Source: an uncultured Spirochaetales bacterium (GTDB lineage Bacteria; Spirochaetota; Spirochaetia; Sphaerochaetales; Sphaerochaetaceae). Taken from it: a stretch of DNA of 64,000 nt. Below, piece after piece: positions 1 through 64,000 of the stretch. The position numbers and the translations under genes are program-made. Numbering within the stretch: the stretch's first letter is position 1; every line of letters begins with the position of its first letter. The notes below the pieces were generated by a model. The model did not search any database, was not told the DNA's origin, and saw nothing but the letters and a program-made list of their open reading frames with translations. The DNA lies in assembly GCA_949293335.1 (NCBI GenBank), contig CASFDA010000029.1, forward strand, positions 62,001-126,000, read 5' to 3'.

Positions 1-1183
1 GGATCTTTGTCGTATAGAAGGGATCGAAGATCTTGTTCCTGTCCTCCCCTTTTATACCACAGCCTCTGTCCATAACGTGTATCACGTAAAATCCTTTCCT
101 GTTTTTCTCAAGAAAGATCTCGACCGGTTTTTTCTCCATGTCCTCCATAGATTCGAACGCATTCTTGATGAGATTCTCGAATACAGAACGGAACCGGTCC
201 TTGTCAAACATTACGAAGGCCTTTCCCTCTACTGTAAAGGAAAACTCTATATCACCTTTCCCCCTGAAGAGAGAGAACAATGACGAAAGTTCTGTCTTGA
301 GCTCCATTTCCTCTGGATTTCCTATTGGATTATGCAGGAACTCAGAGACTTTGTCCGCAAGGGCAATCAATCTCCTTGTCTCGTTCTCAATCACCTGGAA
401 ATCCTCTTCATTCTTTCCATCGCTCGTCTTTTTCAGAATGGCAAGCTGGAGCATGATCGCGCTCAGAGGATTCTTTATCTCATGGGTAAGAGTACGTGCG
501 GCCTGACCAAGACTCACAAGCCTCTCCTGTTTTGCAAACAATTCCCTGTATCGCTTGTTCTCGCTGAGGGTATGGAGGATTATGAAGTATACTGCAACGA
601 GAACCAGAGAAAGCAATGCCATTGATACCTCAACAAGAAGCACAGTCCTTCCATATTCTGATGCATCGTATGACATGTATATGATATTCGGGAAATCCAT
701 CAATCCGAGTTCTGGAGCCACAAGGAGGCTCTGGCTGGTCGGGATTATGGCCTTCCTGGAAAATCGGACGTATTCGACCGTGTTGGTATAGCTATCGTAA
801 TTGGAAATTGAATTCGTGAGAGTATTCCTCTCTCCCCATTCGAAATTGACAACGGGCAAGCGCGTATACACATCTCCTTCGCTATAGAGGAGGTTTCCGT
901 AACTTGAATAGATTCCAAAGCCACGTACGCCAGATTCGGCCATCACCACAGAAATGGGAATCGTTGAGTCCTCTATCGCAAGGACAACATTATTCAGCGC
1001 TCTCTCCACACTGTTCTCCATCTGGAGACGGGCAATAGAGAGAAGGGTTATCGTGATGAAAAGAATGACAAGAAGCACCGCAACAAGGCCCAATGTAGTG
1101 AATATCTTGTTTCTGAACACACTTGTCGAGGAGAGTGCCCTCCTCTTCTTTTCTCTCTTCTTCTCGGAATCGTTGGAAAACAT
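1..1183 (-). CDS. Sensor histidine kinase, 3' end cut by window edge
   Basis: This is a membrane sensor kinase of a two-component system; its response regulator would lie outside the window. Two membrane segments (about residues 28-52 and 180-204) flank an extracytoplasmic sensor region of about 130 residues. The HisKA H-box HEIKNPLSA has its phospho-acceptor at about His234, followed by the N-box (NLIKNAFES) and the G1 box (DRGCGI); the frame is open to the edge. The sensor region matches no domain I recognise, so the signal is unknown. The start is either ATG at 1183 or ATG at 1195. I prefer 1183, because a TGGTAGAAT extended -10 box at 1194-1202 would overlap the other start. It is divergent from hslO. 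Confidence 0.88.
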   Translation of the reverse strand, partial: MFSNDSEKKREKKRRALSSTSVFRNKIFTTLGLVAVLLVILFITITLLSIARLQMENSVERALNNVVLAIEDSTIPISVVMAESGVRGFGIYSSYGNLLYSEGDVYTRLPVVNFEWGERNTLTNSISNYDSYTNTVEYVRFSRKAIIPTSQSLLVAPELGLMDFPNIIYMSYDASEYGRTVLLVEVSMALLSLVLVAVYFIILHTLSENKRYRELFAKQERLVSLGQAARTLTHEIKNPLSAIMLQLAILKKTSDGKNEEDFQVIENETRRLIALADKVSEFLHNPIGNPEEMELKTELSSLFSLFRGKGDIEFSFTVEGKAFVMFDKDRFRSVFENLIKNAFESMEDMEKKPVEIFLEKNRKGFYVIHVMDRGCGIKGEDRNKIFDPFYTTKI

Positions 1184-1245
1184 GGTTAAGGACATTCTAC
1201 CATCCCTGAAGGAGAAACACGAGCTACAAACAAAGCTTGAAGCTG

Positions 1246-1254
1246 TGCTAGAAT
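1246..1254 (+). promoter_or_regulatory. Extended -10 box of hslO (leaderless pattern)
   Basis: TGCTAGAAT is an extended -10 element and lies exactly 7 bases before the hslO ATG, so the expected start of transcription falls on or next to the start codon. No Shine-Dalgarno sequence and no convincing -35 box are visible. The same box with the same spacing occurs before pyrH and the PflX-like gene. Confidence 0.55.
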
Positions 1255-1261
1255 AAACGGC

Positions 1262-2194
1262 ATGATTTATAAGACTATAGAGGACGAAGAACTCAGAGAA
1301 CATATTTCGTCTATTTCTCCGGATGGAAGGGAGATATACATATTCAAAGATGCAAACGCAAGGATATATGCAGTCAATATGACAAAAAGCCTGAACCAAA
1401 TGAAGGCGAACCACGATATCGGGATGCTCGAGACCTATATCCTTTCGCAGGCATACATAGCAGCGGCATTGCTTTCTGCCACGATCAAGGGGAATGACAG
1501 AGTGAGACTTGAAATCGAATGCGGCGGTCCTATCAGGGGACTGAGCGTCGAGTCTTCTGCAAACGGAGAGGTACGCGGTACCCTGATCGAGAAAACAATC
1601 CCACTTGAAAAGGCACCAGCTGAAGATGAGATAAACCTTCTTTTCGGCCCGGGATTCCTAACTGTCACGAAGACAATAGAAGGGGCAAAGACACCTTTTT
1701 CAGGAACTGTGATGCTCCAGTACGGAAACATCGCGAAAGATCTTGCTGTGTATTTTCAAGAAAGCGAACAGACCCCTACTCTGTTCTATATAGCGGTAAA
1801 GATGGGAGAAAAGGGAGAGGTACTCGGGGGAGGAGGAATCTTCCTTCAGCTTCTTCCATCTGCAGATGAGAATCTGATAGAGAGGCTTGAAGAGAAACAA
1901 AAGGAACTCAGGGGGCTTGGTACTGCGCTGATGGAAGGAGAGAGCATAAACGAATACATAGAGAGAGAATTCGCATCTTTTTCTCCTGTTCACCTTTCCT
2001 CTCTTCCTGTATCCTTTTCCTGCCCCTGTTCAAAAGAGAGATTCTCTTCGTACCTTCGGGGCCTGCCTGAGAAAGAGAAAAAAGCCATACTCAATGGTCC
2101 GTTCCCGTTTACCGTGAACTGTCTCAACTGCTCAAGCGAATACAGATACGAAAAAGAAGAGCTTGAAGACCTCTTCAAAGGAGATACCTTATGA
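1262..2194 (+). CDS. hslO: Hsp33 redox-regulated chaperone
   Basis: Hsp33 is a cytosolic holdase that is activated when oxidation releases zinc from four conserved cysteines. The 310-residue length is normal for the family. The zinc switch is complete in the C-terminal 70 residues: a CPC pair and, about 30 residues later, a CLNC pair. The N-terminal part carries the family's substrate-binding fold, with a motif such as GMLETYILSQAY. The stop codon overlaps the start of rlmL in an ATGA, so the two are probably translationally coupled. The start lacks a Shine-Dalgarno sequence but has an extended -10 box directly upstream. Confidence 0.93.
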   Translation: MIYKTIEDEELREHISSISPDGREIYIFKDANARIYAVNMTKSLNQMKANHDIGMLETYILSQAYIAAALLSATIKGNDRVRLEIECGGPIRGLSVESSANGEVRGTLIEKTIPLEKAPAEDEINLLFGPGFLTVTKTIEGAKTPFSGTVMLQYGNIAKDLAVYFQESEQTPTLFYIAVKMGEKGEVLGGGGIFLQLLPSADENLIERLEEKQKELRGLGTALMEGESINEYIEREFASFSPVHLSSLPVSFSCPCSKERFSSYLRGLPEKEKKAILNGPFPFTVNCLNCSSEYRYEKEELEDLFKGDTL

Positions 2195-4398
2195 TTTTCT
2201 TCGCCAGTTGCGGAAACAACCAAACTGATCTCGTGAAGAAGGAGGTTGAGATATACGCAAAAGCCAATGATGTCAGGATGACCCGTGGCGGGGTTGAATT
2301 CCAGTGTGACCTGAAAGGAGGATACAGCTTTGTCCTAAATAGCAGGATCGCAACCCGCACTCTCCTTGCATTCTACCATGACGAAGATATAAAGAGCGCT
2401 GATGAACTTTATGAAGCTACAAAAGCGATTGCATGGGAAGAATACATAAATCCGGAGCGGACAATAAAGGTCACGGAAACTGTGATCTCATGTCCATATG
2501 TCGAGAACTCGCACTTCGTATCCCTTCGCGTGAAGGATGCGATAGTAGACAGGATCAGGGAAAAATTCGATGGACTCAGACCAGATGTGGACATCGAGAA
2601 CCCTTATATAACAATACACGTGCATATCCATAAGGACAGCGCAGTCTGGTATCTCGACTTCTCTGGCGAGGGAATGGCAAAAAGAGGATACAAGGTCGAT
2701 AACAATCTTGATGTGTCAATGAAGGAGAATCTCGCAGCGTCAATCCTGCTGAGGAGCGAATGGGAAAAGAGCATCACAGATGACAAAGTGGGAATATTGC
2801 TCGATCCATTTGCTGGAACTGGCGTAATTCCGATTGAAGCGGCCCTCATCGCATCAGACATGGCCCCCGGACTTGTAAATGAAGATCGGGAGTATGCATT
2901 CATGCGTCTTCCATTCCACGACGAGACACTCTGGAATGAGGTGAAAGAGGAGGCAAAGAAGAGATGTGAAGAGGCCCGGGAGAAGAGAGACATACGCATC
3001 TACGCATCCGATATCTCTGGAAAGGCTGTGAAAATAATGCGCGAAAGTGCAATCAAGGCAGGAGTTTCAGATCTGATCTCAATCAATGAGCGCGATGCCT
3101 TTACATATGAAGAGAACGAAATAGCCCAAAGAGGCTTCATTGTTACAGATCCGCCTTATGGAGTGAGGATGAAGAATGATGACATAGGCTCTTTCTATGA
3201 AAGGATAGGCAATCTTCTCTCATCTTCATTCAAGGGCTGGCGAGCTACTCTGTTTGCCCCGGAAAGTGAATTGTTCTCATATATCTCAATGAAACCGGAG
3301 CGAACAAATACTCTCTACAACGGGACGATCGAATGCCAGGCCGCACACTATCTGATCTATACAGACGAAGAGCGGGAGGAACAGAGAATCAAGAACATCA
3401 GAAAAAGGGAGGAAAGGCTTTCTGCCCCACTCTCTGATGGCGCGGAGAAGATCTTCAGGCACCTCGTGGAAAGACTTTCTTTTCTCAAAAGCGAGATGGA
3501 AAAGGAGGGTGTCACCTGCTACAGGATCTATGATGCAGAAATCGAAGAATACCCTGCTGCAATCGACATGTATGAAGGCAAATGGATCAATCTCAGCGTA
3601 TATAAAGGCCCGGTGGATGGAAATCTGGATGAGTATGAGAAAAAGCTCAATGACATCGTATACGCGACGGAGAGAGCTACAGGAATAGATATTGAAGATA
3701 TCCACGTAAAGGAGAGGATGGAAATGAAGGGAAAGAGCCAGTATGAACGCCTCTCTTCAAAGAACCACTTCAATGTTGCCAATGAGAACGGGCTCAAGGT
3801 ACTTGTCAATTTCACGGACTACCTCGACACTGGCATATTCCTGGATCACCGCCCGATAAGGAAGTACATTCAAGAGAACAGCAAGGGAAAGAGATTCCTG
3901 AATCTCTTCTGCTACACAGCGACAGCAACGCTGAATGCGATCAGGGGAGGTGCCGTCTCCACTGTCTCTGTGGACTCATCTTCCACATATCTGGACTGGG
4001 CTCTTGAGAACATGAAGATCAATGGATATCCGACGACGATAACCAATTTCTTCTACAAGAGTGACGTGATAGAGTATCTGAACCAGTCTTTTGACAGATA
4101 TGACCTCATATTCTGTGATCCACCTACTTTCAGCAACAGCAAGAGCAGGCGGCCGTTTGATGTTCAGAAAGATCATGAAGAGCTCATATATAAATCGATG
4201 AGATTGCTCAGTCCGGGCGGAACCATGATATTCAGCACGAACTTCAGGAGATTCAGGATGGACCAGAAAGTACTCGACAACTACTTCGTGAAAGAAATCA
4301 CAGAAGATACAATCGGGGAAGATTTCAAGATCCGACCGAATATCCACAAGTGTTATCTGATAAGAAAGAAGGTGAAGGTAAGTCTGAAGAAGAGATGA
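2191..4398 (+). CDS. rlmL: Fused 23S rRNA methyltransferase RlmL/RlmK
   Basis: This 735-residue protein fits the fused RlmKL enzymes, which make m2G2445 and m7G2069 in 23S rRNA with S-adenosylmethionine. An N-terminal THUMP-like RNA-binding region (about residues 50-160) precedes the first Rossmann methyltransferase domain, with the catalytic motif DPPYGVRM at about residue 320. The second methyltransferase domain occupies the C-terminal 250 residues, with a glycine-poor motif I (FLNLFCYTATAT) and catalytic motif CDPPTFSNS. It overlaps hslO by four bases (ATGA) and is followed by an outer-membrane protein gene after 69 bases. Confidence 0.92.
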   Translation: MIFFASCGNNQTDLVKKEVEIYAKANDVRMTRGGVEFQCDLKGGYSFVLNSRIATRTLLAFYHDEDIKSADELYEATKAIAWEEYINPERTIKVTETVISCPYVENSHFVSLRVKDAIVDRIREKFDGLRPDVDIENPYITIHVHIHKDSAVWYLDFSGEGMAKRGYKVDNNLDVSMKENLAASILLRSEWEKSITDDKVGILLDPFAGTGVIPIEAALIASDMAPGLVNEDREYAFMRLPFHDETLWNEVKEEAKKRCEEAREKRDIRIYASDISGKAVKIMRESAIKAGVSDLISINERDAFTYEENEIAQRGFIVTDPPYGVRMKNDDIGSFYERIGNLLSSSFKGWRATLFAPESELFSYISMKPERTNTLYNGTIECQAAHYLIYTDEEREEQRIKNIRKREERLSAPLSDGAEKIFRHLVERLSFLKSEMEKEGVTCYRIYDAEIEEYPAAIDMYEGKWINLSVYKGPVDGNLDEYEKKLNDIVYATERATGIDIEDIHVKERMEMKGKSQYERLSSKNHFNVANENGLKVLVNFTDYLDTGIFLDHRPIRKYIQENSKGKRFLNLFCYTATATLNAIRGGAVSTVSVDSSSTYLDWALENMKINGYPTTITNFFYKSDVIEYLNQSFDRYDLIFCDPPTFSNSKSRRPFDVQKDHEELIYKSMRLLSPGGTMIFSTNFRRFRMDQKVLDNYFVKEITEDTIGEDFKIRPNIHKCYLIRKKVKVSLKKR

Positions 4399-4435
4399 TC
4401 TCTGATACATTTTTCTTTGTGGACTTTCTTTGCAG

Positions 4436-4456
4436 AAAAGAAGCATACTTCTTTTT
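4436..4456 (+). terminator. Small A/T-rich hairpin after rlmL
   Basis: An 8-bp stem (AAAAGAAG / CTTCTTTT, loop CATA) ends in a short T run. It could act as a weak terminator for the hslO-rlmL transcript, or as a structure holding the ribosome site (AGGAG at 4457-4461) of the next gene. Confidence 0.35.
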
Positions 4457-4467
4457 AGGAGAAAAAT

Positions 4468-5028
4468 ATGAAAAAAGTAATCATCGCTCTTTTTGTCTGT
4501 GTCATTGCCATTGTTCCACTGGCTGCATCGGATCCTGATGTCAGTCTCATGGGTGGCCTTGGCGGCTCTGTAGGCTCTACAGGAAACTCTGTTCCAGAGA
4601 GTGGTTCCCTCAATGAGTTCGGGATCAACATTGCTTCAAATACGCAGGTAAGACTCAATCTCACCGCGGAATCAGATATCTTCTTTGATCCCCATCACGG
4701 CTTCTATGTGAATGCAGGTTTCTATCTTTCAGGAAGCCAGCTTTCCGGAAAAGTTGGTGGTGGTTATGCATTCCGCACCCCGATTTCAAACTCGAATATT
4801 GATTTCTATTTCACAGTAGGACCATATATCAATATCGCAAGGACATGCAGCTTCGGCGCATATCTCGCAACCGATTTCCAGTGGATGTTCCACCAGTCAT
4901 GGTTCCTGAGATTCGGAATCGGAATGAATATTGATATATTCCAGTTCGGTGGGAACAGAGGTGTCACAACCGACAACTTCTATGTAGATTTCTCAATCCC
5001 GCATATTTCGATCGGTTATCAGTTCTGA
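4468..5028 (+). CDS. Small outer-membrane beta-barrel protein
   Basis: The 186-residue product starts with a clear signal peptide (MKKVIIALFVCVIAIVPLAA) and continues as alternating aromatic and polar strands, ending in phenylalanine (SIGYQF), the usual C-terminal signature of barrels inserted by BamA. Glycine/serine-rich residues 28-50 form a flexible start. No specific family is recognised and the function is unknown. A good ribosome site (TAGGAG) lies 8 bases before ATG. It is a single gene facing the pyr operon across a strong hairpin. Confidence 0.75.
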   Translation: MKKVIIALFVCVIAIVPLAASDPDVSLMGGLGGSVGSTGNSVPESGSLNEFGINIASNTQVRLNLTAESDIFFDPHHGFYVNAGFYLSGSQLSGKVGGGYAFRTPISNSNIDFYFTVGPYINIARTCSFGAYLATDFQWMFHQSWFLRFGIGMNIDIFQFGGNRGVTTDNFYVDFSIPHISIGYQF

Positions 5029-5054
5029 TAATCCAGAGCGTCAAAAAAAGACAA

Positions 5055-5095
5055 AGGGGCTGTTGCAAAAGTCTAAGCTTTTGAAATAGCCCCTA
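5055..5095. terminator. Hairpin between the OMP gene and pyrC
   Basis: An imperfect inverted repeat (AGGGGCT...AGCCCCT outside, CAAAAG/CTTTTG inside, loop TCTAAG) sits between convergent genes and probably ends both transcripts. The T runs are short on both sides. Its outer arm, GGGGCTGTTGCAAAA, also resembles insertion-sequence end sequences. Confidence 0.6.
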
Positions 5096-5106
5096 TTTCA
5101 TCTGTT

Positions 5107-6144
5107 TCATACCCAGCAAAAACTCTTTACCGGATACTCTGCCATCGCTTTCTCAAAAAGGTTCTCATCATCTGGAGGAAGATTGAAATCATATTCGGGA
5201 AGATTGAATATCTTCTGGATGTTCCTCCCGTAGAGGTCTTTTATGTGATCTTCAGAGGCTCCATTTTCGCGCAGCTTATGCATCAAAAGGAGCATCGCGG
5301 GAAGTGAAGGTATTCCACTTGCGCCCCTCTCTTTGTCTTCCAATGTATGAGGCGCATGATCACTTTCAACATTGTCAATCTTTCCTTCCAGAAGGGAAGA
5401 GAAGATGAAAGCCCTGTCTTCTTCTGAACGGAGAGGCGGATTCATCTTCAGATACCTCTTCTTGTCTTTTGCATCATCTGAAGTATAGAGCGCATGATGC
5501 GGGGTTGCTCCCATTGAGATATCGACATTCCTCTTCTTCGCGTCAAGAACTTCCTCCACCCCTTTTCTTGTAGAGATGTGGGCAATGTGCAGATGCCCCT
5601 TGAAGCCCGTTTTGTCAGCAAGTTCAAGCGCATCACGTATGCTTTCTATCTCGCTTTCACTCGGGCGGGCCTTGGAATGTGTGGAAAAATCATCCAATGA
5701 GAATAACGACATGTCATTCAAGCTCTCTTTTTCCGCATGCAGGACAAGAACACCCCTGTATGAAGCATCCGCAAGTGCAGAAAATACATTCTCCTGCTCC
5801 TCTTCACTGACAATTCCCATGTTTCCTGTACTGTGAGAAAGGAAGAGCTTCAGTCCCACTACATCAGGAAAGAGCCTCTTCTGGAGAAGCACCATTCTGC
5901 GAACCTGATCGGTATCACTTGTGAGACCTGCGTAGAGAGAATACCTGACGCCATGTTTCTCACCTTCGCTCTTGCCTTCTTCAAGCCTCTTCAGAATAAG
6001 GTCTTCTTCTGTAAGCGGAGGCTTTGTGTTCGGCATGTCAAACAACCAGGTGAAACCCAAAAGGCCAGCAACCTTCATCGCATGAGAAATCGTCTCTTTT
6101 TCACTTTCATTCCAGTCACGGAGATGAACATGGGAATCTATCAT
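5107..6144 (-). CDS. pyrC: Dihydroorotase
   Basis: It closes N-carbamoyl-aspartate to dihydroorotate, the third step of UMP synthesis. Metal-binding residues of the amidohydrolase fold are visible: DSHVHLRDW at the N-terminus (HxH), the lysine of GLKLFLSHSTGN that should be carboxylated, histidines in GHLHIAHIST, and the aspartate of ESDHAPHT. The substrate motif DMPNTKPP is intact. The protein is 345 residues if it begins at MIDSHVH. I chose this start because its ATG overlaps the pyrDK stop (TGATG); an upstream in-frame extension only reads back through pyrDK. It is the last gene of the pyr operon. Confidence 0.93.
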   Translation of the reverse strand: MIDSHVHLRDWNESEKETISHAMKVAGLLGFTWLFDMPNTKPPLTEEDLILKRLEEGKSEGEKHGVRYSLYAGLTSDTDQVRRMVLLQKRLFPDVVGLKLFLSHSTGNMGIVSEEEQENVFSALADASYRGVLVLHAEKESLNDMSLFSLDDFSTHSKARPSESEIESIRDALELADKTGFKGHLHIAHISTRKGVEEVLDAKKRNVDISMGATPHHALYTSDDAKDKKRYLKMNPPLRSEEDRAFIFSSLLEGKIDNVESDHAPHTLEDKERGASGIPSLPAMLLLMHKLRENGASEDHIKDLYGRNIQKIFNLPEYDFNLPPDDENLFEKAMAEYPVKSFCWV

Positions 6145-7829
6145 CAGAGTTCTACTCCATTTTCTGTGATGTACTTCCAGGAGAAGAACGTGCCTTCCCT
6201 GCATGGCAGGCGATCACCGACTACACATTCTCCGCACATTCCTATCCCGCACATCGTCATCGTCTCGACAGATATGTTGATTTTCTCCGGAGAGACACCG
6301 AGAGAGACAAGCCGGTCGGCACCTTTTTTCATCATGAGCGTAGGACCGACAATGTAATACACGGTCTTATCGTCGACATCATCTTTTCCGATCGTCTCCA
6401 AAACGCGTCCGGGAATGCCATCATCTGGCACAACTACGTATTTCCCATATTTCCTGAGTTCGTCTTCAAGCAGCCCCTTCCCGCTCTCGGGAAGACACTT
6501 CACCCCGATCCTGAAGGACATTTCAGTGCCTTCCTTCTCAAGTTTTTCTGCCAGTAGATTCAGAACAACAGTTCCTGTTCCTCCTCCGATCAGGAGCGCC
6601 TTTTCTGCTTTTTCTGTCGCAACCGGAGCCCCTGAAAGACCACGCATGTATATGACATCACCCTCTCTGAGCTTCTTTACACCCTCTGTAAAAGGTCCCT
6701 TCACCTTGATGATGAAAGATAGAGGTTTTCTCCTTGCAACAGAAAACGGCCTTTCTCCGAGTCCTGGCAAAAAGAGGAACACGAACTCACCTGCCCTGCA
6801 TGTGCTTTCCCCATCAAGCGTGAGAATGACAGTCTCTTCATCGTACATGGAAATATCCGTGACGCGATGCTTCCTGTACTCGAGGTTCTCATGACTCATA
6901 GTGAAGAAACTTTTCACATCCTCTTTCTTCTTCAGTGCTTCAAAATAAGATGGCCATAAACCTGGATGTATGCGCGCAAGGGCAGATCCGATACCAACGC
7001 TGTCAGCTCCGCATGAAAGCATCTTCTCAACATCTTCTGATGTCGAGATTCCTCCCATGGAAAGTATTATAGGCTCATCTCCGATACGCTCACGGATACT
7101 CCGGACTGCATCAAAAGCAATTTCCTTCACCCATTCTCCTGATGCGCCACCTTTTCCGCCAAGCTTGTTATGCAGTATTTCATGCCCGTCCAGGAAATAC
7201 TCCCTCGGTCCGACAGTATTGATCGCAGCAACCCCATCAGCTCCGCTTCTGATCGCAATTTCCGCCATCTTCGCAATTGAGGGGACATTAGGCGTGAGTT
7301 TGATGATCAATAGGCTTCTTCTGTCTTTTGTCGCACTGTGTATCTTCTCGACATATGTCCTGACCAGCTCCTCATCGCTTCCTATAGTCGCACCAAAACC
7401 TTTCGCCGCATGAGGGCAGGAGAAATTGAGCTCGATCATATCCGCAACCGGATCGAATTTCTTCACAAGCGTTATGAAATCTTCAGGATTCGATGCAGAA
7501 ACAGAGACATTCAGAATTTTGCAAAGCCCTTCGGAACGCAACTTTGAAAGATATGAGTATGCGTATTCCATTCCGGGATTCCTGAGTCCCACAGAATTTC
7601 CAAAGTCACCTTCTTCCGGACTTACGACAACAGGTCCTGTATTTCCCGGGTTCGGCGTAACCTGGAAAGATTTGGTGGTTATTATATCAAGCGCGGGAAA
7701 ATCCCTGTCAAAATGACGGACAATGCTTTCCTTAGTACTGGCAACTCCTGATACCGTAGAGAGAACTACATCCTTTCTGATGTGGTTCCTGTAAAGCAAT
7801 CGATATGCCTTTCCCTCTTTCCTATCCAT
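6144..7829 (-). CDS. pyrDK: Fused dihydroorotate dehydrogenase PyrD-PyrK
   Basis: This 561-residue fusion joins the class 1B FMN-dependent catalytic subunit (about residues 1-310) to the FAD/[2Fe-2S] electron-transfer subunit (about 318-561), which normally are separate proteins. The PyrD half shows the loop LNFSCPHAAKG with its catalytic cysteine, INTVGP, and the phosphate-binding GGISTSEDV. The PyrK half shows the nucleotide motif GGGTGTVVLNLL and a cluster-binding C-terminus with four cysteines (TMTMCGIGMCGECVVGDRLPC). The fusion should oxidise dihydroorotate with NAD as acceptor. The start overlaps pyrF by 8 bases; the stop overlaps pyrC. Confidence 0.92.
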   Translation of the reverse strand: MDRKEGKAYRLLYRNHIRKDVVLSTVSGVASTKESIVRHFDRDFPALDIITTKSFQVTPNPGNTGPVVVSPEEGDFGNSVGLRNPGMEYAYSYLSKLRSEGLCKILNVSVSASNPEDFITLVKKFDPVADMIELNFSCPHAAKGFGATIGSDEELVRTYVEKIHSATKDRRSLLIIKLTPNVPSIAKMAEIAIRSGADGVAAINTVGPREYFLDGHEILHNKLGGKGGASGEWVKEIAFDAVRSIRERIGDEPIILSMGGISTSEDVEKMLSCGADSVGIGSALARIHPGLWPSYFEALKKKEDVKSFFTMSHENLEYRKHRVTDISMYDEETVILTLDGESTCRAGEFVFLFLPGLGERPFSVARRKPLSFIIKVKGPFTEGVKKLREGDVIYMRGLSGAPVATEKAEKALLIGGGTGTVVLNLLAEKLEKEGTEMSFRIGVKCLPESGKGLLEDELRKYGKYVVVPDDGIPGRVLETIGKDDVDDKTVYYIVGPTLMMKKGADRLVSLGVSPEKINISVETMTMCGIGMCGECVVGDRLPCREGTFFSWKYITENGVEL

Positions 7830-8700
7830 TCAAAGAACACTCCCCGATGAGTTTAGAGATGTTCGAAAGCGAAAGCTCAAGCCAATTCTCAGGCGCAACC
7901 TTCTCTTTCTTCTTCCAGGGATGAGTGAGCGCGGAAGAGGAGTTGATCCTCGCGAGCCGCGCATCATACCCAGTTTTGGCAAGTACGCCGATAACATCTG
8001 GTGCGCTTCCGCCCTGACTTCCCACACCCGGGACAAGAATCGGGACATTGTGATCCTTGAACACCCTCACAATATTCTCCATCTCCTCCAGATGGGTTGC
8101 CCCCACGACCGCACCAACAGAGCCCTCGTCACCATTCCATCTCACAATGCTCTCAGCTACCGCCATATAAAGTGTTCTTCCATCCTGGAGAACAAGATTC
8201 TGGAAGTCCTTGCCACCTTCATTGCTGGTCCTGCAGAGAACATAGAATCCTTTACCTTCTTTCTTGAATGGCAAAATCGAATCTGATCCCATATAAGGTG
8301 AAACTGTGACGCTGTCCGCCATCCAGCTAGAATATGCTTCATCTGCATAATTCTGACTGCTTCTTGCGATGTCCCCACGTTTTGAATCGAGTATCACAAC
8401 GCTTGAAGGGAACAGCATCCTGATCATGACCAGAACTTCAGAAAGAGCCTTGGATCCCGAATAATTACCTTCAAGAGGAGAATCAAGAGATGCATAATAC
8501 CCGATGTTCGGCTTGAATGCAGAGGGCACAAGGCCACGCTCTGACATCTTTCCGAAAAGAGTACTGAAAAAGCGTGTTATGCGCGTTCCTGCAGGAAGCT
8601 CCGGATACGGAAGCGCTTCAGGATCTGGATCCAGTCCCATGCATGCTATATTACCGGTCTCGTCAAATGACGAAAGAAGTCTTTTCTTATAATCGATCAT
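7822..8700 (-). CDS. pyrF: Orotidine 5'-phosphate decarboxylase (type 2)
   Basis: It decarboxylates OMP to UMP, the last step of the pathway. The 292-residue product belongs to the longer 'subfamily 2' enzymes: MGLDPDPEALP, FKPNIGYYAS, and the catalytic LDSKRGDIARSSQNYA with its K/D residues are present, as is the phosphate-binding VPGVGSQGG. The chosen start (MIDYKK) overlaps the pyrE stop in TGATG; the in-frame extension upstream is pyrE sequence read in another frame. Confidence 0.93.
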   Translation of the reverse strand: MIDYKKRLLSSFDETGNIACMGLDPDPEALPYPELPAGTRITRFFSTLFGKMSERGLVPSAFKPNIGYYASLDSPLEGNYSGSKALSEVLVMIRMLFPSSVVILDSKRGDIARSSQNYADEAYSSWMADSVTVSPYMGSDSILPFKKEGKGFYVLCRTSNEGGKDFQNLVLQDGRTLYMAVAESIVRWNGDEGSVGAVVGATHLEEMENIVRVFKDHNVPILVPGVGSQGGSAPDVIGVLAKTGYDARLARINSSSALTHPWKKKEKVAPENWLELSLSNISKLIGECSLNG

Positions 8701-9395
8701 CAGCTCTCCTTCGGCCAGCCATGTGCCTCTCCCCAATTGAACGGGTCTTCTCTCCACTCTCTGAGCATCTCTCCCTCTTCCTTGGAGATATATCCAGTCT
8801 CAAGTGCCACCTCAATCATCAGATCATATGAAAGTATCGTATGATACATCGCACTTGGCTCAAGCGAAGTGAATGCTTCCTCGGACTGTTTGAGACCATA
8901 TGAGAATATGCCAAGGCATGTATCGCATAATCCATCCTGTCTTCTGATTGCCTCAACAGCCTTCACAGAAGAAGAGCCGGTACTGATCAGATCCTCAATC
9001 AGAAGAATCCTCGCTCCATGATAGGAACCATCCCTTCCAAGACCTTCTATCTGATGGCCAAGTCCATGATCTTTGCTTCCGCTCCTTACATATGAAAGGG
9101 GCTTGTACAACCTGTCTGCGAGGCTCGTTGCATGTGGAATGCCTGCGGTTGCAGTACCAGCAATCCCATCAACCTGAAGGGAAAGGCTTTCGATCATGTC
9201 GGAAAATGCATCACAGATCAGGGCACGGTACTGAGCCTTTGCAAGGAACTGTCTGTTGTCGTTGTATATCGGCATGCGATAGCCACTTACCCATTTGAAC
9301 GGGTCTTTCGGGCTAAGCCTGATAGCTCCAAGTTCAAAAGCACCTTTGGCAAGCTGCTTTCCATAGTAATCAGTAATTTCCTTCAGCATCTTCAT
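8700..9395 (-). CDS. pyrE: Orotate phosphoribosyltransferase
   Basis: It joins orotate to PRPP, giving OMP. The 231-residue product carries the PRPP-binding motif as ARILLIEDLISTGSSS at about residues 130-145, the orotate-side motif FKWVSGYRMPIYNDNR and the flexible-loop sequence SYVRSGSKDHGLGHQ. A strong ribosome site (AGGAGG) lies 9 bases before the ATG of MKMLKE; upstream in-frame sequence reads back into pyrBI and is not used. It lies 13 bases after pyrBI and overlaps pyrF by one base. Confidence 0.93.
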   Translation of the reverse strand: MKMLKEITDYYGKQLAKGAFELGAIRLSPKDPFKWVSGYRMPIYNDNRQFLAKAQYRALICDAFSDMIESLSLQVDGIAGTATAGIPHATSLADRLYKPLSYVRSGSKDHGLGHQIEGLGRDGSYHGARILLIEDLISTGSSSVKAVEAIRRQDGLCDTCLGIFSYGLKQSEEAFTSLEPSAMYHTILSYDLMIEVALETGYISKEEGEMLREWREDPFNWGEAHGWPKES

Positions 9396-9408
9396 ACTCG
9401 TTTTCCTC

Positions 9409-10998
9409 CTAGTTCTTCTTCCAGATTTCCTTGAATGTATGCACCCTGCCACAGTATGCACACTCGAACTTGCCGTCATGTGTCCTATGGAAGGATGCGG
9501 GAACACCCTCACCGCTCAATGGGTGAGATATGCATGCTTCATTAGAACATGACAGGTCACTGAAATTATATATCCTCGGGGGTGTATGGGTCCTGTATTT
9601 CTTCTCGACCTTACCATCCTTTATCAGATTGAGAGTACAGTTAGGAGCAAGAGCAGCAAGCCTCTTGAGATCCGCCCTCTTCAATTCATACTCACCTGGC
9701 CGGAATATTATTCCCTTGTACTTGCCATCTGATCCCTTGCTGACCCACTCCCCGCCTTTACCGTCATCAAGACCGAGGACAGAGGAAATGAGACGCATAT
9801 GTGTCCTTATATCCTTGGGCTCCTCGCCTTTGCAGATATGATCAATTACAATGCCATCCCTGATCGGACGCACACCTTCAGAATAGTTCTTGTCCTTCTT
9901 CGGATGATCTTCAGGCTGGACCTCGATTATATACTCCTCGCTCTCATAATCAGGCTCTTTCTGCATATGGCCGTCAAAGTCATCCCCGATCTTTCCGCTT
10001 ATCAGTGAAAGGAGGACCATGCGGCTATACATGCCGTTTATAGCCTGCCTTTCCCAGGCGTTGAAGTTAGTCTTGTCGAGGAATGTTGGGATGGTCGGAT
10101 GTTCCTTATGCCTTGGCAGCGGATGATAGAACTTGGTGTTCGGATCAATAAGCGGCATGAACTCCTCACGGAACGTGATTGCCTCCCTCAATATCGCTTC
10201 TTTCTGCAATATCCGCTCACCCATCCTTTCAAGCTGGGGCCTCGTGAAGTACCACATGAGGGCGACATCACCGCATTTCAGGTATTCTTCAATCGAGGGG
10301 AAGATACGGACGGAGAACCCGTTTTCCTTCATCCTGTCAATATAACTTTCAGGCATCATCAGTTCATCTGGAGCAATGAGATCAACCTTGACAGAGTCGA
10401 ACAACTTCAAGCCGTCAGCCTTTGAATGCACAGTTCTTCCATGATAAAGATCACCGACAAGTGCGAGATGAATATGAGAAAAGTCCATTCCGTTGTCCTC
10501 GAGGAAGGAGAACTCATCCAGAAGTTCCTGTGTAGGATGTTCGTGCTTTCCGTCTCCCGCGTTGATGAATGCGGGACGATATGGAAGGCCGTTCCGCTTC
10601 GCATACTCACCGGTCTCTTCCGACAACCACTTGGTAAGACCCTCAACAGTACTTCTGACGATAAAGATCACATTCTGGTATCCAGAGAGCATGTTGAATG
10701 TATCTGCGTAGCTCTCACCCTTGTTGATCGAGGAAGAGGAAGTCAGAAGTTCAGATACTTTCACATGATGGAACTTCGCTGCGTTTCGGAAGGACTCCTT
10801 GGTCCTTGTACTGTTTTCCAGAAAGACTTCGTAAATGCCGAAATCAGGATCGTTGATCCTGAACTTGTCCATCACGTCATCATCTGAGGACAAGATGGCA
10901 TCCTTCAGTTCCTTCGTCTTCCTGAAGAAATACCTGCGCTCATCGATCGAAAAGTCCTCGATGACATTGAGACTCCTAGACTTGAAAACATCAGACAT
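9409..10998 (-). CDS. pyrBI: Fused aspartate carbamoyltransferase PyrB-PyrI
   Basis: The 529-residue protein fuses the catalytic chain (about residues 1-345) to the regulatory chain (about 370-529), as known in Thermotoga maritima. Catalytic motifs are intact: NSTRTKESF for carbamoyl phosphate, HPTQ, DLYHGRTVHS and HPLPR. The regulatory part ends in a zinc module with CSNEAC and CAYC, so nucleotide control of the enzyme is likely. The start is ATG at 10998 with a GGAGGAG ribosome site. A TTG further upstream gives an open extension, but that sequence crosses a terminator hairpin and is not expected in the protein. It is the first enzyme gene of the pyr operon. Confidence 0.93.
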   Translation of the reverse strand: MSDVFKSRSLNVIEDFSIDERRYFFRKTKELKDAILSSDDDVMDKFRINDPDFGIYEVFLENSTRTKESFRNAAKFHHVKVSELLTSSSSINKGESYADTFNMLSGYQNVIFIVRSTVEGLTKWLSEETGEYAKRNGLPYRPAFINAGDGKHEHPTQELLDEFSFLEDNGMDFSHIHLALVGDLYHGRTVHSKADGLKLFDSVKVDLIAPDELMMPESYIDRMKENGFSVRIFPSIEEYLKCGDVALMWYFTRPQLERMGERILQKEAILREAITFREEFMPLIDPNTKFYHPLPRHKEHPTIPTFLDKTNFNAWERQAINGMYSRMVLLSLISGKIGDDFDGHMQKEPDYESEEYIIEVQPEDHPKKDKNYSEGVRPIRDGIVIDHICKGEEPKDIRTHMRLISSVLGLDDGKGGEWVSKGSDGKYKGIIFRPGEYELKRADLKRLAALAPNCTLNLIKDGKVEKKYRTHTPPRIYNFSDLSCSNEACISHPLSGEGVPASFHRTHDGKFECAYCGRVHTFKEIWKKN

Positions 10999-11113
10999 CG
11001 ACTCCTCCAAAAAAAATCGGTCCCCAGCAGATGGGAGGCCGAAGAAAGTCAGGGTAAATACGGAAGATGTCAATAACTAGAATTGAGTTATGTGTTTCAA
11101 TTCGCTTTTTCAT
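10991..11113 (-). CDS. PyrL-like leader peptide (40 codons)
   Basis: A 40-codon ORF starts at ATG 11113 behind a purine-rich AGGCGGAAG ribosome site. It reads through the whole intrinsic terminator and its T run and stops at a TGA that overlaps the first codons of pyrBI (ATGTCTGA). It lies in a different frame from pyrBI. This layout is that of the enterobacterial pyrBI attenuator. There, a ribosome that keeps up with RNA polymerase stalled for lack of UTP prevents the hairpin, so transcription enters pyrB when UTP is low. The second half of the leader is T-rich, as that model needs. Expression is inferred. Confidence 0.65.
   Translation of the reverse strand: MKKRIETHNSILVIDIFRIYPDFLRPPICWGPIFFGGVDV
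11009..11040 (-). terminator. Attenuator terminator before pyrBI
   Basis: On the minus strand a GC-rich hairpin (outer GG/CC, inner TCCCA/TGGGGA with one bulge, loop TCTGC; 11019-11040) is followed at once by eight T residues (11009-11016) and then by the pyrBI ribosome site. A terminator upstream of an operon's first gene, covered by a leader ORF, implies attenuation. Confidence 0.75.
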
Positions 11114-11146
11114 TTCTTCCGCCTATTTAGTTGAGGATACCAACTA

Positions 11147-11806
11147 TCAAGAACCCTTGTCCATAGAGAGTATGATTTCCTCAAGCTCTTCTGGTTTTTC
11201 CGCACACGGTTCCGGCAGGCCATATGGAAAACCAAAGCCCCAGGAGACAGCAACAAAAGGAACAGAGAGTGCGGCAGCACCTTTTTCATCGCTTTCAGAG
11301 TCACCGACAAGAACCGCCTGAGAACTTCTGACGTCAAACTCCCTGAGGGAAAGGGAAAGAATCCCGCTTTTTCCCATCGTCAGCCCAGGATCACTCCCAT
11401 GAATTGCCGAGAAGAGGGAAGAAAACGGTGTGGAAGCAATAAGGGACTTTGCTGCCCTCTCATCCTTCAAAGTAGAGACTGTCAGGATGTAGCCCCGTTT
11501 TCTCAGAGAAAGAAGAACATTTTCCAATCCGGGATAATACGAGTACATCTTTATCCCCTCTTCTTTGTATATCTCACGGTAAAGATCAACAGCCTTGTTC
11601 CGCAAAGTACCATCCAGATTGTAGACAATTGAAAAACCATCTTTGAGCGGAGGACCTACAAAACGGCTCTTCTCCTCTGCTGTAAGCACTCTAGAAAACC
11701 CAAGTTCCCGAGCTGTCCTTTCCATCGTGTGCCAGATTCCGGGACTTGTATCAAGGAGTGTTCCATCCAGATCAAAAGAGATCAGTCTTATTCCCGATTT
11801 TCCCAT
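11147..11806 (-). CDS. HAD phosphatase, phosphoglycolate-phosphatase-like
   Basis: A 219-residue HAD-superfamily hydrolase with nucleophile motif FDLDGTLLDT, a threonine motif (LTVSTLKDE), and the acidic motif LVGDSESDEKGA. The helical cap lies between residues 15 and 85, as in Gph/PGP-type enzymes. The substrate cannot be read from sequence. The start overlaps the 3' end of the inositol-phosphatase-like gene by 35 bases, so the two are co-expressed. The stop is 33 bases before the pyr leader ORF. Confidence 0.82.
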   Translation of the reverse strand: MGKSGIRLISFDLDGTLLDTSPGIWHTMERTARELGFSRVLTAEEKSRFVGPPLKDGFSIVYNLDGTLRNKAVDLYREIYKEEGIKMYSYYPGLENVLLSLRKRGYILTVSTLKDERAAKSLIASTPFSSLFSAIHGSDPGLTMGKSGILSLSLREFDVRSSQAVLVGDSESDEKGAAALSVPFVAVSWGFGFPYGLPEPCAEKPEELEEIILSMDKGS

Positions 11807-12542
11807 AAAGCCCCTTCACTGCCTCTTCTGTACCGCAGACAATACTCTTTATATGGTGGCCGGATCTTGTCACATCGACGATGGCCCCTGCTTCACGTGC
11901 AATAAGAATTCCCGCCGCTACATCATACTCTTCGAGCATGGTCTCGTAATATAGGGCCACTCGTCCGGAAGCGACAAAACAAAGGGAGATAGCTGCACTT
12001 CCAAGACTTCTCTGATCGGTAAAGACAGAATAAAGGTCGTACATCTTCTCGAAATACGAACGGAGGAGTTCAGGATGTCTATGCGGCGGCACCATGATTG
12101 CAAGACTCTTGCGAAGCGGTATTCCGCTCTGGACCTTTATCCTCTTTCCATTCAGATATGCACCTTCCCCGCTCTTCGCATAGAATGTCTCTCCAAGTGG
12201 GGGACACTTGACGATTCCGAATTTCAGACATCCCTTCTCTTCGTATGCGATACTGATCGTATAGCATGGAAAAGAGTTCATGAAATCCACAGTTCCATCG
12301 ATCGGATCTATTATCCATCTGTTTTCAGATTTTCCACTCTCTCCGCTTTCTTCTCCGAAGACATCATCTTCCGGGAATTGTTCCCTGATTCCGGAGATGA
12401 TCATTCTCTCCACATTCTTGTCTGCCTCGGTTACGTAGTCATTCTCTCCCTTTGAAGAAGAGGTGCGCGAGAGACTCGCATGTTCCAGAAGATATACTGA
12501 CGCAGCTTCCGCCAGGGAAAGCGCAAGGCTGAACCTGTCCAT
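11772..12542 (-). CDS. Inositol-monophosphatase family phosphatase
   Basis: A 256-residue lithium-sensitive-type phosphatase. Metal ligands are present in the family order: the glutamates of FGEESGES and the aspartates of WIIDPIDGTVDF, followed by a C-terminal YDVAAGILIAREAGA motif (usually WDxAAG; here tyrosine replaces tryptophan). Substrates in this family include inositol phosphate, fructose-1,6-bisphosphate and 3'-phosphoadenosine phosphate, and I cannot choose among them. ATG 12542 overlaps the stop of the acidic protein gene (TGATG) with AGGAGG upstream. Confidence 0.87.
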   Translation of the reverse strand: MDRFSLALSLAEAASVYLLEHASLSRTSSSKGENDYVTEADKNVERMIISGIREQFPEDDVFGEESGESGKSENRWIIDPIDGTVDFMNSFPCYTISIAYEEKGCLKFGIVKCPPLGETFYAKSGEGAYLNGKRIKVQSGIPLRKSLAIMVPPHRHPELLRSYFEKMYDLYSVFTDQRSLGSAAISLCFVASGRVALYYETMLEEYDVAAGILIAREAGAIVDVTRSGHHIKSIVCGTEEAVKGLYGKIGNKTDLF

Positions 12543-15490
12543 CACTTTCCCCTCCTCAAAAGCTCTTCTCCGATTACAGTCACGATCTTCCAGTCGGTTG
12601 AAGAAAAACTGTCCTTGTCAAAATGTTTTATGAATGCATACTCGATTGACATGTCCCTATTGAGATGGATGACAAGAACATTCCAGCTCTCCTTCCCCTT
12701 AGAGTACATGACCGCGCCGGCATTATTGACCAGTTCACGCATCCTTAAATCATCATAGACTTTGTTCTTTGAGAGGATGACAGACATATCGTACTCAAAT
12801 ACGCTGAACATCTTGTCCTTGCCGTCCAGAAGCTGCTTGTCAAACCGTTCCATGACTATGCGCTCAAAGTATTCGAGAACAGGACGCTCCTCATTCTCAA
12901 GGAACGTCGAGAACACTCCCCTCTCATCTCCAAGTTTCGCAAGGATGCTTCTGATAAAAGGCGAGAACTTCGGACTATGCACATCGATAGTGCCATTCGC
13001 TGTTGGGGAACTGTCTTCACCGGATGTCACAATCTTCTCTTCATTCTCTTTTCTTTCACTGATCACATCCGACGCGGAAAGCACGAACACTTTGCCTTTT
13101 TCCTCATCTTCAGGCTTTTCCTGTCCATGAACCTGATGATTCCTTTTCTCTTCTTCCTCTTCTATGAACTCCAAGTCTGATGAATCGGTGTTGTTTCCGG
13201 CCTCAAGATGTTCCTCTTTTTCTCCGAGCATCTCACTCTGAGTCGAAACCAGCTCATCATTATCGTCATCGTCAACGTCAAGGACCGAACTCTCTTCCTC
13301 ATTGCCTTCAAGCACGATCTCGTCAAGCTCATCATCCTCTCTGTTCTTTATCTCTTCAGCTTCCGCTTCATCACTATTCTCTTCCACGATGAACGCATCA
13401 TCTTCGCTTTCACCTGAGCTTCCATCATCCTGACTACTGCTCAGTTCTTCTGACTTGCTGTCACTGGCAACTGTATCAGAGCCAACATTCTCATCAGCCT
13501 TTTTGTCAGCTTCTTCCATAGATGATGTTTCCAGCTGATTGTCATATTCATCATCTTCTGTCAGCTGATCGTACTCGAGTTCCTCATCTTCGGTATCGAA
13601 AATGGGCTCTAGCTCAGCATCATCCTCAACCTCTTCGTAAAGCTGTTCCTCGCTCTTCTCAAAGGGGGAATCCTCCTTCTCTTCCTCGTCGAGGACCATC
13701 TCCTTCTCACTCTCTTCAAACTCGTCATCGTCAAAGAGTGCCAGTTGTCCCTCGTCAGAGAAGATTTCGTCCTCTTTCTCATCCTCATCCCCCGCTATCT
13801 CATCCTCGTCAAACGCAGTCTCGATCAGCCGGTCTGAGTCTTCGAGCGCCTCTTTTCCCCTCATATCGGAGATGATGCTCTGGTTCTCCGCGTACTTCTT
13901 TCTGTTCTCCTCTATCTCCTCGTCGCTCACCTCAAAACGAGATGGAAGATCTTCTTCAGGCATCTCATCGCCTTCATCTTCACCTTCTTCGTGGAAGATA
14001 TCATCTTCATCCATGATCATCTCTTCCTCGTCCTTCTCGTAAAGGTCGTCATTCTCTGCCACGCTCTCCTTCTCATCCTCGTCCCCATCGAGAAGTTCAT
14101 CATAAAGCGGATCTGCATCGATCCTGATTTCTCCAAGAATAGAGGAAAGGAACTCCCTTCTCTTCATCTTGTCATCGCGGATTGAGAGCAAATAGCGGAG
14201 GCTGACGAAGAATCTATCATCACCGAGCTTCTCCAGATTGCCATCTGATTCGGTATCGATAACCAGAAGTTTATGTCCGAGCTTCGGGGAAGACGAAAGC
14301 TCGCTCCTCCTGCGGTCAAGGCGTAGATGGAATAATTCAGGGTTTATAAGAGGATTGATCTCTTCAAGACTTGAGAGCAATACGACATCGATCTTATTGC
14401 CATCGAATATATAGACGCCATCGTCGTCATCCTTGAAGAAGAAGGAAAGGACAGCATTCTCGCATGCCGCCTCCATTCTTCCGCAAAGGCCCATTGAAGA
14501 GGAGAAGAATCGTTCTGCGCACGCAAGGAGGTACTTGCCTATGAAAGAAAAATACATTCCCCCTATCTTCAGGAATGGATAGCTCTGGCTGATCCATGTA
14601 CCACGCCCGATAAGGCTTTCTTTCAGATCAGCAGTTCCAGGTGCTATGGAAAGGACTTCAAGTGTCCTTTTATTGATATTGGAAGTGAACTCCGGACGGA
14701 ACATGTCAAAGTCATCACGCAGCCCTTGAAGCCTGAGACTCTCCTGATACAGTTTCGGATCAAGCATGACTTTGTTCCTGACTTCTTCCTCTGTTCCTTC
14801 ATCTCCGTTTTCACGGAGCTTCCTCATCCTCTCTTCGACAACCTTGCGGAAATTTGCGCTATCATCCCTGAGCTTGTCCACCGCAGAAAGGGAATAGTAT
14901 GCGAACGAATAGAGGGCAAGGGAGAGCTCTTTTGGATCTGTATCGAATGTTGCCCGGACTTTCTCGCTTTCATTCTCAATAAACGAATATGCCCGTTCCC
15001 TCTCAAAGAGGATCCTCTCCTCCTCCTTCCTTTCAGGGAAGAACTCTGAAAAAAGGCTGTTGCGGTACTGTTCAAGATCGTCCTCTTTGAGAATGCCATT
15101 CCTATACTCGAGGACAACCTTGTTGTTGATGAATTTCAACAGTCGTCTTGCCATATCATCAGCAACAGACAGCAAACGGTCCCAGTCCTTTTTCTTCACA
15201 TTCCTGTCATGGCTGCTTCCAGTGAAGTATGTTGAAGAAATCACCGACTGTACAAGAAATGGCAACATGCGGGCAGAGACACGAGAAAAACTGTCTTTAG
15301 ACTGGGAAAGGACCTTCCGCTCCTGCCAGAATGCCATCTTAAGTATTTCAAGCGGGTGATAAAGAGATACCAGCCTGCCGATGTTCGTCAAGTCGATGTC
15401 CATATATGAAACAGCATCGGCAATGTTCTTCTCGCACTTCTCTTTGGAAATCGAGAGAAGTTCTCTGATATCAGGCCTCGAATAACTCAT
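12542..15490 (-). CDS. Giant acidic protein of unknown function (982 aa)
   Basis: I do not recognise this protein. An N-terminal folded part (about residues 1-465, rich in helix-forming residues, no signal peptide, no membrane segment) is followed by about 340 residues of Asp/Glu-dominated low-complexity sequence. A folded C-terminal domain of about 150 residues follows; it contains a strand-rich WNVLVIHLNRD stretch. Acidic linkers of this size suggest a DNA or ribosome mimic, a cation buffer or a scaffold, but nothing shows which. It lies inside an apparent operon, 22 bases after the aminotransferase and one base overlapping the phosphatase. The start has a TAGGAG site. Confidence 0.8.
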   Translation of the reverse strand: MSYSRPDIRELLSISKEKCEKNIADAVSYMDIDLTNIGRLVSLYHPLEILKMAFWQERKVLSQSKDSFSRVSARMLPFLVQSVISSTYFTGSSHDRNVKKKDWDRLLSVADDMARRLLKFINNKVVLEYRNGILKEDDLEQYRNSLFSEFFPERKEEERILFERERAYSFIENESEKVRATFDTDPKELSLALYSFAYYSLSAVDKLRDDSANFRKVVEERMRKLRENGDEGTEEEVRNKVMLDPKLYQESLRLQGLRDDFDMFRPEFTSNINKRTLEVLSIAPGTADLKESLIGRGTWISQSYPFLKIGGMYFSFIGKYLLACAERFFSSSMGLCGRMEAACENAVLSFFFKDDDDGVYIFDGNKIDVVLLSSLEEINPLINPELFHLRLDRRRSELSSSPKLGHKLLVIDTESDGNLEKLGDDRFFVSLRYLLSIRDDKMKRREFLSSILGEIRIDADPLYDELLDGDEDEKESVAENDDLYEKDEEEMIMDEDDIFHEEGEDEGDEMPEEDLPSRFEVSDEEIEENRKKYAENQSIISDMRGKEALEDSDRLIETAFDEDEIAGDEDEKEDEIFSDEGQLALFDDDEFEESEKEMVLDEEEKEDSPFEKSEEQLYEEVEDDAELEPIFDTEDEELEYDQLTEDDEYDNQLETSSMEEADKKADENVGSDTVASDSKSEELSSSQDDGSSGESEDDAFIVEENSDEAEAEEIKNREDDELDEIVLEGNEEESSVLDVDDDDNDELVSTQSEMLGEKEEHLEAGNNTDSSDLEFIEEEEEKRNHQVHGQEKPEDEEKGKVFVLSASDVISERKENEEKIVTSGEDSSPTANGTIDVHSPKFSPFIRSILAKLGDERGVFSTFLENEERPVLEYFERIVMERFDKQLLDGKDKMFSVFEYDMSVILSKNKVYDDLRMRELVNNAGAVMYSKGKESWNVLVIHLNRDMSIEYAFIKHFDKDSFSSTDWKIVTVIGEELLRRGK

Positions 15491-15512
15491 GAGAAAAAGC
15501 TCCTAACCAAGA

Positions 15513-16727
15513 TTATACATGTTCAGAAGAATGTTTTCTTCCTTTATATGCTTCAAGTCCTTTTTCGAGGCAGGTGGCAGCGATCTCAAGCTCATCTTTG
15601 CAAAGCACATAGGCAAGACGCACCTGATTGCGCCCCAGCCCCTTTGTCACATAGAAATCTTCTGCGGGAGCGAACATCAGGGTCGAACCATTATAGGAGA
15701 ACTCCTTCAGCATGAAGATCGCGAAATCCTCCGCATCCTCGATCGGGAGTTCCGCAACGAAATAAAATGCCCCCTTAGGAAGGAAACACTTCACCCCTTT
15801 TATCTTGGAGACCTTGTCAAAGAAGAAGTTCCTGCGCTCCTCGTACTCCTTCTTGACTCCCATTATGTACTCATCAGGAGCGGAAAGGGCAGCCTCTGCA
15901 GCAGATTCCTCGACAGCAGGAGGACATAACCGTGCCTGGGCAAGCTTGAGAGCATTGGAAATGACCTCTTTGTTGCGTGACACGAGTGCGCCGATTCGTG
16001 CGCCACACATGCTGAAACGCTTTGAGAAAGAGTCAACGCAGATTACCCTGTCCTGGAACTCTGGGAAAGTAAGGACACTGACAAAGTCTTCTCCGTCGTA
16101 GCAGAATTCCCTGTAAACCTCATCGACGATCAGGAAGATGTCCTTCTCCTTGCAGAGCGTAAGCAGATCCACAAGTTCCCTACGCGTGTAGACATGTCCT
16201 GTAGGATTGTTCGGAGAACAGAGGAGGATTCCTCTCGTTTTCGGTCCGATCTTCTCTCTGAAAGAAGAAATCGGAGGAAGGGAGAATCCGTCATCAATCG
16301 AACTAGTGACGGGAATCAGGTCAACCATGGCTATGTTCGAGAATGTGGCAACGTTTGTGTAATAAGGTTCTGGAATTATTATCTCATCACCAGGATCACA
16401 GAGAGTGAGAATAGTGAACTGTATCGCCTCTGACCCACCGGTGGTAATAAGTATGTCGCTGTCACTGAGACCATAAATACCATATTTTCTGTAGTACTTC
16501 AGAAGGGCTTTCCTGATTCCCACTTCTCCTTCCGAGAGGCCGTATGCGATCGTTGTCTCCGGATAGTTATGAATAGCAGCAAGAGCTTCAGCAGGTGTCT
16601 TTATGTCAGGCTGTCCGATGTTCAGATGTACTACGTGGATCCCGTTTTCTTTCGCTTCCCTCGCAAAAGGAACCAGTCTTCTTATAGGAGAACACTGGAA
16701 CGAGGATATTCTCTTTGACATGCGCAT
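15513..16727 (-). CDS. Class I/II aminotransferase, probable aspartate aminotransferase
   Basis: A 404-residue fold-type I PLP enzyme. The pyridoxal lysine is in DSFSKRFSMCGARIG, and the cofactor-binding motifs SPNNPTGHVY, VDEVYREF and the TTGGSEAIQ turn are all present. It is closest to the AspC-like subgroup that makes or uses aspartate, although related enzymes act on alanine or aromatic amino acids. Its place between prs and the pyr genes suits a role in supplying aspartate to PyrB. The start has AGGAGGAG eight bases upstream. Confidence 0.85.
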   Translation of the reverse strand: MRMSKRISSFQCSPIRRLVPFAREAKENGIHVVHLNIGQPDIKTPAEALAAIHNYPETTIAYGLSEGEVGIRKALLKYYRKYGIYGLSDSDILITTGGSEAIQFTILTLCDPGDEIIIPEPYYTNVATFSNIAMVDLIPVTSSIDDGFSLPPISSFREKIGPKTRGILLCSPNNPTGHVYTRRELVDLLTLCKEKDIFLIVDEVYREFCYDGEDFVSVLTFPEFQDRVICVDSFSKRFSMCGARIGALVSRNKEVISNALKLAQARLCPPAVEESAAEAALSAPDEYIMGVKKEYEERRNFFFDKVSKIKGVKCFLPKGAFYFVAELPIEDAEDFAIFMLKEFSYNGSTLMFAPAEDFYVTKGLGRNQVRLAYVLCKDELEIAATCLEKGLEAYKGRKHSSEHV

Positions 16728-16742
16728 GACTATTTCTCCTCC

Positions 16743-18029
16743 TCAGTCCAGGAAACTCTCAGCCTCGTTAGCTACAGGGGCTCCAGGATTGGCCTGTGAA
16801 GAATCGACGAGCTTCTGGATGAACTTTCTGTTGTCAAGAAGCGGAGAAATCGGCCTTCCATGATGGAGACGCACAATTACACGGGCAAAAAGCTCTGTTA
16901 CATCAGCCTGTATGAACCATTCCTTCTCAAGTAGTTCCTTACCCTGGAAGACGGCGTTCGTTCCGATTATCCGCCAGAAAACCCCCTCCTTGTAAGCCGC
17001 ATCGAAATTCTCGATTGCGCTTCCATTGAAGAAAGGAAGTGATACAATGCAGATGATCTTCTTTGCGCCCCGCTTCATCAGCTCACGCATAGCGATGATC
17101 AGTGTGCCACCTGTCGCGATCATATCGTCTGCCATAAGAACGGTCTTGCCCTCAACATCGCCAAGAAGGTTTATGGACTTTATGTTCGAATGCTTTGCAT
17201 CCTTGCTGACTACTGAGTAATCCCTCTCTTTGTAAAGGACAGCAAGCGGTCTATGGAGAGCCTGGGCATAGAACTTGTTCCTGTTCACTGCTCCTGTATC
17301 AGGCGAGACGACAACAATATTAGGATCAGAGAAATCAAGGAGTCTCCTGAGAGCCATGAGAACCTGGAAAGAACCATGCAGGTTCTCTAGATGACATGTG
17401 CTGAACGCATTCTCTATCTCCCGTGAATGTATGTCCAGCGTGATGATCCTGAACACGCCAAGCTCCTCACAGAAACGAGCGAACAAGCTCGCTGTAAGGG
17501 CCTCTCTCCCGCTCTTCTTATGCTGCCTTGCATATGGATATGTTGGCAGGACAAGGGTTATGGAAAGTGCTCCGGCAAGCCTTGCCGCATCAATTGTCGT
17601 AAAGAGGAACATCAGGTGATCGTTGATCGAGAAAGGACGAGGATCCTCCTGACCTGCAACTTTTATCGGGAAACTGTTCGAGACATCGTAGACAATGTAG
17701 ACATTGAGCCCACGGATCGGATCGATGATCTCTGCCTTCACTTCACCATTGGCAAAACGGGTATATTTGACATTTATAGTCACGTCAGGACAATGGAACT
17801 GCCCCGGAAGCTTACCCGTCGGGATACGCCGCGAATCGAGGTCGTCGAGGAGAGTGACTTTCTTAAGAAGATCCTCTTCACTCATCCCGTGCCTCTTCGT
17901 AAGGGCTTCACTTAGCTTGTGGTATCGGTCGATGTAAAGCCTTCTTAGATGCCGGACCACCCTTCCTGTAAAATACTCGGAGCCCGGACCAGCTATGATA
18001 CCGAGCTTATGCGGCTTTATAATGCTCAT
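16743..18029 (-). CDS. prs: Ribose-phosphate pyrophosphokinase, long form
   Basis: It makes PRPP from ribose 5-phosphate and ATP. At 428 residues it is about 110 longer than the common bacterial enzyme. The extension includes an N-terminal arm (residues 1-60) and inserts around DPIRGLNVYIVYDVSN. The active-site motifs are clear: the PRPP loop VLMADDMIATGGTL, the flexible-loop motif YKERDYS, and TLDIHSREIENAF. I set the start at MSIIKPH; the ORF's earlier TTG has no ribosome site. PRPP feeds PyrE, encoded downstream on the same strand. Confidence 0.9.
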   Translation of the reverse strand: MSIIKPHKLGIIAGPGSEYFTGRVVRHLRRLYIDRYHKLSEALTKRHGMSEEDLLKKVTLLDDLDSRRIPTGKLPGQFHCPDVTINVKYTRFANGEVKAEIIDPIRGLNVYIVYDVSNSFPIKVAGQEDPRPFSINDHLMFLFTTIDAARLAGALSITLVLPTYPYARQHKKSGREALTASLFARFCEELGVFRIITLDIHSREIENAFSTCHLENLHGSFQVLMALRRLLDFSDPNIVVVSPDTGAVNRNKFYAQALHRPLAVLYKERDYSVVSKDAKHSNIKSINLLGDVEGKTVLMADDMIATGGTLIIAMRELMKRGAKKIICIVSLPFFNGSAIENFDAAYKEGVFWRIIGTNAVFQGKELLEKEWFIQADVTELFARVIVRLHHGRPISPLLDNRKFIQKLVDSSQANPGAPVANEAESFLD

Positions 18030-18110
18030 GATGTTCAAAGCATATCTGATTCAACCTAATTTAGACAATAGAAAGCCTTCCTTTCCATAAGGAAAAGCCC
18101 CTGTCCGGAA

Positions 18111-18620
18111 TCAGTTTGCCACTTCCTCCTCTTCATTATCCGCCAAGTTGCCAGAGGCCATGCGGAAAGCATCGTAACACCCTATTCCCTTTGGCCATCC
18201 ATCGGGAAACGCCAGTTCCATGGCATCCATTCCATGCTTTCCTATCATATCTTTTGCCCGTACAGTAGAGTACGAGAATGAATAGAAAAGCAAATATTCG
18301 TTCAGCCTTATCCTGACCCCGCTACCTCCAGCTATCCTGTTCATGTATGCCGAGAAAAGGGCATCAATCTCATCATCGCTCGACTTTTCCATCATCCTCA
18401 GACGGGCAAGGGATGAGAGGTTTCTGCCTGCGGGAAGTCCGCTTTCCTCAAAAAGTACAGGGAGGCGGGAAAGAAAATAAGGTTCCATCAGCCACGAGTC
18501 GAGGCCATCTTCTGTCTTTTCCTCAAACTGGATATACTCGCTGCTATTTTCCATTTCTCCCATGGCATGGACAGGGAAAAGGAGCAAAAGAAAAGCAAAG
18601 AGCAAGCTAAGATTCTTCAT
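18111..18620 (-). CDS. Small secreted protein, unknown function
   Basis: The 169-residue product has a signal peptide (about residues 1-20, ending at VHAMG) and a mature part that is mainly helical, with an acidic tail (NEEEEVAN). No family is recognised. It has a good ribosome site (GGGAGG) and stands 81 bases upstream of prs on the same strand, so it may share that transcript. Confidence 0.6.
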   Translation of the reverse strand: MKNLSLLFAFLLLLFPVHAMGEMENSSEYIQFEEKTEDGLDSWLMEPYFLSRLPVLFEESGLPAGRNLSSLARLRMMEKSSDDEIDALFSAYMNRIAGGSGVRIRLNEYLLFYSFSYSTVRAKDMIGKHGMDAMELAFPDGWPKGIGCYDAFRMASGNLADNEEEEVAN

Positions 18621-18738
18621 GAGAACCTCCCTTCCCCTTTGCTTAGTCCAATTATAACAGTTTAAGAAGAGAACGTGTCCTTAAAAAATTAAATATTTAT
18701 AAGTGCTGCTGCAAGAAAACCTAGAAGGCCGCTTACAC

Positions 18739-19695
18739 TCAGCTTACAACGTTAACACTTCTTCCTGTCAGGAATGCCTCGATATTCCCCACGGCAATGT
18801 CAAAAAGCCTCTTTCTGCTTTCATAGCTTGCCCATGAGATATGAGGAGTTATGAGGATGTTCTTCGCCCTGAAAAGAGGACTATCATCCTGAATAGGTTC
18901 GGATGAGACAACATCGAGAGCTGCACCCCCTACCTTTCCTGAACAAAGAGCATCTGCAAGGGCCTCTTCATCGACAAGGGGGCCACGGGAATTGTTTACG
19001 ATCAGAACTCCGTCCTTCATCTTTCTGATGTTCTCACTATTGATGATCTTCTCGGTCTCTTTTGTAAGAGGACAATGCAGGAAGATGACATCAGAAGAAC
19101 GGAAAAGCTCGTCAAGATCGACATAGTGGCTCTTTCCGTCTTCCAGTTCCTTCTTCGGGAAATTGTCATACATAAGCACATTCATTCCAAAAGCTTTCGC
19201 AAGTTCTCCTGACTTCTGCCCTATCCTTCCATATCCGATTATTCCGATAGTCTTTCCCAAAAGCTCTATCTGCGGATAGTTCCAGAAACACCACCTGCCG
19301 CTTTTCCCCCATTCGCCGGCAAGGACTTCATCAGAATGCCGTTGCACGTGATGGCAAAGTTCAAGAAGGAGGGCAAATGCGAACTGCGCGACCGATGCAG
19401 TTCCGTATGTCGGGATGTTCGTCACAGTCACGGAGTGCTTCCTGGCCTCATCAATATCCACAATATTGTACCCCGTAGCCAGGACCCCTACATACTTCAG
19501 ATCCTTCGCATGCTCAAATTCCCGTTTTCCCAAAGGAACCTTGTTTGTCAGGACGATATCGGCATGCTCGATCCTCGAAAGGACCTCATCTGCATTCGTG
19601 CTCTCGTAAATCTCAACACTTCCAAACTTCCCAAGGACATCAAATGAAATATCTCCAACAGTAAGCGGAACAGAATCTAGGATGACTATCTTCAT
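18739..19695 (-). CDS. D-2-hydroxyacid dehydrogenase
   Basis: A 318-residue NAD-dependent dehydrogenase of the D-isomer family. The nucleotide-binding turn is IGIIGYGRIGQKSGE at about residue 150, and the catalytic Arg, Glu and His fall in NNSRGP, ALDVVSSEP and LITPHISW. The closest family resemblance is to glycerate dehydrogenase (HprA-like) rather than D-lactate dehydrogenase, but substrate cannot be fixed from sequence alone. The start has AAGGAG upstream. It is a single gene, divergent from the next lipoprotein. Confidence 0.88.
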   Translation of the reverse strand: MKIVILDSVPLTVGDISFDVLGKFGSVEIYESTNADEVLSRIEHADIVLTNKVPLGKREFEHAKDLKYVGVLATGYNIVDIDEARKHSVTVTNIPTYGTASVAQFAFALLLELCHHVQRHSDEVLAGEWGKSGRWCFWNYPQIELLGKTIGIIGYGRIGQKSGELAKAFGMNVLMYDNFPKKELEDGKSHYVDLDELFRSSDVIFLHCPLTKETEKIINSENIRKMKDGVLIVNNSRGPLVDEEALADALCSGKVGGAALDVVSSEPIQDDSPLFRAKNILITPHISWASYESRKRLFDIAVGNIEAFLTGRSVNVVS

Positions 19696-19789
19696 ACAAA
19701 ATTCTCCTTTTTCCTTATTTTAGATGGCAAACGAAGTTTTGGCACTCTGGATTTTTAGACATTATCTTTTCCTGAAGTGTTCTCTATGT

Positions 19790-20743
19790 ATGAAGAAAAT
19801 CATACTCATATTCCTCACTGCAATATTGCTTACCTCGTGCCCTAGCGAAGAATTCAGACTCGAGGAACTCTTGGCTCTGGACAGGATGTCCCCTGTGCTT
19901 CTTTCCTTCTCTTTCAGGGAGAACAGGACTGTGACCTTGCGCTTTGACAAGAATGTCGTCATAACAGACGCAAAGATAGACGGAGTGAATATAGAAGGCA
20001 TCACAGATGAAAGCGAGAATGTGGTGATGACACTTCCTTCTCCCCTTTCCTTTCTTGAGATAAAGACGCTCCTGTTCACAGCAGAGGACTCAAGCGGAAA
20101 CACATCCCGCTATGCCTACTTCCTTACAGGAGAGAACCTCAATCAGGCCAAAGTACTTATTACGGAACTCTCCGCAAATGGAAGCGAAACCAGTCCGGAC
20201 AGAATTGAACTGAGCGTTATCAAAAACGGTACTACCGGAGGACTGTATATTTCATCAGGAGTCATTGAATACGGGAAAGATGGGTACGCCATGCCGGAAA
20301 TAAGCGTAAAGAGCGGAGACATCATCGTGATCTACTGGGACAGGGAAAGAAGCGGAGAGATGGTCGAGTACAGGGGAAACTCGAAGACTATCTACCTCAA
20401 TGCCAGAAAGGAAAAGACACTCACGAGCACCAACGGTGCCATAGTGGTGTACAGCAATATAACAGGCAGGGGAAAGATCTCCGATGCCATCGTATGGAGA
20501 AAAAGCGATGCGTCAAACTCTTCAGGTTTCGGTTCAGAGAGGACCCGCCTTTCATACCTTGATCTGGTAAAGAGGAACGAGTGGGCTGGCGATGCTATTT
20601 TTTCTGACAATACGACGGCAACCAGAGTGTTCGCAAGGACATACCCATATGAAGACACGAATTATAGCGATGACTTCCACATCACAGACACATCAAGTTC
20701 CACATTCGGCAGGAGGAACACGAACAAAATATATGCAAAGTAA
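19790..20743 (+). CDS. Lipoprotein with lamin-tail-like domain
   Basis: The product begins MKKIILIFLTAILLTSC, a type II signal peptide with lipobox LTSC, so it should be lipid-anchored. Residues 30-120 look like an Ig-type bacterial domain (VTLRFDKNV, SSGNTSRYAYFL). The segment starting KVLITELSANG and containing DRIEL resembles the lamin-tail domain often seen in secreted bacterial proteins. The function is probably in the envelope or at the cell surface and is not otherwise known. I start at the MKK methionine, because the longer reading places 22 unlikely residues before the signal peptide. Confidence 0.72.
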   Translation: MKKIILIFLTAILLTSCPSEEFRLEELLALDRMSPVLLSFSFRENRTVTLRFDKNVVITDAKIDGVNIEGITDESENVVMTLPSPLSFLEIKTLLFTAEDSSGNTSRYAYFLTGENLNQAKVLITELSANGSETSPDRIELSVIKNGTTGGLYISSGVIEYGKDGYAMPEISVKSGDIIVIYWDRERSGEMVEYRGNSKTIYLNARKEKTLTSTNGAIVVYSNITGRGKISDAIVWRKSDASNSSGFGSERTRLSYLDLVKRNEWAGDAIFSDNTTATRVFARTYPYEDTNYSDDFHITDTSSSTFGRRNTNKIYAK

Positions 20744-20744
20744 A

Positions 20745-20766
20745 ACAGCCTCATTGGAGAGGCTGT
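20745..20766. terminator. Terminator between lipoprotein gene and ssb
   Basis: A perfect 8-bp stem (ACAGCCTC/GAGGCTGT) with a 6-base loop lies between convergent genes. The T run (TTTT) follows it on the minus strand, so it mainly ends the ssb transcript. Confidence 0.75.
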
Positions 20767-20773
20767 CCCGCTT

Positions 20774-21217
20774 TCAGTAATCATAGATGACCATTCCCTC
20801 GTGGAGAAGATCATCTTCTTTCCCATCATCGTCCTGCTCGAAGACGACAAGCTCATCCTTCTTCGCTTTCCCGAGACTGTCCCCTCTCTTCTTCGAGAAC
20901 TCGATATGGTCACAAACAAGTTCTACCGATCTCCTGTCCAATCCATCCTTGTTCTTCCATCTGGCAAGACGTAGACGTCCTAGAACGCGGCATTGCATTC
21001 CCTTCTCGATATAAGAAAGACACTTTTCGGACAATTCTCCCCAAGTGAGTACAGGAAGGAACAGTACATCGTCCTGCATTTCTCCATTCCTGTTCTTGTA
21101 ATGCCTGTGATTTGCCACATCGAACCTGACAAGCTTGCATCCGCTCTGGGAAACGGTGACAAGCTTCGGATCACTTGAAATAACCCCTTCAAGCACAACA
21201 CTGTTGATTTGATTCAT
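20774..21217 (-). CDS. ssb: Single-stranded DNA-binding protein
   Basis: The 147-residue protein has the OB-fold core of bacterial SSB (about residues 1-105: VVLEGVISSDPKL, FDVANHRHYKN, KCLSYIEKGMQCRVLGRL). A short acidic tail follows and ends in GMVIYDY rather than the usual DDDIPF, so the protein-interaction tip is altered. Such divergent SSB tails are seen outside Proteobacteria. The ribosome site is AGGAGG. It is divergent from pyrH. Confidence 0.85.
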   Translation of the reverse strand: MNQINSVVLEGVISSDPKLVTVSQSGCKLVRFDVANHRHYKNRNGEMQDDVLFLPVLTWGELSEKCLSYIEKGMQCRVLGRLRLARWKNKDGLDRRSVELVCDHIEFSKKRGDSLGKAKKDELVVFEQDDDGKEDDLLHEGMVIYDY

Positions 21218-21267
21218 ATGAATCCTCCTACAATTTTAGTAATGCAAGGTCATTTTTTGTCCATTTC

Positions 21268-21276
21268 TGCTAGAAT
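21268..21276 (+). promoter_or_regulatory. Extended -10 box of pyrH (leaderless pattern)
   Basis: TGCTAGAAT ends 7 bases before the pyrH ATG, the same box and spacing as at hslO. There is no Shine-Dalgarno sequence. Confidence 0.55.
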
Positions 21277-21283
21277 CTGAAAT

Positions 21284-21976
21284 ATGGATACAAAAGTTAT
21301 TTCACTCGGTGGTTCGATCATTGTCCCTGACGATGTCGACTACGATTTTCTAGGAAAGTTCAGAAGTGCAGTCGTATCATACCTTGAAGAGGATGAACAA
21401 AGGCGATTGATACTGGTAACAGGCGGAGGTTCTACCGCAAGGAAATACCAAAACGCCGCAAAGAAAGCAAACGCAGCCATATCAGACAGCCAGCTCGACT
21501 GGATCGGGATAAGGACCACCCATCTGAATGCAACACTGCTGAAAGGCATTTTCGGCCCGCTATGCAAGAGCGACATAGTCCTCGATATGGAGGCGGATAT
21601 AGACTTTCAGGGGAGAGTGCTGATCGCAGGCGGCTGGAAACCAGGGTTCTCGACAGATACCGACAGCGTCTATCTCGCCAGGAGGTTCTCTTCATCTATA
21701 ATCCTAAATCTGAGCAACATCAAGAAAGTCTACACGGATGATCCCAGATACAACCCTGAAGCAAAACCAATCGATAGGATCACGTGGGATGATTTCCAGA
21801 AGATGGTCGGGACAGAATGGGTCCCGGGGAAGAACACTCCGTTCGATCCGATCGCATCCCGACTTGCGAAAGAGAGCAATATGAGTGTTTTCTGCATTGA
21901 CGGAAGAAATATAGAGAACACACTCGCCGCACTACGCGGAGAAGAATTCGAGGGAACTATAATCTCTCCTTCTTGA
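21284..21976 (+). CDS. pyrH: UMP kinase, archaeal-type
   Basis: This 230-residue amino-acid-kinase-fold protein phosphorylates UMP to UDP, the step after the pyr operon. Motifs: VISLGGSII at the N-terminus, VTGGGSTARKY, and the ATP-side VYTDDPRYNPEAKPI. Its size and the SLGGS start fit the archaeal-type subfamily rather than the E. coli PyrH type. The last 20 bases overlap the convergent PflX-like gene. No ribosome site precedes the ATG, which fits a leaderless mRNA. Confidence 0.88.
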   Translation: MDTKVISLGGSIIVPDDVDYDFLGKFRSAVVSYLEEDEQRRLILVTGGGSTARKYQNAAKKANAAISDSQLDWIGIRTTHLNATLLKGIFGPLCKSDIVLDMEADIDFQGRVLIAGGWKPGFSTDTDSVYLARRFSSSIILNLSNIKKVYTDDPRYNPEAKPIDRITWDDFQKMVGTEWVPGKNTPFDPIASRLAKESNMSVFCIDGRNIENTLAALRGEEFEGTIISPS

Positions 21977-22904
21977 GCGAAAGGAAATAAGGGGAAGGGG
22001 TGGCAAACGAAAGGGGGAACGGATTATCTCTCCGGAAATCCGGGATCCACGGGATGTCATCCCCAAGCTCCTGAATGAAGCCGTCCTCTATTCCAAACTC
22101 ATCGAAGTACGAAATGATCTCATCGTACTCTTCCTCGCTTACCTTCTCAAACCCCGGGTTTTCGCGAGGAGGGACGAACTGAACCATCATGGAAAGGACA
22201 AAATTATCTTTGTAGTGCTTTGAAAAGTACTCAAGCACAGACCTTGTCGACTTGATCTCGCCAGGAAACAGAAGATGCCTGAGCACAGTACCGGACAAGT
22301 TATCCAAATCGGTCCTCGGTTTCCTTTGCTTGATGAAATCCATCACGGGAATGATGTTATCCGCGTATTTTCCAAGCCCTGCGAAGCGGGCTGAAACATC
22401 CCTGTCGAGGCTCTTGCAGTCAAGAAGATACAAGTCTATGTACTCATCAATCAGCGAAAGCGCTTCAACGCTCTCATACCCAGATGAATTCCAGACCACC
22501 TTGAGGCCCATCCCCTTTTTCCTGCTTTTCTCGATTGCATTGACTATCGAAGGAATGAAATGCGTGCCCGTGACAAGATTGAGGCTATGCGCACCCATTT
22601 CCTCAAGCGCGATCATCATGTCAGAGAGTTCATCTTCGCTCACTTCCAGACCTAGCAAGGAGGAATCCCCACCTGAAATCTGTATGTTCTGGCAGAATGC
22701 ACAATGGAGCGGACAGCCAGAGAAGAATATCATACCAGAACCATTTTCTCCGCTTATCGGAGGTTCTTCTCCCTTGTGGAGGCCTGACCATGCGACAACT
22801 GGCAGAGAACCAGTCCTGCACCGGCCTTTCGCTTCATACCTGTTGACCTGACACATATTCGGGCAGAGTTTGCAATCACTGTAAAAAGAGGAAGTATTGA
22901 CCAT
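21957..22904 (-). CDS. PflX-like radical SAM protein
   Basis: A 315-residue radical SAM protein. The [4Fe-4S]-binding motif is CPLHCAFC (CX3CX2C) at about residue 60. An extra N-terminal cysteine cluster (CKLCPNMC, GRCRTG) is characteristic of the PflX group related to pyruvate-formate-lyase activases. The true substrate of PflX proteins is not established. The chosen start is MVNTSS, because its ATG sits 7 bases after a TGCTAAAAT extended -10 box; the longer ORF would run through the divergent patatin gene's start. Confidence 0.85.
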   Translation of the reverse strand: MVNTSSFYSDCKLCPNMCQVNRYEAKGRCRTGSLPVVAWSGLHKGEEPPISGENGSGMIFFSGCPLHCAFCQNIQISGGDSSLLGLEVSEDELSDMMIALEEMGAHSLNLVTGTHFIPSIVNAIEKSRKKGMGLKVVWNSSGYESVEALSLIDEYIDLYLLDCKSLDRDVSARFAGLGKYADNIIPVMDFIKQRKPRTDLDNLSGTVLRHLLFPGEIKSTRSVLEYFSKHYKDNFVLSMMVQFVPPRENPGFEKVSEEEYDEIISYFDEFGIEDGFIQELGDDIPWIPDFRRDNPFPLSFATPSPYFLSLKKERL

Positions 22905-22911
22905 TTCCAAG

Positions 22912-22920
22912 ATTTTAGCA
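22912..22920 (-). promoter_or_regulatory. Extended -10 box of the PflX-like gene (leaderless pattern)
   Basis: Minus-strand TGCTAAAAT ends exactly 7 bases before the ATG at 22904, matching the layouts at hslO and pyrH. Confidence 0.5.
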
Positions 22921-22932
22921 AAATCGGAAAGC

Positions 22933-24093
22933 ATGGGCAAACTGCTGTCTTTCTTCAAGAGAAAAGAGGAAAACGAGGAGGTACGCATCATCCTCTCCAT
23001 AGATGGAGGTGGGATGAGGGGAATAGTGCCTGCCCATATCATCAGGAAGCTTGCCGAACTCTTTGAAAGTATCGGTGACAACAGACCGTTCTACTCACAC
23101 TTTGATCTAATCGCGGGGACGAGCACCGGAGCACTCCTTGCACTCGGCCTTGGAATGAACGGGAAAGGGAGCATCCTCAAGAAGGATGAAGGGGAGATTG
23201 TTGCCGTCAAAGGAATAAGGAAAACAGGACTCTTCAGGAAAGAGGAGTTCATAAAAGGATATATCCCGCGGGGAATAGATGCGAAGGCGCTCGAGGGAAT
23301 ATATCTTGAGAACGCAGAGAGGATCTTTCCAAAAAAACTTTCCACAAGCGTATTCATGCAGCTTCTCAAGGACAAATATGACGAGAAGGATCTCGAGAGA
23401 TTCCTGTATGACTGCCTTCACGATGAAAGACTGGAAGATGTGAATGTTCCGGTTCTGATCATCAGTTATGACACTGATGGCTCAACGCCATATCTTTTCA
23501 GAAGCTATGTGGAGAAAAAAGCTTTCTCCCGCGACGCGGCAAGGGCTTCAAGCGCTGCACCGATGTATTTTCCGGCATTCAGGTATATCGACGAAGAAGG
23601 GAGAAAGAAAGTCCTCCTTGATGGCGGACTCATACAGAACAATCCAAGCTATCTTGCATATCTGGAGGGAAAGAAGCTCTACCCTGATGCGAAGAGATTC
23701 ATAGTTCTTTCTCTGTCGACTGCGAAAAGGACACTTTCATTTGATCCGAGCATCAAGCCAGGAGGTCTCACAGGTTGGGCAAGTCCGATCATCAAGGTAT
23801 ACATGACAAGTCAGGAGAACATGACGGACATGGTCATGAAAAATCTTCCGGATGTTTCATATATCCGCATCTGGGGAGAACCAGATGGCAAGAGGATAAG
23901 ACTTGATGATACTTCAGACGAAAGCATAAGGCATCTAGAGGATGCGGCAGAGCTGATATTCAATGAGAACAGGGAATGCCTAGAGAAACTTGTACGGTTC
24001 ATAAAGGACCGCCCGGTTCCAGAACGGGTCAGGCTCATTATGCCGCCGGATACACTTCAACTTGAGCACAGACAAGAGAGTGAGAACTCATAA
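22933..24093 (+). CDS. Patatin-like phospholipase
   Basis: A 386-residue patatin-family acyl hydrolase with the complete Ser-Asp dyad: oxyanion loop DGGGMRG, nucleophile elbow GTSTG at about residue 65 and catalytic Asp in LLDGGLIQNNP. It has no signal peptide and should act in the cytosol on phospholipid or lipid acyl groups. I start at MGKLLSFF; the 12 upstream residues of the longer reading overlap the divergent gene. Its 3' end overlaps the convergent nucleosidase gene by 37 bases. Confidence 0.88.
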   Translation: MGKLLSFFKRKEENEEVRIILSIDGGGMRGIVPAHIIRKLAELFESIGDNRPFYSHFDLIAGTSTGALLALGLGMNGKGSILKKDEGEIVAVKGIRKTGLFRKEEFIKGYIPRGIDAKALEGIYLENAERIFPKKLSTSVFMQLLKDKYDEKDLERFLYDCLHDERLEDVNVPVLIISYDTDGSTPYLFRSYVEKKAFSRDAARASSAAPMYFPAFRYIDEEGRKKVLLDGGLIQNNPSYLAYLEGKKLYPDAKRFIVLSLSTAKRTLSFDPSIKPGGLTGWASPIIKVYMTSQENMTDMVMKNLPDVSYIRIWGEPDGKRIRLDDTSDESIRHLEDAAELIFNENRECLEKLVRFIKDRPVPERVRLIMPPDTLQLEHRQESENS

Positions 24094-24617
24094 AGCTTAT
24101 CTATGTTTTCCTTTACCGTCCCTGCAATGTCAGCAAGGCTCCTCTTTTCCCCGACAATATCTGTAATGAGCTTGACTGAGACAAAGGGAACAGAGAACAG
24201 AGATGAGGCGAGGGCAATTCCATAGCATTCCATATCACCGGCATCGAATGGAAGGATCTTCTCTGAGAAAAATGCCGATGAGGACAGAAGGGAAATTCCC
24301 TCACCAGAAAGTCTGATCTTCCCGATCTTCTTCCCTTTTGGAGAAAGAGTGACTCCCTTCTCCAGTCCATAGGACGAGAGGTCCTGATCGAATGATGACA
24401 CATCCTTGATCCTGTAACAGGTGCCGATTTCCAGATTTCCAAAAGCACCTGCACTTCCCGCATTGAGTATGACATCCGGTTTCAGATTCCCGATGTAATG
24501 GCTTGAAAGAGCGGCAGAGAGGGCAATTCCGATTCCGGTTTCCTTTACAATGAACTTATCGTTATTGTAAAAAGGTAGCAGTTCCCTTCTCGCGCTTCCG
24601 AGAACAAGTACTTTCAG
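24057..24617 (-). CDS. MTA/SAH-nucleosidase-like phosphorylase-fold protein, CTG start
   Basis: The 186-residue frame has the nucleoside-phosphorylase core: VLVLGSARREL, LNAGSAGAFGNLEIGT for the catalytic loop, and DMECYGIALASSLFSVPF for ribose binding, then KLITDIVG with the catalytic aspartate. This fits 5'-methylthioadenosine/S-adenosylhomocysteine nucleosidase or a close relative, but the protein is some 45 residues shorter than the usual enzyme. The homologous frame begins at CTG 24617, which overlaps the stop of the PdxY-like gene as CTGA behind a GGAGGAGG site. No ATG, GTG or TTG exists in frame before residue 73, so CTG initiation is likely. Confidence 0.75.
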   Translation of the reverse strand: MKVLVLGSARRELLPFYNNDKFIVKETGIGIALSAALSSHYIGNLKPDVILNAGSAGAFGNLEIGTCYRIKDVSSFDQDLSSYGLEKGVTLSPKGKKIGKIRLSGEGISLLSSSAFFSEKILPFDAGDMECYGIALASSLFSVPFVSVKLITDIVGEKRSLADIAGTVKENIDKLYEFSLSCLCSS

Positions 24618-25432
24618 AGCACCCTCCTCCTGAGCTCCTCCATCAATGGAGAAAGGGAGACTCCAAGCCTCCTCTCCCTTTTCATCTCATAACTTCCCCT
24701 GATAGTAAGAGAAGAAAGTTCTCCTGCGGTCTTCACAGCGGGGAAGAACGAATATCCCAAATTAGTCAGCCCGAGGAGAAGGGATGCAAAGAGATCTCCA
24801 GACCCCGGATAACCTGTACTGACTTCATCAAACGGGAAAAGACGCATCTGGCCATCTTTGTACGCGACATTCGCCATACATCCGATCTCAAGAGGTACGC
24901 TTGTAAGCGCAATTGAAAAAGAACCGAGTTCTGAGAGGGCTTTGAAGATATCCATCAGATCCCTATTCGAGTAGCTTTTCTTCATTGCCTTTCCTGTAAG
25001 GAGGACTGCCTCTGTGATGTTCGGCGTTATGATGTCCCCTTTTGAAATATATGAACGCATCAGCGTGACATGGTCGTTTCCCAGCCCCGAATAAAGCCCA
25101 CCATGGTCACCAAGGACAGGATCTATAAGGACAAGCGCATCCTCTCTTTCTATGATGCTCTCAAGGGCATGGAACTCACCCTTTCCCAGAACATACCCTG
25201 AATAGATGTAAGAGAACGAATATCCCTCTTCTTTTATCTTTTCATAGATTGGCAGAATGTCAGCTGAAAGGTCATGGCCATATGGAGAAGAAAACCCATC
25301 TGTCTGAGTCGACAGCACGCAAGTGGGAATTGCAGCGGCCTCTAAAGAGAGCGCTTCCAGCACCGGCATCGCTACAGTCAGCCCAGATTTTGAAAACGAT
25401 GAGAAATCGTGAAAGAGAAGGGCAACACTCAA
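24614..25432 (-). CDS. PdxY-like pyridoxal/HMP kinase family protein
   Basis: A 272-residue ribokinase-fold kinase of the PdxY/PdxK/ThiD group. Motifs: LIDPVLGDHGGLYSG, DIITPNITEAVLLTG and the anion hole/catalytic GYPGSGDLFAS (usually GTGDLF). The GDxGxLY loop favours pyridoxal kinase over HMP-phosphate kinase. The start is probably TTG 25432, overlapping the hexokinase stop as TTGA; GTG at 25441 is the alternative. The stop overlaps the nucleosidase start. Coupled translation in the order hexokinase - kinase - nucleosidase is likely. Confidence 0.83.
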   Translation of the reverse strand: MSVALLFHDFSSFSKSGLTVAMPVLEALSLEAAAIPTCVLSTQTDGFSSPYGHDLSADILPIYEKIKEEGYSFSYIYSGYVLGKGEFHALESIIEREDALVLIDPVLGDHGGLYSGLGNDHVTLMRSYISKGDIITPNITEAVLLTGKAMKKSYSNRDLMDIFKALSELGSFSIALTSVPLEIGCMANVAYKDGQMRLFPFDEVSTGYPGSGDLFASLLLGLTNLGYSFFPAVKTAGELSSLTIRGSYEMKRERRLGVSLSPLMEELRRRVL

Positions 25433-26724
25433 TTCATGCACCCCGCGATCGCAGCACCCAGAATCGGACTCTGGTCTATCTTCACACACTTGAAGTACCT
25501 TCCCCTTTCCTTGGTCAGATGCTTATAAAGATAGTATTCCGTGTAGTTCTCGAGATTCGCGGTCTTGTAATAAGTAGTTCCATCTATGTTGATCACGACA
25601 GGGCGCCGTGGATCCTTTCCTGAATCGGAGGCCAGCACAGCAGCGCTGATATTTATTGCAGCAAGCTTTCCAGCCCTCTCGATTATGCTGTCTATGATTC
25701 TGTAAAGGACGTATGCATCATCATCCGAGCCAACGATCGCAGGAAGTGCATAATCATTATTGAAAGGCATTTCAATATAGCGGGACATCTCCTTAGTGCT
25801 CAGGGGAGATACAGTAGAAAATCTTTCTGAGAACTCCTTTGAGAAAAGCCCCTTCTTCATCGCTTCTTTTATGACAAACTCAGCCAGATGTCCCTGATAG
25901 GCACCCGAAACGGCTTTTTCAAGTCTGTGGGAAAGCGGATTCTCCGTCATCTTCCAGAACGCCTCATCCAGAGGTCCAAGTGCTATATCCAGACACCCTG
26001 ATTCGGTATTTATGATCATATTGCTTCCCTTCTGATCTATCTTCCTGATATTCCTCACATCCTCTATATACGCGATATTCAATCCTGTTCCGAGGATAAA
26101 GCCCAGGTAGGAGGAGACATTCTGCGGATAACGTGCCTTTGCCGCCAGCAGTGTCGCAACAGTATCGTTCACGACAGATATCTTGCAAGAAGATGTGTCA
26201 TGCCCTTTCTCCCTGAGTTTCGCCAGAAGGGATGAACCGATCTGGGTGCCTTCGACAGAAGGAGCCTTCACTTCCTTCGCAAATTCATTCACGACAGCAT
26301 CATGATTCTCAAGCGATGTCGCGGGATACGAAAAACAGAGCCCGATTGAAGAGGAGAACGGAAGAAGCCTGGAGATGTTGTCAGCAAGAACGGAGTAGAA
26401 TGTATCCTTATCTATCTCCCCTTCACTTCCCGGCATCGGTACGTTCCTGAAATCTGAGACAACGGGATCCTCTCCTTTTCTAAACGTCACGAGGCATGTA
26501 CGGAAATTAGTGCCGCCAAGATCGAGAACGACAGCCTTTGCCCCGTCTTCTATCTCTTCACCAATCCCCTGATAAGTAGGAATCATCGGAAGGCTGCTCT
26601 TCTTCCCATCAAGTCCGTTCTTCATTTCAGAAAGGAAGAACGAGAGTACGTTATCGAAAGAAATTGAATCTGCATCAATCCTGTTCTCGGCAAGAAAGGC
26701 ATCAACTTTATCTTTTAATGTCAT
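25429..26724 (-). CDS. Hexokinase, eukaryotic-type
   Basis: This 431-residue protein belongs to the eukaryotic-type hexokinase family, rare in bacteria but known from treponemes. Visible motifs: phosphate-1 VVLDLGGTNFRT, sugar-binding LCFSYPATSLE and GTQIG, the catalytic Asp in VVNDTVATLLA, and GFILGTGLN, with the adenosine motif near the C-terminus (VVINIDGTTYY). It phosphorylates glucose or other hexoses. The start MTLKDK has TAGGAGG eight bases upstream. Confidence 0.9.
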   Translation of the reverse strand: MTLKDKVDAFLAENRIDADSISFDNVLSFFLSEMKNGLDGKKSSLPMIPTYQGIGEEIEDGAKAVVLDLGGTNFRTCLVTFRKGEDPVVSDFRNVPMPGSEGEIDKDTFYSVLADNISRLLPFSSSIGLCFSYPATSLENHDAVVNEFAKEVKAPSVEGTQIGSSLLAKLREKGHDTSSCKISVVNDTVATLLAAKARYPQNVSSYLGFILGTGLNIAYIEDVRNIRKIDQKGSNMIINTESGCLDIALGPLDEAFWKMTENPLSHRLEKAVSGAYQGHLAEFVIKEAMKKGLFSKEFSERFSTVSPLSTKEMSRYIEMPFNNDYALPAIVGSDDDAYVLYRIIDSIIERAGKLAAINISAAVLASDSGKDPRRPVVINIDGTTYYKTANLENYTEYYLYKHLTKERGRYFKCVKIDQSPILGAAIAGCMN

Positions 26725-26734
26725 CAAAAACCTC

Positions 26735-27364
26735 CTAAATGGAAAATGGCGGAAAATCCATCCGCTCCCCATTGAACGTCATATCGCTGATCGAGAAGAG
26801 GAAAGATCCATCCTGAACCTCTTCAACGGCCACATTGCCTTCCACCAGAATGAGGGAAGGCAACGCACTTCCACTCATTATCAGGGAAAGTTTTGCGGAA
26901 AATGAAAGCCTCTCACCTTCATTACCATAGAGGAAATCATAACTTTCAGGGCTCAGAGAAAAAAGTACCGTACCATCAATAATGACCTCTCCAGGAGCAA
27001 ACTGATACCGATTGAGAATGGAAACCACCTTTTCACGGTATGGAGTCAGCGAATATGAGGATATGGCCATGAGCGTCTCATACCAATTCTGCCTTCCCTG
27101 TGTGTTGAATGTCAGGGAAGAGACATATGAAGAGATGTCAGAACGTGAGAAAGATACCCGGATCTCCCCATCCTCAGGCACTTCATCGTAGACCCAAACC
27201 CCCTGCAAAGAGGGTTTCATGCTTCCCAGCTGGGCTGAAGATACGGCCATCACCGCATTTACAACCCCTCTCATCGAGTTCTCTATCTCACCAGAGAGAA
27301 GAGAAGCGAAAACAGCAGAGCAACAGAAGACAAGAGAAATTAGAGAAAGTAGCATCTTCCTCAT
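26735..27364 (-). CDS. Secreted protein of unknown function
   Basis: The 209-residue product has a clear signal peptide (MRKMLLSLISLVFCCSAVFA), and the mature part is rich in beta strands with no recognised family. It is probably periplasmic. I start at ATG 27364; a TTG two codons upstream sits at more usual distance from the GGAGG site and is the alternative. It lies 10 bases upstream of the hexokinase and likely shares its transcript; a TATAAT box precedes the gene. Confidence 0.62.
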   Translation of the reverse strand: MRKMLLSLISLVFCCSAVFASLLSGEIENSMRGVVNAVMAVSSAQLGSMKPSLQGVWVYDEVPEDGEIRVSFSRSDISSYVSSLTFNTQGRQNWYETLMAISSYSLTPYREKVVSILNRYQFAPGEVIIDGTVLFSLSPESYDFLYGNEGERLSFSAKLSLIMSGSALPSLILVEGNVAVEEVQDGSFLFSISDMTFNGERMDFPPFSI

Positions 27365-27432
27365 GATCAAAAGTCCTCCATTTCGATTATAGAAAAACTA
27401 TAGCAATCCTTTTTGCATGCCGCAAGAAAATC

Positions 27433-28758
27433 TCAAGAAGCACTGAAAGCGTCCCTTTCCTTTCTCGCTTCTTCCTCATCGACCTTGCGAAGGAAGATGA
27501 AGCCAACAATGAAGAGAATGACAAGAGAAATGATACCGTAGCGCTGTTCGCTCGCGATGAGTGAGACGATACCAACCAGAAAAGGTCCTATTATCGAAGC
27601 GAATTTGCCGAGCATATTGAAAAAACCGAAGAACTGGCTCTCGTGATCCTCTGGAACAAGGCGTGAGAAATATGATCTAGAAAGGGCCTGAATTCCACCC
27701 TGGAACAGACCGATACAGATTGCAAGTATGTAGAAATGGATTACCTTCGTCATGAAGAACCCGACTACAGCTATCACGGAGTATGAGAAGACGGCAAACA
27801 GAATTGCGTTCTTCACCCCTATCCTATGCCCCAAGAAACTATACAGAATTGCAGCTGGAAAGGCCACGAACTGCGTGATGAGCAAAGCGACGATTAAGCT
27901 GTCTGCTGGAAAGCCAAGGCTGGTACCATAATCAGTTGCCATCTTGATGATGGTATCAACTCCATCTATATAACACCAGTAAGCGATCAGGAACAGGCTG
28001 AGGTTTTTCAATTTCCTGATGCTTTTCAACGTCTTTGCTATATCGCCGAAACCGCTTCTAATCGCACTCCCAAGTTTCAATCCTCCCTCCTTGTCTCCGC
28101 TTGGGACAAAAAGGAATATAGGAAGCGAGAAAACCAGCCACCATATACCAACCATCAGGAAGGAGAGCTTTACGGCGGCGACGCCGTCAGGAAGACCAAA
28201 ACGTTCTGGCATGAGGAACATCAGTACATTCACGAGAAAAAGGACACCACCTCCGATGTATCCCATTGAATACCCTACCGACGATGCGAGATCGACCTTC
28301 TTCTCGCTTGCCACTGAAGGAAGCATTGAATCATAGAATGTATTTCCGCAAGCAAAGCCAATATTTGCCAGGATATAGAAAAACACTGCAATCGGCCACA
28401 TTCCGCTCTGTACGAAGAAAAAGGAGCCGGACATGACAGCACCAAGGAACGCGAAGAAGATCAGGAATTTCTTCCTGTATCCACCGTTGTCCGCAATAGC
28501 TCCAAGTACAGGAGAAAGAAACGCGACGACTATGCTGGACACTGAGTTGGCTAGCCCAAGATAAAAAGTGTTGAGTGTACTCTCATTTCCTGCACCCCAA
28601 TACGCTCTGAAGAAAATAGGAAAGAAGGCAGCCATAACTGTAGTGGCAAAAGCACTGTTCGCCCAGTCATATAATGCCCATGCGAATATTCCCTTTTTCG
28701 TATCTCTCACATTTTTCATATTCTGATGATATATCTTTTTGGATATTTTTTTCGACAT
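27433..28758 (-). CDS. MFS transporter, UMF1/Atg22-like
   Basis: A 441-residue membrane protein with about 12 hydrophobic segments. The N-terminal WALYDWANSAFATTVMAAFF is the signature of the UMF1 (Atg22-like) branch of the major facilitator superfamily, whose fungal member exports amino acids from the vacuole. The substrate here is unknown. A start at 28719 (MKNVRD) is also possible; neither has a ribosome site. It is divergent from exonuclease I. Confidence 0.85.
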   Translation of the reverse strand: MSKKISKKIYHQNMKNVRDTKKGIFAWALYDWANSAFATTVMAAFFPIFFRAYWGAGNESTLNTFYLGLANSVSSIVVAFLSPVLGAIADNGGYRKKFLIFFAFLGAVMSGSFFFVQSGMWPIAVFFYILANIGFACGNTFYDSMLPSVASEKKVDLASSVGYSMGYIGGGVLFLVNVLMFLMPERFGLPDGVAAVKLSFLMVGIWWLVFSLPIFLFVPSGDKEGGLKLGSAIRSGFGDIAKTLKSIRKLKNLSLFLIAYWCYIDGVDTIIKMATDYGTSLGFPADSLIVALLITQFVAFPAAILYSFLGHRIGVKNAILFAVFSYSVIAVVGFFMTKVIHFYILAICIGLFQGGIQALSRSYFSRLVPEDHESQFFGFFNMLGKFASIIGPFLVGIVSLIASEQRYGIISLVILFIVGFIFLRKVDEEEARKERDAFSAS

Positions 28759-28818
28759 CAGTATGTTAACAAACAGTCAATTTCCCAAAGCATTTTTTGT
28801 GTTATATTTACTTTCGAA

Positions 28819-30237
28819 ATGGCAATACAGAAAACAATACTTTGGTACGATCTTGAGACTTATGGACTCAGCCCAAGGGTGGACCGGATTGCACAGGCTG
28901 CAATGATAAGGACAAACCTGTCACTCGAAATAATCGATGAACCAATACTGCTATATGGGAAACTCTCTCCCGATTACCTCCCGTCCCCCGAAAGCTGTAT
29001 GATAACAGGGCTTACACCGCTTGACATAAACGGAAGAGAAGATAGCCTCAGTGAATACGAACTGATAAAGTGGATAAACGATGAATTCCTTGTCCCCGGG
29101 ACAGTTGGCGTCGGGTATAACAGCATGAACTTCGATGACGAATGCATCAGAAGCACGCTGTACAGAAATTTGTTTGATCCGTACGAGAGGGAAAACTTCA
29201 AGATGCGTTCAAGATGGGACATCATAAACCTTGTGCGCGCGACGAGGGATCTCAGACCGGAAGGGATGGTGTTCGAGAAAAGGAATGACGAAACAGGATT
29301 CGTAAGTTTCAGGCTCACAGACCTCACCGAAGAGAACAACATAGAACAGGTGGGCGCGCATGATGCCCTTGTCGATGTATATGCGACCATAAACGTGGCG
29401 AGAATGATCAAGGAAAAGCAGCCAAATCTGTTCTCATGGGCTTTTACAAACAGGACAAAGGTCGATATCTGGAGGCTTCTGGATGTCGAAAGACATACTC
29501 CGATGCTGCACACCAGTGCCCTCTATGCCTCGGAAAACGGGAACACGCACCCGATAATCCCCCTTTGGAGAAACAGGGAGAAGAGCAATGACATCTGGTG
29601 TTTTGACCTGACAAAGGAAATCCCGGACAGCCTTGAGGAAGTCGAGGACATGAAGGAGGCAGGATTCGTACGTGTGATGACAAATAAATGCCCTTTCATC
29701 GCGCCATTAAGTGTCCTCAATCACAAAGTCGAGGAACGTCTGGGATTCAGGAAGAAGGATATAGAAGAAAAAGCGAAGGCCCTCGTGAGGGACAAGAGAT
29801 TCCTCTTCGACCTTTCTCCCCTGTTTGCGAATACGACATACCAAGATGAAGAGAAAGACCCTGATTTCACGATCTATGAGCGTTTCCTTTCCCAAAGTGA
29901 CAAAGAGCGGTTGAATAAGATCAGGGAACTTCCTCCTGAAAGAAAGCTGAAGGATGGGGATTACAACTTCGACGATCCGAAATACTACAAACTCTTGTGG
30001 AGGATGGTCGGCAGAAACTGGCCTGATGTGTTCGATGAAGAAGAAAAACAGAAGTGGAAGAATTTCTGCGCTTCCAGACTGATCAACCCTCCAAGCAAAT
30101 ACCAGAGGACAATGGAACTCTACATGAGAGAGTGCGATGAAATTCTAGAGAGCATTGAAAGGACACCGCAGGAAAAGATAATTGCAAAAAAGCTCAAGGA
30201 TTATGGGCTTCTTCTTTCCCGCGAGGTTCTCGATTGA
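28819..30237 (+). CDS. sbcB: Exodeoxyribonuclease I
   Basis: A 472-residue homologue of E. coli ExoI, the 3'-5' single-strand DNA exonuclease used in recombination and mismatch repair. The DnaQ-like exonuclease motifs are complete: WYDLETYG (ExoI), GYNSMNFDDECIR (ExoII) and GAHDALVDVYATI (ExoIII, HxD type). The characteristic C-terminal arm is also present (LNKIRELPPERKL). I start at MAIQKT, where homology begins; the longer reading adds 31 residues of non-homologous sequence. The last 44 bases overlap the convergent permease gene. Confidence 0.92.
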   Translation: MAIQKTILWYDLETYGLSPRVDRIAQAAMIRTNLSLEIIDEPILLYGKLSPDYLPSPESCMITGLTPLDINGREDSLSEYELIKWINDEFLVPGTVGVGYNSMNFDDECIRSTLYRNLFDPYERENFKMRSRWDIINLVRATRDLRPEGMVFEKRNDETGFVSFRLTDLTEENNIEQVGAHDALVDVYATINVARMIKEKQPNLFSWAFTNRTKVDIWRLLDVERHTPMLHTSALYASENGNTHPIIPLWRNREKSNDIWCFDLTKEIPDSLEEVEDMKEAGFVRVMTNKCPFIAPLSVLNHKVEERLGFRKKDIEEKAKALVRDKRFLFDLSPLFANTTYQDEEKDPDFTIYERFLSQSDKERLNKIRELPPERKLKDGDYNFDDPKYYKLLWRMVGRNWPDVFDEEEKQKWKNFCASRLINPPSKYQRTMELYMRECDEILESIERTPQEKIIAKKLKDYGLLLSREVLD

Positions 30238-31318
30238 GCATATCGTTCTCCACCAGACGGAATATGGAGGCCATGATTGGAACGCCAAGAAGCATTCCGA
30301 ATATGCCTCCTACTCCACCTCCTACAGTTATTCCAAGAAGCACCCATATCCCGGAAAGGCCGATTGAAGAACCTACAACCTTCGGATATATCAGATAATT
30401 CTCACTGAACTGCAGGACTATCAAAAAGAGGATGAATACGACAGCCTGAATCGGAGATGATGTCATTATGAGCAAAAAACCCACGATTCCACCGATCCAT
30501 GCACCAACTATCGGAATAAGTGCTGTCACCCCGATCAGGGCCGATATCATCGCGCTGTAAGGAAGACGCAGTATGCTCATCCCGAGAAACGCCAGGGACC
30601 CGAGGATAACCGCCTCTGTACACTGTCCGACGAAGAATCCATGGAATACATTCGAGAAAACACGGAGAACAGAAAAGAGCTTCTCTTTCTTCTCATCTCC
30701 GGCATAAGTCTTCAGAACAAGAGAAATGCTGACCATAAGCCTCTCTTTCGAACAGAGGACATACAAGGAGAAAATGATAGAAAGAACGGCAGTGACTACG
30801 ATCGATACAGTTTCCTTTGTAAGTGAAATGATATAGTCAACAACTCCGACACCCTTTTCAGTGAGGAAATTCTTTATATTCTCGTTCAGCGATGAATTCC
30901 CGAGAACTGTCTCCAGAATCGGGAAATCAAATCTGGCCGAGAGGAAATTGTCGAGTTCTTCCATCAGGTCCGGAAGATGATTTATCAATTCGATTACGGA
31001 ACTCGCTGCCTTTGGCACGATCATCACGAGTACCAGGACGATGATGAGTATCATCACAAGGTACGCACTTACAAGCGAGAGTAGCCGCTTCAGCGCAAAG
31101 TTATCTATCCTTCTGTATATCTTTCGCTCGAAGAACGAGAGCGGAATATTTACCACAAAACTTATTCCAAGCCCCAGAAGAAAAGGGAAAAGCGCAGAGA
31201 AGAAAATCCCGATTGTCCCAGCTATCTCATCCCAATAACGGTAGATGACGAACGCGGACAACAGGAATATGCCTAAAGGCAAATACTTTTTCAAAGCCTC
31301 TTTCAATTTTCTCCTCAC
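30194..31318 (-). CDS. AI-2E family transporter (PerM-like)
   Basis: A 374-residue integral membrane protein with about eight hydrophobic helices. It has the family's central amphipathic region (residues 110-170, including LMEELDNFLSARFDFP) and the C-terminal GVTALIPIVGAWIGGIVG loop. Members are proposed to export autoinducer-2 or to exchange Na+/H+; the role here is undetermined. It is a single gene, facing sbcB with a 3' overlap. Confidence 0.85.
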   Translation of the reverse strand: MRRKLKEALKKYLPLGIFLLSAFVIYRYWDEIAGTIGIFFSALFPFLLGLGISFVVNIPLSFFERKIYRRIDNFALKRLLSLVSAYLVMILIIVLVLVMIVPKAASSVIELINHLPDLMEELDNFLSARFDFPILETVLGNSSLNENIKNFLTEKGVGVVDYIISLTKETVSIVVTAVLSIIFSLYVLCSKERLMVSISLVLKTYAGDEKKEKLFSVLRVFSNVFHGFFVGQCTEAVILGSLAFLGMSILRLPYSAMISALIGVTALIPIVGAWIGGIVGFLLIMTSSPIQAVVFILFLIVLQFSENYLIYPKVVGSSIGLSGIWVLLGITVGGGVGGIFGMLLGVPIMASIFRLVENDMLNREPRGKEEAHNP

Positions 31319-31399
31319 TTAGATGGTATATTACCACAAATCAGGTAATTAGTTACTCACCTTTCCCCTAATAATACAATTTGATAATATTAATTCGTT

Positions 31400-32461
31400 A
31401 TGCTTGAAAAACTACCTGAATATAAAAAACAGCTGAAAGAGCTTGATGACAGGCTTCAGGACGAGGCCACTTTTTCTGATATGAAACTCTACAAGGAGAT
31501 CATGGTCGAAAGAAGCAGACTTGAACCAATTGTCGAGAAGCTCTCATCTCTTGACAGGACAGAAACTGAACTCATGGAGGCAAAGGAAATGCTTTCCGAG
31601 AGTGACGAGGAAATGAGAGAGATGGCAAAAGAGGAGATATCCCAGCTTGAAAAGAAAAAAGAAAGCCTCGAGAAGGAAGTGAAAATGCTTTTGATCCCAC
31701 CTGATCCTCTCGACGGGAAGAACATCATCATGGAAATAAGGGCAGGAACAGGAGGAGACGAGGCATCGCTGTTTGTCGCTGATATATTCAGAATGTATTC
31801 ACACTACGCAGAAAAAAAGCGCTGGAAGATAGATATAATCAGCCAGAATGAATCTGAAGTCGGAGGATACAAGGAAATCATACTCTCCATTTCGGGGAAA
31901 GATGTCTATGGAAGCCTCAGGTACGAGTCCGGGGTGCATCGTGTGCAGAGAGTGCCTTCGACAGAGTCCCAGGGAAGGATACACACATCTGCGATCACAG
32001 TTGCCGTCCTTCCTGAGGCAGAAGAGACAGACATAGAGATAAAGAATGAAGATCTCAAGATCGATGTAATGCGGGCTGGCGGACCTGGCGGACAATGTGT
32101 AAATACGACAGACAGCGCAGTGAGGATCACACACATCCCAACTGGTCTTGTAGTAATCTGTCAGGACGAGAAGTCACAGCTCAAGAACAAGAACAAGGCC
32201 CTGAGGGTCCTCAGATCAAGACTTTACGAAATGGAAGAGGAGAAAAAGAGAAAAGAGAGGGCTGAAGAAAGAAAGAGTCAGGTCGGAAGTGGAGACAGGA
32301 GCGAGAGGATAAGGACATACAACTTCCCTCAGAACAGACTCACTGACCACAGAATCAACCTCACCTTATACAAGCTTGACCTGATCATGGACGGGGAACT
32401 TGATGAACTGATCGATGCGCTCAAGATACGGAAGGGAGAAGAGGAGCTGGAGGAAGTTTGA
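31400..32461 (+). CDS. prfA: Peptide chain release factor 1
   Basis: It ends translation at UAA and UAG. The 353-residue product has the codon-recognition tripeptide as PST in RVPSTESQG (PxT class, hence RF1) and the peptidyl-tRNA hydrolysis motif GGQ in [14 protein letters not shown]. The glutamine is the residue methylated by PrmC, encoded next. No ribosome site precedes the ATG; a TGATAATAT extended -10 box ends 9 bases upstream, so the mRNA leader is very short. The stop overlaps the prmC start as TTGA. Confidence 0.95.
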
Positions 32462-33297
32462 CACTCAGAGAGCTGAAGGCAGAACTTCAGGGGATATTGA
32501 AGGAAAAAGAAAATCCTCAACTTGAAGCGCGTGTGATAATCAAGCATTTGTTCTCCCTCTCGGATGTCTCTTACATCCTGAGAGAAAATGAACCAATCAG
32601 TGCAGACGATGAGAAAAGGGCAATCGAAACAGCTCTTGAGAGGAAGAATGGAAAGCCAAGCGCATACATTCTGGGGCACAGGGAGTTCTTCGGCCTCGAT
32701 TACACCGTAGATGAAAATGTCCTCATTCCACGCCCCGAGACAGAACTCTTGGTCGAATACGCCATAAATGAGATAAAGGACAAGGGATATAGAAGCCTCC
32801 TTGATCTGTGTACAGGTAGCGGTGCAATCGGGATTGCAATTGAAAAGAACACAGGCATCGATGTGGTTTATGCAGATATCAGCAGTAAGGCCCTTTCAAT
32901 CGCGAAAGAGAACCACAGGAGACTTATTGGAGATGGCGGCTCATTCATCCTCTCGGATCTTTTTGAAAACATAGAAGGCCGTTTTGATATCATTGTCACA
33001 AATCCCCCGTATATATCCCCATCTTGGTATGAGGGACTGGAAGTGGAAGTCAAAAGAGAACCCAGACTTGCCCTGATTGATAAGGATGAGGACGGCCTTG
33101 GCATCATTAGGAGGATAATAAGCAAAGCTCCTGAACATCTGAATCACGGTGGTACGATCGCAATAGAATCCGACTACAGACAGGTTGGTACCATAAAAGA
33201 ACTTCTTTCAAAGGAAAACTTCACTTCCGTATCTGTGATCAGAGACCTTTCAGGAAAAGAGCGGCATACTGTCGGAAAAGACCTCCGCACGTACTGA
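32458..33297 (+). CDS. prmC: Release factor glutamine methyltransferase
   Basis: PrmC methylates the GGQ glutamine of release factors. The 279-residue protein shows the N-terminal helical domain, motif [14 protein letters not shown] and the catalytic NPPYISPSW, which is diagnostic for glutamine N5-methyltransferases. The start is TTG overlapping the prfA stop (TTGA), so it depends on coupling to prfA. The prfA-prmC order is common in bacteria. Confidence 0.94.
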
Positions 33298-33301
33298 ACC
33301 T

Positions 33302-33315
33302 CACAAACATTTGTG
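33302..33315. promoter_or_regulatory. Perfect palindrome after prmC
   Basis: CACAAACATTTGTG is a 14-base inverted repeat (6-bp arms, CA centre) followed by eight A residues on the plus strand. It has the wrong polarity for a terminator in either direction and could be an operator of a lost or neighbouring gene. Confidence 0.3.
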
Positions 33316-33344
33316 AAAAAAAATGTGTACATTTTCTTCCAAAG

Positions 33345-33605
33345 ACCAATCAAGTGACAGGCATCGATTACTAGAATGCTATCTATATATGGCCAGTCTA
33401 TATGCGTGGAAAACACTGTCAGTGAAGAGGCTGGCATCCAGTTGTATTTCTGATGCGAAAAAGCTGATTTTCCTGATGAAAGTTTTAATGCCGTGAGCCG
33501 CAACTACGTGTATCACAATATCACAGAGACTGAAAGGAGTCATCAGCGAACGAGATGTTCTAGAACTGGGCCTACCATTACCACGCTGCTATTCTCCTCA
33601 CGTAG
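33345..33605 (+). pseudogene. Decayed class I SAM methyltransferase
   Basis: Broken frames preserve recognisable methyltransferase pieces in the right order. First comes QVTGIDY (motif around the acidic loop, GIDxS type), then a stop and frame change. Next are VSEEAGIQLYF, a stop, and CEKADFPDESFNAVSRNYVYH, which matches the 'PFPDxSFDxVxSRxVxxH' region of Methyltransf_11-type enzymes, then DVLELGLPLPR. At least two in-frame stops and several frame changes are needed, so no product is expected. The glycine-rich motif I is missing, so the gene is truncated at its 5' end. The rest of the 544-base gap (33298-33841) shows no other feature. Confidence 0.6.
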
Positions 33606-33841
33606 GTCAGATCTCCTCTCAGAAAGTCCATGGTGAGAATTCGATCGGAATAGCCATTTGACTTTGGTTCTGAGCCGAGAGCTCTAGTCACGATTCTATC
33701 CATTTGTTAGCGAGATTACGTTCATTTGTGGCTACGATCCTCAACTCTGCTTTCCCCTATTTTCCAACTCCGTATGCAACTTCCTACGAGAACCATATTT
33801 TTCAATTGTTGTTCTGTAATTATCTTTTTATGGTACTCTTT

Positions 33842-34123
33842 ATGAAGGAGGTATTGAGGCCTGAGATAAGCAGATTCTATGGTATAGTCATAAAGATGCT
33901 ATATGAGGCTGGAGGCAAGCATAATAAACCCCATGTTCATGTCGAATATGGTGATTATGAGGCTGCGGTTGGCATTGATGGTGAGGTTCTAGCTGGTGTA
34001 TTGCCAGAAAAGCAATACAGACTAGTTTCTGCTTGGCTTGTTTTACATGAAGAAGAGCTGTATGAAGCATGGAATAATGCTGTACAAAATAAACAGCTTT
34101 CAAAGATAAAACCTCTGGACTGA
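33842..34123 (+). CDS. DUF4160 family protein
   Basis: The 93-residue product matches the small DUF4160 family: RPEISRFYGIVIKMLYEAGG, then KPHVHVEYGDYEAAVGIDGEV and a C-terminal LPEKQYRLVSAWLVLHEEEL. Such proteins are usually paired with DUF2442 proteins, as here (14 bases downstream), and the pair is suspected to be a toxin-antitoxin-like module; activity is not shown. The ORF is open further upstream, but homology begins at the PEISRF block. It lies in an accessory patch between prmC and relA. Confidence 0.75.
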   Translation: MKEVLRPEISRFYGIVIKMLYEAGGKHNKPHVHVEYGDYEAAVGIDGEVLAGVLPEKQYRLVSAWLVLHEEELYEAWNNAVQNKQLSKIKPLD

Positions 34124-34137
34124 TAAGGAGACAGAAG

Positions 34138-34431
34138 ATGTACTTTTCAAATGGATTTGTTTATGGAGGTACTCCAACTAAGCTGATGAAGGTTGCCAAG
34201 GTAAAGCCTTTGGATAATATGATGCTTCTTCTGACATTCAGTTCAGGGGAGCAGAGGCTATATGATGCGAGTCAGCTTCTTAAGTATCCAGTGTTCCAGC
34301 CTTTGAAGGATGAGGAAGTATTCACTCATCCGGAGATCGACCATGGTGTAGTCACATGGCTTGATGGAAAATTGGATATAGATCCTGAATCTATGTATGA
34401 GAATAGCTATCCATATATAGCCAGAGCGTAG
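34138..34431 (+). CDS. DUF2442 family protein
   Basis: A 97-residue protein of the DUF2442 family: VAKVKPLDNMMLLLTFSSGEQRLYDASQLL, PVFQPLKD and a C-terminal VTWLDGKLDIDPESMYENS. It forms a two-gene unit with DUF4160 upstream, with GGAGAC before its ATG. It may be the antitoxin-like partner. Its 3' end adjoins an IS110 transposase fragment on the other strand. Confidence 0.75.
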   Translation: MYFSNGFVYGGTPTKLMKVAKVKPLDNMMLLLTFSSGEQRLYDASQLLKYPVFQPLKDEEVFTHPEIDHGVVTWLDGKLDIDPESMYENSYPYIARA

Positions 34432-34514
34432 ATAGAACCGTCATTCCAGTCGAACATGCATACGCTGTTCGTTTCCTTGTGTACATCAGCTCCTACATAG
34501 ATTATATTTTCCAT
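34407..34514 (-). pseudogene. IS110-family transposase, 5' fragment only
   Basis: A GGAGG site and ATG 34514 open a frame reading MENIIYVGADVHKETNSVCM, the DEDD-type N-terminus of IS110 transposases (YVGxDxHKxT). After about 26 residues the frame runs into the 3' end of the DUF2442 gene and stops. The rest of the element has been lost by deletion. No intact copy is in the window. Confidence 0.65.
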
Positions 34515-34797
34515 TGTGACCTCCATCTTGCATGTGCTAAGGCTGTCCATGCTGTTGAATTCTTTCTTTCTTCAGTATTTAGCCGAATTCACGTATTCTG
34601 CAAACCAAGGAAGTCACTTCATATTGTCTAGCCAGGGATGCTGGCGAAGTCAAGCCTCCGGAGATGCTCTCTGTGGATGACCATGCGGCAACGCACCTAA
34701 GAAGCATGGTATCAGTGAACGAGGAAAAAGATCCTGGATATTCCATGAAAGCCTCTAGACTTGCCTAGATGGTACCGTCACATGTCGAAAAAAATAA

Positions 34798-34826
34798 TTA
34801 TTTACAGAATAATGGGATGTAAATAA
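34798..34826. promoter_or_regulatory. Spaced inverted repeat upstream of candidate small RNA
   Basis: TTATTTACA and TGTAAATAA form a perfect 9-bp inverted repeat with an 11-base spacer. It lies 20 bases before the -35 box of the candidate small RNA, where a dimeric activator or repressor could bind. From 34515 to 34797 I see no gene. Confidence 0.45.
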
Positions 34827-34879
34827 GCTTAAAATGTTTTTTATGTTGCAAATATATTAAGAGAGAGTATCATAGAAGC

Positions 34880-34957
34880 AAGAAGAGGTTTCCACCTCAC
34901 GTGGAGAGTCCCATTCTACATAGAAGAGGGTGAAGTGGAAACTTCTTATTTTTTTTT
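34880..34957 (+). ncRNA. Candidate small structured RNA with own promoter and terminator
   Basis: A promoter (TTGCAA at 34846-34851, 16-base spacer, TATCAT at 34868-34873) would start transcription at about 34880. The RNA folds into one long imperfect hairpin. AAGAA pairs with TTCTT, GTTTCCAC with GTGGAAAC, TCA with TGA, CCC with GGG, and TTCT with AGAA around an ACAT loop. It ends in nine T residues (34949-34957), making a roughly 75-nt transcript. A CCAC/GTGG pairing (34892-34904) could compete with the main stem. It matches no RNA family I recognise. It could instead be only a strong terminator. Confidence 0.5.
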
Positions 34958-35059
34958 CATTCCTTTTTTAAATTTTCCATAAAGTCATTTTCTTGGATAA
35001 TTTAATGGCCAATAATAGTTTAACGTGCCAAAAATAAAAGAAAAATTCCGATGAAAAAC

Positions 35060-35087
35060 TTGAAAATTCATTGAGATTTCTTATACT
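35060..35087 (+). promoter_or_regulatory. relA promoter; transcript should be leaderless
   Basis: TTGAAA (35060-35065), a 16-base spacer and TATACT (35082-35087) are near-consensus sigma-70-type boxes. The expected start of transcription is at or within a base of the relA ATG (35094), and no Shine-Dalgarno sequence exists. Confidence 0.65.
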
Positions 35088-35093
35088 CATTTT

Positions 35094-37115
35094 ATGGAAG
35101 ATTTTCCAAATAAGGATCTGATAGACAAATTCATAAAGAACATCATCAGGTTCCAGAAAGAAGAGAAAGACAAAATAGCCTCTGCGGCTGTATATGCTGC
35201 AAAGAAGCATGGAGATCAGAAGAGAAAGAGCGGAGAACCGTATATCATACACCCGCTTGCTGTCGCAGAGACACTTATGAATATCGGCATGGATGCGGAT
35301 ACCATCTGTGCTGGTTTGCTTCATGACATACTGGAAGACACTGAGACCACGCAGGAAGAGCTCGAGAGCCTCTTTGGCAAAGAAGTCGGAATGATGGTTG
35401 AAGGTGTTACGAAGATCAGCCACATAACAGACAACAAGTCGATCCAGGAAGCTGAGACTATCAAGAAGATGTTCTTCGCGATGAGCAAGGACGTGCGAGT
35501 GATCCTGATCAAGCTTGCAGACAAGCTCCATAACATGAAGACCGCGATCTATCTTGAACCCAAACGAAGGCAGGAATTCGCGCAGGACTGCCTTGATATC
35601 TTCGCTCCAATTGCAGACAGCCTGGGTATGTCAACAATCAAATGCGAACTGGAAGATCTGGCACTCAAGGCCCTGAAGCCTGAGAGCTACGCATACATAA
35701 ACGAATATCTGCTTGAGAGAAAAGGTGAATATACTGCGTATGTGAAGGGAGTCTCGAAAGCGCTTTATGATGCCTGCAAGAAGGAAGGAATTACAGACGT
35801 CGAGATTTCCGGACGTGTGAAACACGCCTACTCCATCTATCAGAAAGTCAAGAAGAGAAAGAAAGAAATCGACGAAATATATGACATCCTCGGAGTCCGC
35901 GTTATCTGCCAGACGCAGGTCGAGTGCTATGCGATACTCGGAATCATACATAACCTGTGGGTCCCTATCGAGGGAAGGTTCAAGGATTACATCGCAATGC
36001 CGAAACCGAACAACTATCAGTCACTCCACACGACTGTACTGGGTCCGGGCTCCAAGCCGCTTGAGATCCAGATAAGAACTCAAGAGATGCACAAGACTGC
36101 AGAGGAGGGAGTTGCAGCCCACTGGTCATACAAGGCATCCACAGGAAGCGAGAGTGGAACCTGGAAGACAGTTGACAGCATAAACTACAACAAGATCATC
36201 CAGAAACTGAAGAGCTGGTCAAAGGAGATCGAGCAGTCAGATGAAGATTTCATGGATGAGATAAAGAACGAACTTTTGAAGGATTCGATCATCATCTTCA
36301 CCCCGCAAGGACATGTCATCGAACTTCCCGTCGGTTCTACAGCGCTTGATTTCGCGTTCAAGATCCACACAGAAGTTGGAATCCATTGCTCCGGAGCGCG
36401 TGCTGACAATTCGATAATCCCGCTGAACAAGCCTCTTGAAAACACACAGATAGTCGAGATAATGACGAGTCCCAATGCCCATCCGAATCAGGCATGGCTC
36501 GAATATGCACAGACTCCGAATGCCAGGAAAAAGATAAAGGCATGGCTAAACAAGAACGAGAATACAAATATCCCGATCGCCCCTACCCAAGGTCAGACAA
36601 GCCAGAAGAAGGAAGAGCAGACACTTGATCCAAAGAGGATGATACCACCGAGTCAGGGAATAAGATTCATCTCAAAGGGACCAAAGAACTCAATTGTCAT
36701 TGGAGAGGATACCAATGTTCTCTTTGACTTTGCGAAGTGCTGCAATCCTGTATACGGCGATGATATAGTGGCCTACATTACAAGAGGAAGGGGATATGTG
36801 ATACACAAGAAGGGATGCCCGAACCTGAAGAACATGAGTGAAGGAGATGAAAGGATCGTTCCTGTGGAATGGGACAGCAAGGAACTGGTGAGAAGGTTCA
36901 AAGTAATTGCAAAAATGAATACAGAACTCTTCGGAGAGATTGACAACGCAACCAGGAAATACGGATCACACCTTCTGAGCGGGAATCTCGATGTGGATAA
37001 GAACGGAGATCTTTCAGGAGTGTTCACTATCTCATGTGAGACACTGGAAGCGCTCAAGAAGACAACCAGTGCCATCAGGCAGATCCCATCGATCAAGAAA
37101 GTGGTCGGAGTCTAG
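35094..37115 (+). CDS. relA: Bifunctional (p)ppGpp synthetase/hydrolase
   Basis: A long RelA/SpoT-homologue of 673 residues. The hydrolase HD domain is intact (HPLAVAETL, LLHDILEDT, LADKLHNMKT), as is the synthetase domain (GRFKDYIAMPKPNNYQSLHTTV, with RxKD). A TGS domain (about 390-450), a zinc-finger-like CCNP...HKKGCPN and a C-terminal ACT domain follow. It should both make and degrade the stringent-response alarmone. It appears to have a leaderless promoter. Its TAG stop shares a CTAG with the stop of the convergent pyrophosphatase gene. Confidence 0.95.
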   Translation: MEDFPNKDLIDKFIKNIIRFQKEEKDKIASAAVYAAKKHGDQKRKSGEPYIIHPLAVAETLMNIGMDADTICAGLLHDILEDTETTQEELESLFGKEVGMMVEGVTKISHITDNKSIQEAETIKKMFFAMSKDVRVILIKLADKLHNMKTAIYLEPKRRQEFAQDCLDIFAPIADSLGMSTIKCELEDLALKALKPESYAYINEYLLERKGEYTAYVKGVSKALYDACKKEGITDVEISGRVKHAYSIYQKVKKRKKEIDEIYDILGVRVICQTQVECYAILGIIHNLWVPIEGRFKDYIAMPKPNNYQSLHTTVLGPGSKPLEIQIRTQEMHKTAEEGVAAHWSYKASTGSESGTWKTVDSINYNKIIQKLKSWSKEIEQSDEDFMDEIKNELLKDSIIIFTPQGHVIELPVGSTALDFAFKIHTEVGIHCSGARADNSIIPLNKPLENTQIVEIMTSPNAHPNQAWLEYAQTPNARKKIKAWLNKNENTNIPIAPTQGQTSQKKEEQTLDPKRMIPPSQGIRFISKGPKNSIVIGEDTNVLFDFAKCCNPVYGDDIVAYITRGRGYVIHKKGCPNLKNMSEGDERIVPVEWDSKELVRRFKVIAKMNTELFGEIDNATRKYGSHLLSGNLDVDKNGDLSGVFTISCETLEALKKTTSAIRQIPSIKKVVGV

Positions 37116-38746
37116 TCCTCCAGTATTCTCAAAACTTCAGGAAGAAGCTGTTTTTTCCTCGAAAGAACCCCAGGAAGATAATAAAGGCCATCTCGCTCTT
37201 TTTCATAGACGAACCTGTATTCACAATCAAGACCTGTTGTGATCAGCATGGAGTTCTCCTTGAAGACATCTGTCAGGAGGAGCATTGCCCATGTAAGACC
37301 GTTCTTGTCCCTGATCTCCATCAGCTTATCTCTGTAAGCCGCAAATATATCCTCAACCTCATCGAGAGAAGGAACCTCTACCTGCGCAATCGCAAAGGAA
37401 ATCCCCTTTTCAGAGTATTTCTTGAAATCCTGGAGGATGATCTTCTCTGGATCTGCGTTCCTGAGACGGAGAGAGGATGAAAATAGCGAACGGCCATAAT
37501 CCTCGATTGAGCTGACTTCTGCGAGGCTCTGCAGAGAGAATGCAGCCTCGATATCGTCCCTTGTTGTTGTAGGGCTTTTGAGCATCACGGTATCTGCGAT
37601 AACCCCAGAAAGGAGAACTTTCGCAGTCGATTTATCCATTCCGACTCCATACTTTATGAACTGCTGGTAGACAATCGTACAAGTAGAACCTATCGGCTCA
37701 GAGATGATCGAAATCGGACGGGCAAGCTTTGGCGCGTCAAGCCTGTGATGGTCTACAATCCCTATTATCTCGGCCTCCTCGAGCCCTGGAACAGACTGTT
37801 CAAGCTCGTTATGATCGACAAGAATAACTTTCTTCCTTGGTCGCTCAAGAAAACAACGTCTGGTGACAAACCCCTTCCATTTGTCACCTTCATATATGGA
37901 AAGGCCGCGGTACGAGCTGTCTCGGAGTGTATTCTTCGCCTCATCGTAAGGAGTCGAAAGCATCAGCTTAGGCCCTCCATCTTCTGCCATCACTTCCCTT
38001 ATCGGCGTTGCAAGGCGAAGTAGTCTGATTGTCTCTGCCGTGTCCTCACTCGATAGATAAACAAGCCCTTTGTAAGATGAGAAATCTATGCCCAGAGACT
38101 CGATATCATCAACACCGGTGAGTATTATTCCGGGAAAGTCATGCTCCACGGCGTATTCGATATGCCTCTTCCTGTTTCCTACGACAAGAAATGGCTTGGT
38201 AGGACATTTTTCCGCGCGTTTTACAAAAACATCGTACTCCATCGCGCCGACGATGATCGAATTCTGGAATGTTTTCTGCTCTCCCCTCTTGTAGAAATGC
38301 CCCCCTACTACCTTCTGGATATTCTCCTCGCGAATTATGTAGTTTGGCCTCTCCTTGTGGTTTTCCTTCAGGAAGAACCGGTTTATATCGTCTACGGAAA
38401 TGAGTCCTATCACATCTCCGTCCTTCTCGATCGGAACGACAGATGGATGTGCTTTGTTATACAGAAGCACAAGCTCATAGATCGGATCATCGCTCTTGAG
38501 CGATAATGAACCACGGCGCATGACATCCGATACCTTGCACCTGACATCCTTAAGCACGTCTGGAAGCGGTATGGAAAGTTCTTCGAAAACTTTCTTGACG
38601 CTGTCCGATACAGGACCTAGGCGAACTGGAACGTATTTGATTTCCCCATTTCTGAAAACTGTGTTCAGAAGTACCGAATATGCGTATGCGGAACATACTG
38701 AATCCATATCAGGATTTCTGTGACCTGTTATATAGCATGCTTCCAA
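37112..38746 (-). CDS. Manganese-dependent inorganic pyrophosphatase with CBS-DRTGG insert
   Basis: A family II pyrophosphatase of 544 residues. The DHH catalytic part is split: GHRNPDMDSVCSAYAY at the N-terminus, and VDHNE, GIVDHHRLD and the DHHA2 domain after residue 310. Between them sit a CBS pair (SDVMRRGSLSLKSDDPIYELV) and a DRTGG-type domain, as in enzymes whose activity is set by adenine nucleotides. It keeps pyrophosphate low for biosynthesis. A TATAAT box lies about 20 bases before the start. Confidence 0.92.
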   Translation of the reverse strand: MEACYITGHRNPDMDSVCSAYAYSVLLNTVFRNGEIKYVPVRLGPVSDSVKKVFEELSIPLPDVLKDVRCKVSDVMRRGSLSLKSDDPIYELVLLYNKAHPSVVPIEKDGDVIGLISVDDINRFFLKENHKERPNYIIREENIQKVVGGHFYKRGEQKTFQNSIIVGAMEYDVFVKRAEKCPTKPFLVVGNRKRHIEYAVEHDFPGIILTGVDDIESLGIDFSSYKGLVYLSSEDTAETIRLLRLATPIREVMAEDGGPKLMLSTPYDEAKNTLRDSSYRGLSIYEGDKWKGFVTRRCFLERPRKKVILVDHNELEQSVPGLEEAEIIGIVDHHRLDAPKLARPISIISEPIGSTCTIVYQQFIKYGVGMDKSTAKVLLSGVIADTVMLKSPTTTRDDIEAAFSLQSLAEVSSIEDYGRSLFSSSLRLRNADPEKIILQDFKKYSEKGISFAIAQVEVPSLDEVEDIFAAYRDKLMEIRDKNGLTWAMLLLTDVFKENSMLITTGLDCEYRFVYEKERDGLYYLPGVLSRKKQLLPEVLRILED

Positions 38747-38807
38747 AACGGACCTTCCCTTTTGTATTATAGTAGCATATAAGAAACGAGAAAGGAGGAA
38801 TGATTGA

Positions 38808-39251
38808 ATGTCCTTGAAAGTAGTTATGGCAAATGATCAGGGAGCTGTTGAGCTTGCCAAAAAGATGAAAGAGCATCTCGAGAAGAGAGGCTATGAGGTG
38901 AATTACCTAGGAATCGACCATGAAGAGAGCATAGATTATCCAGATCAGGCTGAGAAATGCTGCAGGGAATACCTCAAAGGCGGCTATGAGTTCGGAATCG
39001 TGCTCTGTGGTACGGGAATCGGAATCTCAATGGCCGCAAACAAGATCAAGGGAATAAGATGTGCACTCGTGCAGGACAAGTACTCATCAGAGAAGGCAAA
39101 GCAGCATAACAACGCAAACATCCTGAGTTTCGGAGGAAGAGTCGAGTACAAAGAGGATCCTATGGAAATCCTCGACGCATTCATCGACGCGAAATTCGAG
39201 GGAGGAAGGCACCAGAGAAGAATTGACAAGATAATGGCTCTGGAAGGCTAA
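38808..39251 (+). CDS. rpiB: Ribose-5-phosphate isomerase B
   Basis: It interconverts ribose 5-phosphate and ribulose 5-phosphate in the pentose phosphate pathway. The 147-residue RpiB fold shows MANDQGAVELAKKMKEHL, GTGIGISMAANK with the phosphate loop and the catalytic cysteine (VLCGTG), and QHNNANILSFGGR. The ribosome site AAAGGAGG is about 8 bases before ATG. LacA/LacB-type galactose-6-phosphate isomerases are related, but the residues favour RpiB. It supplies the substrate of prs. Confidence 0.92.
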   Translation: MSLKVVMANDQGAVELAKKMKEHLEKRGYEVNYLGIDHEESIDYPDQAEKCCREYLKGGYEFGIVLCGTGIGISMAANKIKGIRCALVQDKYSSEKAKQHNNANILSFGGRVEYKEDPMEILDAFIDAKFEGGRHQRRIDKIMALEG

Positions 39252-39254
39252 ATC

Positions 39255-39920
39255 TTACAGAAGCTTCAGGATCTTGTCCCTCAGTTCATGCACATTGGCT
39301 GAAAGATCTTCAATCCCATGGGAGCGAAGATCTTTTTCTTTCCTGAAACCATAGGAGACTATGAGCGCAGGAGATGAGTAGTTCCGTCCCGTCTCATAGT
39401 CCACTTCGCTATCCCCGACGAAAACAGCCTCCCCCTCTCCTATTCCCAGCGGAAGAAGGAGGGATTCGGTGAGTCTCCTGCTTGGCTTCAGATCAATCCC
39501 TTTCCTCTTGCCTCTCACGAATAGAAAGAAATTCATGGGGAAGAAATGCCTTATTATGCTATTTGCAAGATCATCATCCTTATTTGAAAGTACCCCGAAA
39601 GGTATGTTTATCTTCTCAAGGGAAGAAAGAAGCTCGGGAATTCCATCATATGGCTTCGTACACTCAAGAGGATGTCTGTGATAATAATTTTCCATCAGCT
39701 CATACATCAGGTTCTGGTCATTCTCGTCAAAATGCTTGTCCGTCTTGCTTGAAATTGCCCTCGAGAGCGCCATTTTCAATCCATTTCCCACAAATGATTT
39801 CACTTCCTCTTCCGAGCAAGGAGAAATGTCGTAACATTTGAGCGCATAATTAATGCTCTTGGTGATATCCCCAATCGTATTCAGGAGAGTCCCGTCAAGG
39901 TCAAATACAATAGCTTTCAC
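39255..39920 (-). CDS. HAD phosphatase, phosphoglycolate-phosphatase-like
   Basis: A HAD hydrolase with nucleophile motif AIVFDLDGTLLNT, the cap region with SFVGNGLKMAL, the motif VLSNKDD and the acid motif VFVGDSEVDYETG. It is 221 residues if it starts at GTG 39920 directly before the first strand; a TTG at 39971 gives 17 extra residues and neither has a ribosome site. The substrate is probably a phosphorylated small metabolite such as phosphoglycolate. It converges on rpiB with 3 bases between stops. Confidence 0.82.
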   Translation of the reverse strand: MKAIVFDLDGTLLNTIGDITKSINYALKCYDISPCSEEEVKSFVGNGLKMALSRAISSKTDKHFDENDQNLMYELMENYYHRHPLECTKPYDGIPELLSSLEKINIPFGVLSNKDDDLANSIIRHFFPMNFFLFVRGKRKGIDLKPSRRLTESLLLPLGIGEGEAVFVGDSEVDYETGRNYSSPALIVSYGFRKEKDLRSHGIEDLSANVHELRDKILKLL

Positions 39921-40010
39921 GTCATCAAGATATATGCTCCCGGACCTTTTGAAAAGTGCACGTTCGATCAAAGTACTTGCTTAAGTGCGCTTTTCTTTCC
40001 AAACTTCTAG

Positions 40011-41234
40011 ATGATGTACAGAGTAAGCATAAACGCAGGAAAGGAAAAACAACTCCTTTCTCATCACCCTTGGGTATTTACCGGGGCAATAGGAAGTGTT
40101 GAGGGGGACAAGAAAGAAGCAGACTGGGCCGAAGTATACAGCGCTGACGGGAAGTTCATCGCAAAAGGCTGGTATGACGAGAAGAGCCACATAGTCCTCC
40201 ACTTACTTTCATGGGACTTCAAGGAAATTCTATCTGAAGACTGGATCAGGAAGAAAGTGAAGGAAAGCATCTTGCGCAGAAAGGAATTCTTCCTTCCTTC
40301 ATCCCCTACCAATGCTTTCAGGATAATACATGGGGAAGGTGACTTTCTGCCAGGAGTAGTTGCCGACGTATATGCGCGCGTTGTGCGGATAATCATCTCA
40401 TCCCGCTTTGCAAATACATTCGTACAGCAGATTGCAAATGAAATTGAAAGTGTCCTCAGACCTGAATACATTGCAGTCTATCCGGATCCGAATTATGCAA
40501 AAAGCGAAGGAATCAAGAACAAGATAAGGTACTTCAGAAACGGAAAGGAAACCGAGATCGAAGAAGAGAACATCCGGATCTGTGAAAATGGTATCTGGTA
40601 TGAACTTGAGGGCGGAAAAGGACAGAAGTCAGGTTTCTATCTAGATCAGAGAGACAACAGGAGCATAGCAGAGGAATATGCACAAGGGGTCAAAGCACTC
40701 GATGTGTGTTCTTTTACAGGGCCATTCACGCTTCACCTGTTGAAAGGAGGCGCCAAGAGCATCAAAGCCGTCGACGCATCAGAAAACGTCCTGAGGCACC
40801 TTCTTTATCAAGTTCATCTCAATGAGGACAAAGGGTGTATAGCAAAGAACTCACGGAACAAAGTTGAGATTGTCTCCGGAGATGCGTTTGATATCCTGCG
40901 GGGTGAAAAGGACAACTCCTATGACCTCATCGTCCTCGATCCGCCGAAGCTTGCAAAGACGAAAGGCCAGCTCCAGAATGCGCTCAAAGGCTACAAGGAT
41001 CTCAATCTCAACGCTATGAAGAAAGTAAAGTCCGGAGGCCTGATATTCACCTTCAGCTGTTCTGGTGCGCTTACCAGGGAAGATTTCAAAATGGTGCTCG
41101 CCTGGTGTGCGAAAGATCTTGGCTATGAAGTTCAGATCTTCAGAACGCTCTCACAGGGGGAAGACCATCCTATCAGGCTCTCTTTCCCTGAATCAGAATA
41201 TCTGAAAGGTTTTGTCCTCAGGGTCATCAAATGA
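40011..41234 (+). CDS. RlmI-like rRNA cytosine methyltransferase
   Basis: The 407-residue protein has an N-terminal PUA RNA-binding domain (HPWVFTGAIGSVEG, EVYSADGKFIAKGWYDEKS) and a C-terminal Rossmann methyltransferase with motif I ALDVCSFTGPFTLHLLKGG and catalytic VLDPPKLAKTK. This is the RlmI architecture (m5C in 23S rRNA). The binding loop GGKGQKSGFYLDQRDNR is typical. It overlaps the next methyltransferase gene by four bases (ATGA). Confidence 0.9.
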   Translation: MMYRVSINAGKEKQLLSHHPWVFTGAIGSVEGDKKEADWAEVYSADGKFIAKGWYDEKSHIVLHLLSWDFKEILSEDWIRKKVKESILRRKEFFLPSSPTNAFRIIHGEGDFLPGVVADVYARVVRIIISSRFANTFVQQIANEIESVLRPEYIAVYPDPNYAKSEGIKNKIRYFRNGKETEIEEENIRICENGIWYELEGGKGQKSGFYLDQRDNRSIAEEYAQGVKALDVCSFTGPFTLHLLKGGAKSIKAVDASENVLRHLLYQVHLNEDKGCIAKNSRNKVEIVSGDAFDILRGEKDNSYDLIVLDPPKLAKTKGQLQNALKGYKDLNLNAMKKVKSGGLIFTFSCSGALTREDFKMVLAWCAKDLGYEVQIFRTLSQGEDHPIRLSFPESEYLKGFVLRVIK

Positions 41235-42388
41235 GATACTCATCGCCTAAACCATGTCCGATCGCGAATATCTGCGGAGGCTGTATCTATTCTGCCATCC
41301 CGTACGAACTTGAACTGGAAAAGAAAGAAGATGAGGTAATAAGGAAAATCGGCCGATATGGCTATGTATTCCCGATAATAGGCACGAAGAAAGAGCACTA
41401 CCGGGACAAAGTCCAGGCAGTTTTCGGGAAGAACAGGAAAGGAGAGATCATTTCCGGCCTCTATTGCCGTTCATCACATCATATAGTCAGTGTCAAGAAC
41501 TGCCAGCTCGAGTTTGAAGAGGCATCAGCAATACTGAGGACTATCAGGAAAATGTCAAAGAGCCTCTCAATATCCCCTTATGACGAGGATCTCAAAAAGG
41601 GAATGCTCCGGCATGTCCTTCTCCGCAAAGGCCACAATAGCAACGAAATCATGGTGATCCTCATATTCGGGACTCCTGCAGTCAACAAGGCGAAAGAACT
41701 TGCAAATGCAATCAAGGAAGCGCACAAAGAAGTAAATACGATTCTCTTCCAGGTAAACGGAGAAGAGACATCAATGGTCCTCTCCGATGGGCAGATGAAA
41801 GTGCTTTACGGAAAAGGTTACATAAAGGACACGATCTCTTCCCTTTCATTTACAATCCTCCCCTCTTCCTTTTACCAGATCAACAGCACAGGGACTGAAA
41901 CATTATACAAAGTAGCGTTGAAGATGGCAGGCCTTAGCGGAAGGGAACGCGTCATCGATGCCTACTCAGGAACAGGAACAATAGCACTGCTGGCAGCCAG
42001 GGAGGCCAGGGAAGTACTGTCGATAGAGATCAATCCGGATGCGATAAAGAGTGGAAAGAAAAGTGCAGAGGAAAACGGGATAGAGAACGTCATATTCATC
42101 GAAGGCGATGCTTCCGAGAAACTTAAAGAAATGGCAAAAAATAAAGAAAAAGCCGATGTTGTGTTTCTCGATCCTCCAAGACGTGGCTCTGATGAACGTT
42201 TCCTCTCTTCGGTGATGAAGCTCTCTCCGGAGAGCATAGTCTATATCAGTTGTGGCCTCGACTCACTCGAAAGGGATCTCCGGTATATGACGAAAGAAAG
42301 GAAATACTATGTTCAGGCAATCCAGCCTGTCGATATGTTTCCTCGCACTGAACATGTCGAGACTGTAGTACTGCTTTCAAAACAGTAA
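41231..42388 (+). CDS. RumA/TrmA-family uracil-5 methyltransferase
   Basis: A 385-residue m5U methyltransferase. Cysteines CPIANICGGC at the N-terminus can bind a [4Fe-4S] cluster, as in RumA. Motif I is VIDAYSGTGTIALLAA, with VFLDPPRRGSD and the nucleophile motif YISCGLDSLERDL. The usual TRAM domain at the N-terminus is absent, as in several spirochaete homologues. It should methylate 23S rRNA (RlmD/RlmC-like); a tRNA target cannot be excluded. Confidence 0.88.
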   Translation: MRYSSPKPCPIANICGGCIYSAIPYELELEKKEDEVIRKIGRYGYVFPIIGTKKEHYRDKVQAVFGKNRKGEIISGLYCRSSHHIVSVKNCQLEFEEASAILRTIRKMSKSLSISPYDEDLKKGMLRHVLLRKGHNSNEIMVILIFGTPAVNKAKELANAIKEAHKEVNTILFQVNGEETSMVLSDGQMKVLYGKGYIKDTISSLSFTILPSSFYQINSTGTETLYKVALKMAGLSGRERVIDAYSGTGTIALLAAREAREVLSIEINPDAIKSGKKSAEENGIENVIFIEGDASEKLKEMAKNKEKADVVFLDPPRRGSDERFLSSVMKLSPESIVYISCGLDSLERDLRYMTKERKYYVQAIQPVDMFPRTEHVETVVLLSKQ

Positions 42389-42418
42389 ACTGATAGTTTA
42401 GCTACCTAAACCATCAGT
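42389..42418. promoter_or_regulatory. 30-base palindrome before the XRE regulator
   Basis: ACTGATAGTTTAG and CTAAACCATCAGT pair with one A/C mismatch around a CTAC loop, starting right after the upstream stop codon. No T run follows on the plus strand. It may be an operator bound by the regulator encoded 53 bases downstream, or a weak terminator. Confidence 0.5.
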
Positions 42419-42470
42419 CGGTTGAAGAAGAAAGGAATAATTCTGCATCCTTTCCGAGGAAGAGGAAAAT

Positions 42471-42851
42471 ATGAAAAACACATTCGGATCCATGATAGCT
42501 TCACTAAGGAAAGAGAATGGAATGACACAACTGGAACTTGCTGAGAAAATGAACGTAACAGATAAGGCAGTCTCCAAATGGGAAAGGGATCTCGCCTTTC
42601 CTGATGTACAGACCCTTCCAAAGCTTGCGGAGCTCTTCGGCGTTTCCGTAGACGATCTTATCAAAGCGAGGACAGGAGAAAACATGAAGGAAAACAAAAT
42701 ACTGAAGCTGGCACTGAAGGGAATTGCTATTGCAATGGGTATCTGCGTACTCGTCCTATCCCTTCTCGATGAAATTGACAGCGATACTGCAATCTCCATG
42801 CTCTCGATAGGACTTGTCGCATTATCGCTAATAGCCTTGTCTGAAAAATAA
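42471..42851 (+). CDS. XRE-family regulator with C-terminal membrane segments
   Basis: The 126-residue protein begins with an HTH of the Cro/CI type (residues 8-62: LRKENGMTQLELAEKMNVTDKAVSKWERD), followed by a linker and two hydrophobic segments (about 78-97 and 104-122). This would tether a DNA-binding domain to the membrane. Similar XRE-plus-membrane proteins are widespread but poorly characterised. It sits between two methyltransferase genes and the aconitase-isocitrate dehydrogenase pair, with a large palindrome upstream that could be its own operator. Confidence 0.82.
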   Translation: MKNTFGSMIASLRKENGMTQLELAEKMNVTDKAVSKWERDLAFPDVQTLPKLAELFGVSVDDLIKARTGENMKENKILKLALKGIAIAMGICVLVLSLLDEIDSDTAISMLSIGLVALSLIALSEK

Positions 42852-42913
42852 GTAAACTCTGATCATAGAAAAGTCCATTCCATTTTCTTATAATATTCTG
42901 CCAAGGAGAGCGT

Positions 42914-44833
42914 ATGGGACTTACACAGTGCTACAAGATACTCTCTGACCACCTTGTATCTGGCAAGCTGGAATGCGGCGAGAGCATTTCCATAAAGATG
43001 GATCAGAGTCTTACACAGGACGCCACAGGAACGATGGCATATTTGGAATTCGAAGCTCTTGGAATCAATAAAGTCAAGAACGAACTGGCAGTAAGCTATG
43101 TCGACCACAATACAGTCCAGGTCGGATTTGAGAATGCAGATGATCATGAATATCTCAGGACAATTGCAGACAAGATAGGTGCTGTATACTCAAGAGCGGG
43201 AAACGGCATCTGCCATCAGGTTCATCTCGAGCGATTTGCACTGCCTGGAAAGACTCTCATCGGTTCTGACTCTCACACTCCGACTGCGGGTGGAATCGGA
43301 AGCTTCGCTGTCGGCGCAGGTGGTCTCGATGTTGCGCTCGCAATGGCAGGCGTCCCATTCAGCATCATTGCACCAAAAGTGATCGAAATTAGACTGAAAG
43401 GAAAGCTGAGACCTTTTGTATCGGCAAAGGATGTCATACTTAAAGTCCTTGAACACTTCGGGACAAAAGGAAACGTAAATACTGTTTTTGAATACACTGG
43501 CGAAGGGGTGGATACACTTTCTGTTCCAGAAAGGGCCACAATAACCAACATGGGCGCAGAATGCGGGGTCACCACATCCCTCTTTCCATCGGATGAGAAT
43601 ACAAGGGAGTTTCTGAAAGCACAGGGAAGAGAAGAGGGATTCATTCCCCTCTCTGCAGATCCGGATGCCACATATGACGGACTTTTCGAGATTGATCTAT
43701 CCCTTCTGGAACCGCTCGCTGCATGCCCGCACAGCCCTGGGAATATCAGCAAGGTGACAGAACTTGAGGGGATGAAGATAAATCAGGTACTGATCGGGTC
43801 CTGCACAAACTCGAGTTATACTGACTTGAAAAAGGCAGCCGCAATCCTTTCAGGACATACTGTGCATCCGACAGTATCTCTTGGCGTTGCCCCAGGGTCC
43901 AGGGAAGTCATGATGATGATCGCAGAGGACGGCACGCTCGAGACACTGATCAAATCTGGGGCGAGGATACTTGAAAGCGCATGTGGTTTCTGTATCGGAA
44001 ACCATCAGAGTCCAGGGACTGACGCAGTATCTCTAAGGACAAGCAACAGGAATTTCTATGCAAGAAGCGGAACAGCATCCGCAAACTTGTATCTGGTCTC
44101 CCCCGAGACAGCTGCGGCTTCTGCCATTACCGGCGTATTCACCGATCCTAGGAAGTCTGATGCGGATCTGACTGAAGTTAGGATGCCCTCCTCTTTCATT
44201 GTCGATGACTCCATGTTCATCTACCCTAGCGGCAAGGATGATGTGAAAAGAGGACCTAACATCGGAGAACCCCCGAAGGGAACAATCCTTCCCTCCATAT
44301 TCAAAGGCCATGCAGTCATAAAAGTTGGCGAGAAGATAACGACAGACCACATAATGCCAGCTGGCGCAAGACTGAAATACAGATCAAACATTCCCCGTTA
44401 CGCGGAATTCGTGTTCGAGTCGGTAGATCCTTCTTTCTCGAAGAGGGCATCGGAATACAGAGATAAAGGTGAGAGTGGTTTCATAATTGCAGGCGCGTCC
44501 TACGGGCAGGGATCTTCAAGAGAGCATGCGGCAATCTGTCCGATGTATCTTGGAATAAAGGCTGTTGTAGCTATCTCCATCGAACGCATACATCAGGCCA
44601 ATCTCGCGAACTTCGGCATCCTTCCTCTGATTTTCAGGAATGAAGAAGATTATCAGAAGATAAATGAAGGCGATGAACTCGAACTCCTCAATCCCTATTC
44701 ATCACTTGAAAGCGGAGAGTTTGTCCTTTTCGACAATACCAAGGGAATAGAAATTCCGCTTCATCTGTTTGCTACCGACGAGCAGAAGAAGATGCTCAAA
44801 GCTGGCGGACGCCTGATGGAGGTGAAATTATGA
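42914..44833 (+). CDS. acn: Aconitate hydratase
   Basis: It isomerises citrate to isocitrate using a [4Fe-4S] cluster. The 639-residue form is the shorter bacterial type. Cluster cysteines lie in [11 protein letters not shown] and [15 protein letters not shown], with substrate motifs [13 protein letters not shown] and [14 protein letters not shown]. It has an AAGGAG ribosome site and a TATAAT box about 17 bases further upstream, and it overlaps icd by four bases (ATGA). Confidence 0.93.
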
Positions 44834-46047
44834 AGATAACTTCAAATAATGGCATTCTCACGGTTCCATCAAGACCCGATATCGTCTATATCGAGGGTGA
44901 TGGAGTCGGGAAAGAGATCACAGCTATCATGATCGAGGTAGTCGATCAGGCTGTGAAAAAGGCTTACAAAGAGGAAAGGAAGATCGAATGGATCGAGGCA
45001 CTCGCTGGCGGTAAGGCGATAGAAGAAAGAGGTACAAATCTCCCTGATGAGACCATCGAGAAGATAAAGAGTTCTCTCATTGCAATAAAAGGTCCTCTCA
45101 TGACCCCTGTCGGGAAAGGCGCAAGATCAATAAACGTCGCACTAAGACAGACACTCGATCTATATGCCTGCATGAGACCAATTGAATATTTCGAAGGTGT
45201 CCCTTCCCCAGTAAGGCACCCCGAACTGGTGAACATGGTCGTGTTCAGGGAGAATACCGAAGATATCTACGCTGGAATCGAATGGGAAGCAGGAACTGAT
45301 GATGTGAAGAAAGTACTTTCATTCCTCCAGAATGAAATGGGAGTCAGGAAGATCAGATTTCCACAGACTTCAGCAATCGGGATAAAGCCTGTCTCGCCTG
45401 ATGGAAGCAAGAGGCTCATCAGATCTGCGATCGAGTATGCGATAGCAAATGACAGACGTTCTGTAACACTTGTGCACAAGGGAAACATCATGAAATTCAC
45501 AGAAGGTGGATTCAGGAAATGGGGTTATGAACTTGCAAAAGAAGAGTTCGGGGCATACGAAGAAGACGGGAAGGTCTTCATACCCAACAAAGGGAATGCA
45601 ATCGAGATAAAAGATGTCATATGTGACGCCTTCCTGCAGAATATATTGCTCAAGCCTGAAAACTATGATGTCATAGCTACGCTCAATCTGAACGGAGATT
45701 ATGTATCTGATGCACTTGCCGCAGAAGTCGGAGGAATCGGGATTGCTCCCGGCGCAAACATCAACTATCAGAGTGGAGCCGCTGTGTTCGAGGCAACGCA
45801 CGGAACAGCTCCGGACATCGCAGGAAAGAACATTGTAAATCCCCTTTCGATCATCCTCTCAGGGGTAATGATGCTGAATTACATCGGCTGGCATGAGGCG
45901 GCTGGAAAAATCCACAGGGCAGTCTCAGAAGCGATCAGATCCGGAAACGTGACAAAAGACCTTTACCTTCTGCTTGAAAAAGAAGGCCGAAGCGGAAAGT
46001 GCCTCTCAACCACAGAGTTCAGGGATCTCCTGCTTCATCTGATGTAA
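44830..46047 (+). CDS. icd: Isocitrate dehydrogenase, predicted NAD-dependent
   Basis: A 405-residue homodimer-type isocitrate dehydrogenase giving 2-oxoglutarate. Substrate motifs: [18 protein letters not shown] and [15 protein letters not shown], with metal aspartates in CDAFLQNIL. The cofactor site reads [15 protein letters not shown]. Asp-Ile replaces the Lys344-Tyr345 pair that binds the 2'-phosphate of NADP in the E. coli enzyme. The Tyr391/Arg395 positions fall on Lys and Leu (VTKDLYLL). This pattern predicts NAD use. It is coupled to aconitase by an ATGA overlap and faces citrate synthase. Confidence 0.92.
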
Positions 46048-46057
46048 AGAAATAAAC

Positions 46058-46095
46058 AAACCCTCCAGGTTTGATCAAAACCAATTGGAGGGTTT
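46058..46095. terminator. Bidirectional terminator between icd and gltA
   Basis: A perfect 10-bp stem (AAACCCTCCA/TGGAGGGTTT) with an 18-base loop. A-rich sequence on the left and a TTT tail on the right let it end both convergent transcripts. Confidence 0.8.
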
Positions 46096-46115
46096 AATAC
46101 ATCCAGATCCTGTTT

Positions 46116-47414
46116 TCATCGTTCTGTAATAGGGACAACTTCCCTTGCTTCAGGTCCGGAATACACTTGCCGAGGCCTTCCGATCTTCTGATAAGGGTCA
46201 TGCCTCCACTCAAGATAATGTGCAATCCAGCCAGGTAGTCTTCCCATCGCAAAAAGCACGGTGAACATAGATACAGGTATGCCCATCATATGAAATGTAA
46301 TTCCTGTATAGAAATCGACGTTCGGATAAAGATTCCTCTCTATGAAGTAATCATCGTGGGTGGCCCTCTCCTCAAGCTCGAGCGCTATATCGAGAAGTTT
46401 GTCTGTCTTTCCGCTCGACTTCAGGACATCCATCGTGAGTGCCTTTGCAATCTTCGCACGTGGATCAAATGTCTTATATACCCTATGCCCAAATCCATAG
46501 AGCCGGAAAGGATCATCCTTCGACTTTGCTCTTTCAATCACTTTATCTATCGAAAGGCCTTCCTGCTGTATGCTCTGGAGCATGTCCATCACCGCCTGAT
46601 TTGCTCCCCCATGCTTCGAACCCCAGAGAGCGCATACTCCGGCTGTGACAGACGCATATAGATTGGCATCTGACGATCCTACGAGCCTGACTGCGCTTGT
46701 CGAACAGTTCTGCTCATGGTCAGCGTGCAGTATCAAGAGCTTGTTGAGTGCATTAACATGGACAGGAGACGGCATATAGTTATTAACGCTCGTATGGAAC
46801 ATCATGTTGAGGAAGTTCGCGCAGTACGAGTAGTTGTAAAGAGGCTCGACGAAATCAAGGCCACACATCTGCCTATACGTGAAAGCTGCTATAGTCCTCA
46901 TCTTCGAAAGCAGCCTTGTGACAGTGAGGTCCAGATTCTCTTCCGGATCCTTGTCCTCCAGTTCAGGATAGAAGGCAGAAAGAGATGCGACCATTGCAGC
47001 AAGAATACCCATAGGATGCCCGTCATGAGGATATTCACGGAAGAAATTCCGCATATTGACGTGCAGGAGGGAATTCTCATTGAGCATCTTCTGATACCCT
47101 ATTCGCTCTTCAGTGTTCGGCAGTCTTCCCTTGATAAGAAGGTAGGCCACTTCGATAAAATCACACTTCTCTGCCAGTTCCGCAATATCATATCCTCTGT
47201 AGCGGAGTATTCCCTTCTCCCCGTTGATGTAACAGATGGAGGATGTGCAAGAACCAGTATTTACAAAGCCAGGGTCATATGTGATGTACCCTGTCTCCTT
47301 TCTCAGCCTGGTTATGTCTATAGACTTCTCTCCCATGCTGTCCGTGATCACATTTACATGGAATTCCTTTCCCCCATCCAGTATTATCGTTGCCGCATTT
47401 TTTTCTATTTTCAT
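46116..47414 (-). CDS. gltA: Citrate synthase, type II
   Basis: It condenses oxaloacetate and acetyl-CoA. The 432-residue protein matches hexameric type II enzymes in length and in the N-terminal domain. Active-site residues lie in HADHEQNCSTSAVRLVGSS, SKHGGANQAV and GFGHRVYKTFDPRA. Type II enzymes are often inhibited by NADH. The start MKIEKN has AAGGAGA upstream; a longer reading of 47 extra residues is not credible. It converges on acn-icd, and together they give citrate, isocitrate and 2-oxoglutarate. The 299 bases from 47415 to 47713 hold the divergent promoters, including a TATAAT at 47612-47617. Confidence 0.93.
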   Translation of the reverse strand: MKIEKNAATIILDGGKEFHVNVITDSMGEKSIDITRLRKETGYITYDPGFVNTGSCTSSICYINGEKGILRYRGYDIAELAEKCDFIEVAYLLIKGRLPNTEERIGYQKMLNENSLLHVNMRNFFREYPHDGHPMGILAAMVASLSAFYPELEDKDPEENLDLTVTRLLSKMRTIAAFTYRQMCGLDFVEPLYNYSYCANFLNMMFHTSVNNYMPSPVHVNALNKLLILHADHEQNCSTSAVRLVGSSDANLYASVTAGVCALWGSKHGGANQAVMDMLQSIQQEGLSIDKVIERAKSKDDPFRLYGFGHRVYKTFDPRAKIAKALTMDVLKSSGKTDKLLDIALELEERATHDDYFIERNLYPNVDFYTGITFHMMGIPVSMFTVLFAMGRLPGWIAHYLEWRHDPYQKIGRPRQVYSGPEAREVVPITER

Positions 47415-47713
47415 CGATTCTCCTTTCCCTGTGAGGGAAGAGCTAATAAGTCCAATTCTTTTGCCAAAGCCATTATGGTCTTCCTGAGATAAAGATTGCT
47501 TTGGGTTGCAATTATGCTGATGTGCAGTATTTCCATTACTGAAGAGTAGCATCAAAGTCGGATTAGGGGAATTAGTTCACTTTACTGTGGTCTCTCCCCT
47601 ATTTCATGCGATATAATAGTAAAGTTGAATTATAGGGCATTCTCTGCCAGTCTTGAATTGTTCTTCGCTAATTACAGGTTTGATGCTTTGCCGCTAAAGC
47701 TTCAGGGAGTAAC

Positions 47714-50152
47714 ATGACATTCGATTTAGATGATTCCTCTTATGGCGATGATCCATATGCAGATATCATTTCAAAATTACAGGATCTGAACAACAAAAGG
47801 GATTACAAGGGCGCGATAGCCTTCATCGAAGAGTTATCCGATGAGTACAGGAAGGACAATGCCATAATCGGGTGTCTTGCATCCGCCTATATGGCACTCG
47901 GGGAGTACAAGAAAGCGGAAGAAGCGCTCAAGGACGTGGATTTTTCAGAAAGCACAGAAAACATAGAGCTCTATCACTATACTCTGGCATCTCTCAAAAT
48001 GCTCGAGGGAGACGAAGTGCTTGCGATGCTGGAGGCCAAACGCACACTGAAGCTCCTTCCATCAAAGGCTGGGATGATCGAGCATATGTTCAATCTGCTC
48101 CACAGCGCATCAGAATCGCTTTGCAAGAAAAAGAAACGTGGATTCCCTAAACACAGGAAATATAGTGAAGCCAATTACAGGCACATAGAAGAAAGACTTG
48201 AAGAATACTTTGCATTTCCTCCTTCTGTCACATACAGCTCGAAGCAAGCAGACGCAGATAGCGATGTGAAGATAATCACACGCAGCCAGATGAACAGATA
48301 CGGGGTGACGACAATATATACATGCGGACTGTCGAAATACTCGAGCAACACATCGCGATTCATCAAGAAAGCAGGGTTTGAACGCCAGGAAGTGATGATC
48401 GAATTTCCTTCCTCATGGAATGAGTTCTCCTCAAATGAGAAGGAAAGAATGCTGTATCGAGACATGATTCACATCGTTGAGGTCATCGTAGCCCTGATTG
48501 CAAGCGGGCAGCCTGTCTTCTGGTCATCCACTTTCTCAACAGAACCGATATTCTCTCCGGAAAGCCCTTTCAAGGGCGGAGCAATCATATACCCGAACAA
48601 TCTGATTGAACTCGAGACTATAGAAGGTGATGATATCAATCTCCATCAGATATACCTGTTGAAAGATGAAGATGTCGAATTCATAAGCAATAACGCGATT
48701 CAGAGTTTCATGGCCTTGCTCAATCAGGAGGAAGATTTCGTGATTGATCTGAATGATAAGTACTTCGATGTATATGAGAACTATGTAGTCGAACATGACA
48801 GACCCCATAATCTTCCCTGGAACGCCTTTGATTCTGCAGAAATACACATGGAGAGCATAAAGAAACAGGGCCTGAAAAAGGAAGACAGCTACAAGCACAT
48901 GGCCTACTACCTCAGATGGATAGTCGAGAACGGCCTGGCTTCCGATCTGCTCAAGAACCTTCTGAAGAATGCAGGAGGAGACTATTTCTATCTTGTCGAA
49001 TCTCTTTCCGGCATTCTCACCTATGATCTTCTGTCCCAGAGAGGAGAGGCGTTCACAAGGTGCTATTACAGCTTCTACAAACCCGGCAAGTCTTTCTTTT
49101 CTGACATGCTGGAGATGGCTAGAGGATTCAATCCAAACGCAAAGGATGATCCGGAACTATATCTCATACTCCCCTATTCTGACATCTTCTATGCTGTTGC
49201 AAGGCATGTGACATCGTTGTTCTGGAAAAGCTTCAAGAAGACAGAGAAAAGAAGGGATATGATGAAACCGATCAATATCCCGGAGCGAAAGAAGCTTGTA
49301 TTCCTAAATGAGGAAATACTTCTGAATGGCAGCAGGATAATGTATGCATACAGGGAAAAGCCTGTCGACAGGAGTGATTCAGGCTGGAGATTGAACAACA
49401 TCATGGAACAAATTGACGATGCAGGCTCGACTGCAATGCCGATTTCAGAACTCAGTTACATAGAACCCAGACTGGACAGGATACTCGACGCGAGCGTCGG
49501 ATCTCATTTCTTCTTTGTCGCGCCTGAAGGGAAATTCATCAACATCAGCAAGCCAAGGGAAAGGAAGGAGCCGGATTTCGGATTCACCTCATATTCGATC
49601 GACGTACAGGATGTACACATCAGGATGATGGAAAAGAGCGACGCGTTCTTCTTCCAGAAGAAAGCGAACCTGATACTCGATCCGAAATTCATAAAGCGAT
49701 TCAGTCCAAACCCGGAAAGCACAGTATGCGAAAGTATCGAGATGGCAAAGGAGAATGCCATGCTCGATGGCTTTGACTGGAATGAGGATATCGTGGGGAA
49801 CATAGAGGGAGAGGATGATCACACACTCCTTTCAGAATTATTTGGTCCGCTTGCAGAGGGAACGCTTGAGAAAGGGAAGAACATACTCGATTACATATCT
49901 CCGGTAGAAGACTTCAAGGACTATGCAAGACTGAAGAACACACTCATGTTCCTTGAGAAGAAGTTCGGGCTGAGGGGGCAGATTGCCCTCACGGACAGGA
50001 TAATCCTGACACTGGACAAGCCACTCAGGGAGAAAGAGGCGCTCATGGCCGCAACAGTGATATACTCTTATGCTCCATATGACAGGGATGACAAGATCGG
50101 AGAGATCACATCAAGACTGATCAAGCACAAGGTTGCATCAATCATCATTTGA
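47714..50152 (+). CDS. TPR-SUFU-DUF2185-like multidomain protein
   Basis: An 812-residue cytosolic protein with no signal peptide. Residues 20-150 look like tetratricopeptide repeats (IIGCLASAYMALGEYKKAEEAL). Residues 190-350 resemble bacterial SUFU domains: an IYTCGLSKYSS start, EVMIEFPSSW, and VFWSSTFSTEPIFSP. A helical middle part (about 390-530) follows, then a block with SGWRLNN, LDRILDASVGSHFFF and PEGKF that resembles DUF2185 (Imm33). The 170-residue C-terminus is unassigned. SUFU and DUF2185 domains are known as immunity modules of polymorphic toxin systems. No toxin gene is nearby. The domain calls rest on motif resemblance. Its 3' end overlaps corA. Confidence 0.68.
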   Translation: MTFDLDDSSYGDDPYADIISKLQDLNNKRDYKGAIAFIEELSDEYRKDNAIIGCLASAYMALGEYKKAEEALKDVDFSESTENIELYHYTLASLKMLEGDEVLAMLEAKRTLKLLPSKAGMIEHMFNLLHSASESLCKKKKRGFPKHRKYSEANYRHIEERLEEYFAFPPSVTYSSKQADADSDVKIITRSQMNRYGVTTIYTCGLSKYSSNTSRFIKKAGFERQEVMIEFPSSWNEFSSNEKERMLYRDMIHIVEVIVALIASGQPVFWSSTFSTEPIFSPESPFKGGAIIYPNNLIELETIEGDDINLHQIYLLKDEDVEFISNNAIQSFMALLNQEEDFVIDLNDKYFDVYENYVVEHDRPHNLPWNAFDSAEIHMESIKKQGLKKEDSYKHMAYYLRWIVENGLASDLLKNLLKNAGGDYFYLVESLSGILTYDLLSQRGEAFTRCYYSFYKPGKSFFSDMLEMARGFNPNAKDDPELYLILPYSDIFYAVARHVTSLFWKSFKKTEKRRDMMKPINIPERKKLVFLNEEILLNGSRIMYAYREKPVDRSDSGWRLNNIMEQIDDAGSTAMPISELSYIEPRLDRILDASVGSHFFFVAPEGKFINISKPRERKEPDFGFTSYSIDVQDVHIRMMEKSDAFFFQKKANLILDPKFIKRFSPNPESTVCESIEMAKENAMLDGFDWNEDIVGNIEGEDDHTLLSELFGPLAEGTLEKGKNILDYISPVEDFKDYARLKNTLMFLEKKFGLRGQIALTDRIILTLDKPLREKEALMAATVIYSYAPYDRDDKIGEITSRLIKHKVASIII

Positions 50153-51154
50153 TCTGAGTTTCTCTTTCTTCCTCTCGAGGTATTTCCTCTCATCCGGGGT
50201 TCTCTTGATCTTCTTCTTGTCTCCATCAGAGAGAAGGAATTTGTTTCTCCTGTCTGAGAGGATGAACGAGCCTGTAAGGGCAATCAATACGCATGCAAGC
50301 GCAAGGAATATCCAGGCATATGGATTGGAAGAGAATGGAAGGGTTACATTCATGCCGAAAAAACCTGTAATGAATGTCGGGAACATAAGGGAAAGGGAAA
50401 TGACAGTAAGTCGTTTCATTATCACGTTCATGTTATTTCCGATTACAGAGGCAAACGCATCCATTGTTCCAGTGAGGATATCCGAATAAGTCTTCGCCAT
50501 CTGTATTGCCTGCCTGTTATCTGTTATCGCGTCCTCAAGAAATTCTGTCTCTTCCTCGCTGTTGATCAGAAAGTAAGGTGTCCTCTGCAGCTTCTCGAGC
50601 AGAATCTCATTGTCATTGAGGCTTGTCGTATAGAAAACCAGAGTCTTCTGGATCTGCAGCAACTGTATCAGCTCATAGTTCATGATCGATTTATGAAGCT
50701 GCTCTTCCACGAGATCCTTCTGTCTGTTCATGTACTTGAGCATCCTGATGTAGACAAGAGCGGCACGTCCGAGAATGGAAATCACAAGTCCTTCCTTCGT
50801 ATCAACAGGACAGCTGCGCACCCTCCTCTTTGCAAGATCATCGATGACAAGATTGTCTTCCCTGCAGATCGTTATGATCTTATCCGGGAAAAGTATGATG
50901 CCAAGAGGTATGCATGTACGTACCAGAGGATCATCAGAATCCTCATCATCAGAAGGAAGACGGCATATGATAACAGTATATGCATCTTCCCTTTCTATTC
51001 TCGCCTGCTCATCGGCGTCCATGATATCCGCAATGATCTCGGACTCGATCATGTATTCATCTGTCAATATTGCAATATCATCACGATCAATGTCCCGTGC
51101 ATCAACCCAAGTATAATTCTGGTTCTTGCTCAAACCGGTTCTTTTTACAATCAT
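50138..51154 (-). CDS. corA: CorA-family magnesium transporter
   Basis: A 338-residue CorA-type divalent cation channel. A long cytosolic N-terminal domain (1-280) is followed by two membrane helices near the C-terminus. The pore signature is FFGMNV after the first helix (LTVISLSLMFPTFITG), and a basic tail (DRRNKFLL, ERKKEKLR) follows. The acidic stretch DDEDSDD in residues 68-75 may help cation sensing. The last 15 bases overlap the convergent gene. Confidence 0.9.
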   Translation of the reverse strand: MIVKRTGLSKNQNYTWVDARDIDRDDIAILTDEYMIESEIIADIMDADEQARIEREDAYTVIICRLPSDDEDSDDPLVRTCIPLGIILFPDKIITICREDNLVIDDLAKRRVRSCPVDTKEGLVISILGRAALVYIRMLKYMNRQKDLVEEQLHKSIMNYELIQLLQIQKTLVFYTTSLNDNEILLEKLQRTPYFLINSEEETEFLEDAITDNRQAIQMAKTYSDILTGTMDAFASVIGNNMNVIMKRLTVISLSLMFPTFITGFFGMNVTLPFSSNPYAWIFLALACVLIALTGSFILSDRRNKFLLSDGDKKKIKRTPDERKYLERKKEKLRSNDD

Positions 51155-51354
51155 TCTCCACGTCCTTCATTGTCCGAAGGCGGGAATTGTCAGAAGCGCC
51201 ATTCGGACGATTTTGATAGTTTTGTTTCGGCATGAGGTAAAGGTTTACTGCCGTCGTCCATAGACTGCTCCTGTTTCTTAATTTTCAAGCTCAATCAAAG
51301 CCTTAATGATGTTAGCACACAAAAAAAGAAGAAAACACCCCTTGAAAGAAGATA

Positions 51355-52308
51355 TTACATTCTCTGAACATCTTTTTCACGTCCACTCTTGTTCACGATG
51401 AATATTCCGAAAGAGACAAGAAAGAGTGCAATGAGGTTATTGACCCTCAGCGCTTCATCCCACTCTGAAAGAAACAGAGCGGACAAGAAGACACCGAATA
51501 TGGGAACGAGGAAAGTGAAAATAACCACCCTGCTTACAGGATTGTATTTCAGAAGCAGTCCCCATATCGTATAGGCAACTGCAGAGATCAAGGCAAGATA
51601 AAGAAGAAGGAAATATGGCATGAAGTGACTAGGCAGGACAAGCCTTCCTCCAGAGAGATAGGCAAAGACGGTCATCAAAGCACCACCGAACATGAATTGA
51701 TAGCCGCTTAGCATCGTAGTACTGAAAGATTGGGAATATTTCTTCATCAATATTCCAGAAACTGCATAGCTTATCTGGGCAATAAGTATGAAGGCCTCGC
51801 CATTGAGCGAGAAATGAAATACGTTTCCTCCTGAAAAAGAGATATTCATAACCAGAATACCGGAAAGTCCGAGGATGCACCCTGTTATCTTTCTCTTTGT
51901 CAGCTTCTCCAGATGGAATACAAGAGAAACAAGTACTATTGAAATGAAACCACCTGATCCAGAGAGGATAGTACACGCCACTCCGCTAGTGTGCATTAGC
52001 CCAACATAATAAAAGACATACTGGACTATGGTTTGGGCCAGAGAAAGCTTGAAGATTGCGGGGAAAGCCTTCTTTGGAGGTGCTGTGAACTTCCTTTCTG
52101 CTATGGTCTGAAAGAGAATCACCAACACACCAGCAAGAAAAAAGCGCAATCCCGCAAAAAGGATGATTGTCCTGACATCGCTTTCCGAAATGGAGAAAAA
52201 CTCATACCCCTTCTTTATAGAAGGAACTGCACTGCCCCATAGGAAACAGCTTATCAGGGCAAGAAGGAACACGATGTGCAGGCGGGAGAGGACATCCTTG
52301 TTTTTCAT
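51355..52308 (-). CDS. EamA/DMT-family transporter
   Basis: A 317-residue protein with ten hydrophobic segments arranged as two EamA repeats (about 10-150 and 165-305). The second repeat includes ISAVAYTIWGLLLKYNPVSRVVIFTFLVPIFG, which is typical of RhaT/YdcZ-like drug or metabolite exporters. The substrate is unknown. It is the last gene of the minus-strand operon led by glyA, 31 bases after the MATE gene. The preceding gap (51155-51354, 200 bases) shows no gene. Confidence 0.85.
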   Translation of the reverse strand: MKNKDVLSRLHIVFLLALISCFLWGSAVPSIKKGYEFFSISESDVRTIILFAGLRFFLAGVLVILFQTIAERKFTAPPKKAFPAIFKLSLAQTIVQYVFYYVGLMHTSGVACTILSGSGGFISIVLVSLVFHLEKLTKRKITGCILGLSGILVMNISFSGGNVFHFSLNGEAFILIAQISYAVSGILMKKYSQSFSTTMLSGYQFMFGGALMTVFAYLSGGRLVLPSHFMPYFLLLYLALISAVAYTIWGLLLKYNPVSRVVIFTFLVPIFGVFLSALFLSEWDEALRVNNLIALFLVSFGIFIVNKSGREKDVQRM

Positions 52309-52339
52309 GAGGGGACCTTACAACAGAAAATACGGGAAA

Positions 52340-53701
52340 TCAATACTCGACAGATACATCGACAGGGTTATCCTTCTTAATCAGGTTCTTCTTCTCCTTA
52401 AGAAGGATCGTGATTGACAGCAGGGCGCCAAGGAGTGCGGTAAGCGGCATATTCATCCAGACTCCGAAAAGGCCGAGCCCATTCAGCAAGAACAAAAGAG
52501 AAACTGGGAATATGAAAGCCATCGAGATGGAAATGACAGAAGCGAGGACTGCTTTCTCGATCGCAAGCATGAAACTCTGGGTCGCGAACGAAAGCCATCT
52601 GGTGATATATGTGAAACTGAATATCACTATTGCCAGTTCACCGTAGGGAGGAGCTTCTGCCACGAAAAGAGAGAGTATCATGGAAGGGAAGAAGAAACAG
52701 CAGAAGAAAGCAATCATGCAAAGGACGAATGCAGTCATGAAGCAATATTTCTCGATCTTCCTGACCCGGGAATAAAGTCCGGCACCCCAGTTATACCCTA
52801 TTGCAGGCTGCAGAGAATCACAGGAACCATACATGATCGGGAGAACCATGCCATCTGTATACATCAGTACCCCGTAAATCGACACTGCTGCTTCTCCACC
52901 AAAACGGACGAGCATAAGATTTATGATTATTGAAGTAAGGCGTCCTGCAATATTGTTCAGAAAACTCGGAAGTCCGCAGGAGATTATCTTCCTGATTATC
53001 TGAAGCGAGAATGTCGGACGCACAAACGTAAGCGCCAGTTTTCCCCTGAAGAAAGGAATAATGGAAAAGAGGACAGCAAGCGACATGCCGAGACAGGATC
53101 CGATAGCAGCTCCTTCTACTCCGAAGCCAAAGAAGAAGAGGAAAACAAACTCGGCAAGGCCGCAGAAAAGGGACATGAAGATATTGAGGAACATGCTTCT
53201 CCTTATCTTCCCAGAAATCCTGAGGTAATTGTCAGTTGCAAAAACCATAGTAGTGATAGGAGAAAAGAGAGCATAGGTACGCAAGTATGTGATCGCCTCT
53301 TCCGCAAAAGTGCCACTGGCCCCCATCAGGGAGATGAATACTGGAGCCAATAAGTACAAGAGGGCACCTGTAAGTACTCCGAGAGTGACTATAAGAAGAC
53401 ATGAAAGCGTGAAGATCTTGTCTGCAAACTCTTTTTTTCCTTCCCCGAGTGCGATAGAGATAGGAACAGAAGAGCCTACTCCGATAAGATCAGAGAGGGC
53501 AAAATTAATAATCACGAAAGGCATTGCGAGATTCACCGCTGCAAATGATGTGCTTCCAAGTATATTGCCGACGAAAATACCGTCGAAAATCTGATAGAGC
53601 GCGGATGCAAGCATTCCGATAGCCCCTGGAATAGATGCGCGGAAGAATAGCCTTCTTGGTGTTGTCTTGACAAAAAGGTTGTATTGTAATTCGTTCCTCA
53701 T
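52340..53701 (-). CDS. MATE-family efflux transporter
   Basis: A 453-residue transporter with twelve membrane segments and the MATE family's internal duplication (SIPGAIGMLASALYQIFDGIFVG near the N-terminus, GLPSFLNNIAGRLTSIIINLMLV in the middle). These proteins export drugs or organic cations using Na+ or H+ gradients. It has no clear ribosome site. It is separated by 51 bases from the upstream beta-barrel gene. Confidence 0.9.
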   Translation of the reverse strand: MRNELQYNLFVKTTPRRLFFRASIPGAIGMLASALYQIFDGIFVGNILGSTSFAAVNLAMPFVIINFALSDLIGVGSSVPISIALGEGKKEFADKIFTLSCLLIVTLGVLTGALLYLLAPVFISLMGASGTFAEEAITYLRTYALFSPITTMVFATDNYLRISGKIRRSMFLNIFMSLFCGLAEFVFLFFFGFGVEGAAIGSCLGMSLAVLFSIIPFFRGKLALTFVRPTFSLQIIRKIISCGLPSFLNNIAGRLTSIIINLMLVRFGGEAAVSIYGVLMYTDGMVLPIMYGSCDSLQPAIGYNWGAGLYSRVRKIEKYCFMTAFVLCMIAFFCCFFFPSMILSLFVAEAPPYGELAIVIFSFTYITRWLSFATQSFMLAIEKAVLASVISISMAFIFPVSLLFLLNGLGLFGVWMNMPLTALLGALLSITILLKEKKNLIKKDNPVDVSVEY

Positions 53702-53752
53702 AATCAGGCCTGGAGTTGAAAAGTTATCATGATAACTCTAAAAGTGCAACAC

Positions 53753-54280
53753 TCAATAGTAATCCCGCCAAGTCCCCCTGACATAGACATCATATAGGAA
53801 GAATGAGAAGAAGACGAAAGCCCTGTTGTGCACAATGTCATAACCTGCATTTATCTTGAAGATCCTGTCTCTTTTTCCTGTCATCGGATTACCGACAGTA
53901 AGGGGAGTCCAAGAAAGGTACACACCTGCTCCCGAGTCATAAAAATCGTAGTATCCCCCAAGAGAAAGAAGCATATTTATCCCATTTCCTGCAACCTTGC
54001 TTCCTGTACTCCTCGGGCCTAGGAGAGCGTACGAGAACTCTCCGTATATCATATTTTTTGTAAAGAATGGGACTAGTGAACTGTGCCCGCCAAGAGAGAA
54101 CTCGATATGCTCTGAAAGACCGAAGTTCATTCCATACATGAAACTCACACCATTTTCCATCCATTCCTTGGTTCCTGTCCCGAAGAAGAAGGAAATATCG
54201 TAATTGTCCTTTGCAGAGAGGGAGGAGCAAGTTAGCAGGATCAAGAAGATCAGGAGAGCTTTTCTGATTCTAGAACACAT
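53753..54280 (-). CDS. Outer-membrane beta-barrel-like protein
   Basis: The 175-residue product has a signal peptide (residues 1-23) and strands alternating in glycine and aromatics (FSLGGHSSLVPFF, LSLGGYYDFYDSG). It has the composition of an 8-strand barrel and ends WRDYY, an aromatic C-terminus. No family is recognised. The start overlaps the neighbouring barrel gene by 11 bases, and both probably arose from a similar envelope-protein class. Confidence 0.65.
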   Translation of the reverse strand: MCSRIRKALLIFLILLTCSSLSAKDNYDISFFFGTGTKEWMENGVSFMYGMNFGLSEHIEFSLGGHSSLVPFFTKNMIYGEFSYALLGPRSTGSKVAGNGINMLLSLGGYYDFYDSGAGVYLSWTPLTVGNPMTGKRDRIFKINAGYDIVHNRAFVFFSFFLYDVYVRGTWRDYY

Positions 54281-54758
54281 AGGAGAACCTCACTACTTCA
54301 AAGCCATATGAGAACGAATAATCTTCCAGTGAAAAAGTCAGTATCGGAGAGAAGAACGTATACTCAAAATCCTTGTCCCTGAAATTCAATATTCCGAATA
54401 TCGCCTTGAGTCCCCATCCGGCACGATATATATATTCACCACCTAATGTAAGGCGAGGAGACCACAGCGCTGGATTCTGGAAGAAGAAATCAAACGGAGG
54501 CGCATAAATTGCAAACGGTTCTGTGGAAACTGCCATGGTAACGCTCTCAAACATCGGGGAAAGGACCACAGACGCCTCAAGACGCAAATACGGTTCGTCA
54601 AAGAACTGAAGCGCTAGTCCGGCTTCTCCCCCGCCATAAAAAACATCCTGGCTTTTCTCCCCCATCGCTGAAAGGAAAAGCGAGAAGTGCACGGAAGCAT
54701 ATATGGATGATATTGAAATCAGGATCACGACCAGAAATGAAAGCATTCTCTTTCTCAT
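54270..54758 (-). CDS. Outer-membrane beta-barrel-like protein
   Basis: A 162-residue protein with signal peptide MRKRMLSFLVVILISISSIYA, beta-rich strands (LALQFFDEPYLRLEASV, RLTLGGEYIYRAGWGLKA) and phenylalanine at the C-terminus (RFSYVF). It is probably in the outer membrane, with unknown role. It begins one base after the phospholipase D lipoprotein gene ends. Confidence 0.65.
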   Translation of the reverse strand: MRKRMLSFLVVILISISSIYASVHFSLFLSAMGEKSQDVFYGGGEAGLALQFFDEPYLRLEASVVLSPMFESVTMAVSTEPFAIYAPPFDFFFQNPALWSPRLTLGGEYIYRAGWGLKAIFGILNFRDKDFEYTFFSPILTFSLEDYSFSYGFEVVRFSYVF

Positions 54759-54759
54759 G

Positions 54760-56028
54760 TCAGCCTCCGTAATAGATCATCATGTAACTGAGGAAAGAGC
54801 CATCTTCTTTCTTTATTGCTTCTGCCCTTTCTTTATCTGTATAGAATGATCCCTCTTCAATCCTGTCATAGAAATGACTTGCCGATGCAGCGGCGAACTC
54901 CTCAGAATCTATTACCAGAGAGATCTCATATGCAAGGCTCATCGTCCTGTAGTTGAAGTTGGAACTTCCTATGACTGTATAGCGTCCATCGACTACCGCA
55001 AGTTTCTCATGAAGCATCGGGAGATCCCCTATCTCACTCACATACAGTTCTATTCCAAGATCGACCAGCTTTGGAAGAAGGTAACTCACTCCGCTTTTAG
55101 CGTACCCTCTGCTGTCCAGAGGGATAAGCATCTTCACGCTCACTCCACGATCTATCGCCCTCTTGATTGCCCCTTCCATGGTTTTGTTCATCACGGGAAG
55201 ATACGGGAGCATCAGTATCTCCTTCTCTGCACTGTTGATCAGAGAGGCATAGAGCGATGCGATCATCTCCTTCTCATCTCCACCCTGATTGAAAAGATAG
55301 GCATCGTAAAGCCCATCTGCATCAGATGGATAGCTCGGGAAAAGAGAACGGTCGGCATAATCGACAGAAGAATCATTCCAGATCTCGAAGAAGGCATCTG
55401 TGAGAAGAGAAGAGAGGGCCCTGGATGAGAATACATACATGCTGTCACGCTGAATATCTTCTTTCTCCGCGCCAAGGCTGATGTAATTCAGATTCATTCC
55501 TCCAAGGACCGCATACTCTCCGTCAAAAACCATCAGTTTCCTATGATCGCGGAGCATAAGTGTCCAGAGAGCTACAAAATGCATCGAAGTAAGAGGAGAG
55601 AACTCATGGAGATGCACGCCACTTTCGCGAAGGAAATAAATTGGCGTCATATGGAACCTGGACTCCGTCATATCGTAAGAAGAGACAGCATCCATCATGA
55701 AGTAAACCCTTACCCCGCTTTTTGCCTTCTCCTCCAGAAGAGAGTAAAAGCGTTCCAGACGAGGAGATGATGATCCGAGGAATGTAGAGATGAGGATATA
55801 GTCATCAGCCCCTTCCACCAGTTCCTCAAGGCGGGAGAGAAATTCATCGCCCTTGTAATAGCACTCTGGGTAACTGACCTTCACGTGCCTGGCTCCGGCA
55901 ATTGAGAACTTTTCCTCCACTGTCAGGTCAGGCGAAGTTGCATAACCACTCTGGAAGATATCCAGAGAGGCACAGGAAGAGAACAAAAGGATTACAGCAA
56001 TCAATATTACAATAGATTTTTTCTTCAC
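54760..56028 (-). CDS. Phospholipase D-family lipoprotein
   Basis: The 422-residue product begins with a lipoprotein signal (KSIVILIAVILLFSSC) and carries two HxK catalytic motifs of the PLD superfamily: LRDHRKLMVFDGEYAVLGGMN and LHEKLAVVDGRYTVIGSSNFN. It should transfer or cleave phosphodiester bonds, as cardiolipin synthase or a phospholipase, at the periplasmic side. The ATG overlaps the HAD/cytidine-deaminase stop by four bases. Its operon neighbours are nucleobase and envelope genes. Confidence 0.87.
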   Translation of the reverse strand: MKKKSIVILIAVILLFSSCASLDIFQSGYATSPDLTVEEKFSIAGARHVKVSYPECYYKGDEFLSRLEELVEGADDYILISTFLGSSSPRLERFYSLLEEKAKSGVRVYFMMDAVSSYDMTESRFHMTPIYFLRESGVHLHEFSPLTSMHFVALWTLMLRDHRKLMVFDGEYAVLGGMNLNYISLGAEKEDIQRDSMYVFSSRALSSLLTDAFFEIWNDSSVDYADRSLFPSYPSDADGLYDAYLFNQGGDEKEMIASLYASLINSAEKEILMLPYLPVMNKTMEGAIKRAIDRGVSVKMLIPLDSRGYAKSGVSYLLPKLVDLGIELYVSEIGDLPMLHEKLAVVDGRYTVIGSSNFNYRTMSLAYEISLVIDSEEFAAASASHFYDRIEEGSFYTDKERAEAIKKEDGSFLSYMMIYYGG

Positions 56029-57092
56029 TTTTCTAACCTGAATGCATTTGGATAAAGTTCAGAGAACTTATGTCTCTCAGACAAGCCGCTTTCTGTACAC
56101 AGAATAAATTCTGTACCTTCGGAAGAAAACTCAGATAAGAACTGCAGGCACATCCCACATGGGGGTGTGGGCCTTTTATCTTTTGTGTAGACAAGGACCT
56201 TTTCTATCTTTTTCTTTCCCTCCCTTGCAATCATGGAAAGTGTCGCTGAACGTTCTGCGCAGATAGTCGCCCCGTACGAAGAGTTCTCAACGTTCACCCC
56301 AGCATATATCTTGCCGCTCTCAGAGAGCACCGCGGCAGCAACTGGAAATGATGAATACTCGCAATAAGCATTCCCTATTGCACTCTTTGCCCTGAAAAGA
56401 AGAGCCTTCTCTTTGTCAGCAGATGTGAAGAAAGCAGAGAGTTCCTCTCGAGATGAAAAAGACGGAATAGCGGACAGATCATCTATCACAACATCTGCAC
56501 CCGATGAGTACGCGTCTTCTTCGCTTATTGTAGTTTTCAGGCCGACTGTGAAAGCATCTGCACTTTTGCCAGCTCTGATTCCTCCCCTGCTGTCCTCAAA
56601 GACGACAGCATCTTCGCCACCGACGCCAAGCCTGATCATTGAAAGGGCATAAATATCTGGGAAAGGCTTGTTCCGGAGAATATCCTCTCCTGATATGAAG
56701 GCATCGAAAAAAGAGACAGGAAACCCGATTGCATTCACATTCGCAATCACCTTCCATCTTGGAGCGGATGAAGCAACTGCTATCTTGAATCCTGCTTTCT
56801 TCGCTTTTTCAAGCAAATCCCTTGCACCTGGAAGTGCGATATCTTTTTTCTCTATGATTTGAGGATATCGCTCTTTGAAGAATGCGGAAGCATCTGCAAG
56901 TGAGAATGATATTCCATTGTCTCTTGCCGGCCCTGAAAAGAAAGTAGCCTCCCCGATTCCGAGATGAGGAAAGAAATCCTTCTTCTCAAGTGAGTAACCC
57001 AAAGTCCTGAAGAACTCTATACCTATCTCTATTGAGATGTCCTCGCTATCAACGAGGACACCATCTACATCAAAAAGAAGTGCACTGATCAT
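56025..57092 (-). CDS. HAD hydrolase - cytidine deaminase fusion
   Basis: A 355-residue two-domain enzyme. Residues 1-215 form a HAD phosphatase of the beta-phosphoglucomutase type (LLFDVDGVLVDS, VASSAPRWKV, KPFPDIY, VFEDSRGGIRAG). Residues 220-355 form a zinc cytidine deaminase, with the catalytic CAERSA and zinc-binding PTPPCGMC and the substrate motif NVENSSYGATI. The deaminase half converts cytidine to uridine. The HAD half may dephosphorylate a nucleotide or sugar phosphate upstream of it. The start overlaps the dihydropyrimidinase stop (ATGA); the stop overlaps the PLD gene. Confidence 0.88.
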   Translation of the reverse strand: MISALLFDVDGVLVDSEDISIEIGIEFFRTLGYSLEKKDFFPHLGIGEATFFSGPARDNGISFSLADASAFFKERYPQIIEKKDIALPGARDLLEKAKKAGFKIAVASSAPRWKVIANVNAIGFPVSFFDAFISGEDILRNKPFPDIYALSMIRLGVGGEDAVVFEDSRGGIRAGKSADAFTVGLKTTISEEDAYSSGADVVIDDLSAIPSFSSREELSAFFTSADKEKALLFRAKSAIGNAYCEYSSFPVAAAVLSESGKIYAGVNVENSSYGATICAERSATLSMIAREGKKKIEKVLVYTKDKRPTPPCGMCLQFLSEFSSEGTEFILCTESGLSERHKFSELYPNAFRLEK

Positions 57093-58459
57093 CTCTTGGC
57101 ACCGATGAACATGCCTTCTCGTGGAATGCCGAGATATATTCCGTCTCCCATGATGATCCTTCCCCTGAGAATCGTCATATGGACTTTCCCTGTCACTGTC
57201 CATCCGTCATAGCATGTATAGCCAGCTGCCGAGTGAATGCTTTCCGGAGACAGTACCCAGCTCTCATCAGGATCAAAGATCACAACATCTGCATCCGAAC
57301 CTTCTTTCAGAACTCCCTTCTTCGGATAAAGGCCGAAAGCTTTTGCCGGCTTTGTCGACAAAAGATTAACGATCTGGGAAAGAGAGAGATGACCATTTGA
57401 TATCGCGAATGTATGGAGGAGAGGAAGCATCTCCTCAGTTCCAGGAATACCTGGATATATCTTCCTCACATCGCTCTCAGAAAGCTTCTGCTCTTTTGTG
57501 AACGAACAGTGATCGGTGGCGACGATTTCAATTTCGCCGTTTACCAGCGCCTCCTGCAGCGCGATATTGTCTTCTTCCTTCCTCAAAGGCGGAGTCATGA
57601 TGTAAAGAGGCGCATCCTCTCTTTCAAGCAGGCTGTCGTTGAGGAAAAGGTAGTGCGGAGTAGTCTCTACTGTGACCTTGACACCCTCCGCACGGAGATG
57701 TCGTACTTCCTCAAGTCCCTTTTTGGAAGAAAGATGCACGATATAGACAGGCATAGAAAGCTTCTTTGCAATCTCCCCGACATATCTGATGGCCTTTGCT
57801 TCGGCCTCACTCGGACGCAGTACAGGGTGACTTGAGCTCTTATAGTCCCCTCTGTACTCTTCACCTGCTTTCCTGATAGTCTCATCATCCTCCGCGTGAA
57901 CGGCGACCATCAGGCCAAGATCCTTACAGATGGAGAATATCTTCTCAAGCTCTTCCTTCTTCTCGACGAGGTAGCCTACATCTTTATATGTCGTGAAGAT
58001 CTTGATTGTACCGACTCCCCTGTTCTTCATCTCCTGAAGCTCTTCCCTGAGTGTGTCCCTATATTTGTAAACACCCTGATGAAGTGCGTAGTCGATCTCC
58101 ATCTCCTTCATCTCACCAAGACGGCGGGAGAGAGAGGATGAGAGACTTTTCTTATCATCATCGGCAAAGTCAATTACTGTGGTGACACCACCAAATGACG
58201 CAAGGCGTGAGCCCTCCTTGAAAGAATCTGCGGTGACAGTCCCTCTGGAGACCAAATGATAGTGCGTGTGGGCATCGATGAGGCCAGGAAGCACGCATTT
58301 GCCTTCTGCGCTTATTATCGTCGTGTCATAAGGAACACTCTCAGGATCAATTGAGGGCGCGATCCTCTTGATCTTGTTGCCTTCAATCAGGATGTCTTCG
58401 TGGCGCACCCACTCCGTATCAACTAGAAGTCCGTCCTTGATAAGTATGCAATCGGCCAT
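57089..58459 (-). CDS. Dihydropyrimidinase/hydantoinase
   Basis: A 456-residue amidohydrolase. Zinc ligands: GLIDAHTHYHL, the lysine to be carboxylated in GTIKIFTTYK, HAEDDE, VHLSS and ATDHCSFT. Length and motifs fit dihydropyrimidinases, which open dihydrouracil to N-carbamoyl-beta-alanine; hydantoinase is the alternative. Dihydroorotase proper is encoded at the pyr operon, so this copy is probably catabolic. Its partner here is a cytidine deaminase, which fits pyrimidine salvage or breakdown. It is 12 bases downstream of glyA. Confidence 0.87.
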   Translation of the reverse strand: MADCILIKDGLLVDTEWVRHEDILIEGNKIKRIAPSIDPESVPYDTTIISAEGKCVLPGLIDAHTHYHLVSRGTVTADSFKEGSRLASFGGVTTVIDFADDDKKSLSSSLSRRLGEMKEMEIDYALHQGVYKYRDTLREELQEMKNRGVGTIKIFTTYKDVGYLVEKKEELEKIFSICKDLGLMVAVHAEDDETIRKAGEEYRGDYKSSSHPVLRPSEAEAKAIRYVGEIAKKLSMPVYIVHLSSKKGLEEVRHLRAEGVKVTVETTPHYLFLNDSLLEREDAPLYIMTPPLRKEEDNIALQEALVNGEIEIVATDHCSFTKEQKLSESDVRKIYPGIPGTEEMLPLLHTFAISNGHLSLSQIVNLLSTKPAKAFGLYPKKGVLKEGSDADVVIFDPDESWVLSPESIHSAAGYTCYDGWTVTGKVHMTILRGRIIMGDGIYLGIPREGMFIGAKR

Positions 58460-58471
58460 AAAATCTCCTAA

Positions 58472-59989
58472 TCACTCCTTATCCTCTACGAGGAACTCGT
58501 TCTCCAGGAATTCCAGATCAAGACAAGGATAAAGCAAGTGTTTCTTCAAAAGGTTATGGACAGCCGAGACAACAGTCTCTATGTCCTTTTTATCCATTGT
58601 AGCCCTGTTTTTGGAAAGTGTCCCCTTCTGTTCGCCTTTTTCAATCAGCTGAGGCTTTGCATGCTTGAGGACGAATGAAATGATGGAGCTTATTTCTTTC
58701 ATGTCCTCCTTCTTCATGCCAAGCGTAGTGACTGCCGGCGTTCCGATCCTGAGCCCGGATGTGTACCAAGGACCGTTGGTATCATATGGAAGGGCATTCC
58801 TGTTCAGAGTTACCCCGCAACGTCTGAGAATGTACTCTGCCTGTCGCCCATTGAGGCCGAACGGTCGTACATCCAGTAACATAAGGTGATTATCCGTACC
58901 ACCTGTCAGGACGGTAACGCCATCTTCAATCAGGTAAGAAGAAAGGGCCCTGGCATTCTCCACTATATTCTTCGCATATTCCCTAAACGAAGGCTTCAAA
59001 GCCTCCTCGAAGCAGATAGCCTTAGCTGCCATTACATGCGGAAGCGGTCCGCCAATGACCATCGGACAGCCTTTGTCGATAGAGTCCTTGAATTCGTTTG
59101 TTGTAAGAACAAGCCCTCCTCTTGGACCTCTCAATGTCTTATGTGTCGTGCTTGTGACAACATCAGCCCAAGGAACAGGATTATATTCGCCCTCAAACAC
59201 ACCACCGGCAACAAGGCCTGCAAAGTGTGCCATATCAACCATCAGGACAGCGCCAACTTTGTGGGCAATTTCACTCATTCTCCTGAAATCTATCTTCCTC
59301 GGATAGGCAGAGTATCCAGCTAGGAGGATCAAAGGCCTGATCTCTTCTGCCATCCTCTCGATCTCATCATAGTCCAAGAGATCTGTCTCTTCATTCACCT
59401 GATAGGAGTATGCGTCAAACATCTGCGCGGAGACGTTCTGTCTGTAACCGTGCGTGAGATGTCCCCCTGAATAGTAATCCAATCCGAGAAGGCGCTGGTT
59501 ATGACAAGCTGCTCTGATTTTGTCCCAATCCTCACGGGACATATGTGAAGTGTTCTTCACACCCATCTCATCCAGAGAAGGAACTATCACCCTCTGATTG
59601 AGGATAGCCCAGAACGCGCAGAGATTTGCATCTGCGCCGGAGTGTGGCTGTACATAGGCATGCTCTGCATGGAAAAGTTCCTTTGCCTTCTCCACTGCAT
59701 ATGACTCGATATCATCGACATTGTCACATCCTGCATAGAAACGATGATAAGGAAATCCTTCCGCATACTTATCTGTCAGCAGATTGCCCATTGCAGGCTG
59801 CAGGGAAAGGGATGAGTAATTCTCGCTTGCTATCAGCTTAAGATAGTTTCTCTGGTCCCTGAGTTCACGCACGATCCTATCTGCGACAAGGGGAGACTCC
59901 CTCCTGATCAGAGTCAGTGACGAGACGTAGTTGATCATCTCTGTATTTTCTGTTCCGTTCTTTTCAATCCATTTTCCTAGAGCATCCAT
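58472..59989 (-). CDS. glyA: Serine hydroxymethyltransferase, long form
   Basis: It interconverts serine and glycine with tetrahydrofolate. At 505 residues it is about 80 longer than the usual bacterial enzyme. It has an extended N-terminus (residues 1-40), inserts around residues 165-225, and a C-terminal addition; long forms occur in treponemes and chlamydiae. The PLP lysine lies in STTHKTLRGPRGG and the substrate motifs LIASENYSS and DMAHFAGL are intact. The ribosome site is GAGGATG. It heads the operon. Confidence 0.92.
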   Translation of the reverse strand: MDALGKWIEKNGTENTEMINYVSSLTLIRRESPLVADRIVRELRDQRNYLKLIASENYSSLSLQPAMGNLLTDKYAEGFPYHRFYAGCDNVDDIESYAVEKAKELFHAEHAYVQPHSGADANLCAFWAILNQRVIVPSLDEMGVKNTSHMSREDWDKIRAACHNQRLLGLDYYSGGHLTHGYRQNVSAQMFDAYSYQVNEETDLLDYDEIERMAEEIRPLILLAGYSAYPRKIDFRRMSEIAHKVGAVLMVDMAHFAGLVAGGVFEGEYNPVPWADVVTSTTHKTLRGPRGGLVLTTNEFKDSIDKGCPMVIGGPLPHVMAAKAICFEEALKPSFREYAKNIVENARALSSYLIEDGVTVLTGGTDNHLMLLDVRPFGLNGRQAEYILRRCGVTLNRNALPYDTNGPWYTSGLRIGTPAVTTLGMKKEDMKEISSIISFVLKHAKPQLIEKGEQKGTLSKNRATMDKKDIETVVSAVHNLLKKHLLYPCLDLEFLENEFLVEDKE

Positions 59990-60015
59990 AGTTCATCCTC
60001 ACTCGGTTTTATCGG

Positions 60016-60032
60016 ATTTTAGCATTTTAGCA
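60016..60032 (-). promoter_or_regulatory. Tandem overlapping TGCTAAAAT boxes before glyA
   Basis: On the minus strand two copies of TGCTAAAAT overlap by one base (60032-60024 and 60024-60016). The downstream copy leaves a leader of about 20 nt with a ribosome site. Two extended -10 boxes 8 bases apart imply two start points of transcription. Confidence 0.5.
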
Positions 60033-60131
60033 TTATCTGATGAACTAGGAACAAGACGAAACAAGCGAGTCGCGTTGACAGGAGAAAGGGCTATGCCTAA
60101 ACTATTTGTGGTCTGAGACCAAGGAGTTACA

Positions 60132-60350
60132 ATGGCAAAAGAAGAAGCGATTGAAGTTGAAGGAGTAGTAAAGGAAGCACTTCCAAACACTATGTTCCGC
60201 GTAGAGCTTCAGAACAAGCTCGTGATCCTTGCCCACCTTAGCGGCAAGATGAGGAAACATTACATCAGAATTGTTCCCGGAGATACAGTAAGGGTTGAAC
60301 TTTCCCCATATGATCTCACAAAAGGCAGGATCGTCTACAGGGAAAGGTAG
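60132..60350 (+). CDS. infA: Translation initiation factor IF-1
   Basis: A 72-residue S1-type OB-fold protein that binds the ribosomal A site: [46 protein letters not shown] and RIVYR at the C-terminus are standard IF-1. The ribosome site AAGGAG is 7 bases before ATG. It stands alone, away from the ribosomal protein operons, and converges on the Smr-domain gene. Confidence 0.95.
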
Positions 60351-60372
60351 TCTCTGCCTTCCCCCGTTTCCC

Positions 60373-61488
60373 TCAATCATTCTTTTTCTTGAGTATTACC
60401 CAGTAAGCGCCAGAGCCCCCGTAATTGATGGGAGCCTTGCTTTTTTCACTCACCAGAGGTGATGAAGAAAGATACTCATCAACCATCTCCCTTATCACAG
60501 AAACACCTTCTTCTGAATGAAGTCCCTTGCCTGTGATTATAGAGACTTTACGTATCCCATTGGACATGCATTCTGAAAAGAAATCATCAACCGCCTTACG
60601 GCCTTCTTCCCGTGTCATGCCATGCAGATCCAGAGTCGACTGAGGGAGCATAGTACGGAGTTTGCTGATCGTATATTCGACTTTCTTCTCTCCATCGTCC
60701 CCTTTTTCCTTGAGCATCTCCTCGAATGTCTTCTGAGGAGGACGTTCACTCTTAACCTTCTTTCCTCCCCTCTTTCCTTCATCACTTTTCTTCGGGGAAT
60801 AGAAAGAATCAAGGATTTCAGAGAAGTCTTTCTCAGGAGTGTAAGTACTCTTCTCTGTGTTATCCTCTCTTACATCCACTTCCTTCTCTTCCTCTTTCTT
60901 TTCTGTCCTTACAAACGATTCATTATTTCCGTAAATAGACCAGGAAGCATTGGGATTCCTCACCTCATCATCCTCTGGGGTCTTGAAAAGATGTTCGCTC
61001 TCTATCTTGACTTCTTCCTTCAGCTTATCCTCAGTGATTGCCGTTTTTTCCGTCTTCTGAGGCGTTTCTTCCTCTTTTTTCTCTTCTCTTTCAGGAAGTT
61101 CCTCGCCTTCAAATTGAGCTAGAATAGTAGCAAATGACTTGGTCGCCTTGTAAGTGCTTTTAGGCGCATCCTTCACTTCCTTCTTCTTTCCTCTGTTCTC
61201 CCATTTCTCGAATATGGAGGCAAAGTCTGTTGATTCTTCAACAGCCTTAGCTTTCTTCAATGCATAAGGATTTCCCGTCTTCTCGTATGCATTGAGGATA
61301 TCCGCAAAAGATGCATCAGGGTCATACCCGCCGACGATTTCGGAACCTGTCTTCTCCCTTCTCTCCTCTTTTCTGGCTTCCGCTTTCTCCTTGAGGACTA
61401 TTGATGAGAACGGAGAGATCTCCTCTTCTTTCACTTCCCTCTTCTTGAAATTGTTATTCTTCTGTACTTTCCTTCCTCTTCTTCCCAT
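60373..61488 (-). CDS. Smr-domain protein with long charged N-terminus
   Basis: The 371-residue protein has a Smr endonuclease domain at its C-terminus (about residues 275-370: TLDLHGMTREEGRKAVDDF, SIITGKGLHSEEG). The 270 residues before it are charged and low in complexity, with two repeats of a SFADILNAYE/FASIFEKWE/FATILAQFE/FSEILDSF type motif. These motifs of about 10 residues appear four times and may bind a partner. Smr domains nick or cleave nucleic acids at ribosomes or branched DNA. The operon partner is the CBS-ACT gene, 2 bases upstream. Confidence 0.83.
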   Translation of the reverse strand: MGRRGRKVQKNNNFKKREVKEEEISPFSSIVLKEKAEARKEERREKTGSEIVGGYDPDASFADILNAYEKTGNPYALKKAKAVEESTDFASIFEKWENRGKKKEVKDAPKSTYKATKSFATILAQFEGEELPEREEKKEEETPQKTEKTAITEDKLKEEVKIESEHLFKTPEDDEVRNPNASWSIYGNNESFVRTEKKEEEKEVDVREDNTEKSTYTPEKDFSEILDSFYSPKKSDEGKRGGKKVKSERPPQKTFEEMLKEKGDDGEKKVEYTISKLRTMLPQSTLDLHGMTREEGRKAVDDFFSECMSNGIRKVSIITGKGLHSEEGVSVIREMVDEYLSSSPLVSEKSKAPINYGGSGAYWVILKKKND

Positions 61489-61490
61489 AG

Positions 61491-62129
61491 TTACTCTCCC
61501 GGAGTAATGATAGACCGGGCAAACGGTGAGATCAGGCTCTCCAGAAGGTCACTGTCCGCGCCCTGGACTTTGAGAGTAAGAGTATAGACACCCTTTTCCT
61601 CTTCCAGAGTGCAGAGACTGATTATTGAGATATTGTTCTCAGCCAGTACTTTAGAGATCTTGGCCAGCGTTCCGATCTTGTCATCGACTTCGAAGGTAAT
61701 CCGGGTACCATAATTCCTTGCTCCAAATAGATCCATCAGGATACTGAACATGTCGCTTCTAGAAAGCACACCTATCAGCTTCTGGTCCTCCAGCACAGGA
61801 AGGAACGAAAGATCCTCTGTGATCATAAGTCTTGCAGCCTTCTCCACCGATGTGTTTGGCCCTATAGTGATGACTTCCTTTGTCATCAGCTTGTCTATCG
61901 TAAGATTGCTAACTTCGTATGCCATCTCAAGAAGTGACATGTTCTTCTCGTCGGTAAGAGAGGCTTTGAGAATATCCTTTTCGGTAATCACCCCAACAAG
62001 ATTTCCTTTCCTGTCCAAAACAGGAACTTTCGCGATGTTCTCTCTTCTCATAAGGCGAAGGGCATCGACTGCAGTCATGTCATTGTATGCAACTACCGGA
62101 TTCTTGCTTATCTTCCTCTCTATTGTCAT
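61491..62129 (-). CDS. CBS-pair and ACT-domain protein (AcuB-like)
   Basis: A 212-residue protein with two CBS motifs (residues 5-60 and 75-135: VPVLDRKGNLVGVITEKDIL, LPVLEDQKLIGVLSRSDMF) and a C-terminal ACT-like domain (IGTLAKISKVLAENNISIISL). This AcuB-like arrangement usually senses adenine nucleotides and amino acids; the regulated target is unknown. The start MTIERK has AAGGAG upstream; ten further residues in the ORF lack a ribosome site. Confidence 0.85.
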   Translation of the reverse strand: MTIERKISKNPVVAYNDMTAVDALRLMRRENIAKVPVLDRKGNLVGVITEKDILKASLTDEKNMSLLEMAYEVSNLTIDKLMTKEVITIGPNTSVEKAARLMITEDLSFLPVLEDQKLIGVLSRSDMFSILMDLFGARNYGTRITFEVDDKIGTLAKISKVLAENNISIISLCTLEEEKGVYTLTLKVQGADSDLLESLISPFARSIITPGE

Positions 62130-62258
62130 TTCCTCACTCCTTCTGAAAGTGACACACAAAACATCAAGGACGTGAAATCTCCGTCCTTAACTATAAAATT
62201 TAATACGTTCATAATAAGGAAAACAAATGGAAGTTTGAACAATTTTCAGAAGATATTC

Positions 62259-62735
62259 TCAGAGATCATGCCCTTCATGCCTAAGAAGCCATATCTTCCT
62301 GTCTATGCCTGAAGAATATCCGGTAAGGCTTCCATCGCTTCCTATGACTCTATGGCATGGAATGATAATTGAAATCGGATTATGCCCCACTGCCGTGCCG
62401 ACAGCACGTGCTGCCGTGCCTTCACGTCTAGCCAGCTCTTTGTATGTCACGGTCTCTCCGTACGGTATACTCAGCATTTGCCTGCAGATTTTTACTCTGA
62501 ATTCCGAACCAGAAAGGCTCAGCGGAAAAGAAAGCGCAGGCCTCTTTCCTGAAAAATAATCGTCAAGCCATCTCCTCGCACCCTGAATGAAAGGAGTATC
62601 CTCCTCTGCCAAGTCAGAGCCCAATCCTTCCTTATAGTACTTGCAGCCTTCGAACCAGAGCCCAGAGAGCCCATTCTCATTCGAAGAAAGAAGGATCCTG
62701 CCTAACGGAGAATCATAGTATCCGATAAAAGTCAT
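62259..62735 (-). CDS. ogt: Methylated-DNA--protein-cysteine methyltransferase
   Basis: A suicide enzyme that removes methyl groups from O6-methylguanine onto its own cysteine. The 158-residue protein has the active-site motif IIPCHRVIGSDGSLTGYSSG and the helix-turn-helix YGETVTYKELARREG, as in Ogt. There is no Ada-type N-terminal domain. It lies just before the tRNA gene on the opposite strand. Confidence 0.93.
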   Translation of the reverse strand: MTFIGYYDSPLGRILLSSNENGLSGLWFEGCKYYKEGLGSDLAEEDTPFIQGARRWLDDYFSGKRPALSFPLSLSGSEFRVKICRQMLSIPYGETVTYKELARREGTAARAVGTAVGHNPISIIIPCHRVIGSDGSLTGYSSGIDRKIWLLRHEGHDL

Positions 62736-62835
62736 GGCTTAAGTGTAAGGACAGAGTATGTACGATGCAACAACAAACAGAATTTTCCACACCTTGCCAT
62801 AACAGATGAAAACGTGATATTTTCTCTATTACGTT

Positions 62836-62909
62836 GATCCTGTAGCTCAGCTGGATAGAGCGTCCGCCTCCTAAGCGGAAGGTCAGCAGTTCGAATCTGC
62901 TCAGGGTCA
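62836..62909 (+). tRNA. tRNA-Arg (anticodon CCU)
   Basis: A complete 74-nt cloverleaf. The acceptor stem is GATCCTG/CAGGGTC with one T-G pair. The D arm is AGCTCAGCTGGATAGAGC, the anticodon loop CTCCTAA (anticodon CCU, reading AGG) and the T arm AGCAG-TTCGAAT-CTGCT. The CCA is not encoded. A terminator hairpin follows at 62953. Confidence 0.93.
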
Positions 62910-62925
62910 TCTAAATACACAAAAG

Positions 62926-62989
62926 GTGATACAAAGCCTTTTTCTTTAAAGCAAGGAGCGGTATACTAAGAAGTCGCTCCTTATTTTAT
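62926..62989. repeat. Direct repeat, left copy, after tRNA-Arg
   Basis: A segment starting GTGATACAAA and ending in CGCTCCTTATTT recurs at 63923-63986 with about three quarters identity. The two copies bracket the toxin-antitoxin-like genes. Confidence 0.6.
62953..62989 (+). terminator. Terminator after tRNA-Arg
   Basis: AAGGAGCG and CGCTCCTT form an 8-bp stem with a 14-base loop, followed by ATTTTAT. Confidence 0.8.
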
Positions 62990-63108
62990 AGCCCACAAAG
63001 GGTTAAGGTATAAGATCGCTCGAAACATAGGCTGTATCACTTTGAAAAAATACTCAGAATCGCTTATTTTAAGACAAATCCCGGATTCCTCTGTATTTCC
63101 CTGAAAAC

Positions 63109-63160
63109 TTTAGCCACTCCACCCTGAATTTCGCCCAATCACATTGAGTTTCGCCCAATA
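63109..63160 (-). mobile_element. Possible IS21-family end sequence, solo
   Basis: On the minus strand the block ATTGGGCGAAA-N-TCA occurs twice in direct repeat, followed by GGGTGGAGTGGCTAAA. Repeated GGCGAAAxTCAG blocks are the form of multiple transposase-binding sites at IS21-type ends. No istA/istB genes remain. A shorter related copy is at 63849-63882, in the same orientation. The rest of the 375-base gap (62910-63284) holds only the repeat and terminator. Confidence 0.4.
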
Positions 63161-63284
63161 GTGCAAAATCTGTTTGAGATTGTGAGAACGAAAATGAATC
63201 TCCACCCATGTCCATTCCGAACTCGACAAAAACAGCTTTCGCAGGGCTGATGTGATATTATTAACTTGAGTAAGCAAAACTCCA

Positions 63285-63602
63285 ATGAAGGAATTGATGG
63301 ATATAGAAAGAATCAAAGAGCTATCAACTGCTAGTCAGATAAGGTGGTCAGCCCATGTTGCTCAACGGATGATGGAAAGATCCATCTCGAGATCTGATGT
63401 GATAAGTGCAATACATACGGGAGAGATTATAGAAGACTATCCAGAGGATTTTCCTCTCCCAAGTTGTCTCATATTAGGGATAGTCAATGAAAACCCCATA
63501 CATGTTGTGGTTGCACAAGATAAAGAAGAAATTGTTATAATATCAGTGTATCGGCCCGATTTGGATAAGTTTGAGCCAGATTTCAGGACAAGGAGGAAAT
63601 AA
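63285..63602 (+). CDS. DUF4258 protein, probable toxin of a TA pair
   Basis: The 105-residue protein matches DUF4258: WSAHVAQRMMERSISRSDVISAIHTGEIIEDYPED and the strand-rich PLPSCLILGIVNENPIHVVVAQDKEEIVIISVYRPD. Members with a YgiT-type zinc-finger partner are usually listed as type II toxin-antitoxin systems, the DUF4258 member being the candidate RNase-like toxin. The start may be the first Met or MDIERI five codons later. It lies one base before the partner gene. Confidence 0.78.
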   Translation: MKELMDIERIKELSTASQIRWSAHVAQRMMERSISRSDVISAIHTGEIIEDYPEDFPLPSCLILGIVNENPIHVVVAQDKEEIVIISVYRPDLDKFEPDFRTRRK

Positions 63603-63603
63603 T

Positions 63604-63828
63604 ATGTGTTCATATTGCCGTGGAAAAGAACTTCAAGAATCTACAACAACATATGTAGCAGTGCTCGGTGATTATACAATCATCATCAAGAATGTCCCTT
63701 GTCTGGAATGCACTCAGTGTGGAGAAAAGTATTATACAGACGAGGTTATGCAGAATATCGAGAGAATTGTAACGAAGGCAAAGGAGCTGAATAGCGAGTT
63801 CTTCGTAGCTGAATACAAAGTGGCCTGA
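63604..63828 (+). CDS. YgiT-type zinc-finger antitoxin
   Basis: A 74-residue protein starting MCSYCRGKEL. Two CxxC pairs (CSYC, CTQC) form the zinc site of YgiT/MqsA-type N-terminal domains, followed by a short helical tail. No full HTH domain is seen, so it is the short antitoxin form. The ribosome site AGGAGG lies in the last codons of the upstream gene, and the ATG is 1 base after its stop, so translation is coupled. Confidence 0.8.
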   Translation: MCSYCRGKELQESTTTYVAVLGDYTIIIKNVPCLECTQCGEKYYTDEVMQNIERIVTKAKELNSEFFVAEYKVA

Positions 63829-63848
63829 ATGCTAGCCGCTTTTGCTGA

Positions 63849-63882
63849 TTTTAGCCACTCCTTCAGAAGTTTCGACCGATTG
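63849..63882 (-). repeat. Second, shorter copy of the IS21-end-like block
   Basis: TTTTAGCCACTCC matches 63109-63120 with related sequence after it (TTCGACCGAT for TTCGCCCAAT). It is in the same orientation as the first, so the two are direct repeats around the toxin-antitoxin-like genes. Confidence 0.4.
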
Positions 63883-63922
63883 TATCATCAAGTACGTTCA
63901 AACACATCTTATAACATAAAAT

Positions 63923-63986
63923 GTGATACAAAACCTTTTCTAATCAAACAAGGAGTAGCAATAATAGAAGCCGCTCCTTATTTCTT
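63923..63986. repeat. Direct repeat, right copy
   Basis: This is the second copy of the repeat at 62926-62989, offset by 997 bases. Its hairpin stem has decayed to 6 bp (AAGGAG/CTCCTT). Confidence 0.6.
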
Positions 63987-64000
63987 TACATAAAAAGAAT

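Follow-up and report, generated by a model that had tools for sequence, protein, structure and literature searches.

Attenuator-like leader ORFs and terminators precede the fused pyrBI genes of many Spirochaetia

The de novo pyrimidine operon of an uncultured Sphaerochaetaceae bacterium is very probably (roughly 85%) controlled by a pyrBI-type, translation-coupled, UTP-sensing transcription attenuator. We analyzed the locus in a 64,000-nucleotide stretch of contig CASFDA010000029.1 (the window) and compared it with the pyrBI upstream regions of other Spirochaetia. To our knowledge, pyrBI attenuation is known solely as a gammaproteobacterial textbook case, and no report of it from a spirochaete was found in our literature searches. 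The comparison suggests that pyrBI-type logic is apparently the standard control of pyrimidine operons in a large part of Spirochaetia, and that it is also present in a fusobacterium.

The gene at 9409..10998 on the minus strand matched NF009916 at 810 bits, above the cut-off, which bears out its identification in the first-pass annotation as a fused aspartate carbamoyltransferase catalytic/regulatory gene (pyrBI). Four further ORFs with NCBIfam matches lie 3' of it on the same strand: pyrE (9395-8700), pyrF (8757-7822), a pyrD-pyrK-like fusion (7829-6144), and pyrC (6204-5107). They abut or overlap one another (5107..9395) and, from this arrangement, probably share the pyrBI transcript, and the attenuator here probably stands before pyrBI-pyrE-pyrF-pyrDK-pyrC. 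The carB gene was not found in the window genome (G000) or its sister (G001) and was present in most same-genus genomes searched; in G000, carA gave no more than weak partial matches. A carbamate kinase was above the cut-off in G000 and may supply carbamoyl phosphate to pyrBI.

The leader ORF (11113..10991, minus strand) starts with an ATG at 11113 and has 40 sense codons, MKKRIETHNSILVIDIFRIYPDFLRPPICWGPIFFGGVDV. Its stop codon (10993-10991) lies within ATGTCTGA and overlaps the pyrBI ATG at 10998, and the two ORFs are read in different frames; the first-pass annotation had described all of this accurately. The GC hairpin and run of eight T that it reported inside the leader ORF were likewise seen, as an intrinsic terminator at 11009..11042 (hairpin 11042-11017, T run 11016-11009) immediately 5' of the pyrBI ribosome-binding site GGAGGA (11003..11008), all on the minus strand. 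On the same strand, the leader has its own ribosome-binding site, GGCGGAAG (11116..11123), which is weak by perfect match and whose counterpart in the sister genome is GGCGGAGAA. A U-rich stretch with T at 10 of 20 positions (11041..11060, minus strand) precedes the terminator and is proposed as the UTP-sensitive pausing site. A promoter-like site, TGGACA-18-TATCCT, lies at 11134..11163 (minus strand), ending ~20 nt upstream of the leader start, from which transcription would start near 11128. Sites of this sort numbered nine in 5 kb, compared with 6.0 expected. The window's hairpin is imperfect (-10.7 kcal/mol, equalled by 6 of 200 shuffles), and both this terminator and the leader ribosome site GGCGGAAG are modest, which we counted against the attenuator reading. 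As sequence, the window alone would not convincingly beat chance; its relatives do.

Relatives fetched by their pyrBI genes included uncultured Spirochaetaceae and Spirochaetales bins, Candidatus Ornithospirochaeta, Candidatus Aphodenecus, and Sphaerochaeta halotolerans, which places the window genome in the Sphaerochaeta group of Spirochaetia. The first 30 same-genus loci retrieved all had the order promoter, leader ORF, U-rich stretch, terminator, and pyrBI, with the terminator at the equivalent place in 30/30, and a T[AG]GACA-17/18-TA[TC]NNT promoter layout was found upstream of most same-genus leaders. Together with a search of the class, the named set gave 153 distinct pyrBI upstream regions, 100 of which had an intrinsic terminator within 135 nt. 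Most of the terminator-fronted pyrBI genes, from at least eight Spirochaetia families, were preceded by a promoter, a short leader ORF, and a U-rich stretch. An ORF led by a ribosome site and reaching the terminator was found in 79 of these 100 loci, compared with 16.9 ± 3.6 in dinucleotide-shuffled leaders. The window's own leader failed this strict filter owing to its weak ribosome site, and its 89% identical sister locus (L002), with the ribosome site GGCGGAG, passed. Several of the remaining 21 loci, the window included, were missed solely through a weak ribosome site or an ORF start very near the 5' end of the transcript (L001, L068, L070-L072, L091, and L133). In families without a terminator, pyrBI by eye mostly lay close behind another ORF. 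Five loci from other Spirochaetia (L068, L070, L071, L072, and L091) had a leader ORF that appeared to be nearly leaderless, with a consensus-like -10 box ~10-15 nt before the ATG; these leaders have in common a KKPD-like motif and an end very rich in U.

The openness of the leader frame was assessed in 65 leaders, with the start picked by the ribosome site alone and the stop ignored. All 65 leader ORFs continued without a stop at least to a point 16 nt short of the hairpin, while 102 of the 130 alternative frames stopped earlier and 28 were open as far. Of the 65 leaders, 37 had their stop 1-11 nt before the hairpin and 27 had it past the hairpin start. Thus, the form described by the first-pass annotation, in which the leader covers the hairpin and overlaps the pyrBI start, holds for the window and is not the common one. 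Ending just before the hairpin should serve as well as covering it, since termination in E. coli fell from ~90% to <10% when a stop codon was shifted from 28 bp to 5 bp ahead of a terminator, and this suppression by a nearby stop was attributed to the terminating ribosome (PMC4824070). Among the relatives, the U content at positions -28 to -3 before the hairpin was 44%, compared with 27% in the remaining leader ORF. The pre-terminator stretch of the Sphaerochaeta-type leaders (L060-L066) was less U-rich by eye, which was counted against our reading.

The leader ORF and hairpin were therefore conserved in related spirochaetes, both in Sphaerochaetaceae and in several other Spirochaetia families, as the check proposed in the first-pass annotation requires. 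The synonymous-biased change that this check also called for was absent: substitutions among close relatives were spread 30/32/32 over the three codon positions. Judged from these sequence patterns, selection acts on the open frame of the leader and not on its peptide. Such a bias is not required, because the pyrBI model needs an open frame and not a peptide. The unrelated leader sequences amount to natural mutagenesis; what they have kept is a U-rich stretch, a frame that stays open and ends at the hairpin, and the absence of any antiterminator.

In E. coli pyrL, transcription under ample UTP is quick and ends at the terminator, while at low UTP polymerase pauses and the ribosome can keep the hairpin from forming (PMC10135430). 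The spirochaete loci have the same parts: a leader with its own ribosome site behind a promoter, an ORF reaching a terminator directly before pyrB, a U-rich stretch before that terminator, and no alternative antiterminator. The recurrence of the leader ORF, U-rich stretch, and terminator in relatives supports the pyrL-like reading of the first-pass annotation, and we infer from it UTP as the signal, pausing, and ribosome blockage. In the window, polymerase would start near 11128 and transcribe the leader ribosome site, the leader ORF, the U-rich stretch, and the terminator in turn. With ample UTP, it would outrun the first ribosome, the hairpin would form, and transcription would stop before pyrBI. 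With scarce UTP, it would slow in the U-rich stretch, and a ribosome on the leader could catch up and cover the 5' side of the hairpin, letting polymerase proceed into the operon.

A leader ORF followed by a terminator is also the outline of an amino-acid-sensing, trp-type attenuator, in which ribosomes held up at codons of an amino acid in short supply determine whether the terminator or an antiterminator forms. However, the leaders listed showed no single-codon run or dominant residue, their last nine residues mix F, S, L, and I as accounted for by U-richness, and the peptide is not conserved. Furthermore, no leader segment paired with the terminator beyond chance in 53 leaders (z +1.1 to +3.7), so there is no mutually exclusive antiterminator and no trp-like switch, and we consider this explanation very improbable. 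Even less credence is due to the explanation that the leader ORF is open by chance and that the terminator merely ends the transcript of the upstream gene. Taken singly, the window does allow it: an ORF of 40 codons with one hairpin is no rarity, and the HAD-phosphatase gene upstream ends nearby, at 11147. At the level of the clade, however, this explanation was refuted by the open-frame counts (65/65 vs 28/130 in the other frames), by the shuffles (79/100 vs 16.9 expected), and by a conserved helix at the leader ribosome site, described below.

Control by PyrR, a UMP/UTP-binding protein acting on leader RNA, has in its favour that four genomes assigned to the same genus carry PyrR (G005, G013, G021, and G030). 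However, these four are among those whose pyrBI leader is without a ribosome-site-led ORF, and none of the other same-genus genomes searched had PyrR above the cut-off. The best match in the 99% complete window genome, at 24.7 bits, fell short of the cut-off (138). The window had no match to the PyrR RNA (RF00515) at the gathering score, consistent with the first-pass annotation, which saw no PyrR-type binding structure. We thus give PyrR control at this locus next to no weight. The four PyrR-bearing genomes (loci L078-L081, from G030, G021, G013, and G005, respectively) are assigned to this genus as a divergent clade and have true PyrR; their pyrBI leaders have a terminator and a conserved ATGACACAGAGACACAGAAGAGACAT stretch. 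At a loose Rfam threshold, sub-threshold PyrR sites were found near pyrR in these genomes, and none at pyrBI. Three of these four genomes were searched for carB, and none had it.

The diversity of the leaders exposed a helix over the leader ribosome site, which E. coli K-12 pyrL apparently carries too. In the predicted fold of the window leader, GCGGAAGA (11115..11122, minus strand), covering the leader ribosome site, pairs with UCUUCCGU, and the 3' arm, TCTTCCGT (11060..11067, minus strand), lies just 5' of the U-rich stretch. The window duplex has -12.8 kcal/mol (z -2.0 vs shuffles). Over 57 leaders less than ~70% alike, the duplex between ribosome site and pre-terminator segment averaged -14.7 kcal/mol for native and -12.0 kcal/mol for swapped partners, and native duplexes were stronger than those with dinucleotide-shuffled partners (Stouffer -7.8). 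A swapped-partner test of 53 leaders gave z -7.1; common ancestry of the leaders makes such z values upper limits. In the same 53 leaders, no such signal was seen for the pyrBI ribosome site with the pre-terminator segment (z +1.1), the leader ribosome site with pyrBI codons (z -0.6), or the promoter region with the pre-terminator segment (z +0.1). A position map showed one antidiagonal ridge, with the ribosome site pairing at -26/-32 relative to the hairpin (best z -8.4), the start codon at -38, and codons 3-7 at -44. The 3' arm ended a median of 17 nt (IQR 13-20) before the terminator. A MAFFT alignment of one close group misplaced this arm in some rows.

In the window, TTTCTTC.GGCCT, which overlaps the 5' arm of the terminator, is an alternative pairing partner of the leader ribosome site (11124-11036), and this second TTTCTTC makes the predicted folding ambiguous, a point that we counted against the attenuator reading. 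Pairing of the leader ribosome site with the terminator was not in excess among relatives (z +1.3, 53 leaders).

The pyrBI-type layout was also found in Klebsiella, Proteus, Photobacterium, Aeromonas, and the fusobacterium Ilyobacter. In E. coli, CCGGGAGGA pairs with UUUCUUCCCG at -21.5 kcal/mol (P 0.008 vs shuffles), and the probability that the ribosome site is unpaired is predicted to drop from ~0.5 to 0 in the course of transcription through the segment; two variant E. coli strains were the same as K-12 across the leader. The equivalent pairing had P 0.018 in Photobacterium and P 0.06-0.14 in Klebsiella, Aeromonas, Proteus, and Ilyobacter, and the combined z was -4.2 for the six leaders outside Spirochaetia, two of which are close relatives. 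In Ilyobacter polytropus (L190:202-372), an annotated hypothetical 56-codon ORF before pyrB resembles a pyrL-type leader that has gone unrecognised, and its ribosome site pairs with the ORF interior (AGGTAGAAAA/TTTTCTACCT). No relatives of E. coli PyrB were found in viral contigs. Leaders change too fast for common descent of the layout to be shown. The helix was not found described in the literature searched, and earlier pyrBI papers may have noted it. A ribosome site that pairs with distal leader RNA has been described for trpL.

The helix may serve to gate ribosome loading, act as a pause hairpin, or shut off later rounds of leader translation. We favour a time gate, in which the modelled helix would leave the ribosome site open only until the 3' segment leaves polymerase; early loading would then be needed, and the response would be sharper. 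Our tentative proposal, to which we give slightly less than even odds, is that the helix is functional in the pyrBI attenuators of spirochaetes, gammaproteobacteria including E. coli, and fusobacteria, closing the leader ribosome site after polymerase passage so that only slow transcription licenses leader translation. If this is true, the textbook pyrBI mechanism lacks one element. Accessibility of the ribosome site (SD) in late transcripts was rejected as proof of occlusion (native 0.30 vs 0.33 with shuffled segments, p 0.18): shuffled pyrimidine-rich segments also hide the purine-rich ribosome site, so occlusion is not singled out and our claim is restricted to duplex covariation.

Within the same attenuator, the helix could instead be a pause hairpin behind polymerase in the U-rich stretch, melted by the leading ribosome. 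In trp and his leaders, a leading ribosome frees polymerase paused at a hairpin, and the 3' arm end, a median of 17 nt before the terminator, would put the helix base close behind polymerase in the U-rich stretch. However, a plain pause hairpin would have no need for conserved pairing centred on the ribosome site and start codon, as is seen here. In addition, an E. coli pyrL pause was insensitive to NusA, and compensatory hairpin mutations gave no rescue (PMC9291695), which makes a pause hairpin less likely; the pause studied there lies ~24 nt upstream of the earlier-studied one. We therefore regard the pause hairpin as unlikely, though far from negligible, and prefer the time gate.

Compared with known systems, the spirochaete loci share premature termination ahead of pyrimidine genes with the Bacillus PyrR attenuators (RF00515), but those need PyrR and its RNA site, neither of which was above threshold here. 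They share a terminator controlled by leader translation with the trp and his leader-peptide attenuators, from which they differ in having no stalling codons seen and no antiterminator. The closest likeness is to E. coli pyrBI/PyrL. The leader sequences of E. coli and the spirochaetes are unrelated, pyrB and pyrI are separate in E. coli while the window has a fused pyrBI followed by pyrE, pyrF, pyrDK, and pyrC, and the E. coli leader stops 44 nt after the hairpin start, whereas most spirochaete leaders stop before the hairpin. Nevertheless, the order is the same, with a promoter, a ribosome site, a leader ORF of similar length, a U-rich stretch (48% U at -28 to -3 in E. coli), and a GC hairpin with a T run before pyrB. 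The distance from the leader ATG to the hairpin is 88 nt in E. coli and 71 nt in the window, and in E. coli the leader ribosome site likewise pairs with a segment ~17-24 nt before the hairpin.
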